A DNA stretch of 54,107 nt from Gammaproteobacteria bacterium. GTDB lineage: Bacteria; Pseudomonadota; Gammaproteobacteria; Pseudomonadales; Pseudohongiellaceae. The DNA lies in NCBI GenBank assembly GCA_028825335.1, contig JAPKAI010000007.1, forward strand, positions 1 to 54,107. The letters are read 5' to 3'. The position numbers were made by a program, and so were the translations under genes. Positions 1 to 54,107 of this stretch are shown here, one piece after another. The notes below the pieces were generated by a model. The model had not been told where the DNA came from and ran no database searches. It worked only from the letters and a program-made list of their open reading frames with translations. Numbering within the stretch: the first letter of the stretch is position 1; each line of letters starts with the position of its first letter.

Positions 1-1055
1 TCTTGCTGGCGTGAAAAACTCTTATACAAGTCGCCAATCTGATTGCTTGACATCATTCGGACCGAGCGAGGGCTCAACAGACGATTGCCAAACAGCTCTC
101 CGCCGTTAAGCAGCATTTGCTCAAAACGCAGGTAGTCTTCGGCGCTGCTGGTCAGACCACCTGAGGCAGAAAAGTATTTTGTTGGTGGTCGATCTAGGAA
201 ACGCGACATATCACGATCTTTGATATTGACGCGTAGGCTGTTGTATTCCGCGGGCACATTGAAGTAGGTGTTATCCATGCCGAGTGGCTGCAAGATTCGC
301 TCGTCTATGATTTCGTCAAAGGGCTTGCCGGAAACGATTTCGAGGATATGTGAAACTACATCCAAACCAACTCCAGGACTGTAAGTCCAGCGCGCGCCAG
401 GTTGAAAATCTAAGGCATATGAGCCGTACTGTGGAATGATGCTAGCGAGCGTTGAGTCGCCGTCGCGTTGCGGGCGCTTAGATGTTGCAGTACCTAACCC
501 GCCGCTCGCTAAGCCGGACGTATGCGTGAGTAAGTCATGGATGGTGATTTCACGCTGCGCGGGTACTAGTCGGTGCTCCGGTATGTTTTCAGAATTAACA
601 GAATACGGACTTATGTTCTCATCGATTGAATCCTTGAGAACGGCTACCTGCATGTCGGCAAATTCAGGTATGTATTTGGAGACTGGATCTTCGGGTCGAA
701 TCAATCCTTCTTCGATCATCATCATAGTTGCCACGCCGAGAAGTGGCTTGGTAGAGCTCATCATAATGAACAATGAATCTTCCTGCATTGGACGATCGGT
801 ATCTACATCCATCAATCCATGAGTCTCAAAGTGTACTAGCTTGCCGCGCCTAGCGACCATAGTGACGGCCCCCTGAATATCACCGGCATCAATATGTCGC
901 TGCATTGCCGTGTTGATTCGCAGCAGTCGCTCAGAAGACATGCCAACGTCTTCTGCTTTGCCCGTTGGAATTTCAGCGGCAAATGAAAAGTTAAAAGACA
1001 AACAGCCTAGCAAGAAACTGGTTACTACTAGGATTCTGCGTAGTGTTGTCGGCAT
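1..1055 (-). CDS. Exported serine hydrolase, beta-lactamase/esterase fold (partial, runs off the left edge)
   Basis: The reading frame is open from an ATG at 1055 to the window edge, so the C-terminus is missing (about 351 codons seen). An N-terminal signal peptide is visible (LRRILVVTSFLLG...SFAAE). The class C beta-lactamase/DD-peptidase fold is shown by S-S-T-K at residues 100-103 (nucleophile Ser100, Lys103), a following H-T-S-G-L motif, and W-T-Y-S-P-G, where the Tyr-x-Asn of true beta-lactamases is Tyr-Ser-Pro. That variant is typical of EstB-like esterases, so an ester or amide hydrolase acting in the periplasm is more likely than drug resistance. A Shine-Dalgarno AAGAGG precedes the start. 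It is followed on the same strand by no other gene in view; the M1 peptidase at 1142-3820 lies upstream on the same strand. The substrate is unknown. Confidence 0.85.
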   Translation of the reverse strand, partial: MPTTLRRILVVTSFLLGCLSFNFSFAAEIPTGKAEDVGMSSERLLRINTAMQRHIDAGDIQGAVTMVARRGKLVHFETHGLMDVDTDRPMQEDSLFIMMSSTKPLLGVATMMMIEEGLIRPEDPVSKYIPEFADMQVAVLKDSIDENISPYSVNSENIPEHRLVPAQREITIHDLLTHTSGLASGGLGTATSKRPQRDGDSTLASIIPQYGSYALDFQPGARWTYSPGVGLDVVSHILEIVSGKPFDEIIDERILQPLGMDNTYFNVPAEYNSLRVNIKDRDMSRFLDRPPTKYFSASGGLTSSAEDYLRFEQMLLNGGELFGNRLLSPRSVRMMSSNQIGDLYKSFSRQQ

Positions 1056-1141
1056 AATAGGGCCTCTTAGTTGATTATCTAAATAGTAAATGTGTCAATG
1101 ATACTGCCATGATTTTATCGCTGTCGTCTATGTCTTGAACT

Positions 1142-3820
1142 TCAGTCCTTCAATTCTAAACATTGAGATGCGCTCTGTACGTTTTCGCTCATGAAGCGAT
1201 ATAGCGTGGCACCAATTGCATCACTGTCGCTAATCGCGTCACTAAGAATATCCAGTCCCTTTTGTTCGCAAATACCAGAAAATAGATCACGCCCATAGGT
1301 CTGTTGAAAATAGTTATCACGGCTCAAAGCGAGCTCCGAAAGATTGCTTGTCAGTTGCGGTAACAAGGCTAGCTGCAATTCTTCTTGCCCCGTCGGGAAT
1401 ATCGATCCCATAGCCGCGCGCAGATTCGAAAGCGGTAAGGGGTTTTCGGTATCGAGTATTCGAGTTACCCATTCCTGTTTGATGTCGAGGTCATGTAGCG
1501 CGGCCTGCGCAGCGATTGCCGAACGGCTGCCAGCATCTGATGGATCTCGCTGGCGCTCAGCCGCCAATAGCTCGCGTGCACTGCCGTAGTCTCTAGCAGT
1601 AAAACGCTGAATGATATTCCAGCGCTGATTCTGCCCCAGGCTCAGTCCTGAAATTCCTGTGCTGTCCTCCAATAAGCTTGCAAGATTTCCCAGTGCCTCA
1701 AAGCTACGTGCAAGACCGATATAGCGGGATAGTCTGAGGTTTAGTGTGCTAACAGATTGGCTGCCTGACTCGTCGCTAACACCAGCGTTGATTAGTTGCC
1801 AGAGCTGCTGCTCGGCCTGCGGGCCATACACTGCGAGCTCATTGGCATATTCGCCACCTAGTCGTTCTAGTAAATTCAAGTTGCTTACTAACGCGGCCAA
1901 GCTCTGGCGAATGACTCGGTCATTGTCTTCCTTAGGTAGCGAGGCAATCAAAGTCTCTAACAAGGTAGAGTTTTCCATTTGGCCGTTGCTCGGGGCTTTG
2001 AATAGGGCGGTCCAGATCATGGAGCGCATGAGCGGATCTTCTATTCGCTCTAAGGCGCCGTCGCTGATGATGGTATCCATGCTGACTTCATCAAGACTCA
2101 CTTCGGTATATCCCCAGCCCTCGTAGTTCGGCAAGGCGAGATTTGGGCAGGCGAGGCCTATGGCTTCGGGCACCTGAGTTTCGGCGCCGAATATTTCTAT
2201 TGGAATAGCAGTGTTGAGCTCGATAGAACCATTCACATCCGTGGTAAATAGCCCTAGCTGCACGCGCTGATCTCTTAGTGTTGGATGATCATCTGGAACG
2301 GTCTGCAGAATGGCGAAGCTGCTTATACCGTTGGCATCGCAGTTAAATCGCGCCTCGATAGTATTCACTCCCGCCTGATACATCCAGTCTTGCGCCCAGG
2401 GGTCTAGGTCTGTGCGGGACTGCTCAGAAAGCGAGCTCATGAAGTCGTCGAGCTCGGTGTTCTCCCAGGAGTGCTCCTTCAAATAATTTGAAACCCCCAG
2501 ACGAAAATCTTCGCGCCCGATATAGTGGGACAATTGGTTTAGAACAGAAGCGCCTTTGTCGTAGGTGATGGCGTCGAAAACATTGAAGAAGTCTTTCGTG
2601 CTAACTACTGGCATTTCTATTGGGTGCGTGGATACGGAGTTGTCGGCGGAGATCGCAGTTAAATTTTCAGACAGGTAGAAATCATGCCATAGATCGTCAA
2701 ATTTGGTCGCCTCCGACACGGCGATGGAAGACATCAGTGTAGCGAAGCTCTCGTTCAACCAAAGACCGTTCCACCAGTTCATCGTGACGAGATCGCCGAA
2801 CCACATATGCGCCATCTCGTGCAGAATCGTTCCAGCGCGTCGCTGGCTATTGAATCGATTAGAGGCGCCGCGGTCGACATAGCTTTCTGAAAAGGTGACA
2901 GCAGCGACATTCTCCATCGCGCCGATCAAGAAGTCGGGGACGATAACCTGATCATATTTCGCAAAGGGGTAAGGAATGTCGAAGTAGTCACGGTAATGGG
3001 ACAAACCTGATTTGGTGTACACCATCCATTCTTCAACCGCGACGTATTCGCTGAGGGACTGTCGTGCCATCAGTCTGATCGGCACGTCGCCGGCCATGTC
3101 TTCCCATATCTGATAGGGGCCAGCATGCAGAGAGAAGATATAACTGGAGAACTTTTCCGACTGTGGGAAATGCCAGACTCTCGTATCGGCGTCCTCGACG
3201 ATGGCATCCTCGGTTGTAGAGGAGACTACTTCCCAGTCTGCAGCGGCGCGAACAGTTAGTTCATAGGTCGCCTTCAGATTCGGTTGATCGAAGTTCGGGA
3301 ATAAGCGATTCGAGTAATAGGGCCAGAGATAGGTGTATAAGTAAGTACGATCATCTTCCGGGTCGACGAAGCGATGCAACCCGGTGCCGTCTTGATTAAA
3401 AGGATGAGCATACTCAATAAGCACTTCATTGCGTCCGGCTATTAAAGCCGATGGTGATAGTGTAACGAAGTAGCCGTTGTAGTTAGGTTCTAGCATCTCT
3501 CCGTTCACTACAAGTCCATTCACGCTGCCACCGGTGAAGTCGATATTTAGTGGCCTATCGTTGTCGGTAAGAGTGAAATTCGCGGTTACGCTACCCTGAT
3601 AGGAGTCTGCGAGACTGACAAGATCAATGTCTAAGACATACGAAATGTTCGAAACTCGCGCCTTGCGTGCTATCGCCTCGGTTTGGCTAAGCTGATCCAG
3701 AGCAGGGCGAATGGGGTAGTCGTCGATGCTAGCGTCGATGATAGGGGTAGCGACTTGCTCACTACAAGCGCTAAGAAGTAAGGTCGAAAAAATTGCGAGT
3801 AGTGTGGTAGTTCGATACAT
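1142..3820 (-). CDS. M1 family zinc aminopeptidase, lipoprotein
   Basis: An 892-residue zinc metallopeptidase that removes N-terminal residues from peptides. The exopeptidase motif G-A-M-E-N is near residues 300-304 and the zinc site H-E-M-A-H at 334-338, with the third ligand Glu (N-E-S-F) about 19 residues later. These define family M1. The C-terminal ~350 residues are helical and resemble the ERAP1-like domain, which is the usual length for the family. The N-terminus (STLLLSACSEQ) has a lipobox with Cys, so the enzyme is probably anchored to the outer or inner membrane facing the periplasm. AAGGAT precedes the ATG. It sits between two serine hydrolases on the same strand, which suggests a peptide-scavenging neighbourhood. 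Confidence 0.95.
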   Translation of the reverse strand: MYRTTTLLAIFSTLLLSACSEQVATPIIDASIDDYPIRPALDQLSQTEAIARKARVSNISYVLDIDLVSLADSYQGSVTANFTLTDNDRPLNIDFTGGSVNGLVVNGEMLEPNYNGYFVTLSPSALIAGRNEVLIEYAHPFNQDGTGLHRFVDPEDDRTYLYTYLWPYYSNRLFPNFDQPNLKATYELTVRAAADWEVVSSTTEDAIVEDADTRVWHFPQSEKFSSYIFSLHAGPYQIWEDMAGDVPIRLMARQSLSEYVAVEEWMVYTKSGLSHYRDYFDIPYPFAKYDQVIVPDFLIGAMENVAAVTFSESYVDRGASNRFNSQRRAGTILHEMAHMWFGDLVTMNWWNGLWLNESFATLMSSIAVSEATKFDDLWHDFYLSENLTAISADNSVSTHPIEMPVVSTKDFFNVFDAITYDKGASVLNQLSHYIGREDFRLGVSNYLKEHSWENTELDDFMSSLSEQSRTDLDPWAQDWMYQAGVNTIEARFNCDANGISSFAILQTVPDDHPTLRDQRVQLGLFTTDVNGSIELNTAIPIEIFGAETQVPEAIGLACPNLALPNYEGWGYTEVSLDEVSMDTIISDGALERIEDPLMRSMIWTALFKAPSNGQMENSTLLETLIASLPKEDNDRVIRQSLAALVSNLNLLERLGGEYANELAVYGPQAEQQLWQLINAGVSDESGSQSVSTLNLRLSRYIGLARSFEALGNLASLLEDSTGISGLSLGQNQRWNIIQRFTARDYGSARELLAAERQRDPSDAGSRSAIAAQAALHDLDIKQEWVTRILDTENPLPLSNLRAAMGSIFPTGQEELQLALLPQLTSNLSELALSRDNYFQQTYGRDLFSGICEQKGLDILSDAISDSDAIGATLYRFMSENVQSASQCLELKD

Positions 3821-3969
3821 CCAAATATCCTTGGTAAGCGCAGGCAGTGGCCCTGTCTAAGGAGAGATCAACCACTATTGGAATTGCCGACAGGGCGACC
3901 AGTGGAGATCTCAAGCTCATTCATGTCGACAACAAGAATGAGCTTGAGTTGATTAGGGACAGTCAGGAA

Positions 3970-5328
3970 TTAGATGCCGTATGGATCGAGAATAGCCTGA
4001 TACAACAAGCGCTTCGAAGTAGCACGAACATTCGGCAGCATGCTGCCAAACTGTTGAATCATGCCGATGAACACCAGATTCTCAACTGGATCAATCCAGA
4101 ACCAAGTGCCCGCAGCGCCGCCCCAATAGAATTCTCCAGTAGAGTAAGACTCGGCTTCTACGGGATCATCGATCACCGCAAAATCTAAACCGAACGTGGT
4201 GCCTTGGCCCCCCAATACGCTACCAGCCATGTTCTTTGGTGTCTGATCTCGATGCATTAAGTCCACAGTAAGTGGTGCCAGGATTCTCACGCCATCCAGC
4301 TCGCCGCCGTTCAATACCATTTGACTAAAACGCATATAGTCCATTGCGGTGGAGACTAATCCGCCACCTCCAGATTCGAAGACAGGATCTACTAAGAAGT
4401 TGGCGCCGGGAAAGCCTTCGCCGGCCTCGAGCTTGCCTGCGTCGTCATATCCATAGACCTGAGCGAAGCGTGATGCTTTCTCTTCCGGTACATGAAAGTC
4501 TGTATCGGTCATTTTAAGTGGTTCGAAGATACGTTCCTCAAGAAAGCTACCGAAAGACTGGCCAGCCAGTTTCTCAACTAGGTAGCCCTGCACGTCTACC
4601 GACACACTATATTCCCAGGTTGTTCCGGGCTGATGCTTCAAAGGAATCTGTCCGAGTTTAGTAGTGAATTCTTCCAGCGTATCACCATTGTCCAATAGTC
4701 CTGCCTCGACGTATTTCGTATCGACCGGAGATGCCGCAAAGATACCGTAGGAGAGTCCGCCGGTATGGCTCATCAATTCTCGAATCGTCATTTTGTGGTT
4801 CTGGGGCTCAGTAACGATGCCGCCGCTGCTATCAGTGCCTGCAAATACCTGTAAATCTTTAAGCTCTGGCAGGTATTTCTCAACCGGATCGGCTAGACGG
4901 AATTTGCCTTCCTCATAGAGAGTCATCAGAGCCACGCCAGTGATAGGTTTGCTCATGGAGTAAATTCGAAAAAGGGCGTCGTTGCTCATGGGTGCCTGCG
5001 CTTCAAGATCGCGAAATCCGACTGATTCGAAGTGCACGATCTTGTTGTCGCGAGCAGCCATAGTGACTACACCTGACAGTAGACCTTCATCTACATAGCC
5101 TTGCATGGCTTCGGTGATTCTATTGAGTCGCGCTGAATCCATACCTACTGATTCCGGCATGCTCATTTCCAGTGCTGTCGCAGGTGCTAGGGAAGCCGAT
5201 TCTTCAATGGCAACAGAAGTGGTATTCGCAGTCGGATTGCAGGCTGTGATCACGGTAAAACCAAGCGCTATCAAGCTCGTGCGTAGCCAGTTCTTGCTCG
5301 TAGTCGATTCTCGGGTGATGTTCATCAA
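3970..5328 (-). CDS. Serine hydrolase, beta-lactamase/esterase fold, lipoprotein
   Basis: A 452-residue protein of the beta-lactamase (PF00144-type) family. S-M-S-K at residues 124-127 supplies the nucleophile and general base. W-E-Y-S-V-S near 238-243 carries the second-motif Tyr240, with Val rather than the Asn of true beta-lactamases, and H-T-G-G-L lies between the two. The N-terminus has a hydrophobic stretch ending ...VITAC, a plausible lipobox, so periplasmic membrane attachment is inferred. TAGGAGAG stands 7 bases before the first of two adjacent ATG codons. It resembles the partial hydrolase at 1-1055 and is likely a paralogue, with the peptidase gene between them. It probably acts on esters or small amides; the exact substrate cannot be told. 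Confidence 0.9.
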   Translation of the reverse strand: MMNITRESTTSKNWLRTSLIALGFTVITACNPTANTTSVAIEESASLAPATALEMSMPESVGMDSARLNRITEAMQGYVDEGLLSGVVTMAARDNKIVHFESVGFRDLEAQAPMSNDALFRIYSMSKPITGVALMTLYEEGKFRLADPVEKYLPELKDLQVFAGTDSSGGIVTEPQNHKMTIRELMSHTGGLSYGIFAASPVDTKYVEAGLLDNGDTLEEFTTKLGQIPLKHQPGTTWEYSVSVDVQGYLVEKLAGQSFGSFLEERIFEPLKMTDTDFHVPEEKASRFAQVYGYDDAGKLEAGEGFPGANFLVDPVFESGGGGLVSTAMDYMRFSQMVLNGGELDGVRILAPLTVDLMHRDQTPKNMAGSVLGGQGTTFGLDFAVIDDPVEAESYSTGEFYWGGAAGTWFWIDPVENLVFIGMIQQFGSMLPNVRATSKRLLYQAILDPYGI

Positions 5329-5514
5329 TCTCTCCTAACTTGCTTTTCAGCTCATTGTAAATGTGAGTTCGTTCTTGCTTGATGTTTCTCTATTCGCGCT
5401 TTGTAAGGCAGCTTAGAGCATTGTTATGCGAGAAAACAAGGGTTTTGGGCTGAAGTGAAGGAAGTGTTATTCTTGAAGATTGAGTTTTTAACAAACTAAA
5501 TGAGGTGCGAAGCG

Positions 5515-6384
5515 ATGTGGCCAATCACCACAAATAAGCTCTATAAGGCAGTTCTGCTGTTGGGTTCGGTGTGTATGTTACTCTCATCGCCGGTTCTGCA
5601 TGCCCAAAACATCGCTCAAAAAATCTCTATTGCTCACTGTCAGGGGACCTGCCCTAGTTATTCCTCTAGCCTTTCCGCAACACGAGCGAATTTGGTTGTC
5701 CATAATCTCTACGCCGCCGGACTTAACGGTGACACTGGCTTGGCCGATTGGGTCGCCTACCAATTGACCAAAGAGGCGATAGGCGTCGCATCCTTGCTGC
5801 CCCGTTTGTGGCAGCCCGATGGGCTAGTGCGTCTATCTGGTATCGGAGAACTAGCCGAAGCTGAAGCTCTAGGGTTTTCGCTGGCGGAAATCAGCAGTAG
5901 TGGGAATCCTTACGGTGGCTTCAACGAGCGACTTGGCAATGTTAAGGAGCGTGCACGGCTGGCACCGATGACTAGCTTCGCGAAGACGCCTTATTGGAGG
6001 GAGTTAAACAACCTCAGTAATATGGTATCGATGCCTACGCCATTGCGTCGTGGGCCTTGGCTGCAGCTGGAACAGACGCTGAACCAAATAGTTAGCGAAG
6101 AGAATTCCTTGGGTGTAATCAGTGGCCCTCTTTTTCTGATCAACCAGCCGCTAAGCACTACCATCAATAGCGCGAATCTAAACCCAGCTGCATATTTCAA
6201 AGTGATTGTCGCTGACAGCGGCATTGCGGCGTTCGTTTTTTCGCAGGATGTTTCTCAGGCAAACCGTTTTTGCGAGCATCAGGCGGATTTAGAGCAAATC
6301 GAACTGATGAGTAGTCTGGATTTGTTTCCTGAGGGCAATCCCGTGCTATCGACGCAGCTCTTGAGTGAGCTAGGTTGTTCCTAG
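5515..6384 (+). CDS. DNA/RNA non-specific endonuclease-fold protein, catalytic His lost
   Basis: 289 residues from the ATG at 5515, chosen over 5500 because GAGGTG stands 7 bases before it. A signal peptide ends ...SSPVLHAQ. The middle resembles the Endonuclease_NS (NucA/Serratia nuclease) family: E-R-A-R-L-A-P at 145-151 takes the place of D-R-G-H-x-A-P, followed by L-S-N-M, then R-G-P-W-L-Q-L-E and G-V-I-S-G-P-L, all in family order. The catalytic His is Arg148 here, so ordinary nuclease chemistry is not expected. The gene is intact and well initiated, which points to a retained non-nuclease role, perhaps binding. A decayed tail of the same family may lie at 49007-49252. Assignment rests on motif order seen by eye. 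Confidence 0.6.
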   Translation: MWPITTNKLYKAVLLLGSVCMLLSSPVLHAQNIAQKISIAHCQGTCPSYSSSLSATRANLVVHNLYAAGLNGDTGLADWVAYQLTKEAIGVASLLPRLWQPDGLVRLSGIGELAEAEALGFSLAEISSSGNPYGGFNERLGNVKERARLAPMTSFAKTPYWRELNNLSNMVSMPTPLRRGPWLQLEQTLNQIVSEENSLGVISGPLFLINQPLSTTINSANLNPAAYFKVIVADSGIAAFVFSQDVSQANRFCEHQADLEQIELMSSLDLFPEGNPVLSTQLLSELGCS

Positions 6385-6521
6385 GCTGTGCCTAAATTGA
6401 TCATAGATAGGTAGCTTCGTACAGCTGCTGTGCTACATTTTGTCGCTATTTATAAATTGTGCTGACATGGCGAATAAGCTACCTTTCAGCCATTGTGATT
6501 AAGTTATCAGCGGGGCTACTC

Positions 6522-7547
6522 ATGAAAAAAGCAGTAATAGCATTCCCTAGACTTACAGTACTGGCAGTTGCCTGTGCCTTTTCCACGATGGCCCTAGCCG
6601 CCGACGACTATGTCGTTCCGCGCACGCAGTGGGGCCAGCCCGATCTGCAGGGGGTCTGGAATTTTTCTTCCAACACACCCATGCAGCGTCCATCTCGCTT
6701 CGGCGATCGTCAATTCCTTGCACCCGAAGAAATCAGAGAAATCGCCGAACAGCGGGCTGCAAGAGATGCCTCGAACGATGGTGCGATACCAGTCGAGGGT
6801 GTCGACGGCTCCTACAACGATTTTTGGGTTGAGAATGCCGGTATCGGCGGTGATGTGCGTACCTCGCATATTGTCTATCCTATAAATGGGAAGCTCCCAG
6901 CTCTTAGAGAGGGTGCAATAGCCCGCCAGGGAGTCTATGGAGGGGATACAACTGGCGAGACGCGCCCGGTACGAATCTCAGCTGGCGGTATTGGCACGGA
7001 TGGTCCGGAGGATCGCGGACTTTCAGAGCGTTGCCTGATTGGCTTCAATGCGGGGCCTCCCTTTGTTCCAAGTCTGTACAACAATAATGTGCAAATCTTT
7101 CAGACGAAAGATACGGCAGTCATCCTGACGGAAATGATTCACGATGCGCGTGTCGTCCCTCTTGTCGACACACCGGGTGAGATGGGTTCACTAAATGATG
7201 AGGTGCGACTCTGGATGGGCGATTCTCGCGGTTATTGGGATGGAGACACACTCGTTGTTCAGACACGAAACTTCAATGGCTTAGCTTCGAGTTTTGGCCA
7301 GGCTGGAACCTCGCAAGACAAAGTGCTCACAGAGCGCTTCACTCGCAGAGGCGCTTACACCGTAGATTACGAGTTCACGGTCGATGACCCTTCAACCTAT
7401 ACCGACACATTTACGGCCATTGTACCTATGACCAAAGTAGCAGGTCTGCTCTACGAGTATGCTTGCCACGAAGGTAATTATGGCATGGTGAATATATTGC
7501 GCGGTGCAAGAGTGCAAGATGCATTAGCGGAATCCGAAGCGCAGTAA
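6522..7547 (+). CDS. Exported uncharacterised protein, GVW/YACHEGNY family (copy 1)
   Basis: 341 residues from the ATG at 6522; the 21 codons upstream in frame encode no signal, whereas MKKAVIAF... starts a clean signal peptide ending ...MALAAD. The mature protein begins W-G-Q-P-D-L-Q-G-V-W and has S-E-R-C, E-M-I-H-D-A-R, G-D-S-R-G-Y-W-D-G-D-T-L-V-V and a C-terminal Y-E-Y-A-C-H-E-G-N-Y-G-M. Three other genes in this window share these blocks (8381-9376, 17356-18348, 47724-48722). The two conserved Cys (ERC and ACHE) could form a disulfide in the periplasm. I do not know a biochemical function; homologues are commonly annotated hypothetical. Its orientation and spacing suggest transcription with 7650-9376. 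Confidence 0.85.
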   Translation: MKKAVIAFPRLTVLAVACAFSTMALAADDYVVPRTQWGQPDLQGVWNFSSNTPMQRPSRFGDRQFLAPEEIREIAEQRAARDASNDGAIPVEGVDGSYNDFWVENAGIGGDVRTSHIVYPINGKLPALREGAIARQGVYGGDTTGETRPVRISAGGIGTDGPEDRGLSERCLIGFNAGPPFVPSLYNNNVQIFQTKDTAVILTEMIHDARVVPLVDTPGEMGSLNDEVRLWMGDSRGYWDGDTLVVQTRNFNGLASSFGQAGTSQDKVLTERFTRRGAYTVDYEFTVDDPSTYTDTFTAIVPMTKVAGLLYEYACHEGNYGMVNILRGARVQDALAESEAQ

Positions 7548-7649
7548 TAATATGTTTTGGGAGAAACTAATGGGGTTTTGAGTAGTAGCTACTCTGGCCC
7601 CATTTTTGTTTGGATAGCAAGTACGCAAAATAACCGAATAGAGAGTGGT

Positions 7650-8168
7650 ATGAAATTATTTAAAAGAGCAGTCATCGTAGTAATTTGTCTGCTGCTGATT
7701 CCAATCGCGGCAGTCGCCACTGCCGGTGCCAAGCAGCGATTTGAGGACGGCCCCAATCGTGTTTTCTCAGGCGGACCGCTCGTAGCTGGTGAGCTTCATT
7801 CAGGTCCCGATCCGGACTGGAGTTTCGTAAGCGAGATTCCAACAATAGAGATGCAGCTGCTTGACCCTGCGCAATCTCGCCGGATCTGGATTGCCGAGTA
7901 TGAGAATAAGATCTACGTCTGGTCGGGCTACATGGGAAATCCAATCGGACGAATTTGGAAGCAGTGGCCGATACAAGCTGAACGCGATGGCCGTGCGGTA
8001 ATTCGCATCAATGGTGTGCGTTATGAGCGTCAGCTGCAGCGTATACAGTCGGGCGATGTGCTCGATGGGTTGACTGCTACTATCACGGGGAAGTATCCGT
8101 CGGCGACGACTCGTGCCGCGGTCGAAGCGGGCGATGTGTGGGTATTCGAAGCATCGCCTCGAGGTTAG
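7650..8168 (+). CDS. Exported or membrane-anchored small protein, possible split-barrel nitroreductase/quinone-reductase-like
   Basis: 172 residues from the ATG at 7650, where a hydrophobic N-terminal segment begins (VIVVICLLLIPIAAVA). The in-frame codons upstream of it look non-coding. The body is rich in beta strands (IEMQLLD, RRIWIAEYENKIYVWSGYMG, GRAVIRINGVRYERQL) and resembles deazaflavin/FMN split-barrel proteins, but no decisive motif is visible. The Trp-rich W-K-Q-W-P segment recalls the smaller protein at 14094-14525. It lies 102 bases after a GVW-family gene and before a 42-codon membrane ORF and a second GVW copy. Coding status is well supported by the signal and context; function is a weak guess. 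Confidence 0.6.
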   Translation: MKLFKRAVIVVICLLLIPIAAVATAGAKQRFEDGPNRVFSGGPLVAGELHSGPDPDWSFVSEIPTIEMQLLDPAQSRRIWIAEYENKIYVWSGYMGNPIGRIWKQWPIQAERDGRAVIRINGVRYERQLQRIQSGDVLDGLTATITGKYPSATTRAAVEAGDVWVFEASPRG

Positions 8169-8226
8169 AAAGGGAAATAAAATAAAGCTTAGATAGTGAT
8201 TAGACAATTTCCTAAGGATTTGGAGT

Positions 8227-8355
8227 ATGAAAAACTTTTACATTTTTACCGCGGTCGCTGTTGTAGTTACGGTTCTTTCCGTACTGTTTGTACCCGGTGT
8301 TGATGATTATGTGGAGCGTACTTTTCAGGTATATCTGGGACGCGCCGCGCGTTAG
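8227..8355 (+). CDS. 42-residue single-pass membrane peptide
   Basis: ATG at 8227 with two Shine-Dalgarno-like motifs just upstream (AAGGA at 8214-8218, GGAG at 8222-8225) opens a 42-codon frame ending TAG at 8353-8355. The peptide has a charged start (M-K-N), one continuous hydrophobic segment of about 18 residues (residues 5-22) and a charged tail with D-D-Y-V-E-R and a terminal R-A-A-R. It ends 25 bases before the next gene at 8381, which has its own GGAGG. The arrangement suggests translation within the same transcript as 7650-9376. No homologue is recognised. It could be a small membrane accessory or an unremarkable short ORF. Confidence 0.5.
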   Translation: MKNFYIFTAVAVVVTVLSVLFVPGVDDYVERTFQVYLGRAAR

Positions 8356-8380
8356 ACACTATTTTACGGAGGTAGGAGCT

Positions 8381-9376
8381 ATGATGATTAATTCAATTCA
8401 GCTCAAACTGACTTCAACAAAGATTCTAAGCCAACTAGTTTTTGCAGTGGCTTGTTGCAGTTCTGCTGTTGCTCAGTCTGATTGGACACCAAATATTCTT
8501 GCCGATGGGCAACCTGATATCGGTGGTATGTGGAATAACGTAGGAGCTACGGCGACACCTTTGGAGTTGCCGGAACAATTTCAGGGGCGCGAGCCAAGTC
8601 AGGAAGAAATTGCGGATCTTATAAGGACAAGAGACGAAGCCAGGAAATCAGACACCTGGACGGGATTCGAGAATAGCAGTGGCGTGGGTGCCTACGAAAA
8701 TTACTGGTTCGATTGGTACTGGTCAGATGCAGTTGCCGATGCACCAGCTCTGATTGTGGAACCGCGTAACGGAGTTCGTCCCGCCTTAACAGAAAAAGCG
8801 AAAGCGATTGTTGCCTTCAACGTGGAACATGAACATGATTCCGCGGGCAATGTGGAATCGGGTGACCGATGTCTATCTCGTGGTGTGTTCGGGATGATGA
8901 TGCCTACCGCCTATAACAATGGAAAACTCATTGTGCAGGCACCTGGCTACGTCGTTATCCATAGCGAAATGATTCACAATGCTCGCATCATTCCCATAGA
9001 TGCGGGTCCACATCTACACGAAAACATTTCTCAGATAGAAGGTGATCCTCGAGGTCACTGGCGTGGCAATACACTGTATGTAGAATCTACAAATTTTGAC
9101 TACGTGGGCAATATGCGCGCTCCCGGTACGCCGGGTCCTGGTAATGCTCCACAGCATCGTGGCCGTAAGATGTTAGAGACATTTGCAATAGTGGATGAAA
9201 ACACGCTGCGCTACACATTGACCGTAGATGATCCACAAACCTACTCTGCTCCCTGGACCGTGGCTTTTCCTTACGCACGCGACAGTGAATACACTCAGTA
9301 CGAGTATGCTTGCCATGAGGGGAACTACGCTATGGAGAGTCGCTTGAGTGGGGCGAGAGTGCAAGAAAGTGATTAG
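8381..9376 (+). CDS. Exported uncharacterised protein, GVW/YACHEGNY family (copy 2)
   Basis: 331 residues. The ATG at 8381 is preceded by GGAGG at 8368-8372 and begins a signal peptide (...VFAVACCSSAVAQ). Family blocks: D-I-G-G-M-W near the mature N-terminus, G-D-R-C, E-M-I-H-N-A-R, G-D-P-R-G-H-W-R-G-N-T-L-Y-V, and Y-E-Y-A-C-H-E-G-N-Y-A-M near the end, followed by G-A-R-V-Q. It is the most diverged of the four copies in the window (GMW for GVW, GDPRG for GDSRG). Closely linked to copy 1 through 7650-8355, so a local duplication is plausible. Function unknown; probably periplasmic. Confidence 0.85.
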   Translation: MMINSIQLKLTSTKILSQLVFAVACCSSAVAQSDWTPNILADGQPDIGGMWNNVGATATPLELPEQFQGREPSQEEIADLIRTRDEARKSDTWTGFENSSGVGAYENYWFDWYWSDAVADAPALIVEPRNGVRPALTEKAKAIVAFNVEHEHDSAGNVESGDRCLSRGVFGMMMPTAYNNGKLIVQAPGYVVIHSEMIHNARIIPIDAGPHLHENISQIEGDPRGHWRGNTLYVESTNFDYVGNMRAPGTPGPGNAPQHRGRKMLETFAIVDENTLRYTLTVDDPQTYSAPWTVAFPYARDSEYTQYEYACHEGNYAMESRLSGARVQESD

Positions 9377-9554
9377 TACTACAAGAGTTCTAGTCTTATA
9401 TTCCTAAACCGCCGACCGTTTGAACCCAGACCGGGCTTTGGCATGTTTGTTATGATCAGTTGGCACTTACATTAGTCTCTCAATCCATTGTGGGTGGAAT
9501 TCTTAGTTAGTTTCTACGACGAGTTTAGACACGCAGGGTTGGAAGTCTTTCTTA

Positions 9555-10208
9555 ATGCAAAAAATATTGGTTCTTATTGTTAGCTACAGTCTCGTTCAAT
9601 TGCAAATGAGCTACGCCGCCGAAGGTAATTGTCAGCCGCTGCCGAACGGTGAAGGCGATGTCCTTGTGGAATTGTTATCTGCTGCAGATGCGAATGCTCT
9701 GCTGCGAGTTAATTTCGATGATGGCGAGGTCTGCACTGTACAGAGCGGATCAGTCGCACTTGATGAAGCGACAGTCAGTAATTTTCACGTTAGTGCTGCC
9801 TTAGGCGAATTCGTGGTTGAAGCCGCGGTTGAAGGATATGAGACATGGTTTCGAATCGACAGTGCATATAGCGGGGAGTTGCTGCTTGATAGAGCCACCG
9901 GTGAGGAGTTAGGCCTCACCGAAGCCGAGTTTCTTGGTGACAACTCTCAGCTAGAGGCTGCGGATTTCTTTATCGAATACGTTGACACTCTTGAGATAGG
10001 GGGGATGGTGCTGCGTAACGTGGAAACCAATATCCCCTTACTAGAAGTCCCGTATGATCACTACATAGATCGAGGTCCCAGCCCCGAGATGTCTCCTGCT
10101 GAGGTAGAATTTCTTACGGTAGGCACGATAGGAGAGGAGATCTTGGAAGCGGTCATCATTACTCTGGATATCGCGAATCGACGAATTTATATGACTCAAG
10201 CCAATTAA
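9555..10208 (+). CDS. Exported retropepsin-like (aspartyl protease fold) protein, degenerate active site
   Basis: 217 residues with a signal peptide ending ...LQMSYAAE. The C-terminal ~120 residues follow the order of bacterial retropepsin-like domains: F-R-I-D-S-A-Y-S-G in the place of the flap-side F-x-L-D-T-G-A-S, then L-G-L-T, D-T-L-E-I-G-G-M-V-L-R-N-V, T-I-G-E-E-I-L, and a closing T-L-D-I-A-N-R-R-I-Y-M strand. The Asp is present, but the D-T/S-G triad reads D-S-A, so protease activity is doubtful. Stands alone between a GVW-family gene and an SRPBCC gene. The family call is by motif order only. Confidence 0.5.
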   Translation: MQKILVLIVSYSLVQLQMSYAAEGNCQPLPNGEGDVLVELLSAADANALLRVNFDDGEVCTVQSGSVALDEATVSNFHVSAALGEFVVEAAVEGYETWFRIDSAYSGELLLDRATGEELGLTEAEFLGDNSQLEAADFFIEYVDTLEIGGMVLRNVETNIPLLEVPYDHYIDRGPSPEMSPAEVEFLTVGTIGEEILEAVIITLDIANRRIYMTQAN

Positions 10209-10302
10209 CTGGTTATCCTAGGACTGAATAATGAATACAAAGTAATTACTAGTAATAAAAGTACTAACAACTACACCGCTAATCACAAAAAAGGATGCAC
10301 AC

Positions 10303-10791
10303 ATGAAACGCCTAATTTTGACTCTCCTAGCACTGCCTAGCTTCATCGCTTCAACGGCATTCGCTCAGGAATACGTAGCAATCGAAATGGAGATTGATGT
10401 CGATAAACCTGCCGCAGACGTCTGGTCCAAAGTCGGCGGCTACTGCGATATCACCGAATGGATGAGCCTCCCGTGCGAGATCACTGCAGGTGATGGCGCT
10501 CTAGGTACAGTTCGTTCGCTATTGGGCGGCAGAATTCTCGAGATTCTAGTGGCTGAGACTGAATTGTCTTATGGCTACACACAGCCGGCGCCGGCAGATG
10601 GCTTCTACGATCACTACCATGGCTTTCTTGAAGCACGACCTACAGGCGCGAACAGCTCCAAGCTGCTGTACACGCTGATGTTAGATGTGTCGAATTTGGA
10701 AGATCAGGCGGCGAAGGATGCGAATGTTGCCCAACGACGCGGCATGTTCGAAGGAGCGCTAGCTACGATGAAGGAATTAGCTGAAAAATAA
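10303..10791 (+). CDS. Exported SRPBCC (START/Bet v1-like) family protein
   Basis: 162 residues. AAGGAT lies 8 bases before the ATG, and the N-terminus is a signal peptide (LILTLLALPSFIASTAFAQ). The mature part begins with E-M-E-I-D-V-D-K-P-A-A-D-V-W-S-K-V-G-G, the usual first strand and helix of SRPBCC/polyketide-cyclase-like proteins, followed by W-M-S-L-P-C and a long C-terminal helix with G-A-L-A-T-M-K-E. These domains form a hydrophobic ligand-binding cavity. Ligand unknown; the export signal places it in the periplasm. Transcription stops at the strong hairpin at 10813-10849. Confidence 0.8.
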   Translation: MKRLILTLLALPSFIASTAFAQEYVAIEMEIDVDKPAADVWSKVGGYCDITEWMSLPCEITAGDGALGTVRSLLGGRILEILVAETELSYGYTQPAPADGFYDHYHGFLEARPTGANSSKLLYTLMLDVSNLEDQAAKDANVAQRRGMFEGALATMKELAEK

Positions 10792-10812
10792 GCTTTAGGT
10801 TTTCGAAGAAGA

Positions 10813-10849
10813 GGCGGAGGAGAGTTCGAATCTCTCCTCCGCCTTTTTT
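10813..10849 (+). terminator. Rho-independent terminator
   Basis: A perfect 12-bp stem (10813-10824 with 10832-10843, GGCGGAGGAGAG arm) with a 7-base loop is followed directly by six T (10844-10849). It lies 22 bases after the stop codon of the SRPBCC gene and just short of the convergent DUF1080 gene. The T tract is only on the plus-strand side. Confidence 0.95.
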
Positions 10850-10852
10850 GTT

Positions 10853-11461
10853 TTACAGCTCTTTAATTACTACCTTGCGAAAACGCAAAGCACCGCGACC
10901 CCATTGTAAGGCTATCGGTCCGCTTGAAAGTAAATCATCATGTACATCTACTGTTCGCTTGCCATTGAGCTCTACTACCAAGTGATCGCCGTCTAAAGTA
11001 ATAACGAACACATTCCAACTATTCCCGGCTGTAGGCCTAGGCTCATCCACTGGAGCAATGTGAACTATTGCGCCGGTGCCGAATGAGGGATCGCCACGCT
11101 GATCGAATACATTCGCTTCATAGCAAGTACGATCTGTGATTTGATCTGCATCCTCACAGCGCATATAGATGCCGCTATTGGAGTCGTTGCTTGCCCAGAA
11201 TTCGACGCGCAAAGAGAAATCGCTGTAATTCTCTTTGCTGACCAACCATGAGGCTCCACTACCTTCAGTTGCTTGAATCGCGTTGTGCTCGGCTGACCAA
11301 TTCGCATCGCCGACGATATTGAAATTCTCCATGCCCTGGGTACCATCGATCAGGGTTACCCAATCGTTGTCGGCGGCAACGGCCGAGGAGAGGGCCATAG
11401 CAGCTGAGAAGCCCATCAATACTACTTTCATGATTCTTGAAATTTTTCTATGTGATCGCAT
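10853..11461 (-). CDS. DUF1080 / 3-keto-disaccharide hydrolase-like exported protein
   Basis: 202 residues. A signal peptide (VVLMGFSAAMALSSAVAA) precedes a jelly-roll (concanavalin-like) domain typical of DUF1080: W-V-T-L-I-D-G-T-Q-G-M near the start, Y-S-D-F-S-L-R-V-E-F, S-N-S-G-I-Y-M-R-C, W-N-V-F-V-I-T-L-D-G-D-H-L-V-V-E-L-N-G and G-P-I-A-L-Q-W-G-R-G, then a final R-F-R-K-V-V-I. Members of this family include enzymes acting on 3-keto-glycosides and many of unknown activity. The length suits a single domain. The ATG at 11461 has AAGGAAA upstream; an inner ATG at 11431 is possible. Convergent with the SRPBCC gene. Confidence 0.85.
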   Translation of the reverse strand: MRSHRKISRIMKVVLMGFSAAMALSSAVAADNDWVTLIDGTQGMENFNIVGDANWSAEHNAIQATEGSGASWLVSKENYSDFSLRVEFWASNDSNSGIYMRCEDADQITDRTCYEANVFDQRGDPSFGTGAIVHIAPVDEPRPTAGNSWNVFVITLDGDHLVVELNGKRTVDVHDDLLSSGPIALQWGRGALRFRKVVIKEL

Positions 11462-11537
11462 TTATCGGTTTCCTTAGTTGTATGATGTAGAAGATTGTTA
11501 GCTGACAAAGACTAAAAGCAATGCTCGTGGAGCTATA

Positions 11538-11999
11538 TCAAAGAAACAGATTCGAAAGGGGTTGGTTCACTCCGTCGTTTGCCACATAGCCTTCTTCCAT
11601 AGCCTGCAGGAATGCAGACTGACTCCGCGTCGGCGCACGATTGATTTCATCTGCTAATAAAAAGTCTGTGAAGATTGGGCCGGACGAGAAGGTAAACTTG
11701 GCTTCACTGGCGTTATAGATACTGCCGCCTAAGATATCTGCGGGCAGGATATCGTTGGTAAACTGTATGCGATTGAAGTCTAACTCGAGTATCACTGCTA
11801 GAGCCTTGGCCAACGTGGTCTTGCCTACACTGGGCACATCCACGGCCAGCACGTGGCCTCTAGCGATTATACTGGCCAGCAGTAGTTCAATTACGAAGTC
11901 ATCTCCTATCCAATGCTGAGCCAGAGATTGATGCGCCTGCTCTACCAAGGAGACTAGCTGACTCAGATCGTCTTGTTTAGGTTGTTCTATTGATTCCAC
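11538..11999 (-). pseudogene. Truncated MoxR-family AAA+ ATPase
   Basis: Only the first 153 residues of a protein whose family is about 320-340 long. Seen: a helical N-terminus, a Walker A region reading V-D-V-P-S-V-G-K-T-T (family: E-G-x-P-G-x-G-K-T), A-D-I-L-G-G and the Walker B stretch F-L-L-A-D-E-I-N-R-A-P. The frame then ends at L-S-N-L-F-L-stop, in the strand before sensor 1, so sensor 1, the Arg finger and the lid domain are absent. The substitution of Gly by Ser in the P-loop also suggests decay. The usual partners (DUF58 and von Willebrand A proteins) are not next to it. A residual, non-functional copy is the best reading. Confidence 0.75.
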
Positions 12000-12144
12000 T
12001 GTTGATCCTATATGGACTCCATCGACGGATATTAGCAGCGGATTGGTCTATTTTCAGTAGAAGTTTGTTAATCTGGGTTTGCTGGAACCGAATTCGGCCA
12101 AAAATGTGTCCCAAGACGTGTTTAATAATAAGAAGGAATACATC

Positions 12145-13917
12145 ATGCCAGTCCTCAATCCTTTCAACCGCCGCCTATCTATTGGTTTAACTACAGCAGC
12201 GGCAGCTCTAATGCTAAGCATCTCCGCTGCCGTGGCCCAGCCACAGGCACTGTTGGACAACTACACGCCGGTCACGCTGGAAGAGCTAGCCAATCCACCG
12301 GCAAGCGATTGGCTGATGTGGCGCGGTACACCGAATAATTGGGCTCACAGCCCGCTGGATCAGATCAACAAAGACAATGTAGACAGTCTGCGTCTAGCCT
12401 GGTCCTGGACCATGGAACCGGGTAAGCAAGAAACCACACCACTAGTGCACGATGGCATCATGTTCCTGCCACAGGCCTGTGACTTCATTGAAGCAGTAGA
12501 CGCGACCGATGGCACGCCACTTTGGGAATACAGAAGGGCAACCGTCGATCATGTTGCACCGCTTTCCTGCGCGAATCGCAATGGCACTCTCTACAAAGAT
12601 CAGTTAATTATAGCTACTCGGGATGCCTTTATCGTTTCCCTGAACGCTACCAGTGGTGAAGTAACCTGGGAGCAAAAGATTGGTGATTGGACGGTCGGCC
12701 AGCATTATTCAGGTGGACCACAGGTGTTCAATGGGAAGGTCATTACCGGCATGTCCGGTTGCTACTACATAAACACCAGCTGTTGGATTACCGCCCACGA
12801 TGCCGATACGGGTGAGGAGCTGTGGCGTACCAATACAGTGCCGAAGATCGGCGAGCCAAATGGTGAGAGCTGGGGAGATGTGCCCAATGAGCAACGCCGC
12901 GGCGGTTCTGCCTGGATGCCGGCCAGTTTCGATCCTGAACTCAATCTCATTTTCATCGGCGTGGCTGTACCCATTCCCTGGGGAGAAATCCAGCGCGGCA
13001 CTCGCGGTGGTGATGTCTTGTACACCAACTCCACTCTGGCACTGGATGCAGAGACTGGAGAGATAGAGTGGTACTTTCAATATATTCCTGCAGGCAATTG
13101 GGATCAGGATCATCCCTTCGAAAGGCTTATCGTAGAAACCGAAGTCACGCCAGATGCCGATGCAGTCTCTTGGATGAATCCAAATATAGCATCCAGTGAA
13201 CGTAGAAAGGTCATAACAGGTATTCCTGGTAAGCCCGGTATCGTATGGACCTTGGATGCAGCCACCGGTGATTTTCTCTGGGCAACAGAGACCAATTATC
13301 AAAACATAATCGTTGGCGTAGATGTAGAAGGGCGCAAGGGAATAACGAATCCCGAAATAGACATCACTGAGATTGGGCAACAGAAGCTTGTCTGCCCAAC
13401 CACCCAGGGCGGCATTAACTGGAACTCGGTAGGCTATAGCCCGCAAACCAATTCGCTGTATACGCCAACTAACAACACCTGCATGAATTTTGCTCTAAGG
13501 CCAGTGGAGCCAACCGTAGGTCTACACCATGCCTCCGCTAGAAGCAGCGTGGATATCGGACCCGAAGATACGGGTCAGGTTGGACAGTTTTCCTCCATAG
13601 ATGTAGCAACTGGAGAGACACGCTGGACCTATAAGCAACGAGCCGGCATAGGCGGCTCAGTCTTAACAACAGGTGGCAGACTTGTTTTCGTCTCGGATGA
13701 TGCCAGACGATTTCGTGCCTTCGATGCCGACAGCGGCGACATTCTCTGGGAGCAGGTTCTTAACTCGACAGCTGGCGGCTTCCCGGTGAGCTATAGCGTC
13801 GACGGAGTGCAGTACATTGCGATAGCGGCAGGCGAAGGCGTTAACTATCGACGTCACACGCCAGAGATTCGCCAGCGTGGCGGCGGCAATACTTTGTATG
13901 TATTTAGGTTGCCCTAA
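12145..13917 (+). CDS. PQQ-dependent dehydrogenase (quinoprotein, eight-bladed propeller)
   Basis: 590 residues from the ATG at 12145, which has AAGGA upstream and opens a signal peptide ending ...SAAVAQ. The propeller is shown by repeated W-type docking motifs (D-A-T-D-G-T-P-L-W, T-S-G-E-V-T-W, D-T-G-E-E-L-W, T-G-E-I-E-W, T-G-D-F-L-W, T-G-E-T-R-W, D-S-G-D-I-L-W). The mature N-terminus W-L-M-W-R-G-T-P-N-N-W and P-L-D-Q-I-N are typical of PQQ alcohol/aldose dehydrogenases. W-D-Q-D near residue 325 is the likely catalytic Asp region. The vicinal Cys pair of classical enzymes is replaced by C-x6-C (CYYINTSC). No cytochrome or pqq synthesis gene adjoins. Periplasmic oxidation of an alcohol or sugar is inferred; substrate unknown. 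Confidence 0.9.
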   Translation: MPVLNPFNRRLSIGLTTAAAALMLSISAAVAQPQALLDNYTPVTLEELANPPASDWLMWRGTPNNWAHSPLDQINKDNVDSLRLAWSWTMEPGKQETTPLVHDGIMFLPQACDFIEAVDATDGTPLWEYRRATVDHVAPLSCANRNGTLYKDQLIIATRDAFIVSLNATSGEVTWEQKIGDWTVGQHYSGGPQVFNGKVITGMSGCYYINTSCWITAHDADTGEELWRTNTVPKIGEPNGESWGDVPNEQRRGGSAWMPASFDPELNLIFIGVAVPIPWGEIQRGTRGGDVLYTNSTLALDAETGEIEWYFQYIPAGNWDQDHPFERLIVETEVTPDADAVSWMNPNIASSERRKVITGIPGKPGIVWTLDAATGDFLWATETNYQNIIVGVDVEGRKGITNPEIDITEIGQQKLVCPTTQGGINWNSVGYSPQTNSLYTPTNNTCMNFALRPVEPTVGLHHASARSSVDIGPEDTGQVGQFSSIDVATGETRWTYKQRAGIGGSVLTTGGRLVFVSDDARRFRAFDADSGDILWEQVLNSTAGGFPVSYSVDGVQYIAIAAGEGVNYRRHTPEIRQRGGGNTLYVFRLP

Positions 13918-13934
13918 CAGGAAAATAGGGAAAA

Positions 13935-14010
13935 TGGAGCGGGCGACGAGATTCGAACTCGCGACATCTAGCTTGGGAAGCTAGTGCTCTACCAACTGAG
14001 CTACACCCGC
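13935..14010 (-). tRNA. tRNA-Gly (anticodon CCC), CCA encoded
   Basis: Read on the minus strand from 14010: 7-bp acceptor stem GCGGGTG/CGCCCGC with one G-T pair, D arm GCTC...GAGC, anticodon stem CTAGC/GCTAG with loop TTCCCAA (anticodon CCC, glycine GGG codons), T arm GCGAG TTCGAAT CTCGT, discriminator T at 13938 and an encoded CCA at 13937-13935. All arms fold and the length is 76. It lies 17 bases past the convergent PQQ dehydrogenase. No attachment-site repeat or integrase is seen beside it. Confidence 0.97.
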
Positions 14011-14093
14011 TTAGATTTTTATTTAGCGTATAATGATTCTGCGCCATTTAGCTTTGAATGGGAATGCAGAATTTCGGTTTGTGCGGAGTAAAA

Positions 14094-14525
14094 ATGGAAA
14101 ACAACAAGATCGCAAAGTGGTCAATGAGTGGAGTAGGTGTGCTATTTCTGGCCTATGTAGGTTCTATCGTCTGGTTCGAAGCTAGACTTGGCTACAACCA
14201 ACCACAGGGCAGCACCTCATTAGTCATAGCAACGTTTAGTGGCGACAACGAACGTCAAGAAAGAGTGTTGAGGCTTGAGCAGGTCGATGGCAATAATTAT
14301 ATCACTGCCAACCATTGGCCGCGTGCGTGGTACAACCAGGCGATTGAGAATCCGAACGTCGAAGTAAAGTTGCCGGGTGAAGATTCGTTCGGGAATTATT
14401 TGGTAGTACCATTGGAAGGGGACGAGGAAGAAAATATCAGAGAGGTCCGCAGCTTCGGTTTCGAATTTAGATTTCGAACTGGTTTTCCTCCGCGCTATTT
14501 TCTGCGGCTCGATTCGCAAACGTAA
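14094..14525 (+). CDS. Membrane-anchored small protein, split-barrel nitroreductase/quinone-reductase-like
   Basis: 143 residues from the ATG at 14094 (GGAG seven bases before; the upstream ATG at 14058 adds no recognisable sequence). An N-terminal transmembrane segment (GVGVLFLAYVGSIVWF) is followed by a beta-rich domain with L-R-L-E-Q-V-D-G-N-N-Y-I-T-A-N-H-W-P-R-A-W-Y and N-P-N-V-E-V-K-L-P-G. The order 'membrane anchor, strand, ...NHWPRAWYNQAIENPNVEV' resembles deazaflavin-dependent nitroreductase/quinone reductase (DUF385-like) proteins, where W-Y-x-N-L-x-x-N-P-x-V is common. Cofactor use is not demonstrable. Upstream of the gamma carbonic anhydrase, same strand, 40-base gap. Confidence 0.6.
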   Translation: MENNKIAKWSMSGVGVLFLAYVGSIVWFEARLGYNQPQGSTSLVIATFSGDNERQERVLRLEQVDGNNYITANHWPRAWYNQAIENPNVEVKLPGEDSFGNYLVVPLEGDEEENIREVRSFGFEFRFRTGFPPRYFLRLDSQT

Positions 14526-14565
14526 CTAGAATCTGCAGCACCAATTTAAATTAAGGAAGGGAAGC

Positions 14566-15093
14566 ATGTTGTACAGTTTAGGCGAGAATAAGGTGGATAT
14601 TGCGGCCGAAGATTTTTACGTCGCACCGAGTGCTGACGTAATAGGAAATGTACGATTGGAAAACAACACCAGCGTCTGGTTCAACGCAGTAATTCGCGGC
14701 GACAACGAACTTATCACCATTGGTGAGAATTCAAATGTGCAGGATTGCTCCGTGCTGCATTCTGACGTAGGTTTTCCCCTAAGGATCGGCAAGAACGTCA
14801 CCATAGGCCATAAAGTGATGCTACACGGTTGCACCATAGGCGATAACTCGCTGATCGGCATCAATGCCGTTGTACTCAATGGCGCGAAAATAGGTAAGAA
14901 CTGTCTGATCGGCGCGAACAGCTTGGTGACTGAGGGAAAAGAAATTCCTGATGGATCGCTAGTGATGGGATCTCCTGCTAAAGTAGTAAAGGCTTTAACT
15001 GCACAGCAGCAGGTTGGGTTAGCTAGGAGTGCTGAGGTTTATGTTGCGAAGTTTAAACAGTTTAAGACGGAGTTACAGCAGGACGATCGATAA
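14566..15093 (+). CDS. Gamma-class carbonic anhydrase family protein
   Basis: 175 residues, left-handed beta-helix built from hexapeptide repeats (I/V/L-G-x-N-x-x) running from about residue 23 to 150. Three zinc-ligand histidines are in the family positions: His65 in L-H-S-D, and His82 and His87 in G-H-K-V-M-L-H-G-C. Arg44 and Asp46 of the V-I-R-G-D motif are also present. The protein is cytoplasmic (no signal). Gamma carbonic anhydrases hydrate CO2; many bacterial homologues of this size (YrdA/PaaY type) have weak or untested activity, so the precise role is open. AAGGAAGGGAAG lies upstream of the ATG, a strong ribosome site. Confidence 0.92.
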
Positions 15094-15168
15094 CCGTTCT
15101 AGCAAACAACATCGACTCATTCTGCATGTTTGGTTCTCTTTAATCACTCACTATAGAATTCTAAATTT

Positions 15169-15789
15169 ATGTTTTACGAACCCAAGAAAAAAAATCACGG
15201 ACTGCCTAAGAACCCTTTCAATAGTTTGATTATCCCGCGTCCCATTGGCTGGATTAGCTCCGCTGACGGCTCGGGTATACATAATCTTGCACCTTATAGT
15301 TTTTTCAATGCGGTCAGTTACAGTCCACCAACCGTAATGTTTTCCGGCGGTGTAGGCTCAGCCTCAGATGGATTGAAAGACTCCGTAAGGAATATTGAAG
15401 CAACAGGCGAGTTCGTTTGTAATCTAGCCACCTGGGATACGCGCGAGCAAATGAACAAGTCTTCCCAGACGTTGCCGCCAGAAAGCGACGAAATAATGCT
15501 TTCAGGTTTGACTCCCGTCCCTTCCGAAATCGTCAGCGCCCCGCGCATCAAAGAAGCGCCAGTGCATCTGGAGTGCCGCTATCTAAAAAGCGTGGACATC
15601 CCGGGCTGGAATGAAAAGGATGCGTACCGAGTTATATTTGGTGAGGTAGTCGGAATTCACATAAAAGATGAATTCATTACCGAGGAAGGCTTGGTTGATG
15701 TGATAAAAATGCTGGCCATCGGAAGATTGGGATACAGCGACTATACCCGTGTAGATAGTGAATCCATATTCAGTATGAACCGGCCATAA
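15169..15789 (+). CDS. Flavin reductase family protein (FMN-binding split barrel)
   Basis: 206 residues, no signal. Family motifs: N-P-F-N-S-L-I-I-P-R-P-I-G-W-I-S-S near the start, N-L-A-P-Y-S-F-F-N-A-V-S, P-P-T-V-M-F-S-G-G, D-S-V-R-N-I-E-A-T-G-E-F-V-C-N, and H-L-E-C-R-Y. These match the flavin-reductase-like FMN-binding domain (DIM6/NTAB type) used to bind FMN and in some cases reduce free flavin with NAD(P)H or act directly on aromatic substrates. The end (I-G-R-L-G-Y-S-D-Y-T-R-V) is also family-typical. No partner monooxygenase adjoins, so the substrate is unknown. Confidence 0.9.
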   Translation: MFYEPKKKNHGLPKNPFNSLIIPRPIGWISSADGSGIHNLAPYSFFNAVSYSPPTVMFSGGVGSASDGLKDSVRNIEATGEFVCNLATWDTREQMNKSSQTLPPESDEIMLSGLTPVPSEIVSAPRIKEAPVHLECRYLKSVDIPGWNEKDAYRVIFGEVVGIHIKDEFITEEGLVDVIKMLAIGRLGYSDYTRVDSESIFSMNRP

Positions 15790-15943
15790 CTATTGAATTA
15801 TTGGGTTTTGATATTTCCGAAAAATAATTCTTTCCTCGGTTAGCAAAGAGAAAGGGTCAGCAAGTTTTCCAAACCTGTGGCCCTTAATTCCGTCTTTATC
15901 GCAGATGAATCTGCCGTCCCCTTTTTGTATCAAGGGAGTAAGA

Positions 15944-17065
15944 CTATTTCTGTGGACAGATCAGAAACTTCTCGCCCGTATGCTTCGCGTAATACTTCTG
16001 CATAGTTTCGACTTGCAAGGCGTCGCTCAACGAAATTTCATTGGTGTAGTTACTCGCAAAACTAGTCGTTAGTTCCTTCGCCACTCGACCGCGCAAACGC
16101 CCGGCTACTTCCATGCCAGCCTTGGCAAGAAAGTTTGGTAGCAACCAGCCACCGACGCCCCATGCCATGCCGTAGCCGCGGTTCAAGGTCGTGGCGGATG
16201 TATCGAGCCCACCATACAGATAAACCTGCTTGTGTTTGATCGAGCCGTAGATGCTGTAGGCGCCAGGAGTTCTCGCAGCTGCGCCTTCCATGCAAGTCAG
16301 AATGTTTGAAGCGAGCATGCCACCGCCAGTTGCATCAAAAGCTAGCGTCGCACCCGTTGCCTGAATGGCATCGGTCAGGTCGGACATAAAGCTATCTGCG
16401 CTGCTGTTAACTACATACTTAGCGCCCATGTCTTTAAGCAGAGTGGCCTGCTCTTGCTTTCGTACAATGTTGACTAGCTCAACGCCGTCAGCCTGACAGA
16501 CGCGATTTAGCATCTGGCCTAGATTGGACGCAGCCGCCGTATGGATTAGTGCTGTATGGCCTTCCATTCTCATGGTCTCGATCATCGCCAGTACGGTCAT
16601 AGGATTCACAAAGCTGGAAGCGCCATCTTTAGCGGTATGGCCTTCCATTAAGGGTAGGCAGGCTGATGCATCTAAGCAACGGTATTGGCCGTACATGCCA
16701 CCACCGGCTATCGCAACAATCTTGCCATCCAAACTCTTGGCGGCCTCGCTATCTCCAGTCGCCACAACTGTGCCAGCACCTTCGTTACCTACGGTCAGTG
16801 CTTGGCCTATCCGTGCCTTCATAATTCGCATGCCTTGATCGGAGACAGGTGCAGTCAGTGCATTGTCAGTAGAGGTGGCCGCGCTCGTGTCTGTAAAGCC
16901 GAACATGACACCTAAATCGGAAGGATTAATAGGCGTTGCTTCAATTCTGACTAAGACCTGATCCACCCCAGGGGTAGGTGTTTCTTGTTCTTTCAACTCT
17001 AGGCGCAGCTCTCCAGACTCGGTTACGGTGGAGAACATCTGTAGATAGGTAGAATTTACTGACAT
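15944..17065 (-). CDS. Zinc-independent MDR oxidoreductase (quinone-reductase-like)
   Basis: 373 residues, medium-chain dehydrogenase/reductase fold. The catalytic GroES-like half has V-L-V-R-I-E-A-T-P-I-N-P-S-D-L-G and G-N-E-G-A-G-T-V-V-A-T-G; the coenzyme half has T-A-L-I-H-T-A-A-A-S-N-L-G-Q-M, the variant Rossmann motif of the quinone oxidoreductase branch, then T-L-A-F-D-A-T-G-G-G. No zinc-binding Cys cluster is seen, which fits NADPH-dependent enoyl/quinone reductases. Probably cytoplasmic. AAGAGG stands 7 bases before the ATG. Monocistronic in view; the substrate cannot be told. Confidence 0.88.
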   Translation of the reverse strand: MSVNSTYLQMFSTVTESGELRLELKEQETPTPGVDQVLVRIEATPINPSDLGVMFGFTDTSAATSTDNALTAPVSDQGMRIMKARIGQALTVGNEGAGTVVATGDSEAAKSLDGKIVAIAGGGMYGQYRCLDASACLPLMEGHTAKDGASSFVNPMTVLAMIETMRMEGHTALIHTAAASNLGQMLNRVCQADGVELVNIVRKQEQATLLKDMGAKYVVNSSADSFMSDLTDAIQATGATLAFDATGGGMLASNILTCMEGAAARTPGAYSIYGSIKHKQVYLYGGLDTSATTLNRGYGMAWGVGGWLLPNFLAKAGMEVAGRLRGRVAKELTTSFASNYTNEISLSDALQVETMQKYYAKHTGEKFLICPQK

Positions 17066-17355
17066 GTAGTGCCTCTTTATTCGATGTGTTGGTTATTTAG
17101 TGCGCCGATTAAGGCACATTGGTTTCAATTTTCTCAGGCCGGCGGCAGTAACTGCCACCTTGCAGAAAGCGGCATACAATATACCAGTCCTAAACTAGGA
17201 ACGGGACTGATTTATCGCCGCCATCTCCAACTCCTTTCTCTTAAAAGCTAGTAAAGTGACTGGTGGAGGCAGTCAGCCCGAATTAATGTATATTCTTTAC
17301 AAGCCCGCCTATTCAGTTTGTTCACCTAAATGAAGAATCGTGACGGAGAATCCAA

Positions 17356-18348
17356 ATGAGAATTCTTTTCCCCCTACTACTAATCAGTGTCAGTGCCACA
17401 AATACCATAGCACAGGACTATGCAGTCCCGAAGACTGAATGGGGTGTGCCTAACTTTCACGGTGTATGGAAACACGCCACGATTATGCCCTTTGAAAGGG
17501 CGGTAGAGCTGGGTGAGAAGCGTGCCTATACCGAGGAAGAGGCCCTTGTACTGGAAGGCGCTGTACAACAGAAATTTGAAGCTGCGAATGATCCTTTGAG
17601 CCCTGATCGTGCGCCACCGGAAGTTGGTGAAGCACTGCCATCGTTGGGCAATTACGATCTGTTCTGGCGAGAGGATGCCAAGTTTATTCCTACCATAGAC
17701 GGCGAGTTTCGCACTTCGGCAATTACTGATCCTCCAAATGGGCGCATGCCTGATCGTGTCGCGGGCTTTAGCGAGAGTATGAACGCTAGGCCAGCTAATC
17801 GGCGTGGCCGCAATAGCGATGGTCCCGAGGGCCGGGGTTTGGGTGAACGATGCCTGTTGAACGGGAATTTCGGCAGTCCGGTTATGCGGCCGAGTATCTA
17901 CAATAGCCACCTGCTGTTTAACCAGTCGCCGGGGTACATCAGCATTACTACTGAAATGGCGCACGATACTCGAATTATCAAAATAACGGATGATCATAAT
18001 CCGGCGGCCCAAACGCAAAGAAAATGGATGGGTAGCTCAATTGGGCGTTGGGAAGGGGATACGCTGGTTGTTGAAACTACGCACTTCAATAATTGGCAGA
18101 CATTGTATGGAGTGCCAACCGAGAACCTCACTGTCCTTGAAACCTTTAGAAGAGATTCCAACAACAAAATGATTTATGGCTTCACAGTAAATGATCCAAC
18201 GGTGTTCACCGCTCAGTTCTCTGGGGAATATGCGCTTTCAAGAATTAACGAAGAAATTTACGAATACGCCTGTCACGAAGGTAACTACGGAATGACAGGA
18301 ATTTTGGGCGGCGCTCGTCGCCTTGAACAGCTCGGATTGGAGCCATAG
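17356..18348 (+). CDS. Exported uncharacterised protein, GVW/YACHEGNY family (copy 3)
   Basis: 330 residues with a short signal peptide (LFPLLLISVSATNTIAQ) and GGAG eight bases before the ATG. Family blocks: W-G-V-P-N-F-H-G-V-W at the mature start, G-P-E-G-R-G-L-G-E-R-C, E-M-A-H-D-T-R-I-I, G-R-W-E-G-D-T-L-V-V-E-T-T-H-F, and Y-E-Y-A-C-H-E-G-N-Y-G-M-T-G-I-L-G-G-A-R at the end. The ERC and ACHE cysteines are kept as in the other three copies. Its promoter region (17066-17355) shows no other gene. Function unknown. Confidence 0.85.
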   Translation: MRILFPLLLISVSATNTIAQDYAVPKTEWGVPNFHGVWKHATIMPFERAVELGEKRAYTEEEALVLEGAVQQKFEAANDPLSPDRAPPEVGEALPSLGNYDLFWREDAKFIPTIDGEFRTSAITDPPNGRMPDRVAGFSESMNARPANRRGRNSDGPEGRGLGERCLLNGNFGSPVMRPSIYNSHLLFNQSPGYISITTEMAHDTRIIKITDDHNPAAQTQRKWMGSSIGRWEGDTLVVETTHFNNWQTLYGVPTENLTVLETFRRDSNNKMIYGFTVNDPTVFTAQFSGEYALSRINEEIYEYACHEGNYGMTGILGGARRLEQLGLEP

Positions 18349-18419
18349 TCTACAAAAGACGCATCAAACAAATAGAGCGTAACGAATCAAAGGGGCCAGA
18401 TTTTTTCAATAGGCCTAAA

Positions 18420-18748
18420 CTATCGCTCCATCAAAATCCGATCTTCACTGGCTTCGCGTGAAACAACTATGGCGCGAGTTATTTTTGCCGTGTCCAGAAG
18501 GGTATTAAATTTTCCATCAACAATTTCCAGATGAGCCTGCAGCAGTTCGGCACTCTCCCATTTTTCAGTGAGGCAGATCTCAGTTGGGTCTTTCAGGTCT
18601 TTCGAGAAGCTGTAGCCGATACAGCCAGCGTCTTTTCTACTGCGTTGTGCTCTGTTTATGAGAGCCTGAATTACCTGCTCAACTTCATCAAGTGATTCGA
18701 AATTTACAGTGCCGGTTACGATAATTATTTTGCTACTCTATTTTTCAT
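18420..18748 (-). pseudogene. ABM-domain monooxygenase (YgiN-like), frameshifted in an A run
   Basis: On the minus strand, ATG at 18748 gives M-K-N-R-V-A-K then TAA; the overlapping frame gives I-I-I-V-T-G-T-V-N-F through to a TAG at 18420-18422. Adding one base to the four-T run at 18728-18731 joins them into a 109-residue protein. The joined product has the antibiotic-biosynthesis-monooxygenase (ferredoxin-like dimer) pattern: a first strand, A-G-C-I-G-Y-S-F-S-K, and L-T-E-K-W-E-S-A-E-L-L-Q-A-H-L. Such proteins oxidise quinols or small aromatics. It is either a recent one-base loss or a sequencing/assembly slip in the homopolymer. No other ATG start exists for the main frame. Confidence 0.75.
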
Positions 18749-18910
18749 TGTAGGCGCTCGTTCTAGCACGAATAAATTTAAGCTTTAAGTCACGTAACAG
18801 CAAGGGGCATCAACAGGCTTAACTGCTATAACTTGCGCCAATGTAAATTGTCGGTCATGATCGTAAGCTGATTTTTTTAGGATGGAACACGAATAAAAAG
18901 GAATACCAAT

Positions 18911-19360
18911 ATGATCAAGCTAAGAACCCTATGCTCCGCCGCGTTGGCTCTAACTTTGTTTACTGCGCTTGGCGCGACTGCGCAAGATCGAGTCTATATC
19001 AACCCTAATCATGCTTCGCAGGCAGATGTGTCGCCCTTTAGTGGCGCGGTGCTAACTGGGGATACCCTGTATATCTCAGGCACACTTGGCTTAGAGGATG
19101 GAGCGGTACCTACAGATCCAGGGGCTGAGGCACGTAATGTCATGAACGGCATCAAGGCGCAGTTGGAAGACGCTGGAATGACAATGGACGACCTGACCTA
19201 TGTGCAGATCTTCTGTTCCGACTTATCTCTGTACCAAGTCTTCAACGACGAGTACCGCACCTTCTTTACAGAGGAGTTTCCGGCTCGTGCATTTATCGGT
19301 GCTGGCAGCTTGTTGTTCGATGCTAATTTCGAAATTCAGGCTATAGCAGTTAAAAGATAG
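18911..19360 (+). CDS. Exported RidA family protein
   Basis: 149 residues. AAGGAA precedes the ATG, followed by a signal peptide (ALALTLFTALGATAQ). The remaining ~125 residues are a complete RidA (YjgF/YER057c/UK114) domain: P-F-S-G-A-V-L-T-G-D-T-L-Y-I-S-G-T-L-G, Q-A/R-N-V-M-N-G-I-K-A-Q-L-E-D-A-G-M, and F-P-A-R-A-F-I-G-A-G with the carboxylate-binding Arg at residue 126. Cytoplasmic RidA deaminates reactive enamines/imines made by PLP enzymes. Here export to the periplasm is predicted, so a different imine source or a non-deaminase role is likely. Confidence 0.9.
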   Translation: MIKLRTLCSAALALTLFTALGATAQDRVYINPNHASQADVSPFSGAVLTGDTLYISGTLGLEDGAVPTDPGAEARNVMNGIKAQLEDAGMTMDDLTYVQIFCSDLSLYQVFNDEYRTFFTEEFPARAFIGAGSLLFDANFEIQAIAVKR

Positions 19361-19421
19361 CACTTACAATGTAGCGGTTAAAAAGAGACTTCACGAGTCT
19401 TAACTAAAAAGAGTCTATTCA

Positions 19422-20321
19422 ATGACAAACACAAAAAGAAATACTAGCTCGATCACAGCGGCTTTGGCTGCTTTCTTATCGCTGCCTTTGATGGGAGTCG
19501 CACAAGATTTCAGCGCCATCGAAATTACTACCATACCGGTAAGAGACAACATATATATGCTGCAGGGTAGTGGCGGTAATATTGGGGTATCTATCGGCGA
19601 AGATGGCGTGATCATTATAGATGATCAATTCGGGCCTCTGACGCAGAAGATCGAGGCAGCAATCGCTGAGCTTAGCGACAAGCCGGTGACATTTGTTATG
19701 AATTCGCACTTTCACTACGACCATACCGATGGAAATACAAATTTCGGTAGAGCTGGCGCCTACATCGTGGCGCAAGATAATGCGCGCAAGCGTATGGAAA
19801 GCACTCAGGTTCTTTCCGGTAGCGGCAGAGTACAAGAAGCTTATGGGGCAGTTGGTCTTCCGAAGATTACCTTCGAGGACAAGATGCGCTTCTACTTCAA
19901 TGGCAATGCTGTTGATATCGTTAACACTGGGGATGGCCACACCGATGGCGATGCGCAGATATTTTTCCGTGAATCGAATGTGATCCATACAGGTGACATG
20001 TTTGTGCGTTATGGTCTCCCGTTCACGGATAGAGACAACGGTGGAACAACTGACGGCATGATCGATGCGCTTTGGAATATCTCCGCTTTGATTAATGACG
20101 ACACGATTATTATTCCTGGCCATGGCGTGCTTTCTAACAGGGTAGACTTGTTGGAATTTCGCGATATGTTAGTGATTATTCGCGGACGCCTGGTACGCGC
20201 GAAAGTAGAGGGACTGTCAGCCGATGAGATGCTGGCGACTGAGCCGGCAGACGGCTATGCACCAGCCAATGAGGGGACCAATGATTGGCTGTTACAGGCT
20301 TGGGGCGAGTACACGAATTAG
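19422..20321 (+). CDS. Exported metallo-beta-lactamase-fold hydrolase
   Basis: 299 residues with a signal peptide (...LSLPLMGVAQ). Zinc-site motifs in order: H-F-H-Y-D-H from His96, G-D-G-H-T-D-G-D, the bridging region H-T-G-D-M-F-V, and I-I-I-P-G-H-G. This is the MBL-fold group often annotated as 'MBL fold metallo-hydrolase', close to subclass B3-like/quinoprotein-relay (SoxH-like) proteins, with Asp and His ligands complete. It therefore should be an active periplasmic hydrolase; substrate unknown. It follows the exported RidA gene by 61 bases on the same strand and may be cotranscribed. Confidence 0.92.
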   Translation: MTNTKRNTSSITAALAAFLSLPLMGVAQDFSAIEITTIPVRDNIYMLQGSGGNIGVSIGEDGVIIIDDQFGPLTQKIEAAIAELSDKPVTFVMNSHFHYDHTDGNTNFGRAGAYIVAQDNARKRMESTQVLSGSGRVQEAYGAVGLPKITFEDKMRFYFNGNAVDIVNTGDGHTDGDAQIFFRESNVIHTGDMFVRYGLPFTDRDNGGTTDGMIDALWNISALINDDTIIIPGHGVLSNRVDLLEFRDMLVIIRGRLVRAKVEGLSADEMLATEPADGYAPANEGTNDWLLQAWGEYTN

Positions 20322-20339
20322 GCCTAGTTAGGGAAGAGT

Positions 20340-20378
20340 AAAAAGGGCTAGCAGGATAGGGCTTGCCTACCCTGCTAG
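20340..20378 (-). terminator. Rho-independent terminator for tex
   Basis: Arms at 20348-20360 (CTAGCAGGATAGG) and 20366-20378 pair with a single mismatch around a short loop. Read on the minus strand the stem is followed by C-C-C then five T (20344-20340). It lies 8 bases past the tex stop codon and could also help end the convergent MBL transcript. Confidence 0.75.
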
Positions 20379-20385
20379 TGCTCGA

Positions 20386-22722
20386 TTATTTCTTAGATTT
20401 AGCAGCGTCTTGTAGCAGGGCACCGAAGCTGCCTACCGCTGGCTTCTCAGGTTTTCGCTTTACCGGTGATGGGAGTGCAGGCCGCGTCGATCTCTTAGCG
20501 GTACCTGTGCCGGATTCTTTCCCTGGGCTCTTCGCCTGAACCTCGTCATCGAGTCGCATAGTTAGTGCGATGCGCTTGCGTTGCAGATCAACCTCCATGA
20601 CTTTTACTTTTACCACATCGCCGGTCTTCACAACTGTGTGTGGGTCTTTCACGAATTGATTCGAGAGTGCGGAGATATGCACTAGCCCATCTTGATGTAC
20701 ACCTACATCCACGAAGGCGCCGAAATTAGTCACGTTGGTGATCACGCCTTCTAGGCGCATTCCCGCTTTAAGATCTTTCATAGACTCGACGCCGTCTTTG
20801 AATTCGGCGGTCTTAAATTCTGGTCTAGGATCGCGACCAGGTTTTTCAAGCTCGACAAGTATGTCGGTGACTGTGGGTAGTCCAAATTTTTCGTCGGTAT
20901 AGTCTGCTGGATTAAGCTTGGATAGAAATCTGCGATCACCCATCATTTCAACAATTTTTTTCTTGCTGGCTGTTCCAATTTTTTTGACGACGCTATAAGA
21001 CTCAGGATGAACGGCTGAAGCATCCAGAGGATTGTCACCGTTGACGATGCGCAGGAAACCCGCTGCTTGCTCGTAGCTCTTCGCACCAAATCGTGGCACA
21101 TCTTTTAAGTCGCGTCGGTTTTTGAACTCGCCATGCTGATTGCGATACTCAACGATATTGGTGGCGATAGAGGAAGAAAGGCCAGAAACCTGTTTAAGCA
21201 AAGCAGCGGATGCCATATTCACATCCACGCCCACAGCGTTCACGCAATCCTCTACTACCGTGTTCAAGCTTTGTCCGAGCTTGAACTGACTCACGTCGTG
21301 TTGATATTGGCCCACGCCGATAGACTTAGGGTCTAACTTCACCAGTTCGGCCAGTGGGTCTTGCAAACGTCGTGCGATTGAAATCGCGCCGCGTACGGTC
21401 ACATCTAAGTCGGGAAACTCTTCTCTGGCTATATCTGAAGCGGAGTACACCGATGCGCCGGCTTCGCTAACCATGGCCTTATCGAGTTTGAGTTCTTTGT
21501 GCAGCTTGATTAGATCACCGGCAAGCTTGTCGGTTTCGCGTGAGGCCGTGCCATTGCCGATGGCAATGAGTTCGACACCGTATTTCTTCGCTAACTTTGC
21601 CAATACGGAAATGGATTCGTCCCATTGGTTGCGCGGTTGATGAGGATAGATAGTGGTGTCTTCCATGAACTTACCTGTGCGATCGACTACGCATACCTTC
21701 ACGCCGGTGCGCAGGCCAGGGTCTAGGCCGAGGGTGACTTTGTTTCCCGCCGGCGGCGCCAAAAGAATGGCCTTCATGTTTTCCGTGAACACGCGAATAG
21801 CCTCGTCATCGGACTGATCCCTCAACTGTCCAAGTAGGTCAGTCTCTAGGCGATAGATAAGCTTGATGCGCCAGGTCCAAGTGATAACTTCGCTTAGCCA
21901 CTTGTCAGCAAGGCGGCTCTTGTTCTGGATACCGAAATGATTGGCAACCATACCCTCGCAAGGGTCTGTGGCACCGGATTCAAGGCCCGCACTACCAATT
22001 TCAACCGACAGAAAGCCTTCCTTACGACCGCGAAAAACAGCGAGTGCACGATGGGAGGGAATCTTATTTAGGCGTTCGCTGTAATCGAAGTAGTCCGTGA
22101 ACTTGGCGGCATCCGCTTTGTTCTTCTCTACAACACTGGCGCGAAGCTCGCCGTTGTCCCATAGATGATTACGTAGCCTGCCCATAAGGGCGGCGTCTTC
22201 GCTGAAGCGCTCCATGAGAATATCGCGTGCGCCGTCGAGGGCCGCCTTGGTATCTTCAAAGCCTTCGCCGATAAATTCTGCGGCTTGTGCTTGTGGGTCG
22301 AGAGTTGGGTCGGCGAACAACTTATCTGCCAATGGCTCCAAGCCGGCTTCGATGGCAATCATGGCCTTAGTGCGACGCTTTTTCTTATACGGCAGATACA
22401 AGTCTTCTAGCTCGGTCTTAGTCTCAGCGTTACGGATTTGTTTCTCAAGCGCAGGTGTTAGCTTTTCCTGTTCCTTAATGCTCGCGACTATCGTCTCCAC
22501 GCGATTATCCATCTCGCGCAAGTAACGCAGGCGTAACTCTAGGTCGCGCAGTTGCAAATCATCCAGCCCGTCAGTTGCTTCTTTTCGATATCTGGAGATA
22601 AAGGGAACCGTAGAGCCCTCATCGAGAAGAGCGATTGCGGCGCTAACTTGTTCGGATCTAACGTTTAATTCGGTGGCGATTTTCTGGGTGATGATTGGAG
22701 AGGGGGTATCGGTAGCGGTCAT
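20386..22722 (-). CDS. tex: Tex family S1 RNA-binding transcription accessory protein
   Basis: 778 residues, the full length for Tex. Seen in order: an N-terminal helical region with V-P-F-I-S-R-Y-R-K-E-A-T-D-G-L-D, a YqgF/RNase H-like domain starting V-T-L-G-L-D-P-G-L-R-T-G near residue 330, two helix-hairpin-helix units (L-K-Q-V-S-G-L-S-S-S-I-A and K-D-V-P-R-F-G-A-K), and an S1 domain (G-V-I-T-N-V-T-N-F-G-A-F-V-D-V-G) near 660-720, followed by a basic disordered tail. Tex binds nucleic acid and affects transcription and stress survival; the enzymatic residues of the YqgF domain are not always active. Cytoplasmic. This is the only clearly housekeeping-type protein gene in the window. Confidence 0.97.
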   Translation of the reverse strand: MTATDTPSPIITQKIATELNVRSEQVSAAIALLDEGSTVPFISRYRKEATDGLDDLQLRDLELRLRYLREMDNRVETIVASIKEQEKLTPALEKQIRNAETKTELEDLYLPYKKKRRTKAMIAIEAGLEPLADKLFADPTLDPQAQAAEFIGEGFEDTKAALDGARDILMERFSEDAALMGRLRNHLWDNGELRASVVEKNKADAAKFTDYFDYSERLNKIPSHRALAVFRGRKEGFLSVEIGSAGLESGATDPCEGMVANHFGIQNKSRLADKWLSEVITWTWRIKLIYRLETDLLGQLRDQSDDEAIRVFTENMKAILLAPPAGNKVTLGLDPGLRTGVKVCVVDRTGKFMEDTTIYPHQPRNQWDESISVLAKLAKKYGVELIAIGNGTASRETDKLAGDLIKLHKELKLDKAMVSEAGASVYSASDIAREEFPDLDVTVRGAISIARRLQDPLAELVKLDPKSIGVGQYQHDVSQFKLGQSLNTVVEDCVNAVGVDVNMASAALLKQVSGLSSSIATNIVEYRNQHGEFKNRRDLKDVPRFGAKSYEQAAGFLRIVNGDNPLDASAVHPESYSVVKKIGTASKKKIVEMMGDRRFLSKLNPADYTDEKFGLPTVTDILVELEKPGRDPRPEFKTAEFKDGVESMKDLKAGMRLEGVITNVTNFGAFVDVGVHQDGLVHISALSNQFVKDPHTVVKTGDVVKVKVMEVDLQRKRIALTMRLDDEVQAKSPGKESGTGTAKRSTRPALPSPVKRKPEKPAVGSFGALLQDAAKSKK

Positions 22723-22899
22723 TACAATCCTGCATTCCCAGTCTTAGAATTGGAAAAATTTGTTAGTTAAAGAGCCGGGTATTTTACGCTTACTTAGGGT
22801 ATTTAAACTATCGGAATTACAATGATCAGTGTAGTTGATGGTCTATTAGCCCATGAATGACAATACTTACGGATTAGGTGTTAAGTGTTAGGAATTGTC

Positions 22900-23574
22900 T
22901 CAGCTCTTTCTCGTAATCGCTTTGCGGTCGATCATCCGGGGTCTGCCCGTGAACGAATCCAACTCTTCAGGAGTAACCGGATCATTTCCTTCCAGCAGTA
23001 ATTGCATGTGATCAAACTGATCGTTGCCCCAAAATAATTGGCCTCCAATTATCATCGTAGGTACACCAAATACTCCATGGGCAATCGCGTTATCAGTCTC
23101 ACTGATAAGTGCGTTCTTAGTTTCAGCTTGTTTTATTTTTTGCTCGAAACCCTGACAGTCGATACCTTCCCTCTCTAGTATAGAGATCAATCTCGCCACA
23201 TCACCCAAGTCTTCGCCCTCTGTCCATCCTGCCTTAAAAATGGCACTGATTACTGCATGTTGATCGTTCCCACTTACTTGGTTTAGAGACATTCGCAATG
23301 ATGGCAGGGGGTTGAAGGGGTGGTATTTTGGGGGGCTGTAATCGAAACCTTCAAGTGCTGCATAGCGCTTACAGTACCGGCCTACCCACTGACTCTTGGG
23401 TGGTATCTCAGCGGGTCCCATATGCCCCCAGTGATCTAATAACTTACCGAACACGACAGGGTGTGCCCTGAGCTCCAACTCAAATTGCTCACAGAATTTC
23501 TCGATCCTAAGCCACGAGAAGAAGGCAAAGGGAGAGAGGTAGTCGAAATAAAAATCTAAGCTTGTAGGTTTCAT
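22900..23574 (-). CDS. DsbA-family / 2-hydroxychromene-2-carboxylate isomerase-like protein
   Basis: 224 residues, no signal, thioredoxin fold with all-helical insertion (kappa-class GST type). The active-site segment reads F-Y-F-D-Y-L-S-P-F-A-F-F near the start, where Ser replaces the redox Cys, as in HCCA isomerases. The later G-V-F-G-V-P-T-M-I-I-G-G-Q-L-F-W-G-N-D motif with cis-Pro is characteristic. HCCA isomerase works in naphthalene-type ring catabolism using glutathione; many relatives are of unknown substrate and no aromatic pathway genes adjoin. No clear Shine-Dalgarno precedes the ATG. Confidence 0.88.
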   Translation of the reverse strand: MKPTSLDFYFDYLSPFAFFSWLRIEKFCEQFELELRAHPVVFGKLLDHWGHMGPAEIPPKSQWVGRYCKRYAALEGFDYSPPKYHPFNPLPSLRMSLNQVSGNDQHAVISAIFKAGWTEGEDLGDVARLISILEREGIDCQGFEQKIKQAETKNALISETDNAIAHGVFGVPTMIIGGQLFWGNDQFDHMQLLLEGNDPVTPEELDSFTGRPRMIDRKAITRKS

Positions 23575-23736
23575 GAAACTGATAGTACGAAATATAGGGG
23601 TCTAGAGTAAGGTCTAACTGGAGCCGTTTGAGCTAAAAACTAAACTAAACAGATAAGGAGGTAGGGTGTGTCAAACATGATGGGGTTCTGACGCCGATGA
23701 TGCGAAAGTTAGTTGTTAAAGTAGGTAGATGCTGAT

Positions 23737-24066
23737 CTAGCTCCAATGGGTTCCTTCATAGTAGCGCGTGCCCCTATGTCCTTTCTTAGCAACCGGCTTC
23801 GCAATCTTCTCGCCTGGGCAATCAACGATTATTAACGTCCTTGGCCTGCCTGACTTTGGGTTTACTGCGCCGCCAATCAGCTCGCGAATACGAAGCCTGC
23901 CTCTGAGTTGATCGTTGAAGATTGTATAAACAAAATCACCCACGTTTAACTTAGAAGGTTTGCCCGCCATGTGGAATTCAAATTCCGCGCGAGACCCATC
24001 GAAGAGTGAGTCAATTCCTTCAATGCCCCTGAATGCGGGAATAGTCTTTGTAATACCAAAATTCAT
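23737..24066 (-). CDS. Hypothetical protein, possible PUA-like fold
   Basis: 109 residues, cytoplasmic, not recognised with certainty. The middle reads L-N-V-G-D-F-V-Y-T-I-F followed by R-G-R-L-R-I-R-E-L-I-G-G, a strand pattern (G-D-x-V ... G-x-x-x-I-x-E) seen in ASCH/EVE/PUA-like RNA-binding folds; the tail is basic (K-P-V-A-K-K-G-H-R-G). No Shine-Dalgarno is visible upstream. It lies between the DsbA-like gene and DUF1501, all minus strand. Coding bias looks ordinary, but with its short length and weak start it is a modest-confidence gene. Confidence 0.5.
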   Translation of the reverse strand: MNFGITKTIPAFRGIEGIDSLFDGSRAEFEFHMAGKPSKLNVGDFVYTIFNDQLRGRLRIRELIGGAVNPKSGRPRTLIIVDCPGEKIAKPVAKKGHRGTRYYEGTHWS

Positions 24067-24102
24067 ATCAGTAGCAGGTAGATAGTTAGTAACTAATAAA
24101 TG

Positions 24103-25332
24103 CTAGCTGAACAAATCGAAAGTGCCAAAGTCTCCACCTAACAAATTCGCGGAATCATTATGTCCTAGCCAACCCTGAGTAATTGTTTGGTAGACCTTTC
24201 TAAAATCTGTGGTGTAAGCAAGGTTGTCGCCGTCTGCCAATTTCGTAAGGCTAGGCAGTTCACCGTAGTGACCTCCCTTAACCTGGTTGCCGACAACGAA
24301 CATGGCATTGGCGGCCCCATGGTCGGTGCCGAGGCTTACGTTCTCGGGCACACGACGGCCGAATTCCGAAAAGATCATCAGCGCTACGTCATCGGCGCGA
24401 CCGATGCGTTCTAAGTCTCTTATGAATCCAGCTACGGCATCGGAAGTGTAAGTTAACAGCCTGCGGTGTAGGTTGTTCTGAAACACGTGTGTGTCGAAGG
24501 AATTATTTCTATAGGATACGTAGTAGAGGCTAGTTGGCATGTCGGCATCTAAAAGTGCGACGACCTTCTGCAGGTCCAGACCGTTCACGCCGTAATCGAC
24601 AGGCGAGTCGTATTTCGACCAGGCATCACGCACTAGTGCGGAGGCATCGTTGGCGCTACGGGCGATGTCCAATAGGAAGCGCCGCGAAGGATTTTCTACC
24701 TCGCCGATATTAGGCACTATATTTAGAGCCTCTTTTTCTGCGGCGAAGGCTTCGCGCATGAATCGATTCGGGTCATCGAACACAACCGGCACATGTTTCT
24801 CGCTTTTCACCGCCAATGATTGTTTAGAGCCGATGTTCACCAGATAGTTCGAGGGTGCGGATGGCGCTATCGAGTCGGCAAGCTTGCCAACCCAGCCATA
24901 CTCGTCGCCACTGTTAGGTGCTGCTGTGTGCCAGTAGGCCATTGAAGTGAAGTGAGAATAGGAAGGGTTCTCGTAACCGCAGCCATGAACAATGGCCATC
25001 TTGCCGTCTTTGTAGAGGCTCTCGAATCCAGCCATGCCAGGATTGAACCCAAAGTGGTCGTCGATGATGCGCAATTCGCTCTTGGGAATGCCTATATTCG
25101 GCCGCTGCCGATAATAGGCATCGTCGCCGTAGGGTACGACAGTATTCAAGCCATCGTTGCCGCCGGAGAGCTCGAGTATGACCAGTATCTTACCGCTAGC
25201 TGCAGCCTGTGCGGCGGCGGCTTGTGCTGCCTGCGCGAAGGCGGGCGGCACCATGCTCATCGCGCTGAGTCCAGCCATGCCAGCTAGTAGTTCGCGGCGA
25301 TCTAATGTTTTGTCTTTTCTATTTTTCTTCAT
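24103..25332 (-). CDS. DUF1501 protein, Tat-exported
   Basis: 409 residues. The N-terminus has a twin-arginine signal (L-D-R-R-E-L-L-A-G-M-A-G followed by a weakly hydrophobic run to P-A-F-A-Q). The body has the DUF1501 pattern: I-L-E-L-S-G-G-N-D-G-L-N-T-V-V-P, Y-R-Q-R-P-N-I-G-I, F-N-P-G-M-A-G-F, H-G-C-G-Y, S-F-D-T-H-V-F-Q and E-F-G-R-R-V-P-E-N-V-S-L-G-T-D-H-G. The fold is alkaline-phosphatase/sulfatase-like; no enzyme activity is established for this family. It is placed 43 bases downstream of the DUF1800 gene, its usual partner. GAGG precedes the ATG. Confidence 0.95.
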   Translation of the reverse strand: MKKNRKDKTLDRRELLAGMAGLSAMSMVPPAFAQAAQAAAAQAAASGKILVILELSGGNDGLNTVVPYGDDAYYRQRPNIGIPKSELRIIDDHFGFNPGMAGFESLYKDGKMAIVHGCGYENPSYSHFTSMAYWHTAAPNSGDEYGWVGKLADSIAPSAPSNYLVNIGSKQSLAVKSEKHVPVVFDDPNRFMREAFAAEKEALNIVPNIGEVENPSRRFLLDIARSANDASALVRDAWSKYDSPVDYGVNGLDLQKVVALLDADMPTSLYYVSYRNNSFDTHVFQNNLHRRLLTYTSDAVAGFIRDLERIGRADDVALMIFSEFGRRVPENVSLGTDHGAANAMFVVGNQVKGGHYGELPSLTKLADGDNLAYTTDFRKVYQTITQGWLGHNDSANLLGGDFGTFDLFS

Positions 25333-25375
25333 TGTCTGGCCTCATTATGTGTTCATGAGTTAACTATTTATACAA

Positions 25376-27211
25376 TTAGCCCAATTGAAACTCGGGCTGA
25401 CTCATTATCAGGTGCAGCACCAAGCGAAGCGAATCTTCCATATAAGATTGCGCTTCGGTAATACTCGTTGTGCCAAGATCTTCATCGAGGAAGCTTATCA
25501 ACATGCTTCTAGTACTATTATCTGGTTGTACGCGCATAAATCTGGCGAGCAGATAGTCAACCGCCTCGCTGGTATTCTCTACGCCATGCTCGTCAAGCAT
25601 TTTGCTGAGGTTTAGGCGGGCCGTGTGGCGTGGTATAGGTATTACTCTTTCGATCGCCATCTGCCAGCCACGAAAACTTCCGTAACGTGTATTAAATTCC
25701 TCGTCACGGTCCGCCAACATATTGGACTCCGCCATGATGCCTCCCTCGCCTAGCGAGGATGGCTGAGTAGCGGAGGTGATATCCAAACCTTGTCGAATAC
25801 GATCGGCAACGCTGCGAATCTCTGAGCTGCCATTGACTCTGTCTGGTGGTACAAAATTAATATCGGGAAACAACACGTCGCGAGCGAAATTACCGCGCTC
25901 TAGTAGCAGTCCCGGAGTCATCCAGCTGCGGCCACCGGCCCAGCCGGCTATAGTTGGTGGTCGAAATAATGATTGGCTGAGGGCGGCGGTTGCTTGGTTA
26001 AAATCAGGTACACCTGGCGTGCTTTCTAAACCAAGCTTTCGATAGGTAGAAACAGCCAGCTGCACCGGGCTCTTTATTTGACTGCCGACCGAAGGTGCGC
26101 TGTAAAAATCTTTGGAGATAAAGATAGCTTCCAAGAGAGTTGCTACGTCGTAGCCTGCGTCACGTAAAGTGTTGCCCAATTCTTGGGCTAGAGCTTGACT
26201 CAGCTCTTCTCGCACGAAGAACCGATAGATCTTGCTAGCGACATATTCTGCTGTAACCGGCTGTTCCATAATTAGGTCGATAATCTCGACGCCGTCGAAG
26301 TTTCCGCTGTGGTCTAGAAAAATCTTTACGTCGTTATCGTGCTGGTCCTCGTTGATCACGAAATCCAGGTCCACGTAGTTCCAGCCGGTAAAGGCGCGGG
26401 CGGCCTCGCGTATATCAGTCTCTGAGTAGTTACCAACGCCCATGGTGAATAATTCCATTATCTCGCGAGCGAAGTTTTCGTTCGGGGCGCCTTTCAGATT
26501 CACGCCAGCATCGAGGAAGGACAGCATGGCTGGGTCTTGCGCGACCGCCACCATGAGGTCACGAAAACTGCCTGTGCCCATCTCGTGAAACAGTTCTAAT
26601 TCATTCAACAGCTTGCGGTAGTCACGTACCTTGGTTTCATTGATTGCATAGTGGCCATGCCAGAACAAGGCCATTTTTTCTTGAAGTGGATTATTAGAGG
26701 CAACCATACGATCGGCCCACCAGTAGGCGACGCGATTGGTTTCCAATCTACTGGCTCTGAGCCAGTAGAAGAACTTATTTACAACCGGCTGCAGCCGGCG
26801 GTTTCCCTCAGGCTTTACTCTTACTCCCAAGGCCTGGCCGGTTGCTTTCGCTAGTTCTGTAGTCGCAGGGCGGCTGGGCGGGAAGGGTTCTAACCCAGCA
26901 TCGTGTATACCGGAGTGCTCAAAGGCTTGAAGATGGCGGTTATTTGCTGAGTCGAAATTCACTAGGCTGTTCACTGCCGCTTTTGGGGACAGGGCTGCTA
27001 GTGCTTCTATTTGTGCGGGCGTCCCACCAAAGCCAGCGCGTTCTAGCAGATGAGCAGCAGTTTCGTAGTTCCAGTCTGCGTTTGCGATCGGGGCGAGGTC
27101 ATCCTGCCAAGAGGCAAGACCCGCCAGTTGCGCCGTGCCTGCGTTGGACAGCAGAGCCAGTGTAATGCTTGTAATAGCTAAGCAAGCGAATCGATTCGGT
27201 GCGCGAAGCAT
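25376..27211 (-). CDS. DUF1800 exported protein
   Basis: 611 residues from the ATG at 27211, chosen because GGAG lies eight bases before it (the in-frame GTG seven codons earlier is not needed). A signal peptide ends ...LSNAGTAQ. DUF1800 features: A-A-H-L-L-E-R-A-G-F-G-G-T, M-A-L-F-W-H-G-H-Y-A-I, M-L-S-F-L-D-A-G-V-N, N-E-N-F-A-R-E-I-M-E-L-F-T-M-G, A-R-A-F-T-G-W-N and R-S-W-M-T-P. The DUF1800-DUF1501 pair is widespread in marine bacteria as a two-gene operon; the role is unknown, perhaps a periplasmic complex in which the DUF1501 partner is Tat-folded. Confidence 0.95.
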   Translation of the reverse strand: MLRAPNRFACLAITSITLALLSNAGTAQLAGLASWQDDLAPIANADWNYETAAHLLERAGFGGTPAQIEALAALSPKAAVNSLVNFDSANNRHLQAFEHSGIHDAGLEPFPPSRPATTELAKATGQALGVRVKPEGNRRLQPVVNKFFYWLRASRLETNRVAYWWADRMVASNNPLQEKMALFWHGHYAINETKVRDYRKLLNELELFHEMGTGSFRDLMVAVAQDPAMLSFLDAGVNLKGAPNENFAREIMELFTMGVGNYSETDIREAARAFTGWNYVDLDFVINEDQHDNDVKIFLDHSGNFDGVEIIDLIMEQPVTAEYVASKIYRFFVREELSQALAQELGNTLRDAGYDVATLLEAIFISKDFYSAPSVGSQIKSPVQLAVSTYRKLGLESTPGVPDFNQATAALSQSLFRPPTIAGWAGGRSWMTPGLLLERGNFARDVLFPDINFVPPDRVNGSSEIRSVADRIRQGLDITSATQPSSLGEGGIMAESNMLADRDEEFNTRYGSFRGWQMAIERVIPIPRHTARLNLSKMLDEHGVENTSEAVDYLLARFMRVQPDNSTRSMLISFLDEDLGTTSITEAQSYMEDSLRLVLHLIMSQPEFQLG

Positions 27212-27425
27212 GGGGAAATCTCCAGATGTCACTGTAAAGTCACACTTTATTCTATTTTTCGAAGGGGGGACAGGTTGCGTTATTCTATTTTTTTGGATTC
27301 GCCTTGCTGGAGCAGCAATAAAACGGTTCTACGCTGGGTTCACTCTCTTTTTGTTTTCCTTCTCTGCTTGCGTAAGAATGCAAATACGGTGATTCTAGAA
27401 ACTCCACTACGAGAGGAAAGATAAT

Positions 27426-29225
27426 ATGTTGGGAAAAATACGACTGGCGTCTTGCTTACTGGTTGCCCTAGTGCTCATTGGTAATGCGCAAGCGCAGAGC
27501 CAAACACAAATTGATTTCCGTCCACTCACCCAAGAAATGCTGAACAATCCCGATCCTGAAGATTGGCTGATGTGGCGCGGCGGTTATAACAATTGGGGTT
27601 ATAGTCCGCTGGATCAGATCAATCGTGAAAATGTTGATCAATTACGCCTAGCCTGGTCTTGGTCGTTCGCTCCAGCAGCCCTTGGCTCCAACGGTATGCA
27701 GGTGGAGCCCACTGTCTACGATGGCATTATGTACATACGCCATTCCGATGAGAAATATTCTGCCCATAATGCCGCTACTGGAGATTTGATTTGGCAATAC
27801 TCTCGCCCCCTGCCAACACAAATCGTTGCAGGTGATACCCGCTTAACAATGCACAGGGGTAGGGGGGTATTCATCTATGAAGATAAGCTAATCTCCCATG
27901 CCACCGACGGTACCTTGTTTGCGCTGAACCCAAGCACAGGAGCGCTTTTATGGGAATCGATTATGACCGATTTCCGCAGCGGTGCGCAGCCCAGTGGTGC
28001 GCCGGTGGCGTTTGGTGGTTCGGTAGTTGTTCCCTATAACTGCACCGCATGGACAGCCGCTGATCCCTGCCATATGTCAGCTTATGATGCAGACAATGGC
28101 GGCTTGCTTTGGCGCTGGTATACCAGCCCTACGGCACAGGACCCTATGCACAGCACATGGGGAGATGAGCCGCAGATTTATCCCCTAGAGCGCCGTCGTA
28201 ATATGTCGCCTTGGATGACTCCGGCGGTAGACAGCGAGCGCGGCTTGTTTATTTTTGGTGTTGGATCCAGTGCGCCACAACAACCTCAGCTTGCCGGTAC
28301 TAATGGCGAATGGCCTGACCGCCTGTATCAAGGTTCAACCGTGGCATTGGATCACCGCACCGGCGCATTGGTGTGGTGGGCTCAGCATCATTCTGATATG
28401 TGGAACGATGATTCTGTCTATGATCGAATTCTCGTCGATGCGAAACTAAATCCCGGCGCACCAAATTCGCTGGGCCAAAATCCAGATATCGATCCTGATC
28501 AGACTCGCGAATTAGTTATTGGTTCTTTTTCTAAGGACGCAATTTTTTATGTCTATGACAGAACCGACGGTAGTTTTCTGTACGCACGACCAACCGCGTA
28601 TCAGAATGTCATCCGCAGTTACGACGGTGCAACAGGGGCATACACTACCGAACCTGATGCAATTATGATTGCCGAAGAAGGCAGAGAGGCAACTATTTGT
28701 CGAGAGAACAGACAGATCCCTCAGGGTGCCTACAGTCCTTTAACGAATGCTTACTATGTGCCGGCTTTCAACGGTCCTTGCTCGGTGATGTCTATGCGCT
28801 CCACTGAGCCCACAATTGAAACAGGTTACAACACCACTTACAGCGCCACTGTACCGAGTCCCGCCGCACAGCTTGGTCAACCGGAAGCGATCGATGTGAC
28901 TACTGGCAAGACTCTATGGCGACTCGAGCGAGAAACGCCGTTATATGGCATGTTAACCACCGGCGGTGGCCTGTTATTCGCGGCGGACACCAATAGACGT
29001 TTTCACGCCATCGACCAGTGGACTGGAGAAACGCTTTGGCAGACCATATTGAATGGTGCCAGCGATATGGCGCCGATTTCCTTCGCAGTGGACGGTAGAC
29101 AATTTGTCGCAGTGATAGCACCAAGTGGAACTCAGGCAGCGGCGCAGCATGCTGGGCAATTGGGGTTGCCCTCGCTTACCGGGCTGCACAATGTTGGACA
29201 TACAATGTTCGTATATGCGCTTTAG
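27426..29225 (+). CDS. PQQ-dependent dehydrogenase (second copy)
   Basis: 599 residues, signal peptide (...LIGNAQAQ), GAGG before the ATG. It parallels the gene at 12145: W-L-M-W-R-G-G-Y-N-N-W, P-L-D-Q-I-N-R-E-N-V, D-A-D-N-G-G-L-L-W, H-R-T-G-A-L-V-W-W, T-G-K-T-L-W and W-T-G-E-T-L-W blades. The Trp-docking repeats and Y-S-P-L at the substrate face are family-typical. W-N-D-D near residue 332 is the likely catalytic Asp region; the Cys pair is spaced C-x8-C instead of vicinal. Stands apart from cytochrome c genes. Periplasmic oxidation of an unknown alcohol or sugar, coupled to quinone or a cytochrome encoded elsewhere. Confidence 0.9.
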   Translation: MLGKIRLASCLLVALVLIGNAQAQSQTQIDFRPLTQEMLNNPDPEDWLMWRGGYNNWGYSPLDQINRENVDQLRLAWSWSFAPAALGSNGMQVEPTVYDGIMYIRHSDEKYSAHNAATGDLIWQYSRPLPTQIVAGDTRLTMHRGRGVFIYEDKLISHATDGTLFALNPSTGALLWESIMTDFRSGAQPSGAPVAFGGSVVVPYNCTAWTAADPCHMSAYDADNGGLLWRWYTSPTAQDPMHSTWGDEPQIYPLERRRNMSPWMTPAVDSERGLFIFGVGSSAPQQPQLAGTNGEWPDRLYQGSTVALDHRTGALVWWAQHHSDMWNDDSVYDRILVDAKLNPGAPNSLGQNPDIDPDQTRELVIGSFSKDAIFYVYDRTDGSFLYARPTAYQNVIRSYDGATGAYTTEPDAIMIAEEGREATICRENRQIPQGAYSPLTNAYYVPAFNGPCSVMSMRSTEPTIETGYNTTYSATVPSPAAQLGQPEAIDVTTGKTLWRLERETPLYGMLTTGGGLLFAADTNRRFHAIDQWTGETLWQTILNGASDMAPISFAVDGRQFVAVIAPSGTQAAAQHAGQLGLPSLTGLHNVGHTMFVYAL

Positions 29226-29365
29226 AGGAGAATGGCGTAGGTAATACGGTGAAGGAAAGAGGGAATGTGAATTAGTTAGAGCTACTAAGCTCAGGTAGAT
29301 ACCCTTACAGTAAAAGAATAACTGTGCCCTATTCTTTTACAAGAAACGTGATAGGATTCTTTTGT

Positions 29366-30514
29366 ATGAGAACATTAATTCTAAATGTGATTGGGCGCGT
29401 TATTTGCGCAACCTTGCTGCTTAGTTTATCTGCTCTAGCGGCGGCACAAGGCAGAGCTGTGATAGAGGTAGCTACCTTAGGCCCGCAAATTGGCGACCCT
29501 GTTCCCTCGTTCAGCCTCAGGGACCAGCATGGTCAAAATCAAACTCTGGAATCTATCGCCGGTACGAACGGCACCATGCTGTTGTTCCACCGTTCCGCGG
29601 ATTGGTGACCTTACTGCAAAGCGCAACTCGTGGAGTTGCAGGACCGTCTCGAAGAACTCAATGCTTCTGGCATTGGTGTGGCCGCTATTAGTTATGATTC
29701 CCCAGAAGTTCTCGCTGAGTTTGCGCAGCGCCGAGGCATCACCTTTGCCCTACTCGCAGACATTGATTCTACCGCCATTACCGATTTTGGCATTCTCAAT
29801 ACTGTGGCCGAGGAAGGTCTCGGCCCCAACGGCGACGATCCCGAAGTGGTAGCCGATGTTGCAAAATATGTGTCCATGTTTGGCGCCAGTAACTTGATTG
29901 TTGGAACGCCGTATCCCGGCACCTTTATGCTGGATGCTGGCGGCAGGGTTAGCGCTAGATTTTTCGAGGAGTTCTATCGGGAACGCAATACAACGTCAAA
30001 TGTGATGCTGAAGATTGGTATCGGCGTCTCGCCGGTTGCCGCGATTGAGGGTTCCACGGCACAACTAAAATTTACGGCCTATCCGAGTAATTCTTCGATA
30101 ACAGTAGGTACGCGCTTTTCGGTCGCTGTGGACGTAGTACCAAATACAGCTATGCATGTGTATGCACCGGGTGCGGAGACTATGGGTTATAAAGTAATCG
30201 GTCTAAGTTTCGAGCCAGATGAATTGCTGCGGTTCGAGCCGGTGGAATTTCCAGAATCCGAAATCTATCATTTCAAGCCGCTTGATGAATATGTTCCGGT
30301 TTTTCAGCAGCCTTTCACCTTGCTGCAGGAGATCGTGGTCGATGCTTCTGAGACATCCGAGGGGATTATGAGCCAGATGGATACACTGACACTGTCCGGT
30401 ACTTTCCAGTTCCAAGCTTGTGACGATGCTATCTGCTATTTACCGACTAGCCTCCCGGTGTCTCTGACACTGGACATCGACAACCCCGATCGGCAAAGGG
30501 CGAATTCTCGATAA
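29366..30514 (+). CDS. Exported redoxin with in-frame TGA at the active-site Cys: candidate selenoprotein, with DsbD-alpha-like C-terminal domain
   Basis: One continuous frame of 382 residues from ATG 29366 (AGGA upstream; signal peptide ...SLSALAAAQ), interrupted only by TGA at 29606-29608, codon 81. Around it the frame reads R-S-A-D-W-[TGA]-P-Y-C-K-A-Q-L, so TGA replaces the first Cys of W-C-P-Y-C, with Cys84 as partner. AhpC/TSA-type thioredoxin-fold features continue (A-A-I-S-Y-D-S-P-E, F-A-L-L-A-D, P-G-T-F-M-L-D-A-G-G). Residues ~220-380 resemble the DsbD N-terminal (alpha) domain, ending F-Q-A-C-D-D-A-I-C-Y-L-P with Cys352/Cys357. If TGA means selenocysteine, this is a periplasmic peroxidase or thiol-disulfide enzyme; if not, it is a nonsense-mutated gene split into 29366-29608 and a fragment from the GTG at 29630. 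Confidence 0.75.
29604..29645 (+). promoter_or_regulatory. Putative bacterial SECIS hairpin
   Basis: A perfect 7-bp stem, GCAACTC (29623-29629) with GAGTTGC (29633-29639), closes a GTG loop (29630-29632). The loop begins 21 bases after the TGA and its first base is G, which fits the reported bacterial SECIS consensus for spacing and loop G. Outer pairs CCT (29609-29611)/AGG (29640-29642) and GGT (29604-29606)/ACC (29643-29645) can extend it to include the TGA. An alternative pairing CTGCAA/TTGCAG competes with part of it. The hairpin overlaps codons, so it could also be chance. Confidence 0.55.
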
Positions 30515-30585
30515 TTGCTGAACAAATTCGTGTTTTTTCCTCCTGGTAACAACATCCAAGACGGTTTGTAAGAATTTCTGCTTAT

Positions 30586-30912
30586 TCATTCTGACTCTCC
30601 CGACTCATCTAGCCCTCGGTCTAAGTGGATTGTGGGCGGGGTGGTGAAATATTCTCCCAGGATTTCGCAGTCCCCCTGCGCAGTATGCTACTCGTAGTAT
30701 TCCTGAAAGCGTCGTTCTGACTCCCACTTGTCTATGAAGAGTACCTCCCCGGGTTTTTCTTGATCGACAGAGACATCGAAGCTTTTATTTCCAGAAAAGT
30801 TTCGACTGATCTCAAATCCGCCATGGATAACTGCTAAAAATCCTTCGACTTTTTCTGTCTGGATGGACAGTTCTGAGGTGATGAGCAAGGACAGCGCTAT
30901 GGGTATAGGCAT
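30586..30912 (-). pseudogene. ABM-domain monooxygenase with premature amber stop
   Basis: ATG at 30912 has AGGAAAA about 8 bases upstream. The frame gives an ABM-type domain (F-L-A-V-I-H-G-G-F-E, F-S-G-N-K-S-F-D-V, V-L-F-I-D-K-W-E-S-E-R-R-F-Q-E-Y-Y-E) and then meets TAG at 30690-30688. Beyond it the same frame continues H-T-A-Q-G-D-C-E-I-L-G-E-Y-F-T-T-P-P to TGA at 30586. Relatives have Trp at this point (Y-x-x-W-R/H), so TGG to TAG is the simplest change. The protein would be 108 residues if repaired. It lies convergent with the redoxin gene and is the second broken ABM gene in the window, after 18420-18748. Confidence 0.7.
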
Positions 30913-31115
30913 GGGTGACTTTTCCTTCGGTTTTGAGTGGTTGGTGAAAGGCATTATCCACAAGAGCATGTCAAAAACTGTCAGTAGTCTAATGCCTCGC
31001 AGAAAATAGGTTTATAGGAGGAAAATAGCGCGTATTGCAGAATCAGAATGCTTTTACACCGGCACTAGTTCATATATGCTGTCGAAGCGATCGAATAATA
31101 ATGAGGACACAAGAA

Positions 31116-32462
31116 ATGGCCAAATCTGCAGGCATAAATAGAAGAACATTCATCAAAAACGCTAGCATCACGGCCTTCGCTGGGGCGACCGGCGGCATAG
31201 CTACGGGCTCTACCGTAGCCTCCGCGGCCAGTAGCTCAAAGATGGCTAATGGGAAATACGATTTCGACACAGTTTATGATCGGGTTGATCACAATACGGC
31301 CCGCTGGGACTCCCCGCCCAAGAGCTACCCAGAGGGCACTTTCAAATACGGCATGGGCGTTGCGTCCATGGATTTCGAGTGCGCGCCTTGTATTACCGAG
31401 GCAATAGCCGAGCGTAACAAACATCATAGCTGGGGCTACATGAGTAGCACCGAACCTCTGCGCGACCAAGTCGTGAAGTGGAATGGCGAGCGCCATGGCG
31501 TTGACCTTCCCAATGATGCGATTACTATTTCCGATGGTGTATATGCTGGCATGATTGCCGCCATGCGCTCATTGGTCGGCTCCGGTGGGAAGGTATTAAT
31601 TAATACACCTGCTTACAATGGCTTCTACACGATGAATCGTAATGCGCGGACGTTAACAGTTGATAGTCCCTTGGTTAAGGTCAACGGCCGTTATGAGATC
31701 GATTGGGAAGATCTAGAAGCAAAGATGACCCCAGATGTTCGCGCGATGATCGTCTGTAATCCTCAGAATCCTACAGGTAATGTCTGGAAAGAAGACGAGC
31801 TCCTGCGAATCGGTCGTCTCTGTCTAGAACACAACATTGTAGTTTTGTCTGATGAAATTCATGCCGATTTTGTCCGGCCTGGTCACAAATATACGCCATT
31901 CGCCAGCCTTCCAGATCAAGCCGTGGTAAATAACAGTCTAAGTTTTAACGCTATCAGTAAGACGTTTAATCTTGCAGGGATGAAGAATGCTTACTTTTAC
32001 TCCAAGAACCCTCGACTGAAGGCTAGGGTGGATGAATATCACTTTGCAGAGTTGAGCACGCTGGGCGTAGTTGCAAATGAGGCTGCCTATAAAGATGGCG
32101 CCGATTGGTTCGCACAATGCCTAACCTACATCGATGGCAGTCACGACATGGTTGAGAGCTACATTAAGCAACACATGCCTACGGTAGGTTACACCCGTAA
32201 TGAAGGTACGTTCATGACTTTCCTAGATTTCAGCAAGACCATGGAATCGATCGGTGCCAGCGAACAGTACAAATCACACGGTAAACAATCGCCAGAGCAC
32301 TATTTACAAGATTGGCTGGTGCACAATTCCGGAGTGTATCTGAACCCGGGTTCAAATTACGGAACCGGCGGCGCAGGACATATGCGCATGAACGTCGCCT
32401 CTTCGAGGCATGTGCTAAAAGATGTATTTGACGCCTTGGCGTCAGCTGTAAATAAAGTCTAA
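31116..32462 (+). CDS. Tat-exported PLP-dependent aminotransferase-fold enzyme, MalY/PatB (C-S lyase) type
   Basis: 448 residues from the ATG at 31116, preferred because AGGA lies eight bases before it and the signal starts there; in-frame ATG 31101 is an alternative. The N-terminus has I-N-R-R-T-F-I-K followed by a mild hydrophobic run ending ...TVASAASS, a Tat signal. The fold-type I body has F-K-Y-G-M-G-V-A-S-M-D-F, the C-N-P-Q-N-P-T-G-N motif, L-S-D-E-I-H-A-D and the PLP lysine in A-I-S-K-T-F-N-L-A-G near residue 282. The pattern matches MalY/PatB cystathionine beta-lyases. Tat export of a PLP-loaded enzyme would place it folded in the periplasm, unusual for the family. Confidence 0.88.
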   Translation: MAKSAGINRRTFIKNASITAFAGATGGIATGSTVASAASSSKMANGKYDFDTVYDRVDHNTARWDSPPKSYPEGTFKYGMGVASMDFECAPCITEAIAERNKHHSWGYMSSTEPLRDQVVKWNGERHGVDLPNDAITISDGVYAGMIAAMRSLVGSGGKVLINTPAYNGFYTMNRNARTLTVDSPLVKVNGRYEIDWEDLEAKMTPDVRAMIVCNPQNPTGNVWKEDELLRIGRLCLEHNIVVLSDEIHADFVRPGHKYTPFASLPDQAVVNNSLSFNAISKTFNLAGMKNAYFYSKNPRLKARVDEYHFAELSTLGVVANEAAYKDGADWFAQCLTYIDGSHDMVESYIKQHMPTVGYTRNEGTFMTFLDFSKTMESIGASEQYKSHGKQSPEHYLQDWLVHNSGVYLNPGSNYGTGGAGHMRMNVASSRHVLKDVFDALASAVNKV

Positions 32463-32475
32463 AAGCAAAATATAG

Positions 32476-32504
32476 AAGGGTTGGATTTTTCCAACCCTTT
32501 TTTT
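32476..32504 (+). terminator. Rho-independent terminator
   Basis: A 9-bp stem AAGGGTTGG (32476-32484) with CCAACCCTT (32491-32499), 6-base loop, runs straight into T residues through 32504. It lies 14 bases after the stop of the MalY-like gene, so the following PLP gene is likely transcribed separately. Confidence 0.93.
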
Positions 32505-32599
32505 GACTCTGTTTTTTGTAATAAGGATAGTTGTAAAGATCAAACTTTCCATATTAATTATTGATAGACACCGTATTCCCAAATAGAGGATTTCCGATC

Positions 32600-33748
32600 A
32601 TGAAAATGACACGTCGCGGTTTTGTAGGAACCATTGGTCTGGGCAGTGCAGCCGGACTTCTTTCCAGTGCGGGATTAACCAGTCGTAATGCTAATGCAGC
32701 CTCAAGCTACGAGAGTGATCCTACCTACGATGGAGGCATCATGCAGCTCAATCAGAATGAGAGTGCGCGTGGCCCTGGTCCTAAGACAATGGAGGCGATC
32801 CGCTCCCACGTCACTAGACGCGTTGGTCGTGGCTATGCGCCAGATCATGTGAATGAATTGCGGGCTACACTGGCAAACGGTTACGGAGTCACAACTGACA
32901 ACGTAATTCTTTCTACGGGTTCTGGGCCATTGCTAGTAGGGGCGGCTCGGGCGTTCTGTTCTGAGAGTAAAGCACTGGTCACTACCGGTCCTACTTACAC
33001 GACAGCTGAGCAAACTGCGCGACTGATAGGAGCGCCAATACGAAGCATACAAGTCGATAGTTCTACTATGGGGGTAAACTTGGAGGGTTCGGCCGAAGCC
33101 GCCGTAGGCGCAGGCTTGGTGTATTTTTGCAATCCAAACAATCCGACAGGCACGGTGCATTCACCCGCAGCAGTTGAATCTTTTATTCGTCGTGTTCAGC
33201 GCGAATCACCAAACACCAAGATGCTTATTGATGAGGCCTATATCAACTATGCGGCCGATGATGCTATGCAAACAGCCTTACCGCTGGCGATGGAATTTGA
33301 GAACGTGTTTATTACGCGCTCCTTCTCCAAGGCACATGGTATGGCCGGACTACGTGTTGGCTACGCTTTAGGTCAGGAGGCAACGCTCGATGCGGTGAGT
33401 AGTGCTTGGGGTATGGGAGATATAAACATGCTCAGTGCGATTGCCGCGATTACTGCCTTCAATGATAAAGAGCATATTGACTGGGAACGGCAGGAGAATA
33501 CGGAGATACGCGCCTTCGTCGTCGCCGCGTTCAATGACATGGGCTATGAAGTACCGAATTCCCACACCAACCATATTTTTGTAAACCTAGGTAAGCCTGC
33601 AAAAGAATTTCGAGATGCCTGTCTTGAGAACAAGATCTTGGTTGGTCGCGATTTTCCGCCGTTTGAACAAACTCACTGCCGTATCTCTATGGGAAGTAGG
33701 GAAGAGATGCAAAAAGCAGTAGAGGTTTTTAGAAAAGTTCTCGCTTAG
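32600..33748 (+). CDS. Tat-exported PLP aminotransferase, histidinol-phosphate aminotransferase-like
   Basis: 382 residues from the ATG at 32600 (GAGGA at 32586-32590). The N-terminus is a Tat signal (M-T-R-R-G-F-V-G-T-I-G-L-G, then a small-residue hydrophobic run to N-A-N-A-A). The rest is a class I/II aminotransferase close to HisC/CobD: L-N-Q-N-E-S-A-R-G-P, F-C-N-P-N-N-P-T-G-T, L-I-D-E-A-Y-I-N-Y, and the PLP lysine in R-S-F-S-K-A-H-G-M-A-G-L-R-V-G-Y (Lys244). Since histidine synthesis is cytoplasmic, export argues against a HisC role; a periplasmic amino acid or amine substrate is more likely. Paired with the Tat-exported PLP gene just upstream. Confidence 0.88.
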   Translation: MKMTRRGFVGTIGLGSAAGLLSSAGLTSRNANAASSYESDPTYDGGIMQLNQNESARGPGPKTMEAIRSHVTRRVGRGYAPDHVNELRATLANGYGVTTDNVILSTGSGPLLVGAARAFCSESKALVTTGPTYTTAEQTARLIGAPIRSIQVDSSTMGVNLEGSAEAAVGAGLVYFCNPNNPTGTVHSPAAVESFIRRVQRESPNTKMLIDEAYINYAADDAMQTALPLAMEFENVFITRSFSKAHGMAGLRVGYALGQEATLDAVSSAWGMGDINMLSAIAAITAFNDKEHIDWERQENTEIRAFVVAAFNDMGYEVPNSHTNHIFVNLGKPAKEFRDACLENKILVGRDFPPFEQTHCRISMGSREEMQKAVEVFRKVLA

Positions 33749-33770
33749 ATTGATAAAGCGGATCAGGGAG

Positions 33771-33826
33771 CTAAAAGGGGTCACAGTATAAATGCAGTTC
33801 TGTATTTATACTGTGACCCCTTTTAG
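33771..33826. repeat. 56-bp near-perfect palindrome, REP-like
   Basis: Arms of 23 bases (33771-33793 and 33804-33826, beginning CTAAAAGGGGTCACAGTA) are perfect inverted repeats around a 10-base centre that itself nearly pairs (CAGTTCTG). The outer GGGGTCA-AGTA core recurs in the palindrome at 36290-36362. Such GGGGTCAGAGTAAA inverted repeats resemble REP elements mobilised by Y1 (RAYT) transposases; none is in the window. Lies 22 bases past the PLP gene, so it may also act as a transcription terminator. Confidence 0.8.
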
Positions 33827-33924
33827 TTAATTTGCTCCTCTGTTCTGATCAAATTTGTATAGCATTTTGTAAATGCTCAATTAGTATCCAAGACACCCGT
33901 TCGTCAAGACCAAGAGGTTCACTC

Positions 33925-36252
33925 ATGCGATCATTCTCAACTTTTTCAGCGCTGAAGGAAAAACCACTCAATACTTTATTTATTCCATTTTCTATAGCCG
34001 CGTTGATTTCTGCTTGCTCGCCAGAATCTTCAGATCCGGGTTTGATGGAAATTGAATCCATGTCCCCTGAGGTTGAGAATTCGCGTGAAATCATTTCACC
34101 AAAACAAGTACAAATCCGTTGGACTACTCATGGCATTCCACATATCAAGGCAGATGATTGGGAAGGCCTTGGGTATGGCTTTGCCCATGCTATTGCGACG
34201 AATACAATCTGCGTTCTGGCGCGGGAGTTCGTTACTGTGCGAGGTGAGCAGGCGAAATATTTTGGAGCGACCGAACGCAATGTCAATGCAGATGCTTTCC
34301 ACCGTGCACTGTTGCATGAAGAGAAAATTGAAGAATATTTGGCTTACGGGTCGAGTGAAAGTCACGAATTGGATGCTGGGTATGTAGCTGGCTATAACAA
34401 TTTTATTGATACACAGGCGGGCAATATGCCTGCTTCTTGTAACAATGCCCCATGGATAACTCCTATAAACGAAGGAGACATAGCGAAAATGGCGATCGGA
34501 GTGGGCATTCGTTACGGTCTAGGTCGTGTTACGAATGAAATAGTAACTGCGCAGCATGGACTCGAATTGGCTCAGTTGAATGCTCTTGATCTGTTTGTTG
34601 ATCCTCAAATGATTGGCAGTAACGCACTTGGTTTTGGAAGTGCATTGACCGATAGCGGCCGTGGCATTCTTCTAGGGAATCCGCATTATCCTTGGCATGG
34701 CCCATCTAGATTTCACATTGCGCACCTTACGCTTCCCGGCAAAGTCGATGTGATGGGTGCCAGCTTGGTGACTACCTCACGAGTGGCGATAGGATTTACG
34801 GAAAATGTGGCTTGGTCGCATACAGTTTCCACTGCGCTGCGTTTCACCATGTTCCGACTCGATCTAGTTGCGGGCAATCCGATGACGTATCGGCTTGGGG
34901 ACGATGTGCACAACATCGAGGCTCTAGAAGTTGAAGTTGAAACAGATGGAGAATCTATTAGTCGCACCGTACACATGACACACCTGGGTCCGGTAGTTGT
35001 TGGGAAAACTACACCGTGGAACGATCAGCATGTCTACGTAATGCGAGATGTGAATTATGAGAACTATCGCTCAGGAGACCAGTACAAAGATATAAACAGT
35101 GCTCGTAATGTAACCCAGCTGCGCGAAGCGCTCGCAACTCATCAGGGTGCGGCATTTGTAAATACCATTGCGGCCGATGCAGATGGTGGAGCTTTGTATG
35201 CCGACATGTCGGCAATCCCCAATGTGTCATCTGAATTGATAGAGCGCTGTGCAGTCGATACCGAGAATGGACAGCGAGCAATAACGCTCAACGGTTCAGA
35301 TCCTACGTGCAATTGGCAGATCGATTCACGGGCCGCTTACCCGGGATTGATGCCACCTACAGAACAACCAAGTCTGATTACCGATACCTACGTGAGCAAC
35401 AGCAATGATTCTTACTGGCTGTCAAACCCTGATAAGCGGCTGGAAGGCTTCTCTCCAATAATTGGTAACGAGCAGAAAACTCGTTCGTTGCGAACGCGTG
35501 CAGGATTAAAATTTGTAGAAGAGGTGCTGAATTCAGATCAGAAATTCAATCAATCTATGGTTCAAAATTTACTATTCAACCACCGGCACTACGGCGCTGA
35601 AGTTTTTCTTGATGACATTTTGACTGTCTGTAAGCAGAGCGAAGATCTTCTGGAAGCCTGTGAAATTTTAGGGCAGTGGGACAGGCGGCAGAATCTGGAT
35701 AGTGTTGGTGCAGTAATCTTCAATAGGTTTTGGAGTATTGCCAGAACTGTACGTGATCACTACTCGGTTCCTTTTGATGTCAACAACCCCATTCACACGC
35801 CCAGTGGTTTGAAAATAGAAGAGACAGCCACGCAGGATTTTATAACAGCGTCTTTGCAAGAGGCAGTGGCTTCATTGAGCGAGGCTGGGATTCCGCTGAA
35901 TGCGAAATGGGGAGATGTGCAGTTTGTTCTACGTAATGAGGAGAAGATCGGCATACCAGGAGGTTCAGGTAGACAGGGTATGTTCAGTGTGATCACATCT
36001 CGTTTTGATACAGACAAGGGTGGTTACAATCCTATCACTCATGGCAATAGCTACATCCAAGTGGTTACTTGGAATGACGATGGCACGCCGAATGCCAAGG
36101 CCATCCTAACCTATTCGCAATCTCCAGAACCAGATTCGGCATTCTACTCTGATATGACTAAGCTATATTCCCAGAGCCAATGGGTCGATTTGCCCTTTAC
36201 GGATGAGCAGATTGCCGCGCAGCTGATCGGGGAAGAAAATTTACGCTATTAG
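33925..36252 (+). CDS. Penicillin acylase family Ntn-hydrolase lipoprotein, acyl-homoserine-lactone-acylase-like
   Basis: 775 residues from the ATG at 33925 (AGAGG upstream). The N-terminus ends in A-A-L-I-S-A-C-S, a lipobox. Of the penicillin acylase family: a processed chain start at G-S-N-A-L with Ser232 as the expected N-terminal nucleophile after autocleavage, then G-R-G-I-L-L-G-N-P-H-Y-P-W-H-G, H-L-T-L-P-G-K-V-D-V-M-G-A-S and G-F-T-E-N-V-A-W-S-H-T-V. The N-P-H-Y-P-W-x-G run is like that of PvdQ/QuiP-type acylases, which cleave acyl-homoserine lactones or a siderophore precursor. Function by resemblance only. Alpha and beta chains are both present (full length). Bracketed by the two palindromes. 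Confidence 0.9.
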   Translation: MRSFSTFSALKEKPLNTLFIPFSIAALISACSPESSDPGLMEIESMSPEVENSREIISPKQVQIRWTTHGIPHIKADDWEGLGYGFAHAIATNTICVLAREFVTVRGEQAKYFGATERNVNADAFHRALLHEEKIEEYLAYGSSESHELDAGYVAGYNNFIDTQAGNMPASCNNAPWITPINEGDIAKMAIGVGIRYGLGRVTNEIVTAQHGLELAQLNALDLFVDPQMIGSNALGFGSALTDSGRGILLGNPHYPWHGPSRFHIAHLTLPGKVDVMGASLVTTSRVAIGFTENVAWSHTVSTALRFTMFRLDLVAGNPMTYRLGDDVHNIEALEVEVETDGESISRTVHMTHLGPVVVGKTTPWNDQHVYVMRDVNYENYRSGDQYKDINSARNVTQLREALATHQGAAFVNTIAADADGGALYADMSAIPNVSSELIERCAVDTENGQRAITLNGSDPTCNWQIDSRAAYPGLMPPTEQPSLITDTYVSNSNDSYWLSNPDKRLEGFSPIIGNEQKTRSLRTRAGLKFVEEVLNSDQKFNQSMVQNLLFNHRHYGAEVFLDDILTVCKQSEDLLEACEILGQWDRRQNLDSVGAVIFNRFWSIARTVRDHYSVPFDVNNPIHTPSGLKIEETATQDFITASLQEAVASLSEAGIPLNAKWGDVQFVLRNEEKIGIPGGSGRQGMFSVITSRFDTDKGGYNPITHGNSYIQVVTWNDDGTPNAKAILTYSQSPEPDSAFYSDMTKLYSQSQWVDLPFTDEQIAAQLIGEENLRY

Positions 36253-36289
36253 CTCGAGATGACAGATTCGCTCACTTACGGCACTTAGC

Positions 36290-36362
36290 GGGGCCAGAGT
36301 AAAATTTATTCGCACTTTGTTGCAGCGGCAAATGCAGTGTAAATAAATTTTACTCTGACCCC
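36290..36362. repeat. Imperfect palindrome, REP-like (second copy)
   Basis: Arms of 21 bases at 36290-36310 and 36342-36362 pair with one mismatch (GGGGCCAGAGTAAAATTTATT against GGGGTCAGAGTAAAATTTATT). The centre holds a smaller TTGC/GCAA hairpin. It shares the GGGG(C/T)CA(G/C)AGTA core with the palindrome at 33771-33826. It lies between the convergent acylase and dienelactone hydrolase genes and could end both transcripts. A half-copy, AAGGGGCCAGA, is at 18391-18400. Confidence 0.75.
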
Positions 36363-36385
36363 ATTCATTTTCACCCTATCCTCTT

Positions 36386-37105
36386 CTACAAACAGCGGCG
36401 ATACATGGCGAACAATCGTTCCCAATGCCGCTCCGCCGATTTCTTGTGGTATTTGTCGCCGCGTTTGGGGAACACGAAGCCGTGTTCAGTATCCGGATAC
36501 CATTCGATGCGCGAGTTGAGGTTAGTGCCTCTAAGATAATTTTCGAGGCCATCCACCATCTTCTTCGGTGCATATTCGTCAGTCTCGGCGCAGCCGAAGT
36601 ACATCTCTCCTGTTATCATTTCTGCATCGAGATGTGGAGAGTCTTCCTTGTCGGAGTAAAGGTAGACGCCATGAAAGGAGGCGCTAGCCACTATGCGATC
36701 GGAAAATTTAGCGGCGGCAGCGAAAGCGAAAGGACCGCTCATGCAATAGCCGACGCATCCCATCTTGCCGTCTCGGGCTGCCGACTCTTCGTCTGCAAAA
36801 TCTATTAGCGACTGTATGTCCTCGCAGACCATGGCATTGCTTAACGAGGCCATATGCTCGTGCATCACCTCGCGGCTAGACTCTTGAATTTTGAATTCCC
36901 GAACACGGCGGTAGTAGAGATTCGGTAACATGACGTAGTAGCCGGCAGTGCCGAGCCGCCGCGCCATGTCGTGTAATTCTTCGCGCTTACCTGGCGCGTC
37001 CATAAGAAGCAGGATAACTGGATGCGGGCCTTCTTCCTCAGGATGAGTGACGAAGGTATTCATGGCGCCATCTTTCGTTTGTAGTTCTATCTCTCGATCA
37101 ATCAT
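36386..37105 (-). CDS. Dienelactone hydrolase family protein
   Basis: 239 residues from the ATG at 37105, where the family begins (R-E-I-E-L-Q-T-K-D-G-A-M-N-T-F); the 28 upstream codons have no homologous look. Alpha/beta hydrolase with the Cys nucleophile in G-Y-C-M-S-G (Cys121) and the catalytic His in T-E-H-G-F-V-F-P; the Asp is expected just before it. Reaction: hydrolysis of dienelactone or similar esters; relatives act on many substrates. Cytoplasmic. No ring-cleavage genes adjoin, so the substrate is not clear. Confidence 0.9.
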   Translation of the reverse strand: MIDREIELQTKDGAMNTFVTHPEEEGPHPVILLLMDAPGKREELHDMARRLGTAGYYVMLPNLYYRRVREFKIQESSREVMHEHMASLSNAMVCEDIQSLIDFADEESAARDGKMGCVGYCMSGPFAFAAAAKFSDRIVASASFHGVYLYSDKEDSPHLDAEMITGEMYFGCAETDEYAPKKMVDGLENYLRGTNLNSRIEWYPDTEHGFVFPKRGDKYHKKSAERHWERLFAMYRRCL

Positions 37106-37270
37106 AGTCGGCTGTCTTTCGGTTATAGGTTTATTAGTTGGAGAAGCAAAGGTAGCAGAAACCCAATGATCTTCAACACTAGTGTGCAAAGGGGCTGAAT
37201 AGCAGACGTGAATCTAGCCTAAACTCCTGTATATTGACTTCATTCATCTGACTATCCCGGGGCTTTTGAC

Positions 37271-38263
37271 ATGAAAACAACTACTAACAGATTCAGTATT
37301 CTAAAACTCTTGTTTGGTCTATCCGCAATATTTCTCTCCCTACATAACGCGGTAGCTCAAGATGCAGTCGCTATTGATGTAAAGATTACTGTCCTTTCAT
37401 CGAATCTCGCCAATGGAGCGACGGTAGGAGAGTGGGGCTTGTCGGCCCTAGTGGAAGTGGATGGTAACTGCATTTTGTTTGACGCGGGGCGCTACCCGGA
37501 TACTGTGATCAGGAATGCTGCAGTGCTTAACGTCGATCTGTCTTGTGTCACCGACGTGGTGCTTAGTCATTACCATTTTGATCATACGACGGGCTTGTTG
37601 CCGCTGATAGATAACTTAAGAGCAATTAATCCTGAAGCTATCCAGCGCGTTCATGTTGCCGATGGTTTTTTCTCGTCGCGTCGAAGTGCCGGTTCAGGCA
37701 GCGATGCCCAAAGCAACCAGATGATTGGCCTACGTGATTCAATCGAGGCGCAGGGCGTTGAATTTCTAATTCACTCCGAGGCGACTGAAATTTTCCCGGC
37801 GGTATGGGTGTCTGGCCCTGTTGAGCGCCGGCATCCCGAGCAAAACTATCCTGCAGGCCTTAATTTGGCGATGGATGGCGATTGGGTGCGAGACTTTTTC
37901 CCGGAAAGCCAGGCCTTGGTTGTGAGAACAGACGAGGGGCCCATAGTGCTATTGGGTTGTGGGCATTCCGGAGTCGTTAATGCCTTGGATCATATTCAGG
38001 ACACTATTCAAGATGGAGCCGTGCATGCACTTATGGGAGGTTTGCATTTGTTTGCTGCCTCTGATGAAACTCTTGAATGGACTGCGGCACGCCTTCTGGA
38101 AATAGGCGTTGAAAATTTGATGGCTGGGCACTGTACTGGCATAGAGCCTTTGATGCGCCTGCGAGCTGGGCTTAACTTAGATAGAAGCACTGCTGTTGTC
38201 GGAGCTGTAGGTTCGAGTTTTGTACTGGGCGAAGGGATTCATCCTACTGTCATAGCAATGTAG
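37271..38263 (+). CDS. Exported metallo-beta-lactamase-fold protein (MJ0301-like branch)
   Basis: 330 residues with a signal peptide (...SLHNAVAQ). Zinc-site motif H-Y-H-F-D-H from His100, G-C-G-H-S-G-V-V-N near 236-244, M-G-G-L-H-L, then A-G-H-C-T-G near the end. The G-C-G-H-S-G motif is typical of the branch that includes the beta-ribofuranosyl-aminobenzene phosphate synthase-like (MJ0301) MBL proteins, rather than of beta-lactamases. Export is unusual for that branch, where most members are cytoplasmic. Followed on the same strand by the YghU-like gene. Confidence 0.88.
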   Translation: MKTTTNRFSILKLLFGLSAIFLSLHNAVAQDAVAIDVKITVLSSNLANGATVGEWGLSALVEVDGNCILFDAGRYPDTVIRNAAVLNVDLSCVTDVVLSHYHFDHTTGLLPLIDNLRAINPEAIQRVHVADGFFSSRRSAGSGSDAQSNQMIGLRDSIEAQGVEFLIHSEATEIFPAVWVSGPVERRHPEQNYPAGLNLAMDGDWVRDFFPESQALVVRTDEGPIVLLGCGHSGVVNALDHIQDTIQDGAVHALMGGLHLFAASDETLEWTAARLLEIGVENLMAGHCTGIEPLMRLRAGLNLDRSTAVVGAVGSSFVLGEGIHPTVIAM

Positions 38264-38302
38264 GCGTAGTTGCTTTGTTAAAAATTGAAAGGAAGTAACA
38301 AA

Positions 38303-39139
38303 ATGTCGGAGTACATACCCCCGAAAGTTTGGGAAAATAACGTCGAAAACGGTGGGCGGTTTTCCAAAATCAATAAGCCCACATCAGGAGCGCAAGAAGA
38401 GCGTGTCCTAGCGGTAGGAAAACATCCGATGCAGCTCTATTCGCTCGCGACCCCCAACGGCGTGAAAGTAACCATCATGCTGGAGGAACTGCTGGCCTTG
38501 GGTCATGCGGGGGCAGAATACGATGCGCATCTGATCAGCATAGGTGAAGGCGCGCAGTTTGGCAGCGACTTCGTAGCTATTAACCCAAACTCTAAAATCC
38601 CAGCCTTGCTGGATCACAGCACCAACTCGCCAACGCGAGTCTTTGAATCCGCCGCGATCTTGATCTATCTCGCGGAGAAGTTCGGCGCTTTCATCCCTGT
38701 CGGTCCTACGGAACGTGCTGAATGCCTTTCATGGCTCATGTGGCAGATGGGGGCAGGTCCTTTCCTTGGAGGAGGCTTCGGCCATTTCTATGCCTACGCG
38801 CCGGAAAAGTTGGAGTATCCGATCGATCGCTATGCCATGGAAGTGAAACGGCAGTTGGATCTTCTAGATAAAAACCTCGCAAGCCGGCGCTTCCTAAGCG
38901 GTGATAAATATAACATTGCTGATATGGCCAGCTATCCCTGGTATGGCGCTGCTGTACTTCACAATTTGTATGACGCCGCCGAGTTCCTCGACGTGGCCTC
39001 TTACAAGAATGTAATTCGTTGGGCGACGGAGATCGAAGAACGTCCAGCAGTGCAGCGCGGCCGTCGTGTCAATCGAGTCTGGGGACCGAAAGAGCATCAG
39101 TTAGCAGAGAGGCATGACGCGAGCGATTTCGATGCTTAG
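38303..39139 (+). CDS. yghU: Glutathione S-transferase family protein, YghU type
   Basis: 278 residues from the ATG at 38303 (GGAAG upstream; an earlier in-frame start would add only six residues). YghU signature: an N-terminal tail Y-I-P-P-K-V-W, G-K-H-P-M-Q-L-Y-S-L-A-T-P-N-G-V-K-V, then N-P-N-S-K-I-P-A-L and F-E-S-A-A-I-L-I-Y-L-A-E-K-F-G with the cis-Pro and glutathione-gamma-Glu site. C-terminal helical domain I-A-D-M-A-S-Y-P-W. E. coli YghU binds two GSH and reduces disulfides. Cytoplasmic. It carries no signal, unlike its upstream neighbour. Confidence 0.92.
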   Translation: MSEYIPPKVWENNVENGGRFSKINKPTSGAQEERVLAVGKHPMQLYSLATPNGVKVTIMLEELLALGHAGAEYDAHLISIGEGAQFGSDFVAINPNSKIPALLDHSTNSPTRVFESAAILIYLAEKFGAFIPVGPTERAECLSWLMWQMGAGPFLGGGFGHFYAYAPEKLEYPIDRYAMEVKRQLDLLDKNLASRRFLSGDKYNIADMASYPWYGAAVLHNLYDAAEFLDVASYKNVIRWATEIEERPAVQRGRRVNRVWGPKEHQLAERHDASDFDA

Positions 39140-39273
39140 TCCTCCTAAATTTGCGTTAGAGCAAAATTACATCGCCGAATGAATAAATTTATCTAGTAGT
39201 CTTTCAGCCCGAATAGCTTGGACACCTAGCTAAATAGCCCCTATTCTAGAACGATCCAATTTGAGGAGGTCTC

Positions 39274-40704
39274 ATGAAAAACCTACTAATTCTTTTTTCG
39301 CTTTTCAGTCTGCTGTTGGCAGCCCCAAGTTATGCCCAGCAGGAGGATAGCTATGACTATTGGGCTCCACAAAGAGCAATAATCGCCAGAGGCCAGCAGG
39401 CCATTTTTATGTGTAATGGCTTGTTTAGTGGCAACCGTACACTGGAGCAGGTCTTCGATCAGGAGCTCGCTTTCCTCAGGAATCCTATCGGTACGGCTGA
39501 TGGCGGCGACTACAATGTTGAGTGGGATCTACAGGCAGTTGAAGTAGGTACGCCCGGTGCCGTGCCTACGATGCGTGCCGTATTTCGAGAGGGTATCGGC
39601 TGTGTGATATTGCCGCCGGATCAGACTCTGGCAGATATCGATAACCTTCCCGAATTGACGCTGCCTTATCCCGCAGGCGACCCAGCACAGGTTTCGTGGC
39701 CAAATGGCGACTTGATTCAGAATATTGGTTCCCATGAGAATCTTGATTCTGATGCCTTGCAAGCCGCAGGTGACTGGGCCTTCGATCGTGATACGCCGGA
39801 GCAAGACACTCTGAGTCTTATCGTTGTACATGACGGCGAGATCATTTTGGAACGCTATGCGCCTGGCATTGAAATGTCTACACGTACCCGCACTTGGTCG
39901 ACCGCGAAGAGTATCGCCTCCACGCTCATTGGTATTTTGGTAGATGATGGACGTATGGCGTTGGACGAGCCGTTAGGCTTTGGCTGGTATCCCGAGAATC
40001 GCTCGTCTGAGACTGATCCTAGAAACGAGATAACACTGCGCCATGTGTTGAATATGTCCAGTGGCTTAGAAACTATCGATAACCGGGGCATGGAATATGC
40101 CACAGGCTCTGGTCTATCTTATTGGGCTGGAGCGAGCTCGGTGGCGGGAGCGCGAAGCCGAGCCTTGATTCGCGAGCCTGGGACTTATTGGGACTACGAG
40201 AATTATGACACCTTGCTAGGCGTGTATGCGATGAAGCAAGCACTTGGTGGTGAGAAAGCCTATGCGGAATTTCCTCGCAAAGCCTTACTTGACCGCATCG
40301 GTATGCGCAATACTCTGGTCAGCACAGACCGCTTCGGCGACTTCGTTCTGAGCAGTCAGGTCTATACGAACGCGCGCGACCTGGCGCGGTTTGGAATGCT
40401 GTACCTGCAAGGTGGCGTTTGGGATGGTGAGCGGCTAATCTCAGAAGAGTGGATAAAGTTTTCCAGCACGCCTGCTCCAGCTACTGTAGGCAGGGGTGGC
40501 ATGTATGGTGGTCAATGGTGGCTGGTGCCGGAAGGCCGTACAGACGTTCCTGCGGACGCCTACTCGACCAATGGGAATCGAGGTCAGTACACGGTTGTAG
40601 TTCCCTCGCATAATATTGTGATAGTTCGTCGTGGCCTAGACTATGGCCGCCAGGGTTTCAGTCAGTGGGACTTAACCCGTGAGGTCTTGAAGGCGATTAA
40701 CTAA
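39274..40704 (+). CDS. Exported serine hydrolase, beta-lactamase/DD-peptidase fold
   Basis: 476 residues. A strong GAGGAGGT precedes the ATG and the signal peptide ends ...APSYAQQ. S-T-A-K at 209-212 gives the nucleophile and Lys; Y-E-N (in D-Y-E-N-Y-D-T) is a proper Tyr-x-Asn motif, unlike the two hydrolases near 1-5.3 kb, so it is closer to true penicillin-recognising enzymes. L-N-M-S-S-G-L and G-Q-Y-T-V-V-V-P-S end the fold. An N-terminal ~170-residue segment before the catalytic domain is of unknown role. Function: probable periplasmic peptidase/esterase. Confidence 0.9.
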   Translation: MKNLLILFSLFSLLLAAPSYAQQEDSYDYWAPQRAIIARGQQAIFMCNGLFSGNRTLEQVFDQELAFLRNPIGTADGGDYNVEWDLQAVEVGTPGAVPTMRAVFREGIGCVILPPDQTLADIDNLPELTLPYPAGDPAQVSWPNGDLIQNIGSHENLDSDALQAAGDWAFDRDTPEQDTLSLIVVHDGEIILERYAPGIEMSTRTRTWSTAKSIASTLIGILVDDGRMALDEPLGFGWYPENRSSETDPRNEITLRHVLNMSSGLETIDNRGMEYATGSGLSYWAGASSVAGARSRALIREPGTYWDYENYDTLLGVYAMKQALGGEKAYAEFPRKALLDRIGMRNTLVSTDRFGDFVLSSQVYTNARDLARFGMLYLQGGVWDGERLISEEWIKFSSTPAPATVGRGGMYGGQWWLVPEGRTDVPADAYSTNGNRGQYTVVVPSHNIVIVRRGLDYGRQGFSQWDLTREVLKAIN

Positions 40705-40732
40705 CACGTTCCAGCAACTCGATAGGGCCAAC

Positions 40733-41128
40733 ATGAAACAATCATTAGCCAAACTAGTTATTCTAGGGTTTCTGAGTCTGTCAGCGGCAAATGTCATGGC
40801 TGCAGACGGGCTGCCAATAACAATTGCTTTACCAGAATTGCCGGCAGACCAAGAGATGCTGGTGTTGGAGATCAATCTCGAGCCAGGTGGACAGGGGTCG
40901 CCGCCGCATCGACACAATGCCCACGTATTCGTCTATGTGTTAGAAGGCACAGTGAATATGCAGGTAGCTGGAGAGGAGATGGTAACTTTATCTTCTGGCG
41001 AGATGTTCTATGAAAACCCTGACAGTGTCCATACAGTTTCACGGAACGCGAGCGATACAGAGGCTGCGACGATTCTCGTCAATATGGTTCGGACGGTAGG
41101 CACGCCGGTTAGTGTCCCGGTCGAGTAA
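40733..41128 (+). CDS. Exported cupin domain protein
   Basis: 131 residues with a signal peptide (...SLSAANVMA). A single cupin barrel: G-G-Q-G-S-P-P-H-R-H-N-A-H-V-F-V-Y-V-L-E-G-T-V (metal ligands H-x-H and Glu) and D-S-V-H-T-V (second motif His). Metal binding is likely, the reaction unknown. It lies 28 bases after the serine hydrolase on the same strand, so cotranscription is plausible. Confidence 0.88.
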   Translation: MKQSLAKLVILGFLSLSAANVMAADGLPITIALPELPADQEMLVLEINLEPGGQGSPPHRHNAHVFVYVLEGTVNMQVAGEEMVTLSSGEMFYENPDSVHTVSRNASDTEAATILVNMVRTVGTPVSVPVE

Positions 41129-41169
41129 TTAAAACTAGCTAATCCCCAAGCGGATAGTAAGCCCTCTTA

Positions 41170-43398
41170 CTAAAAGGTGCCGTTAACCTTGAAGCTAACT
41201 TCGCGCCCAGTAATCGTACAGCGCGATTCGATCTCTTCGAGTATGTTGGCGGAGATACGTCCCACGAAACGCGTACGGCGTCTGCATTGAGTGCCGTTGG
41301 TCAATGCGCCCAGATCCAGTCGATAGGTAATTCCTCGCGAGTCTCTGATTTCGGTGAATAAGTTTACTCTTGGCTCACCTACGTTAAATTCGATATCGTC
41401 TACGTCGTAGCGAAACATGCCTCCGTCAATGCGATCGAAGTACTGCATGCCCCAGTTCATTCGCCATTCGGGTATGTCGTGCCGAAAGGTTAGAGTGAAG
41501 CGACCACGGTGATAGAGCTGGAATCGTCGGTCTATACCAAGGAAGGGATCCGTCACTTCAGAATCTTGAAGATTCAATCCAGTAGTAACGAGTAGGTTGG
41601 GCAGGCTTATCATTCCCATGCGAATACTTGCATTCAGATTCAACCCGTACTCTACGCCATCGCCGATATTGCCATTTGCCGAACGCAGACTAGCCTCATC
41701 GGTTGTGACATCCAGTCGATCGATGACATCTTCGTGTTGTGCATAGAACAACTCGGCGGTAAGTACGCCGGCATCGTTAGGCAGGCGATATTCAGAATTG
41801 AAGGTGTAGCGCCATTGCCACTGCTGTCTAAGCGAGGCGTTACCCGCCAGCGTGGCAGCATCGTTATCTTCTTCATCGTTCACCGCCACGAAGTCCGCGA
41901 AGCTAAGTTGGTTCACGATTTTTTCTACACCGCCGCGCAGTTGCAGGGCCGGTGTTAAGTTATAGCGAAAATCGATCTTCGGCTTCACAAAGTCGAAGTC
42001 ACGCGTGTTGGATATGTCGCCAGACTGGGAAATCTGGGAAGTCTCATAGATGAGAGTACTTTCGAGAGACATCTTCGAGTTGATGATCCAATTGTGAATA
42101 AGAAAGGGCTCGTAACGAATTTCTTCAACCGTGGAATTTGCGTTCGACACTGACTGAGGTGTTAATCCGTCCACGGCTGCTGAAGTAGTGCCACCGTTAA
42201 CGAGAAGCCTCAGGGCCAATGAAGAGTCCAGTGTGGTCTGCGCGCGTTCGACACCGAACTCGATATCTTGGCCATCGAAGATATCCATCGTATAAGAGCC
42301 GCGTACGATCTGTTCTTCGGTGACACTAGTGGTATCCAGGAACAGATTCTTTTCCTCGGCCCCATTACCATCGAGCCGGAACCGTTCTCTTCCAGCATCC
42401 CGATTGTCTTGGTTTGCGATGCCTAAGAGTTTGAATCGGTTCCCATTTGCACTAGTGAATTCATAGTCGCCGCCGAATTCCCAGTTGGCTCTATCTGAAG
42501 GGAGGTTTTCTCGCTCGGTGGTCAATGTGTTGGGTTGAGTGCGCAAGTCTCTAGTGAATCGTTCTAGGTCCGTGGGGGCGTCCTGAATTGCATACAACGC
42601 ATTGACGCGAAAGCTGCTGTTGCTACTGAAGTCATAGCCGAGGTTCATGCTGAGTTCGTTGTTTAGCTGATCGCGGGTTCGTTCTTCGATAACTCGATCA
42701 TTTGTCGAGTAGTCGCCCAATCGGCTATTCTCTCTATTGATCGCGTTGTTATAGTTCGGGCGCGCACTCGCACTGAGGAGGTAGTTGAAATTCCCACTTT
42801 GGCCGCCTATCGAAGCCGCCCCACCAGGAACATATTTGCCGTCTTGTGCGCGGCGTACATTCGCCTCATAGGAAATGCTGCTTGAGGCGAGTTCTTCGAA
42901 AAGCACCACGTTGACTACTTGACCACTTCCACGAACGTCCAGATCGCCCGAGGTACCACGTATAATCTGAAATTCCTTTATCTGACCTGCACTGATACGT
43001 GCTAACAAATCGCTGGTCTGATTGTTCTTGCCTGCGGTTCGCTTACCGTTGATGAGAACCTCGTTGCCCCCACTATTGCCACCGCCAAGGCCGCGCCCTC
43101 CCGAGGAAGGGTTGCCGCCTCCGCTCGGAATGCCACCACCACCGCTCGGAGAGGAGTTGTCTTGCCCTGGTATGCGGTCTAGCATGTCTTTCGCAGTGAT
43201 AGGTGCCCATTGAGAAAAATACTCAGCGGGGTACACGACCGTCGAATTCTGCCCATCCGTATCCTGAGCTAGCAGGTTTTGCGATACAGCTACAATCAAT
43301 AGTGACAGTAGAGCTCCACTAATATGGCCCGCAGGGCGTTCATCTACCCTAAGTACTAAGGCAGGAATGAAGTCGACAAATTGGGAAAGCGAGGGCAT
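41170..43398 (-). CDS. TonB-dependent outer-membrane receptor
   Basis: 742 residues from the ATG at 43398; the TTG-led extension to 43509 adds a Cys-rich stretch with no signal character. A signal peptide ends ...NLLAQD. Plug: A-K-D-M-L-D-R-I-P-G, then a Gly/Ser/Pro-rich insert (residues roughly 75-115, repeats of S-G-G-G), then V-L-I-N-G-K-R-T-A-G and I-I-R-G-T-S-G-D-L-D-V-R-G-S-G-Q-V-V-N-V, as in Plug domains. The rest alternates aromatic strands to a C-terminal F-K-V-N-G-T-F, the outer-membrane beta-signal with terminal Phe. It imports a chelate, sugar or peptide; no ligand is recognised. Neighbours give no uptake partner. Confidence 0.9.
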   Translation of the reverse strand: MPSLSQFVDFIPALVLRVDERPAGHISGALLSLLIVAVSQNLLAQDTDGQNSTVVYPAEYFSQWAPITAKDMLDRIPGQDNSSPSGGGGIPSGGGNPSSGGRGLGGGNSGGNEVLINGKRTAGKNNQTSDLLARISAGQIKEFQIIRGTSGDLDVRGSGQVVNVVLFEELASSSISYEANVRRAQDGKYVPGGAASIGGQSGNFNYLLSASARPNYNNAINRENSRLGDYSTNDRVIEERTRDQLNNELSMNLGYDFSSNSSFRVNALYAIQDAPTDLERFTRDLRTQPNTLTTERENLPSDRANWEFGGDYEFTSANGNRFKLLGIANQDNRDAGRERFRLDGNGAEEKNLFLDTTSVTEEQIVRGSYTMDIFDGQDIEFGVERAQTTLDSSLALRLLVNGGTTSAAVDGLTPQSVSNANSTVEEIRYEPFLIHNWIINSKMSLESTLIYETSQISQSGDISNTRDFDFVKPKIDFRYNLTPALQLRGGVEKIVNQLSFADFVAVNDEEDNDAATLAGNASLRQQWQWRYTFNSEYRLPNDAGVLTAELFYAQHEDVIDRLDVTTDEASLRSANGNIGDGVEYGLNLNASIRMGMISLPNLLVTTGLNLQDSEVTDPFLGIDRRFQLYHRGRFTLTFRHDIPEWRMNWGMQYFDRIDGGMFRYDVDDIEFNVGEPRVNLFTEIRDSRGITYRLDLGALTNGTQCRRRTRFVGRISANILEEIESRCTITGREVSFKVNGTF

Positions 43399-43650
43399 AC
43401 AAAAATAACCTGTCAGTAATTGCGAGTCGTTATGTCTCGCTTGATCTATTTGGGACCGAATTGTACTGGCAAAAGGCTCAGAATTATTGCACCTGTTACA
43501 AACTGGCAAGAGTTAGCGGGCTAAGATTGAATAGGCACACCACTCCCAGCACATGGTTTCGTATTACACAGAAGTAGTCGCTACTAATTCTTCGGCGGAA
43601 ATTATGTTAGCTTGTGTCTTAGCTTAAAAATCACTAAGTAGGAACTTCGA

Positions 43651-45078
43651 GTGTTGAGTGATTCAGTTTCAGATCCAATCTACTATTGTAGCCTTAGCAG
43701 CGCCGCTGACGCGATTCGCGCTGGCCAAATATCTCCTGTTGAGTTGACGGAAAAGCTGTTATCTCGTATCGACTCTGTTGACGGGCAACTCATGAGTTAT
43801 GCCACTGTTATGACTGAGCAAGCCATGGAGGCCGCGCGCAAGGCCGAGCAGGAAATTCAAGCAGGCAACTACAAAGGCCCGCTGCACGGCATGCCCATCG
43901 CAGTGAAGGATCTCTGCTTTACGGCTGGAACTCGAACCATGGGCGGGCTGAAAGTACTTCGCCACTTCGTGCCAGATTATGATGCGACCGTGGTTCATAA
44001 ACTGCGTGAGGCAGGCTCCGTGATCCTAGGTAAATTGAATCTCACCGAAGGCGCTCTATCAGGCTATCACCGTGACTTTCCTATTCCAGTTAATCCTTGG
44101 GGAGAGAATCTCTGGGCAGGTGTTTCTTCGAGTGGGTCGGGAGTCGCGACAGCGGCAGGATTGTGCTTCGCCTCACTCGGCACCGATACTGGAGGGTCGA
44201 TTCGCTATCCGGCTATGGCTAATGGCGTGGTTGGCCTTAAGCCTACCTACGGAAGAGTGAGTCGGCATGGAGTTTTGGAGCTAGCAGCATCGCTAGATCA
44301 TATTGGCCCGATGACGCGTTCTGTAAAAGATGCTGCAATTGTATTCGAGGCAATCTCAGGTTTTGATGACAGCGATTCCAGCTCGCTTCGAGATGTGGTT
44401 CCTAGAATTACAGATTCATTGACGGACGAGCTTAGCGGTATGCGGATCGGCGTTGACGAATATTACCTCGCCAGCGGTACTAATCCTGATCTGGTGGATG
44501 CGATCCACGAGGTTATCGAAGTGCTACGACAGCTCGGTGCTGAAATCGTGGCATTGAGCATGCCTAAGTCTGATCCGATGGATCTACGTAATGCGTGGTT
44601 ACCTATCTGTGCCTACGAGGCACATAAGGCACATGGCGCCACTTATCCTTCCCGTGCCGACGAATACGGTGGATACTTTGGCGATGCGTTGAAAATGGGC
44701 GCGACTATGAGTGCGCAAGACTATGCTAGTTCCACCAAGCTTAGACGAAAGATTAGTGAACAATACGAGTCTGCTCTAGAAGCAGTAGACGCTGTTATCT
44801 GTCCTTCGGGCGGTTCAGTTTTTGCTGTAGAGAAAGAAGTGCAATACGGCAATATGGAAAAACTTAGCTCGGTTATTCAACATTTTCAAGGTCAGTTTAC
44901 TATTCCTGCCGATCTGGCGGGCACACCTACACTTACTCTGCCCTGTGGCTTTTCCAGTGAAGGACATCCGTATGCTGTGCAATTTCTGGGCAAACGCTTG
45001 GGAGAATTAACTCTCTGTCGCATCGGTCATGCTTACGAGCGCGCTACGCATTGGCATGAACGTCACCCCATGTTATAA
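43651..45078 (+). CDS. Amidase signature family enzyme
   Basis: 475 residues, GTG start at 43651 with AGGAA upstream (TTG at 43654 is an alternative). Amidase signature: catalytic Lys in A-V-K-D-L-C near residue 86, cis-Ser and nucleophile region G-V-S-S-S-G-S-G-V then D-T-G-G-S-I-R-Y-P-A with Ser-cisSer-Lys triad complete. The substrate pocket is not diagnostic; it could hydrolyse small amides, or be a GatA relative, but no gatB/gatC adjoins. Cytoplasmic. Confidence 0.93.
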   Translation: MLSDSVSDPIYYCSLSSAADAIRAGQISPVELTEKLLSRIDSVDGQLMSYATVMTEQAMEAARKAEQEIQAGNYKGPLHGMPIAVKDLCFTAGTRTMGGLKVLRHFVPDYDATVVHKLREAGSVILGKLNLTEGALSGYHRDFPIPVNPWGENLWAGVSSSGSGVATAAGLCFASLGTDTGGSIRYPAMANGVVGLKPTYGRVSRHGVLELAASLDHIGPMTRSVKDAAIVFEAISGFDDSDSSSLRDVVPRITDSLTDELSGMRIGVDEYYLASGTNPDLVDAIHEVIEVLRQLGAEIVALSMPKSDPMDLRNAWLPICAYEAHKAHGATYPSRADEYGGYFGDALKMGATMSAQDYASSTKLRRKISEQYESALEAVDAVICPSGGSVFAVEKEVQYGNMEKLSSVIQHFQGQFTIPADLAGTPTLTLPCGFSSEGHPYAVQFLGKRLGELTLCRIGHAYERATHWHERHPML

Positions 45079-45269
45079 TTGTTATATTAATTCTCAAAAA
45101 ATTTTATTTGTGGCATCAAATTCTTTTGTAACTAATGGGGAAAAATCTGGATATGCAGCGTCTGCCATAATCCGGCAGTATGCTTCTCACTAAACTAAAT
45201 GTTTATCTGCGCATTAAAATTGGTTCGCCTACCAGTGCGCTAGTTTCCGAAATATATGAGTTCAATACA

Positions 45270-46151
45270 ATGTATGTAGTTAGCAGTATAGAAATGAGAG
45301 AAGCAACTGATGCCGATCTACCTCAGATTCAAAAGCTCTATGCGAATTGGGGGCATACCTTCGCGTTCCTTCTAAATGATCAGACTTTCATTGCCGAGTC
45401 GAATGGTCGAATCATTGGCGCAATACGCCTAGCCTTTGAGGAGGCAACTTTCGTCCTGCGGAGTTTATTCGTTCACGAAGAATTCAGGGCACAAGGTGTG
45501 GCGATGGCACTGCTGAAATTCGTAGATATTGAACTGGGACTCGCTGAGGCCTACTGTCTAACGCTGCCAGAGAAGGAAGGGCTTTTCGCTCGCGTAGGTT
45601 TCCAGCTAGTGAGGGGATTAGTCGCGCCCGATTTTATAACCTCTCGAAAAGAAAGCCTCCGTGAGGGCAATCAAGAAGTCACAATCATGAAGCGTACATT
45701 CGGATTGGAGATAAGACCGCTCTCTGCCAGAGACTTGCGCACTGCAATGGATCTAATCTACGAGATTGAATTGCCTGAGAATATAAAATTTGATGAGAAC
45801 GATATACGGTCAATCTATAGTAAGATAATTTCGGCAGGTGGTGTAGTGTTCGGTGCCTATCGTGGCTCTAGGATGGTTGGCACTTGCACATTGAATGTCT
45901 GCGCGAACCTAAGTTGGTCCGGTCGTCCCTATGGCATTGTGGAAAATATTGTAGTTACGAAAAGCGAGCGCGATAAAGGCATCGCTAAGAGTCTGTTGTT
46001 GTTTGCTAGAAGAATGGCAGAAAATAAAAATTGCTGTAAGATTTTCTTAATGACAGAGCATAGAGATCTTGAAACAGCTTCTTTCTATAAGTCGGCTGGC
46101 TTCTTCGACGAGAGAATAACTTATCAGCGAAAATTGGGTGCAGAACAATAA
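45270..46151 (+). CDS. Tandem GNAT N-acetyltransferase-domain protein
   Basis: 294 residues from ATG 45270; the frame continues back to 45180, but those 30 codons look like leader. Two GNAT domains: the first (E-M-R-E-A-T-D-A-D-L, F-V-H-E-E-F-R-A-Q-G-V-A-M-A-L-L) and the second (E-I-R-P-L-S-A-R-D-L, E-N-I-V-V-T-K-S-E-R-D-K-G-I-A-K-S-L-L). Each has the acetyl-CoA R/Q-x-x-G-x-A/G motif, though degenerate in the first (R-A-Q-G-V-A). The acyl acceptor is unknown. No strong Shine-Dalgarno is seen, which leaves the start uncertain. Confidence 0.85.
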   Translation: MYVVSSIEMREATDADLPQIQKLYANWGHTFAFLLNDQTFIAESNGRIIGAIRLAFEEATFVLRSLFVHEEFRAQGVAMALLKFVDIELGLAEAYCLTLPEKEGLFARVGFQLVRGLVAPDFITSRKESLREGNQEVTIMKRTFGLEIRPLSARDLRTAMDLIYEIELPENIKFDENDIRSIYSKIISAGGVVFGAYRGSRMVGTCTLNVCANLSWSGRPYGIVENIVVTKSERDKGIAKSLLLFARRMAENKNCCKIFLMTEHRDLETASFYKSAGFFDERITYQRKLGAEQ

Positions 46152-46155
46152 AATT

Positions 46156-47460
46156 CTATTTCTTTATCGAAGAAAGAAAGTAGAAAACAAGCCCTAGTAA
46201 AATTATTCCCAGTCCAAATAGCCCTTCGACTGGCCGGCTAATAATAACGAAAGTAAGTGTCCAGCCAGTTAGTGCCAAGTAGATTAGTGGCGGCAATGGA
46301 TACAAGAAAGTTTTATAGGGACGGGGTAGATCTGGTTGTTGCCAGCGCAGTACAAAAATTCCTAGAACGGTTGTAAAGCTACTCAGCGCAAGAGTAAATC
46401 CAGAGAATACCAAAACTGATTCGAAGGTCGACGAGAAGATAAATAGTAAGGCGATCGCAGACTGTATATAGATCGCTGTTGCGGGAATGCCCGCTTTATT
46501 CTTCTTGGCTAGAGCGTTCAGCGCGGGGAAGTCTTCACCGATTACCTGAATGACTCGCGGGCCAGCCATGGTCATAGCGCTTACTGTCGATACTAATAGC
46601 ATCGAGAGTACTAGGCCAGTAAATCTGCCGCCTAGATCACCAAAGGCAGTTTCTGCTGCAATAAACCCTATCTCGAGCTGACCGGCCATGGAGTCCATTG
46701 GCGTGGTATTCAGGAAGGTAAAGTTTAGAGCCACGTAGAGCGCTGTCACTATTAGTGTTCCGCCCATTAGAATCCAGGGAAGTGTTCGTTGCGGATTTTC
46801 TAATTCACTGCTCAGGTATGTCGCTGCATTCCAGCCAGTGTAGGCATAGCTTACATAAATAAGCGCAACGGCGAAGACGCCGCTGGTTAGCAAGGCTCCA
46901 TCTCCTGCGACGGGTAGGAAGTCGATCGGTTGCGGTGAATCGGTCGCGATGAATGCGGCTACGCAGAAGATGACGATTATGCCTACCTTCAAGATAGTGA
47001 ATACGACCTGCAGGCCGCCGCTATTGCGTCGATTGCTCGCGTGAACCAGAGTCAGCAGTATTACTAATCCTGCGGCCAGGCTCTTCTCCAGCCAGATACT
47101 GTCGCCTGCTTCAAAAACGGATGTAGCATAGGCGGCAAAAGTCATGGCGGCGAGCGCGGTAGGGCCGGCGAAGCCTACGCTCGCGGAAACCCAGCCCGAC
47201 ACGAAGCCGACGGCAGGATGGTAGATACGTGATAGGAAATTGTACTCGCCGCCAGAGCGAGGCATTGCAGCACCCAACTCGGCGTAGGTCATCGCGCCAC
47301 ATACGGCCGCAAGGCCGCCTACAGTCCACAGGGCTAACAGCACGAATCCGGAGCGGATATCCAGCAGCTGAAAACCAAGGCTTGTGAACACACCGGTGCC
47401 GACCATGTTGGCAACAACGACAGCCATAACCGTGAAATGACGAAACTTACCTTGGGACAT
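46156..47460 (-). CDS. APC family amino acid permease
   Basis: 434 residues from the ATG at 47460 (an in-frame TTG three codons earlier is the only other start). About 12 hydrophobic segments. APC signatures: V-A-N-M-V-G-T-G-V-F-T-S-L-G in TM1 with the unwound G-T-G, C-G-A-M-T-Y-A-E-L-G-A-A-M-P-R-S-G-G-E-Y in TM2/loop, Y-S/A-Y-T-G-W-N near TM6. Substrate probably an amino acid or amine by membership of the APC superfamily; the exact one cannot be told. Convergent with the GNAT gene, stops 4 bases apart. Confidence 0.93.
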   Translation of the reverse strand: MSQGKFRHFTVMAVVVANMVGTGVFTSLGFQLLDIRSGFVLLALWTVGGLAAVCGAMTYAELGAAMPRSGGEYNFLSRIYHPAVGFVSGWVSASVGFAGPTALAAMTFAAYATSVFEAGDSIWLEKSLAAGLVILLTLVHASNRRNSGGLQVVFTILKVGIIVIFCVAAFIATDSPQPIDFLPVAGDGALLTSGVFAVALIYVSYAYTGWNAATYLSSELENPQRTLPWILMGGTLIVTALYVALNFTFLNTTPMDSMAGQLEIGFIAAETAFGDLGGRFTGLVLSMLLVSTVSAMTMAGPRVIQVIGEDFPALNALAKKNKAGIPATAIYIQSAIALLFIFSSTFESVLVFSGFTLALSSFTTVLGIFVLRWQQPDLPRPYKTFLYPLPPLIYLALTGWTLTFVIISRPVEGLFGLGIILLGLVFYFLSSIKK

Positions 47461-47677
47461 AGCGTGCAAGCAACTCTGCGAGATGGATTAATCAGGCTGC
47501 ATTATTGCGGTGATAAGGCGCCACGTCTATGGCTGAATGGGGTGCCTGCTAGAGACTGAAGCCTGGGTAAAACCTACGCCAAATCAATCTACAACTAGCT
47601 AAAGAGATAAATGTTCAGAATGCGCTGCAGGGAAGGGTTTAAATTTAGAGCACTAATTAGTGCGAGTGGGAGTAAAT

Positions 47678-47708
47678 GCTAGGCAGAGTCATTGCAACTC
47701 TGCCTAGC
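47678..47708 (-). terminator. Possible terminator hairpin for the GVW-family gene
   Basis: Perfect 12-bp inverted repeat (GCTAGGCAGAGT at 47678-47689 with 47697-47708, 7-base loop). It lies 15 bases past the stop of 47724-48722. On the minus strand the following bases (ATTTACTCCC) are only weakly T-rich, so efficiency is uncertain. Confidence 0.55.
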
Positions 47709-47723
47709 CTGCAAAAGAAGCGT

Positions 47724-48722
47724 TCAGTCTTCGGCCTGCGCCGCGAGTTTTTCTTCAATACGATGACCGGAGAGGATATTCGCCATCCCATAGTTGCCTT
47801 CGTGACAGGCGTACTCGTAGATGTCGTCAGTCGTATAGTCGAGTATGATTTCGCGAGTATAAGGCGCCGTAAAACTGCCAGGATCGTTGGATGTAAACTG
47901 ATACTGAATTGCACCGTTGCTGGTTCGGGTGAGGCGCTCGACATTTACTTTTCGAGAAACTTCAGGACCGGTGGTGCTCCTGTCTGAGTAATTCGTTGTC
48001 TCTATTACCAAAGTATCTCCATCCCAATAGCCGCGTGAATCGCCATGCCAGAGTTTGATGTCTTCGTGGATATGTGGCTTAGCAACGAGTGGGATGATGC
48101 GTACGTCGTGCGCCATCTCTTGAATTATAGCTACGGTATCTCGTGTCTGCACGATCTGCCAATAGCTGTTGTATCCTGAGCCCAGTCGCGGCGCACCGAA
48201 ACTAACGCAGCGCTCTCCGAGAGGTCGGTCTGTATAAGAATCGGCGGGGTGGTCTTGTCTATGCTGAGCCAGATCTCGGGCAGCAGCAACAGCCTGCTCG
48301 GTGCGTGGTGGATACTGTCCATTCGGAGGGTCAATGATCTGAGATGTTCGGCGGTGAATTTTTCTATCTACCATCCATTGTGAATCATAGTTTCCCGTTG
48401 TGGGATCATAGGAATTAATCTCACCACTAAACGCTGCGGCTAGTACGCCTTCACCGAATAATGCATCGCCTCCCTCTGCCATGATCTGGGCCATGCGCTG
48501 TTGCAGGAACTCCACATCATCATCGGTGAGCATTTCTTTGTCGCCGAAGACCTCTGGCCGCTCCACTGGTGTCATCGTGTTGTTTTCCCAGACACCCTGT
48601 AAATCGGGGTGGCCATCGATGGTCCGAGCAACCTCCCAGTCGCTGCTGGATTGGGCTATGCTGAAGCTGCTGATTAGCAAGAGGATGGCTGCGGATCCGC
48701 AGTAATTTAGGACTCTGGTCAT
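47724..48722 (-). CDS. Exported uncharacterised protein, GVW/YACHEGNY family (copy 4)
   Basis: 332 residues with a signal peptide (AAILLLISSFSIAQ) and AAGGA before the ATG. Family blocks: G-H-P-D-L-Q-G-V-W, G-E-R-C-V-S-F, E-M-A-H-D-V-R-I-I-P-L, G-D-S-R-G-Y-W-D-G-D-T-L-V-I-E-T-T-N-Y and Y-E-Y-A-C-H-E-G-N-Y-G-M-A-N-I-L-S-G. The GDSRGYWDGDTLV block matches copy 1 residue for residue, so these two are the closest pair although 40 kb apart. Function unknown, probably periplasmic. Confidence 0.85.
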   Translation of the reverse strand: MTRVLNYCGSAAILLLISSFSIAQSSSDWEVARTIDGHPDLQGVWENNTMTPVERPEVFGDKEMLTDDDVEFLQQRMAQIMAEGGDALFGEGVLAAAFSGEINSYDPTTGNYDSQWMVDRKIHRRTSQIIDPPNGQYPPRTEQAVAAARDLAQHRQDHPADSYTDRPLGERCVSFGAPRLGSGYNSYWQIVQTRDTVAIIQEMAHDVRIIPLVAKPHIHEDIKLWHGDSRGYWDGDTLVIETTNYSDRSTTGPEVSRKVNVERLTRTSNGAIQYQFTSNDPGSFTAPYTREIILDYTTDDIYEYACHEGNYGMANILSGHRIEEKLAAQAED

Positions 48723-49006
48723 GGCAAAAAATCCTTGGAATAGCCTGTTTTTATAGGGTTTAGCACGGCAGTGCTTTGTATAGGACTAGCTCTTAATCTA
48801 ACCTTTTGGCTCAAAGAGTTCAAGCTAGTTGTCGGCCACCAGAACTTACTCTGCGGCCGCTAATTAGATGGTCTTAGAGCTATTCTTGAGCCACAGTGCT
48901 GCTTGAGCCTGATATAGGATATTCCTAAAGTTGGGCATGCTCAGGAAAGATGAGGAGAATGACGATGAAAAATTGCTATTTCCTCTACAACTGGCCAGCG
49001 TTCTAG

Positions 49007-49252
49007 GCAGTTGCTCCGCATCCGAAAGCGGAGACCGACCAAGGTTGTCAGCCGATGCAGAGGTGCCTTTATAACTCGATCGCCCCCGAAGATGACCATA
49101 TTGCCTGTTTTACTCGAATTGAGTTGGACAGTCATTTCCCTCGACGTTCCTGCCATCGCGTAGCGGATTTAGAGGCTCAAGAGGGGCTGGAGCAGAATGT
49201 TGTCGATCTGTAGCAGATCGAAGTACTGATAAATAATCCGCTTGGATTCTGA
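49007..49252 (+). pseudogene. Possible remnant of a nuclease-fold gene (C-terminal tail)
   Basis: The stretch 48723-49271 (549 bases) has no intact gene. Within it the frame from 49007 reads through ...E-D-D-H-I-A-C-F-T-R-I-E-L-D and C-H-R-V-A-D-L-E-A-Q-E-G-L-E, ending at TAG 49211, with a further in-frame run to TGA 49252. This resembles the end of the protein at 5515-6384 (I-A-A-F ... F-C-E-H-Q-A-D-L-E-Q-I-E), where I-A-x-F, C-x-H and A-D-L-E align in order. The match is short and by eye. Nothing else is seen in this gap. Confidence 0.35.
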
Positions 49253-49271
49253 GCGTTTACTCGGTGGCCTG

Positions 49272-50426
49272 TTAGCGATGCCGCAACATCTCTCTGTTTA
49301 TCTGTGAAATATTGGAGACCCCAAGAAGTCTCATGTCGCGCTCGATCTCGGTTTTCATATTATTCAGCGCGCACTCAACACCCGGCTGTCCTGCGGCGGC
49401 TAGTGCGTACAAATACATGCGACCGCCGGAACACGCCTTCGCACCCGCGGCTATCGCCTTGAGTATATGCGTGCCACGACGCACACCGCCATCCAGTATA
49501 ACATCTATATCATCGCCAACTGCGTCGGTTATCTCAGCGATCTGATCAAACGGTGATCGCGAACCGTCGAGCTGGCGACCGCCGTGGTTCGAGACCATGA
49601 TTGCATCTGCACCTATGTCCACCGCCTTCTTCGCATCGGCGACGCTCATGACTCCCTTTAGGCAGAATGGCCCATCCCATTGCGCGCGTAGCGCTTCTGC
49701 ATCGGCCCAGTTCATCGTTGGGTCTAACATTTCTGCGAAGTAATCACCTATCGATACGGCAACGTTTGAACCCTCCTGAACAAAATCCTTTAGCTCTGCC
49801 AACTCGAACGGCTCGCGTAAAAAATAATTCATCGCCCAGCCAGGATGCGTTGCAAAACTAAACAGGCTCTTAAGCGTGAGTCGAGGTGGCGAGGTGAAAC
49901 CGGTGTATAGGTCGCGTTCGCGATTGCCGCCTGTGATTGTGTCGACGGTGAGTGCTAATGTGTTGAAGCCCGCTGCCTTCGCTCGTTCTACCATCGCGTC
50001 GTTGAGCGCGCGATCTTTGTGGAAATAGAACTGAAACATCTTCGGGGTGGAGATCATCTCACCAATCTCAGCAAGGCTAACCGTGCCTAAAGCTGATACG
50101 CCAAACATAGTGCCAAATTTCTCTGCGGCTCGCGCTACAGCTCGTTCACCGTCGTGATGAAATAATCGTTGCAGTGCGGTAGGGGAGCAGAAAATTGGCA
50201 TGTCCAATTTCTGCCCCATCACTGTTGTCGACATATCGATTTTTTCTACACCGGCCAGGACGTTGGGAACTAGGTCGCTGTCGTCGAATGCGGAGGTGTT
50301 TCGTCGATAGGTAATCTCATCATCCGCAGCACCATCAATGTAGTGGAATATGGGCCCAGGCAGCCTCTGCTTCGCTAACAGGCGCAGGTCTTCAACGTTA
50401 TGGCAGTCTTTCAGGCGTCGGAACAT
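49272..50426 (-). CDS. FMN-dependent alpha-hydroxy acid oxidase/dehydrogenase
   Basis: 384 residues, (S)-2-hydroxy-acid oxidase family. Seen: H-Y-I-D-G-A-A-D-D-E near the N-terminus, F-C-S-P-T-A-L-Q-R-L, and the FMN/catalytic block V-S-N-H-G-G-R-Q-L-D-G-S with catalytic His281 and the substrate-binding Arg284, then D-G-G-V-R-R-G-T-H-I-L-K-A. The length and order match L-lactate dehydrogenase (LldD), glycolate and mandelate enzymes. L-lactate is plausible, but specificity residues cannot be judged by eye, so no symbol is given. No signal; peripheral membrane association is common in the family. Confidence 0.92.
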   Translation of the reverse strand: MFRRLKDCHNVEDLRLLAKQRLPGPIFHYIDGAADDEITYRRNTSAFDDSDLVPNVLAGVEKIDMSTTVMGQKLDMPIFCSPTALQRLFHHDGERAVARAAEKFGTMFGVSALGTVSLAEIGEMISTPKMFQFYFHKDRALNDAMVERAKAAGFNTLALTVDTITGGNRERDLYTGFTSPPRLTLKSLFSFATHPGWAMNYFLREPFELAELKDFVQEGSNVAVSIGDYFAEMLDPTMNWADAEALRAQWDGPFCLKGVMSVADAKKAVDIGADAIMVSNHGGRQLDGSRSPFDQIAEITDAVGDDIDVILDGGVRRGTHILKAIAAGAKACSGGRMYLYALAAAGQPGVECALNNMKTEIERDMRLLGVSNISQINREMLRHR

Positions 50427-50617
50427 AGTGTTTTCTCGGTATTCAGTTATATTATGTATATTATCGTTGTAAAGGCCTCAGAATCGAAGGATTTATTCAA
50501 CTAAGGCTACTTTCCCGCTTAACGCCTAACAGGCAAGCGCCACAGTCATGGACATTCGCGGCGTGTCAACTTAATATCATGAGCTCGTTGACCACAAGCT
50601 CTTATAAGGAAGCACCC

Positions 50618-51094
50618 ATGCGCAGAACACTTTTTAACCTAATTACACTAATCGGACTAACGCTTAGCCTTAGCTACAGCAGCCTCGTGCTTGCAGCTGA
50701 CGCACCGCCACCCTGTGGTCCCGCATCACACTTGTCTGACGACCTTTCTGGAAATGTCGATTCAGGCTCTCGTTGTTTCGAGATTCGTATGTATACGGCG
50801 GAGCCTATAAAAGATGGCGTAGGCGGCATCGATAATTTGCATCAACGCTTCCGCGAGAAGGAAGTTTCCATCTTCGAGAAGCACGGAGCAGAAGTAATAG
50901 CAGTGTGGCAAAGATTGGATGAACCCAATACTTTAGTCTGGATGTTGGCCTATAGAGATCGTGCTCATCGCACGGAAGTCTGGACCGCCTTTGCTGCCGA
51001 TCCAGAGTGGGTAGAGCTTAGAGCGAAATACGAAGTACCTATTTCGGCGAATACCTTCATGATGAGCGCGACAGACTATTCCAATCTGAAATAA
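50618..51094 (+). CDS. Exported NIPSNAP family protein
   Basis: 158 residues from the ATG at 50618, which has AAGGA upstream and starts a signal peptide (...SYSSLVLAAD). A NIPSNAP domain follows: R-C-F-E-I-R-M-Y-T-A, F-R-E-K-E-V-S-I-F-E-K-H-G-A-E-V-I-A-V-W and L-V-W-M-L-A-Y-R-D-R-A-H-R. These are dimeric alpha/beta barrel (ABM-like) proteins of largely unknown activity. Export places it in the periplasm. Confidence 0.85.
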   Translation: MRRTLFNLITLIGLTLSLSYSSLVLAADAPPPCGPASHLSDDLSGNVDSGSRCFEIRMYTAEPIKDGVGGIDNLHQRFREKEVSIFEKHGAEVIAVWQRLDEPNTLVWMLAYRDRAHRTEVWTAFAADPEWVELRAKYEVPISANTFMMSATDYSNLK

Positions 51095-51142
51095 GGCGCT
51101 GAGCCTAGAGTAGTTAGAATGGCACTAGGCTGACGGGTCCTT

Positions 51143-51419
51143 TCTAAGCTGGCTCTAGGCGTGAGTGTTGCAGGTGGAATTCTCAAGGCTGTCTTGGCAG
51201 CAACGATGTCAAATCGTTTGTTACAAAAAGTAAGGCAAGTTGAGGAGCGCCTCGAAGCAAGGTTGGGTCTCGCAGTTCTTGATGAAGAGAGCGGACAGCA
51301 ATGGACCTATCATGCTGATCAACGCTTCCCACTTTGCAGCACTTTCAAAGTTCTAGGTTCTAGCATCCGGCGCTTTCTTCGCGCATGTTGATCGATGTCT
51401 ATACCCGAGTAGAGAGTAA
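51143..51419 (+). pseudogene. Class A beta-lactamase fragment, frameshifted by a 7-bp tandem duplication
   Basis: The frame reads R-L-E-A-R-L-G-L-A-V-L-D-E-E-S-G and R-F-P-L-C-S-T-F-K-V-L, the S70-x-x-K region of class A beta-lactamases (family: R-F-P-M-C-S-T-F-K). The heptamer GTTCTAG is repeated exactly at 51350-51356 and 51357-51363. With one copy, the frame continues K-V-L-A-S-G-A-F-F-A-H-V-D-R, the expected next helix; with two it shifts and ends at 51391. Even the repaired frame stops at TAA 51417-51419, well before the S-D-N and K-T-G motifs, so most of the gene is lost. There is no ATG; a GTG at 51161 is possible. Confidence 0.8.
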
Positions 51420-51556
51420 GTGGTTATACGTGGTGGTTAGCCGAACCGGTAAATCGGGTCGATGAGCGGTATAGACTGTAACCGGGCTCTCGTTATAAAG
51501 TACACAGTTCGCAACGTTAAACAATAATAAGTATCTGCCTAAGGAGTGAAAAGAGT

Positions 51557-52150
51557 ATGGGAAAGCTATCCAGATTGATTGGAACAGTATTTGCAGCAGC
51601 ATCACTGTTAGTAGTGTCACTGAATGCTATTGCGGCCGACGCACCCGAGACTATTACTGTCACAAGTTCAGCGTTCGATCATCATGGAACGGTTCCTGAG
51701 GAATATACGGCCTATAGTGAAAATAAGTCGATCGACCTCAGCTGGTCCAATTTACCCACAGGTACCGTACAACTCGCATTGATCTGCGATGATCCGGAAG
51801 TTGTTACGATAGGTATGATGGAGACGCCATTTCCGCACTGGGTGGCTTATAACATCCCCGCCTCAGCTTCTGGCTTGCCAGAAGATATGACTAAAGATGC
51901 AGTGGTAACTGGTGTTGCTGGTCTTGATGGCATGATCAATGGTCTTAACGGCACGAGTCGTCCAGGTTACTTCGGTCCGCGTCCGCCAGTTAACGGTCAT
52001 CTTCACGCCTATCATTACCGTGTCTATGCTATTGATACAGATCTTGATTTGGCAGAGGGCTTGAACAAGGATCAGTTGCTAGAGGCAATTGACGGACACG
52101 TGCTTGCAACGGGTATGTTGATGGGGCACTACGAGCGCAAAGAGCAGTAG
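51557..52150 (+). CDS. Exported PEBP-family (YbhB/YbcL) protein
   Basis: 197 residues with AAGGAGTG nine bases before the ATG and a signal peptide (...SLNAIAAD). PEBP/Raf-kinase-inhibitor-like features: L-S-W-S-N-L-P, L-I-C-D-D-P-E, P-F-P-H-W-V-A-Y-N-I-P, Y-F-G-P-R-P-P-V-N-G-H-L-H-A-Y-H-Y-R-V-Y-A-I-D. The Asp-x-Asp and G-P-x-P-P...H-x-Y motifs form the anion-binding pocket. Ligand unknown. Ends before the hairpin terminator at 52176. Confidence 0.93.
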   Translation: MGKLSRLIGTVFAAASLLVVSLNAIAADAPETITVTSSAFDHHGTVPEEYTAYSENKSIDLSWSNLPTGTVQLALICDDPEVVTIGMMETPFPHWVAYNIPASASGLPEDMTKDAVVTGVAGLDGMINGLNGTSRPGYFGPRPPVNGHLHAYHYRVYAIDTDLDLAEGLNKDQLLEAIDGHVLATGMLMGHYERKEQ

Positions 52151-52175
52151 GTTTAGTTCCATGTAAATCACTAAT

Positions 52176-52202
52176 AAAAAGCGGGCCTTGAGCCCGCTTT
52201 TT
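52176..52202 (+). terminator. Bidirectional Rho-independent terminator
   Basis: AAAAAGCGGGC (52176-52186) pairs with GCCCGCTTTTT (52192-52202) across a CTTGA loop, with T runs on both strands. It separates the convergent PEBP gene (plus) and the SRPBCC-like gene (minus). Confidence 0.95.
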
Positions 52203-52266
52203 ATTTCTCTAGAACTTATTACAAGTGCGCAGGCTCAGTCACTATTCGACAAAAGGTAGAAAGAAC

Positions 52267-52851
52267 TCACCTTCTACGAATCGAGTTTAGATATTCTTCC
52301 GTGTTTTTAAAGTCCTGCTCGAAAGCGCGATTAAACGCAAACCTTACTAGGAATGCCGTTAGTCGCGAGCTAGGTCTAAACACGGCGGAGACTTTAACTG
52401 CTGTTCGGCCGTTGGCTTGTTCAGTAAGTTGATAGAGGCCGATGGAGTAATCTATTGGTGCGTTAACCGTTGATTCAGACATCTCTGTAAAATAGGCGAA
52501 GGAATTCGGCGGGTCGAATAGAATTATTTTCTGTATAAGTATGTCTTCATTCTCCATCGTCGAAATTCTTCTTGAACCGATATCAAGTTCATCTCTACGG
52601 AGGGAATTAGAATTATCGAATAGTGTGCTGATGATATCATCGGAGTAGTCAGGTAATTCTGCGAGAAGTGCTTGAAACACCATTTCTATAGATTGGTCTA
52701 TATCGAGCAGCACGCGATTATTCGGATCGCTCTTTGCTTTCTCAAATTGTTCACGGATGAATGAATCGCTAAATTCATTGGCAGGCTGCGCGTGACTGGA
52801 AAGAGCCACGCAGGCGACAAAAATTGAAACGGCCTTGCTGAGTGGGGGCAT
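52267..52851 (-). CDS. Exported SRPBCC-like hypothetical protein
   Basis: 194 residues from the ATG at 52851 (GAGTGAAG before it); the upstream TTG at 52863 is less likely. Signal peptide ...VALSSHAQP. The body includes L-L-D-I-D-Q-S-I-E-M-V-F-Q-A-L, a beta-rich middle (I-L-I-Q-K-I-I-L-F-D-P-P), T-A-V-K-V-S-A-V-F-R-P and a long C-terminal helix with F-K-N-T-E-E-Y-L. The strand-helix-strand pattern suggests SRPBCC/START-like folding, but motif support is weak. Alternative: an unrelated periplasmic protein. Confidence 0.6.
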   Translation of the reverse strand: MPPLSKAVSIFVACVALSSHAQPANEFSDSFIREQFEKAKSDPNNRVLLDIDQSIEMVFQALLAELPDYSDDIISTLFDNSNSLRRDELDIGSRRISTMENEDILIQKIILFDPPNSFAYFTEMSESTVNAPIDYSIGLYQLTEQANGRTAVKVSAVFRPSSRLTAFLVRFAFNRAFEQDFKNTEEYLNSIRRR

Positions 52852-52917
52852 CTTCACTCTCAAAAATTACTAGGCTGTTGAGTATAGCCCAGTTCAATTC
52901 AATCTTGGCACCTGCAA

Positions 52918-53244
52918 GTGAGGGATAGAGCAAAGTGCCCATGCAATTTCAGCCTAGCTAAAAAGAAGAGCCTGAATCCAGATCCCTGTTCCACAATCTG
53001 GCTGTTTTCATCCATTGACGCGATTATGGGCCGGCCTCTGGATGAGATCTTGAAGGAATTACCGCTCTCTACCGAAATCGGGAATGCGCTAGTAAAGAGA
53101 AAGGGCGAGGTTGGGAAGCTGCTATCTCTATTCCTGAACTACGAGAGAGGGAATTGGCCTGAGTTTACAGGCTGTGGGATTCCCGTTGGTGATCTCAGTA
53201 GTGCCTATTTGGAGTCTATATCGTGGGCGACAGAACTTATTTAG
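52918..53244 (+). pseudogene. HDOD-domain C-terminal remnant (EAL-HDOD/YuxH-like)
   Basis: About 80 residues of the frame from codon 28 match the end of HDOD domains: W-L-F-S-S-I-D-A-I-M-G-R-P-L-D-E-I, L-P-L-S-T-E-I-G-N-A-L, G-K-L-L-S-L-F-L-N-Y-E-R-G-N-W. In EAL-HDOD regulators this is the last ~80 residues of a ~400-residue protein. The first part (N-terminal 27 codons) looks like read-through of non-coding sequence, and no EAL or HDOD N-half precedes it, so the gene is a fragment. No promoter or start is credible. Confidence 0.7.
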
Positions 53245-53258
53245 CCGTAGTATTCAAA

Positions 53259-54071
53259 CTACATTTCCTGATCTTTGCTAAAAGGCTGAGTTAGTAGTGA
53301 AACGATACCGATGCAGCGATCCTCTCGATAGCCACGAATCCCAAGCTCGATAGCTTCTTGGCCCTTTGCCGGCTGCTCCTTGTAGGTTTTCAGCAATTTG
53401 TCCCACCAAGTGAAATTAAATCCAAAATTTTGACTGTGCTCGCTCACTTGCGTGGAATGATGTATGCGGTGCATGTCAGGCGTAACTATGAAATAACGGA
53501 GAAACTTGTCGAGCTTATTCGGCAGCTTGATATTGCTATGGTTAAACATCGAGGTAGCATTTAGAACTATCTCTGATATCAATACCGCAGCGGCCAAAGG
53601 CCCTAAAAGTAATATTAGTAAAAGCTTGATCGTGGCGGAAATGAATATAGACAACGGATGAAATCGAACTCCAGTAGAGACATCGTAGTCGAGATCAGTA
53701 TGGTGCACCCGATGCAGTGTCCAGAGTAATTTAGATTTGTGAAATAGCCGATGTTGCAAGTAGATAGTGAAGTCGAAGACAACGATATAAAGCGTGATGC
53801 TGATCAAGGGCTGAATTTCAAACTGGTTAAATAGCCCCCAACTTCTCTCATTTGCCCATATCGCAGCAGCTACACCGATAAGCGGCAATGCCAACGCCAC
53901 GATCACTGAGCTGAGGGCGCTAATGCCAAAATTGTTGATCCATCGCTTTGCTTTAGAGTGCTGAGGTTTGCGTCTGGGTGAGTAGATTTCCAGCAAGGCC
54001 AAAACTGTTAATAGAAGTGCGAACACACTTAGCCGAGCAGCGGAGTCAAGTGTGGCATCCAGCACGTTCAT
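53259..54071 (-). CDS. Sterol desaturase / fatty acid hydroxylase family membrane enzyme
   Basis: 270 residues, several hydrophobic segments (e.g. LSVFALLLTVLALLEIY, LLILLLGPLAAAVLISEIV). Di-iron histidine motifs in order: H-R-L-F-H, H-R-V-H-H-T-D, F-H-P, N-H-S-N and H-R-I-H-H-S. These define the fatty acid hydroxylase/sterol desaturase superfamily, integral membrane enzymes that use O2 and a reductase partner. The substrate is unknown. AGGA lies two bases before the ATG at 54071, so the start is a little close but plausible. Confidence 0.92.
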   Translation of the reverse strand: MNVLDATLDSAARLSVFALLLTVLALLEIYSPRRKPQHSKAKRWINNFGISALSSVIVALALPLIGVAAAIWANERSWGLFNQFEIQPLISITLYIVVFDFTIYLQHRLFHKSKLLWTLHRVHHTDLDYDVSTGVRFHPLSIFISATIKLLLILLLGPLAAAVLISEIVLNATSMFNHSNIKLPNKLDKFLRYFIVTPDMHRIHHSTQVSEHSQNFGFNFTWWDKLLKTYKEQPAKGQEAIELGIRGYREDRCIGIVSLLTQPFSKDQEM

Positions 54072-54107
54072 TTCCTGCTCAATTTAATGCTATTGGCATT
54101 GGCATTG

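Follow-up and report, generated by a model that had tools for sequence, protein, structure and literature searches.

One gene in the 54,107 nt of DNA analysed here (the window; assembly GCA_028825335.1, contig JAPKAI010000007.1, Gammaproteobacteria bacterium of the Pseudohongiellaceae) is almost certainly a genuine selenoprotein gene, and its product joins a putative Sec redoxin to a DsbD-alpha-like domain in a two-part build that appears undescribed. The reading frame starts with the ATG at 29366, runs for 80 codons to an in-frame TGA, and ends with the TAA at 30512-30514 (Table 1); with the TGA read as Sec, the product shows a W-U-P-Y-C motif. A sequence-only reading of this DNA had described the frame as W-[TGA]-P-Y-C-K-A-Q-L followed by 301 further codons, which the sequence bears out. 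It had also placed the TGA at the Cys of a WCPYC motif; the codon does stand for the first residue of a CxxC pair, and 'resolving-pair Cys' was loose wording for it. An in-frame GTG at 29324 is a possible alternative start; the alignment with the two nearest relatives begins at the ATG at 29366. The product is probably exported, as judged from an N-terminus that is hydrophobic and modelled as a helix. The plain table 11 reading splits the gene into a 94-aa and a 294-aa frame, and gene callers that treat TGA as a stop thereby drop its active site.

Table 1. Features of the selenoprotein gene and its product, with positions in the window.
Feature	Position	Strand	Remarks
Selenoprotein gene	29366..30514	+	382 residues, Sec at 81
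Probable signal peptide, residues 1-27	29366..29446	+	hydrophobicity; helix 2-25 in predicted model
AhpC/TSA (PF00578) redoxin domain, residues 42-196	29489..29953	+	92.9 bits, cut-off 26
TGA, Sec codon 81	29606..29608	+	
Cys84, partner of Sec81, at the AhpE peroxidatic Cys position	29615..29617	+	
SECIS-like hairpin, 7 bp stem, GCAACTC-GTG-GAGTTGC	29623..29639	+	
GUG apical loop, 21 nt after the TGA	29630..29632	+	
Pro184, at the AhpE catalytic Arg116 position	29915..29917	+	
DsbD-alpha/ScsB-like domain, from residue 222	30029..30511	+	
Cys352	30419..30421	+	57/57 aligned rows
Cys357	30434..30436	+	56/57 aligned rows

The scan of species genomes gave 155 candidate stretches, among which 128 were relatives, and the best 80 of the 128 were kept. 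As L087 and L091 do not reach codon 81, this codon was counted in 78 of the best 80 loci. It was TGA in 72 and Cys in six (TGC in four, TGT in two), which is the outcome of the homologue alignment for Cys versus TGA that the sequence-only reading had proposed. In the 72 TGA loci, the codon-81 TGA was the sole stop within the matched stretch; the Cys locus L090 showed a TAG close to its end. Six search peptides were used in the scan, and one of them spelled the motif with Cys. Such a peptide would favour Cys forms, so TGA was not enriched by the method.

Alignment A1 had 57 rows: besides the window, these were 51 TGA loci (out of 72) and five Cys loci (out of six); L090 was omitted for its TAG, and the other TGA loci were omitted by choice for size or as partial. 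The aligned rows were 45-85% identical to the window protein on both sides of the TGA, and the nearest relative among the best 80 loci, L017, was 85% identical. The Sec81, Cys84, and Cys352 columns were kept in 57/57 rows and the Cys357 column in 56/57. Among the A1 columns with at least five Cys, only columns 81, 84, 352, and 357 were kept in nearly all rows. In the tree, one branch (support 100/99) separated the 52 Sec rows from five long-branched Cys rows; the root is the midpoint, and gain versus loss of Sec is not readable from the tree.

The bacterial SECIS model, as given in the available text of PMC13188914, limits the loop to 3-9 nt, the stem to 4-16 bp, and the distance from the UGA to 16-37 nt, with a G in the first two loop positions and an MFE of -7.5 kcal/mol or lower. 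The hairpin downstream of codon 81 lay inside every limit, with a 3 nt GUG loop, 7 bp, a distance of 21 nt, and -9.2 kcal/mol. Its codons were counted in 73 TGA rows (the window and 72 loci; 65 distinct) and compared with the six Cys rows. Leu88 was CTC in 73/73 TGA rows, versus CTT (1), CTG (3), and ATG (2) in the Cys rows. Val89 was GTG in 72 TGA rows and GTC in one, versus GTC (2), CTG (2), GTT (1), and GCG (1), and Glu90 was GAG in 72 and GAN in one, versus GAC (1), GAG (3), and GAA (2). Gln87 and Leu91 covaried silently, with CAA..TTG in 30 rows, CAG..CTG in 38, CAG..TTG (a G-U pair) in five, and CAA..CTG in none. The outermost pair was broken in 2/73 TGA rows and reversed to C-G in 1/73. 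Codon entropy, compared across the 126 columns where the 52 Sec rows conserve the amino acid, was lowest at residues 88, 90, 89, and 86.

The covariation test used 41 TGA rows, all distinct and hand-chosen from the 73, with 500 shuffles. Stem cells paired in 99.3% of cases, and partners slid by 1-3 columns paired in 15-56%. None of the 500 shuffles reached the observed pairing percentage or covariation score, whereas for the two stricter measures 19 reached the number of doubly changed pairs and 33 that of further pair types. The covariation does not represent many independent events, because nearly all of it lies in one column pair inherited by many related rows. RNAalifold recovered the same hairpin from the 41 rows. 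The energy z value was -0.17 over 42 nt, where the hairpin is the centroid and not the minimum-energy fold, and -2.14 over 28 nt, and several rows showed a different minimum-energy fold over 48 nt. Energy alone is not convincing, so the case for the hairpin rests on conservation and covariation. An Rfam scan of 29300-30600 with E up to 10 gave one irrelevant weak match only. To judge from these codon patterns, the TGA rows maintain the hairpin through synonymous sites that do not vary and through one pair that covaries without changing the protein, and the Cys rows do not maintain it.

The window belongs to a MAG of 2.97 Mb in 195 contigs that is 93% complete. The selA, selB, selC, and selD genes, which had been proposed as a genome-wide check, were all present in this same assembly: SelA (523 bits), SelB (379 bits), and SelD (284 bits) scored above cut-off, and tRNA-Sec with the anticodon tca (UCA) scored 68.9 bits against the Rfam cut-off of 47. 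SelD makes up the C-terminal portion of a 757-aa reading frame (L015 256-2529, plus strand, contig C191); the N-terminal half of this frame resembles an FAD/NAD oxidoreductase, and the whole is similar, in Cys form, to the known Ndh-SelD fusion in the accessible text of PMC2398784. From the 80 loci, 28 genomes were picked (22 TGA-form and all six Cys-form; their completeness is not stated), and selA was found in 21/22 TGA-form versus 0/6 Cys-form genomes. The sole TGA-form genome without a SelA match is the one holding L053. The Sec machinery, the TGA/Cys pairs, the silently constrained hairpin, and the co-occurrence with selA all agree with the UxxC selenoredoxin that had been claimed from the letters alone. 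The window's genome has two more TGA redoxins. The second, L098 (1348-1935, minus strand, contig C5), is a 195-aa W-U-P-F-C protein with PF00578 and without the C-terminal DsbD-like domain. The third, L100 (1360-1968, minus strand, contig C195), is peroxiredoxin-like, with F-T-G-G-U (TxxU) and N-R-W-T, and judged by these motifs it is probably of peroxidase type.

The N-terminal half of the window protein showed a peroxiredoxin fold (AlphaFold2, mean pLDDT 89.2), with AhpE and Bcp-type entries at Z ~18. Its U-P-Y-C motif, together with PF00578 above cut-off, gives it both features of the Prx-like UxxC selenoproteins. In the profile alignment with AhpE, Sec81 fell on the Thr of the TxxC motif, Cys84 matched the peroxidatic Cys, and Arg116 was opposite Pro184, a register that the R116A entry 4xih bears out. 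A TxxC/TxxU motif with catalytic Thr was not found, the Thr position being that of Sec81, and a catalytic Arg equivalent to AhpE Arg116 was not found, this position being that of Pro184. Pro184 was invariant in A1 (57/57 rows) and may be a cis-proline facing the CxxC, as in thioredoxins. The placement of Sec81, Cys84, and Pro184 against AhpE suggests a thioredoxin-like active site on a peroxiredoxin scaffold.

As the peroxiredoxin Thr and Arg positions are occupied by Sec and Pro, thiol-disulfide chemistry appears likelier for the window protein than classical peroxidase chemistry. An exported Sec-dependent peroxidase, in which Sec81 (or Cys84) would reduce peroxides and the C-terminal Cys pair would resolve or recycle the enzyme, is therefore an unlikely reading, although peroxiredoxins are the best fold matches for the N-terminal half and Cys84 aligns with the peroxidatic Cys. 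Besides the substituted Thr and Arg positions, the genome's other TGA peroxiredoxin argues against it: L100 keeps F-T-G-G-U and the Arg of N-R-W-T, so L100 looks peroxidase-type and the window protein does not.

The C-terminal half, modelled alone, reached a pLDDT of 91.7. Its top structural match was the ScsB N-terminal domain (Z 13.1, 2.2 A, 125 aligned), DsbD-alpha entries scored Z 10.0-11.4, ranks 1-11 were all ScsB or DsbD N-terminal domains, and the next entry had Z 9.2. By this comparison the modelled half has the DsbD-alpha fold. Foldseek gave a weaker result with the same model: ScsB again came first, but at a modest score (E 2.8e-4, TM 0.57), and unrelated entries followed closely. 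PF11412 (DsbD_N) matched 57/57 rows at E up to 0.1, with a best value of 3.7e-9. The window sequence alone stayed under Pfam's DsbD_N cut-off (21.6 and 18.8 versus 25), and querying the PDB by sequence with this domain returned nothing useful, only a match at E 0.84.

In a Sec oxidoreductase or isomerase, the C-terminal domain might instead serve to bind a substrate or partner, its disulfide being structural and no electrons being relayed through it. Immunoglobulin-like folds often only bind partners, and the transfer between the two domains of the window protein is something that we infer. This explanation is rather improbable, more so than the peroxidase, as the matching DsbD/ScsB domain is redox and its Cys pair is conserved here (Cys352 in 57/57, Cys357 in 56/57 rows). 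The weakest explanation, a pseudogene or a sequencing or assembly error with the Cys codon mutated to TGA, was rejected as having practically no probability: the sequence-only reading had raised a TGC/TGT to TGA mutation, and six Cys homologues and the MAG assembly could speak for it, but the same TGA is shared by 72 of 78 related loci with no further stop in the matched stretch, the hairpin is silently constrained, the Sec machinery is present, and selA co-occurs.

We consider it reasonably probable that the window protein is an exported reductase that uses Sec and relays electrons to Sec81-Cys84 through a DsbD-type acceptor domain of its own. At codon 81, SelB and tRNA-Sec almost certainly insert Sec in response to UGA, guided by the hairpin 21 nt downstream. 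The chain would then carry two redox centres, Sec81-Cys84 on the peroxiredoxin-fold domain and Cys352-Cys357 on the DsbD-alpha/ScsB-like domain. A DsbD/ScsB-type membrane reductase may deliver electrons to Cys352-Cys357, from where they would pass within the same chain to Sec81-Cys84, and Sec81 would reduce an envelope substrate, with a disulfide or other oxidised thiol likelier than a peroxide. The UGA decoding rests on sequence evidence, and the relay, its direction, and the substrate are what we infer.

In the available text of PMC7347389, the DsbD alpha-type domain passes electrons from the C-terminal domain to the thioredoxin-fold proteins DsbC, CcmG, and DsbG, and by analogy the redoxin half could be a client of the fused DsbD-alpha-like domain. 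The window's genome encodes an 818-aa DsbD_N/DsbD_TM/Thioredoxin_7 protein with a C-x3-C Cys pair, which could supply electrons to the window protein. DsbD_TM was found in 26/28 genomes (20/22 TGA-form, 6/6 Cys-form); as it was also found in 10/14 controls, its occurrence is permissive only. More tentatively, an exported Sec redoxin may have captured a DsbD/ScsB alpha domain, which would give a one-chain Sec relay from cytoplasmic electrons to envelope substrates and an undescribed family in Pseudomonadota, Acidobacteriota, and Gemmatimonadota; we regard this as possible but doubtful. If the fusion works as a relay, it illustrates how an easily oxidised selenol could stay reduced in the envelope, namely by bringing along an electron-acceptor domain. 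Nature also offers a comparison of Sec with Cys in a single enzyme, through the TGA form and the Cys form, which occur in selA-bearing and selA-lacking genomes.

The 80 loci came from Gammaproteobacteria or other Pseudomonadota, Acidobacteriota, and Gemmatimonadota, all from metagenome or single-cell assemblies according to their records. In the class sample, 1/274 genomes matched at E 1e-40, which was the window's own, and in the order sample 32/293 genomes matched at E 1e-20, nearly all across the redoxin half only. The full-length form is rare within both samples. Among the 35 order-sample matches listed, one TGA was present in 20 and none in 15, with TGA counted regardless of motif. A genome of the same order holds L104, a 411-aa frame with one TGA that matches profile positions 27-308 and is possibly a divergent two-domain relative. 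Three two-domain selenoprotein copies (L029, L070, and L083) lie on contig OX638378.1, an uncultured Pseudohongiella chromosome. Plasmid records gave 53 protein-level matches, none spanning over 80% of the query; among the 20 of 53 listed, identity was 23-33% and the redoxin half was covered. No constant neighbour gene hinting at a substrate was found: across 81 stretches, many of which were cut short, the commonest families near the gene, itself excluded, occurred in 24, 23, and 17. Upstream of the gene, at 24103-29225, the window holds DUF1501 and DUF1800 genes and a PQQ-type beta-propeller protein. PQQ-type proteins were present within the fetched flanks of 23/81 stretches, the window included.

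A UxxC selenoprotein with an AhpC/TSA domain is an already known kind. In their available parts, PMC1088965 reports a Prx-like family in which UXXC replaces TXXU, PMC2398784 lists Prx-like 1 (PF00578, UxxC, 225 selenoproteins) along with fusions of other families, and PMC9312934 and PMC13188914 (Table 1) list Prx-like thiol:disulfide oxidoreductases. The protein had been put forward as a candidate new selenoprotein, which holds only in part: the UxxC PF00578 class is listed already, and what may be new is the DsbD-N-like fusion, overlooked at that stage. No description of a UxxC redoxin fused to a DsbD-alpha-like domain was found in the openly accessible article text searched, and for the terms searched the accessible text of PMC12013277 does not name such a fusion. 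Members of the two-domain family may sit unrecognised in published selenoprotein sets. At E 0.01, 11 NCBIfam models matched the window protein, none above its curated cut-off (SelL_rel_redox, 49.7 versus 120).

With the Prx-like UxxC class, the window protein shares the AhpC/TSA domain, UxxC as against the TxxU of Sec-peroxiredoxins, and a bSECIS-type hairpin; the class descriptions, in the parts available, name no DsbD-like C-terminal domain, whereas the window protein has one. The GOS fusions in the accessible text of PMC2398784 (Prx-like 3/Unknown_3 and others) likewise join a redoxin to a second domain with conserved Cys. Compared by description only, Unknown_3 has three conserved Cys with a CxxC, and the C-terminal domain of the window protein has two, in C-x4-C. 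TsoB (NF045694), as entered in Table 1 of PMC13188914, is a selenoprotein with a DsbD-like part, as is the window protein, but differs in its rhodanese partner, its UxxxxU motif, and its two Sec; NF045694 was absent from the NCBIfam matches at E 0.01. The DsbD-alpha and ScsB N-terminal domains share with the C-terminal half the fold and a reactive-looking Cys pair, whose spacing is C-x4-C in the window protein, C103-C109 in E. coli DsbD (available text of PMC7347389), and C-x3-C in the genome's DsbD-like protein. In DsbD and ScsB this domain sits within a membrane reductase, whereas in the window protein it stands behind a Sec redoxin, without the membrane hub.
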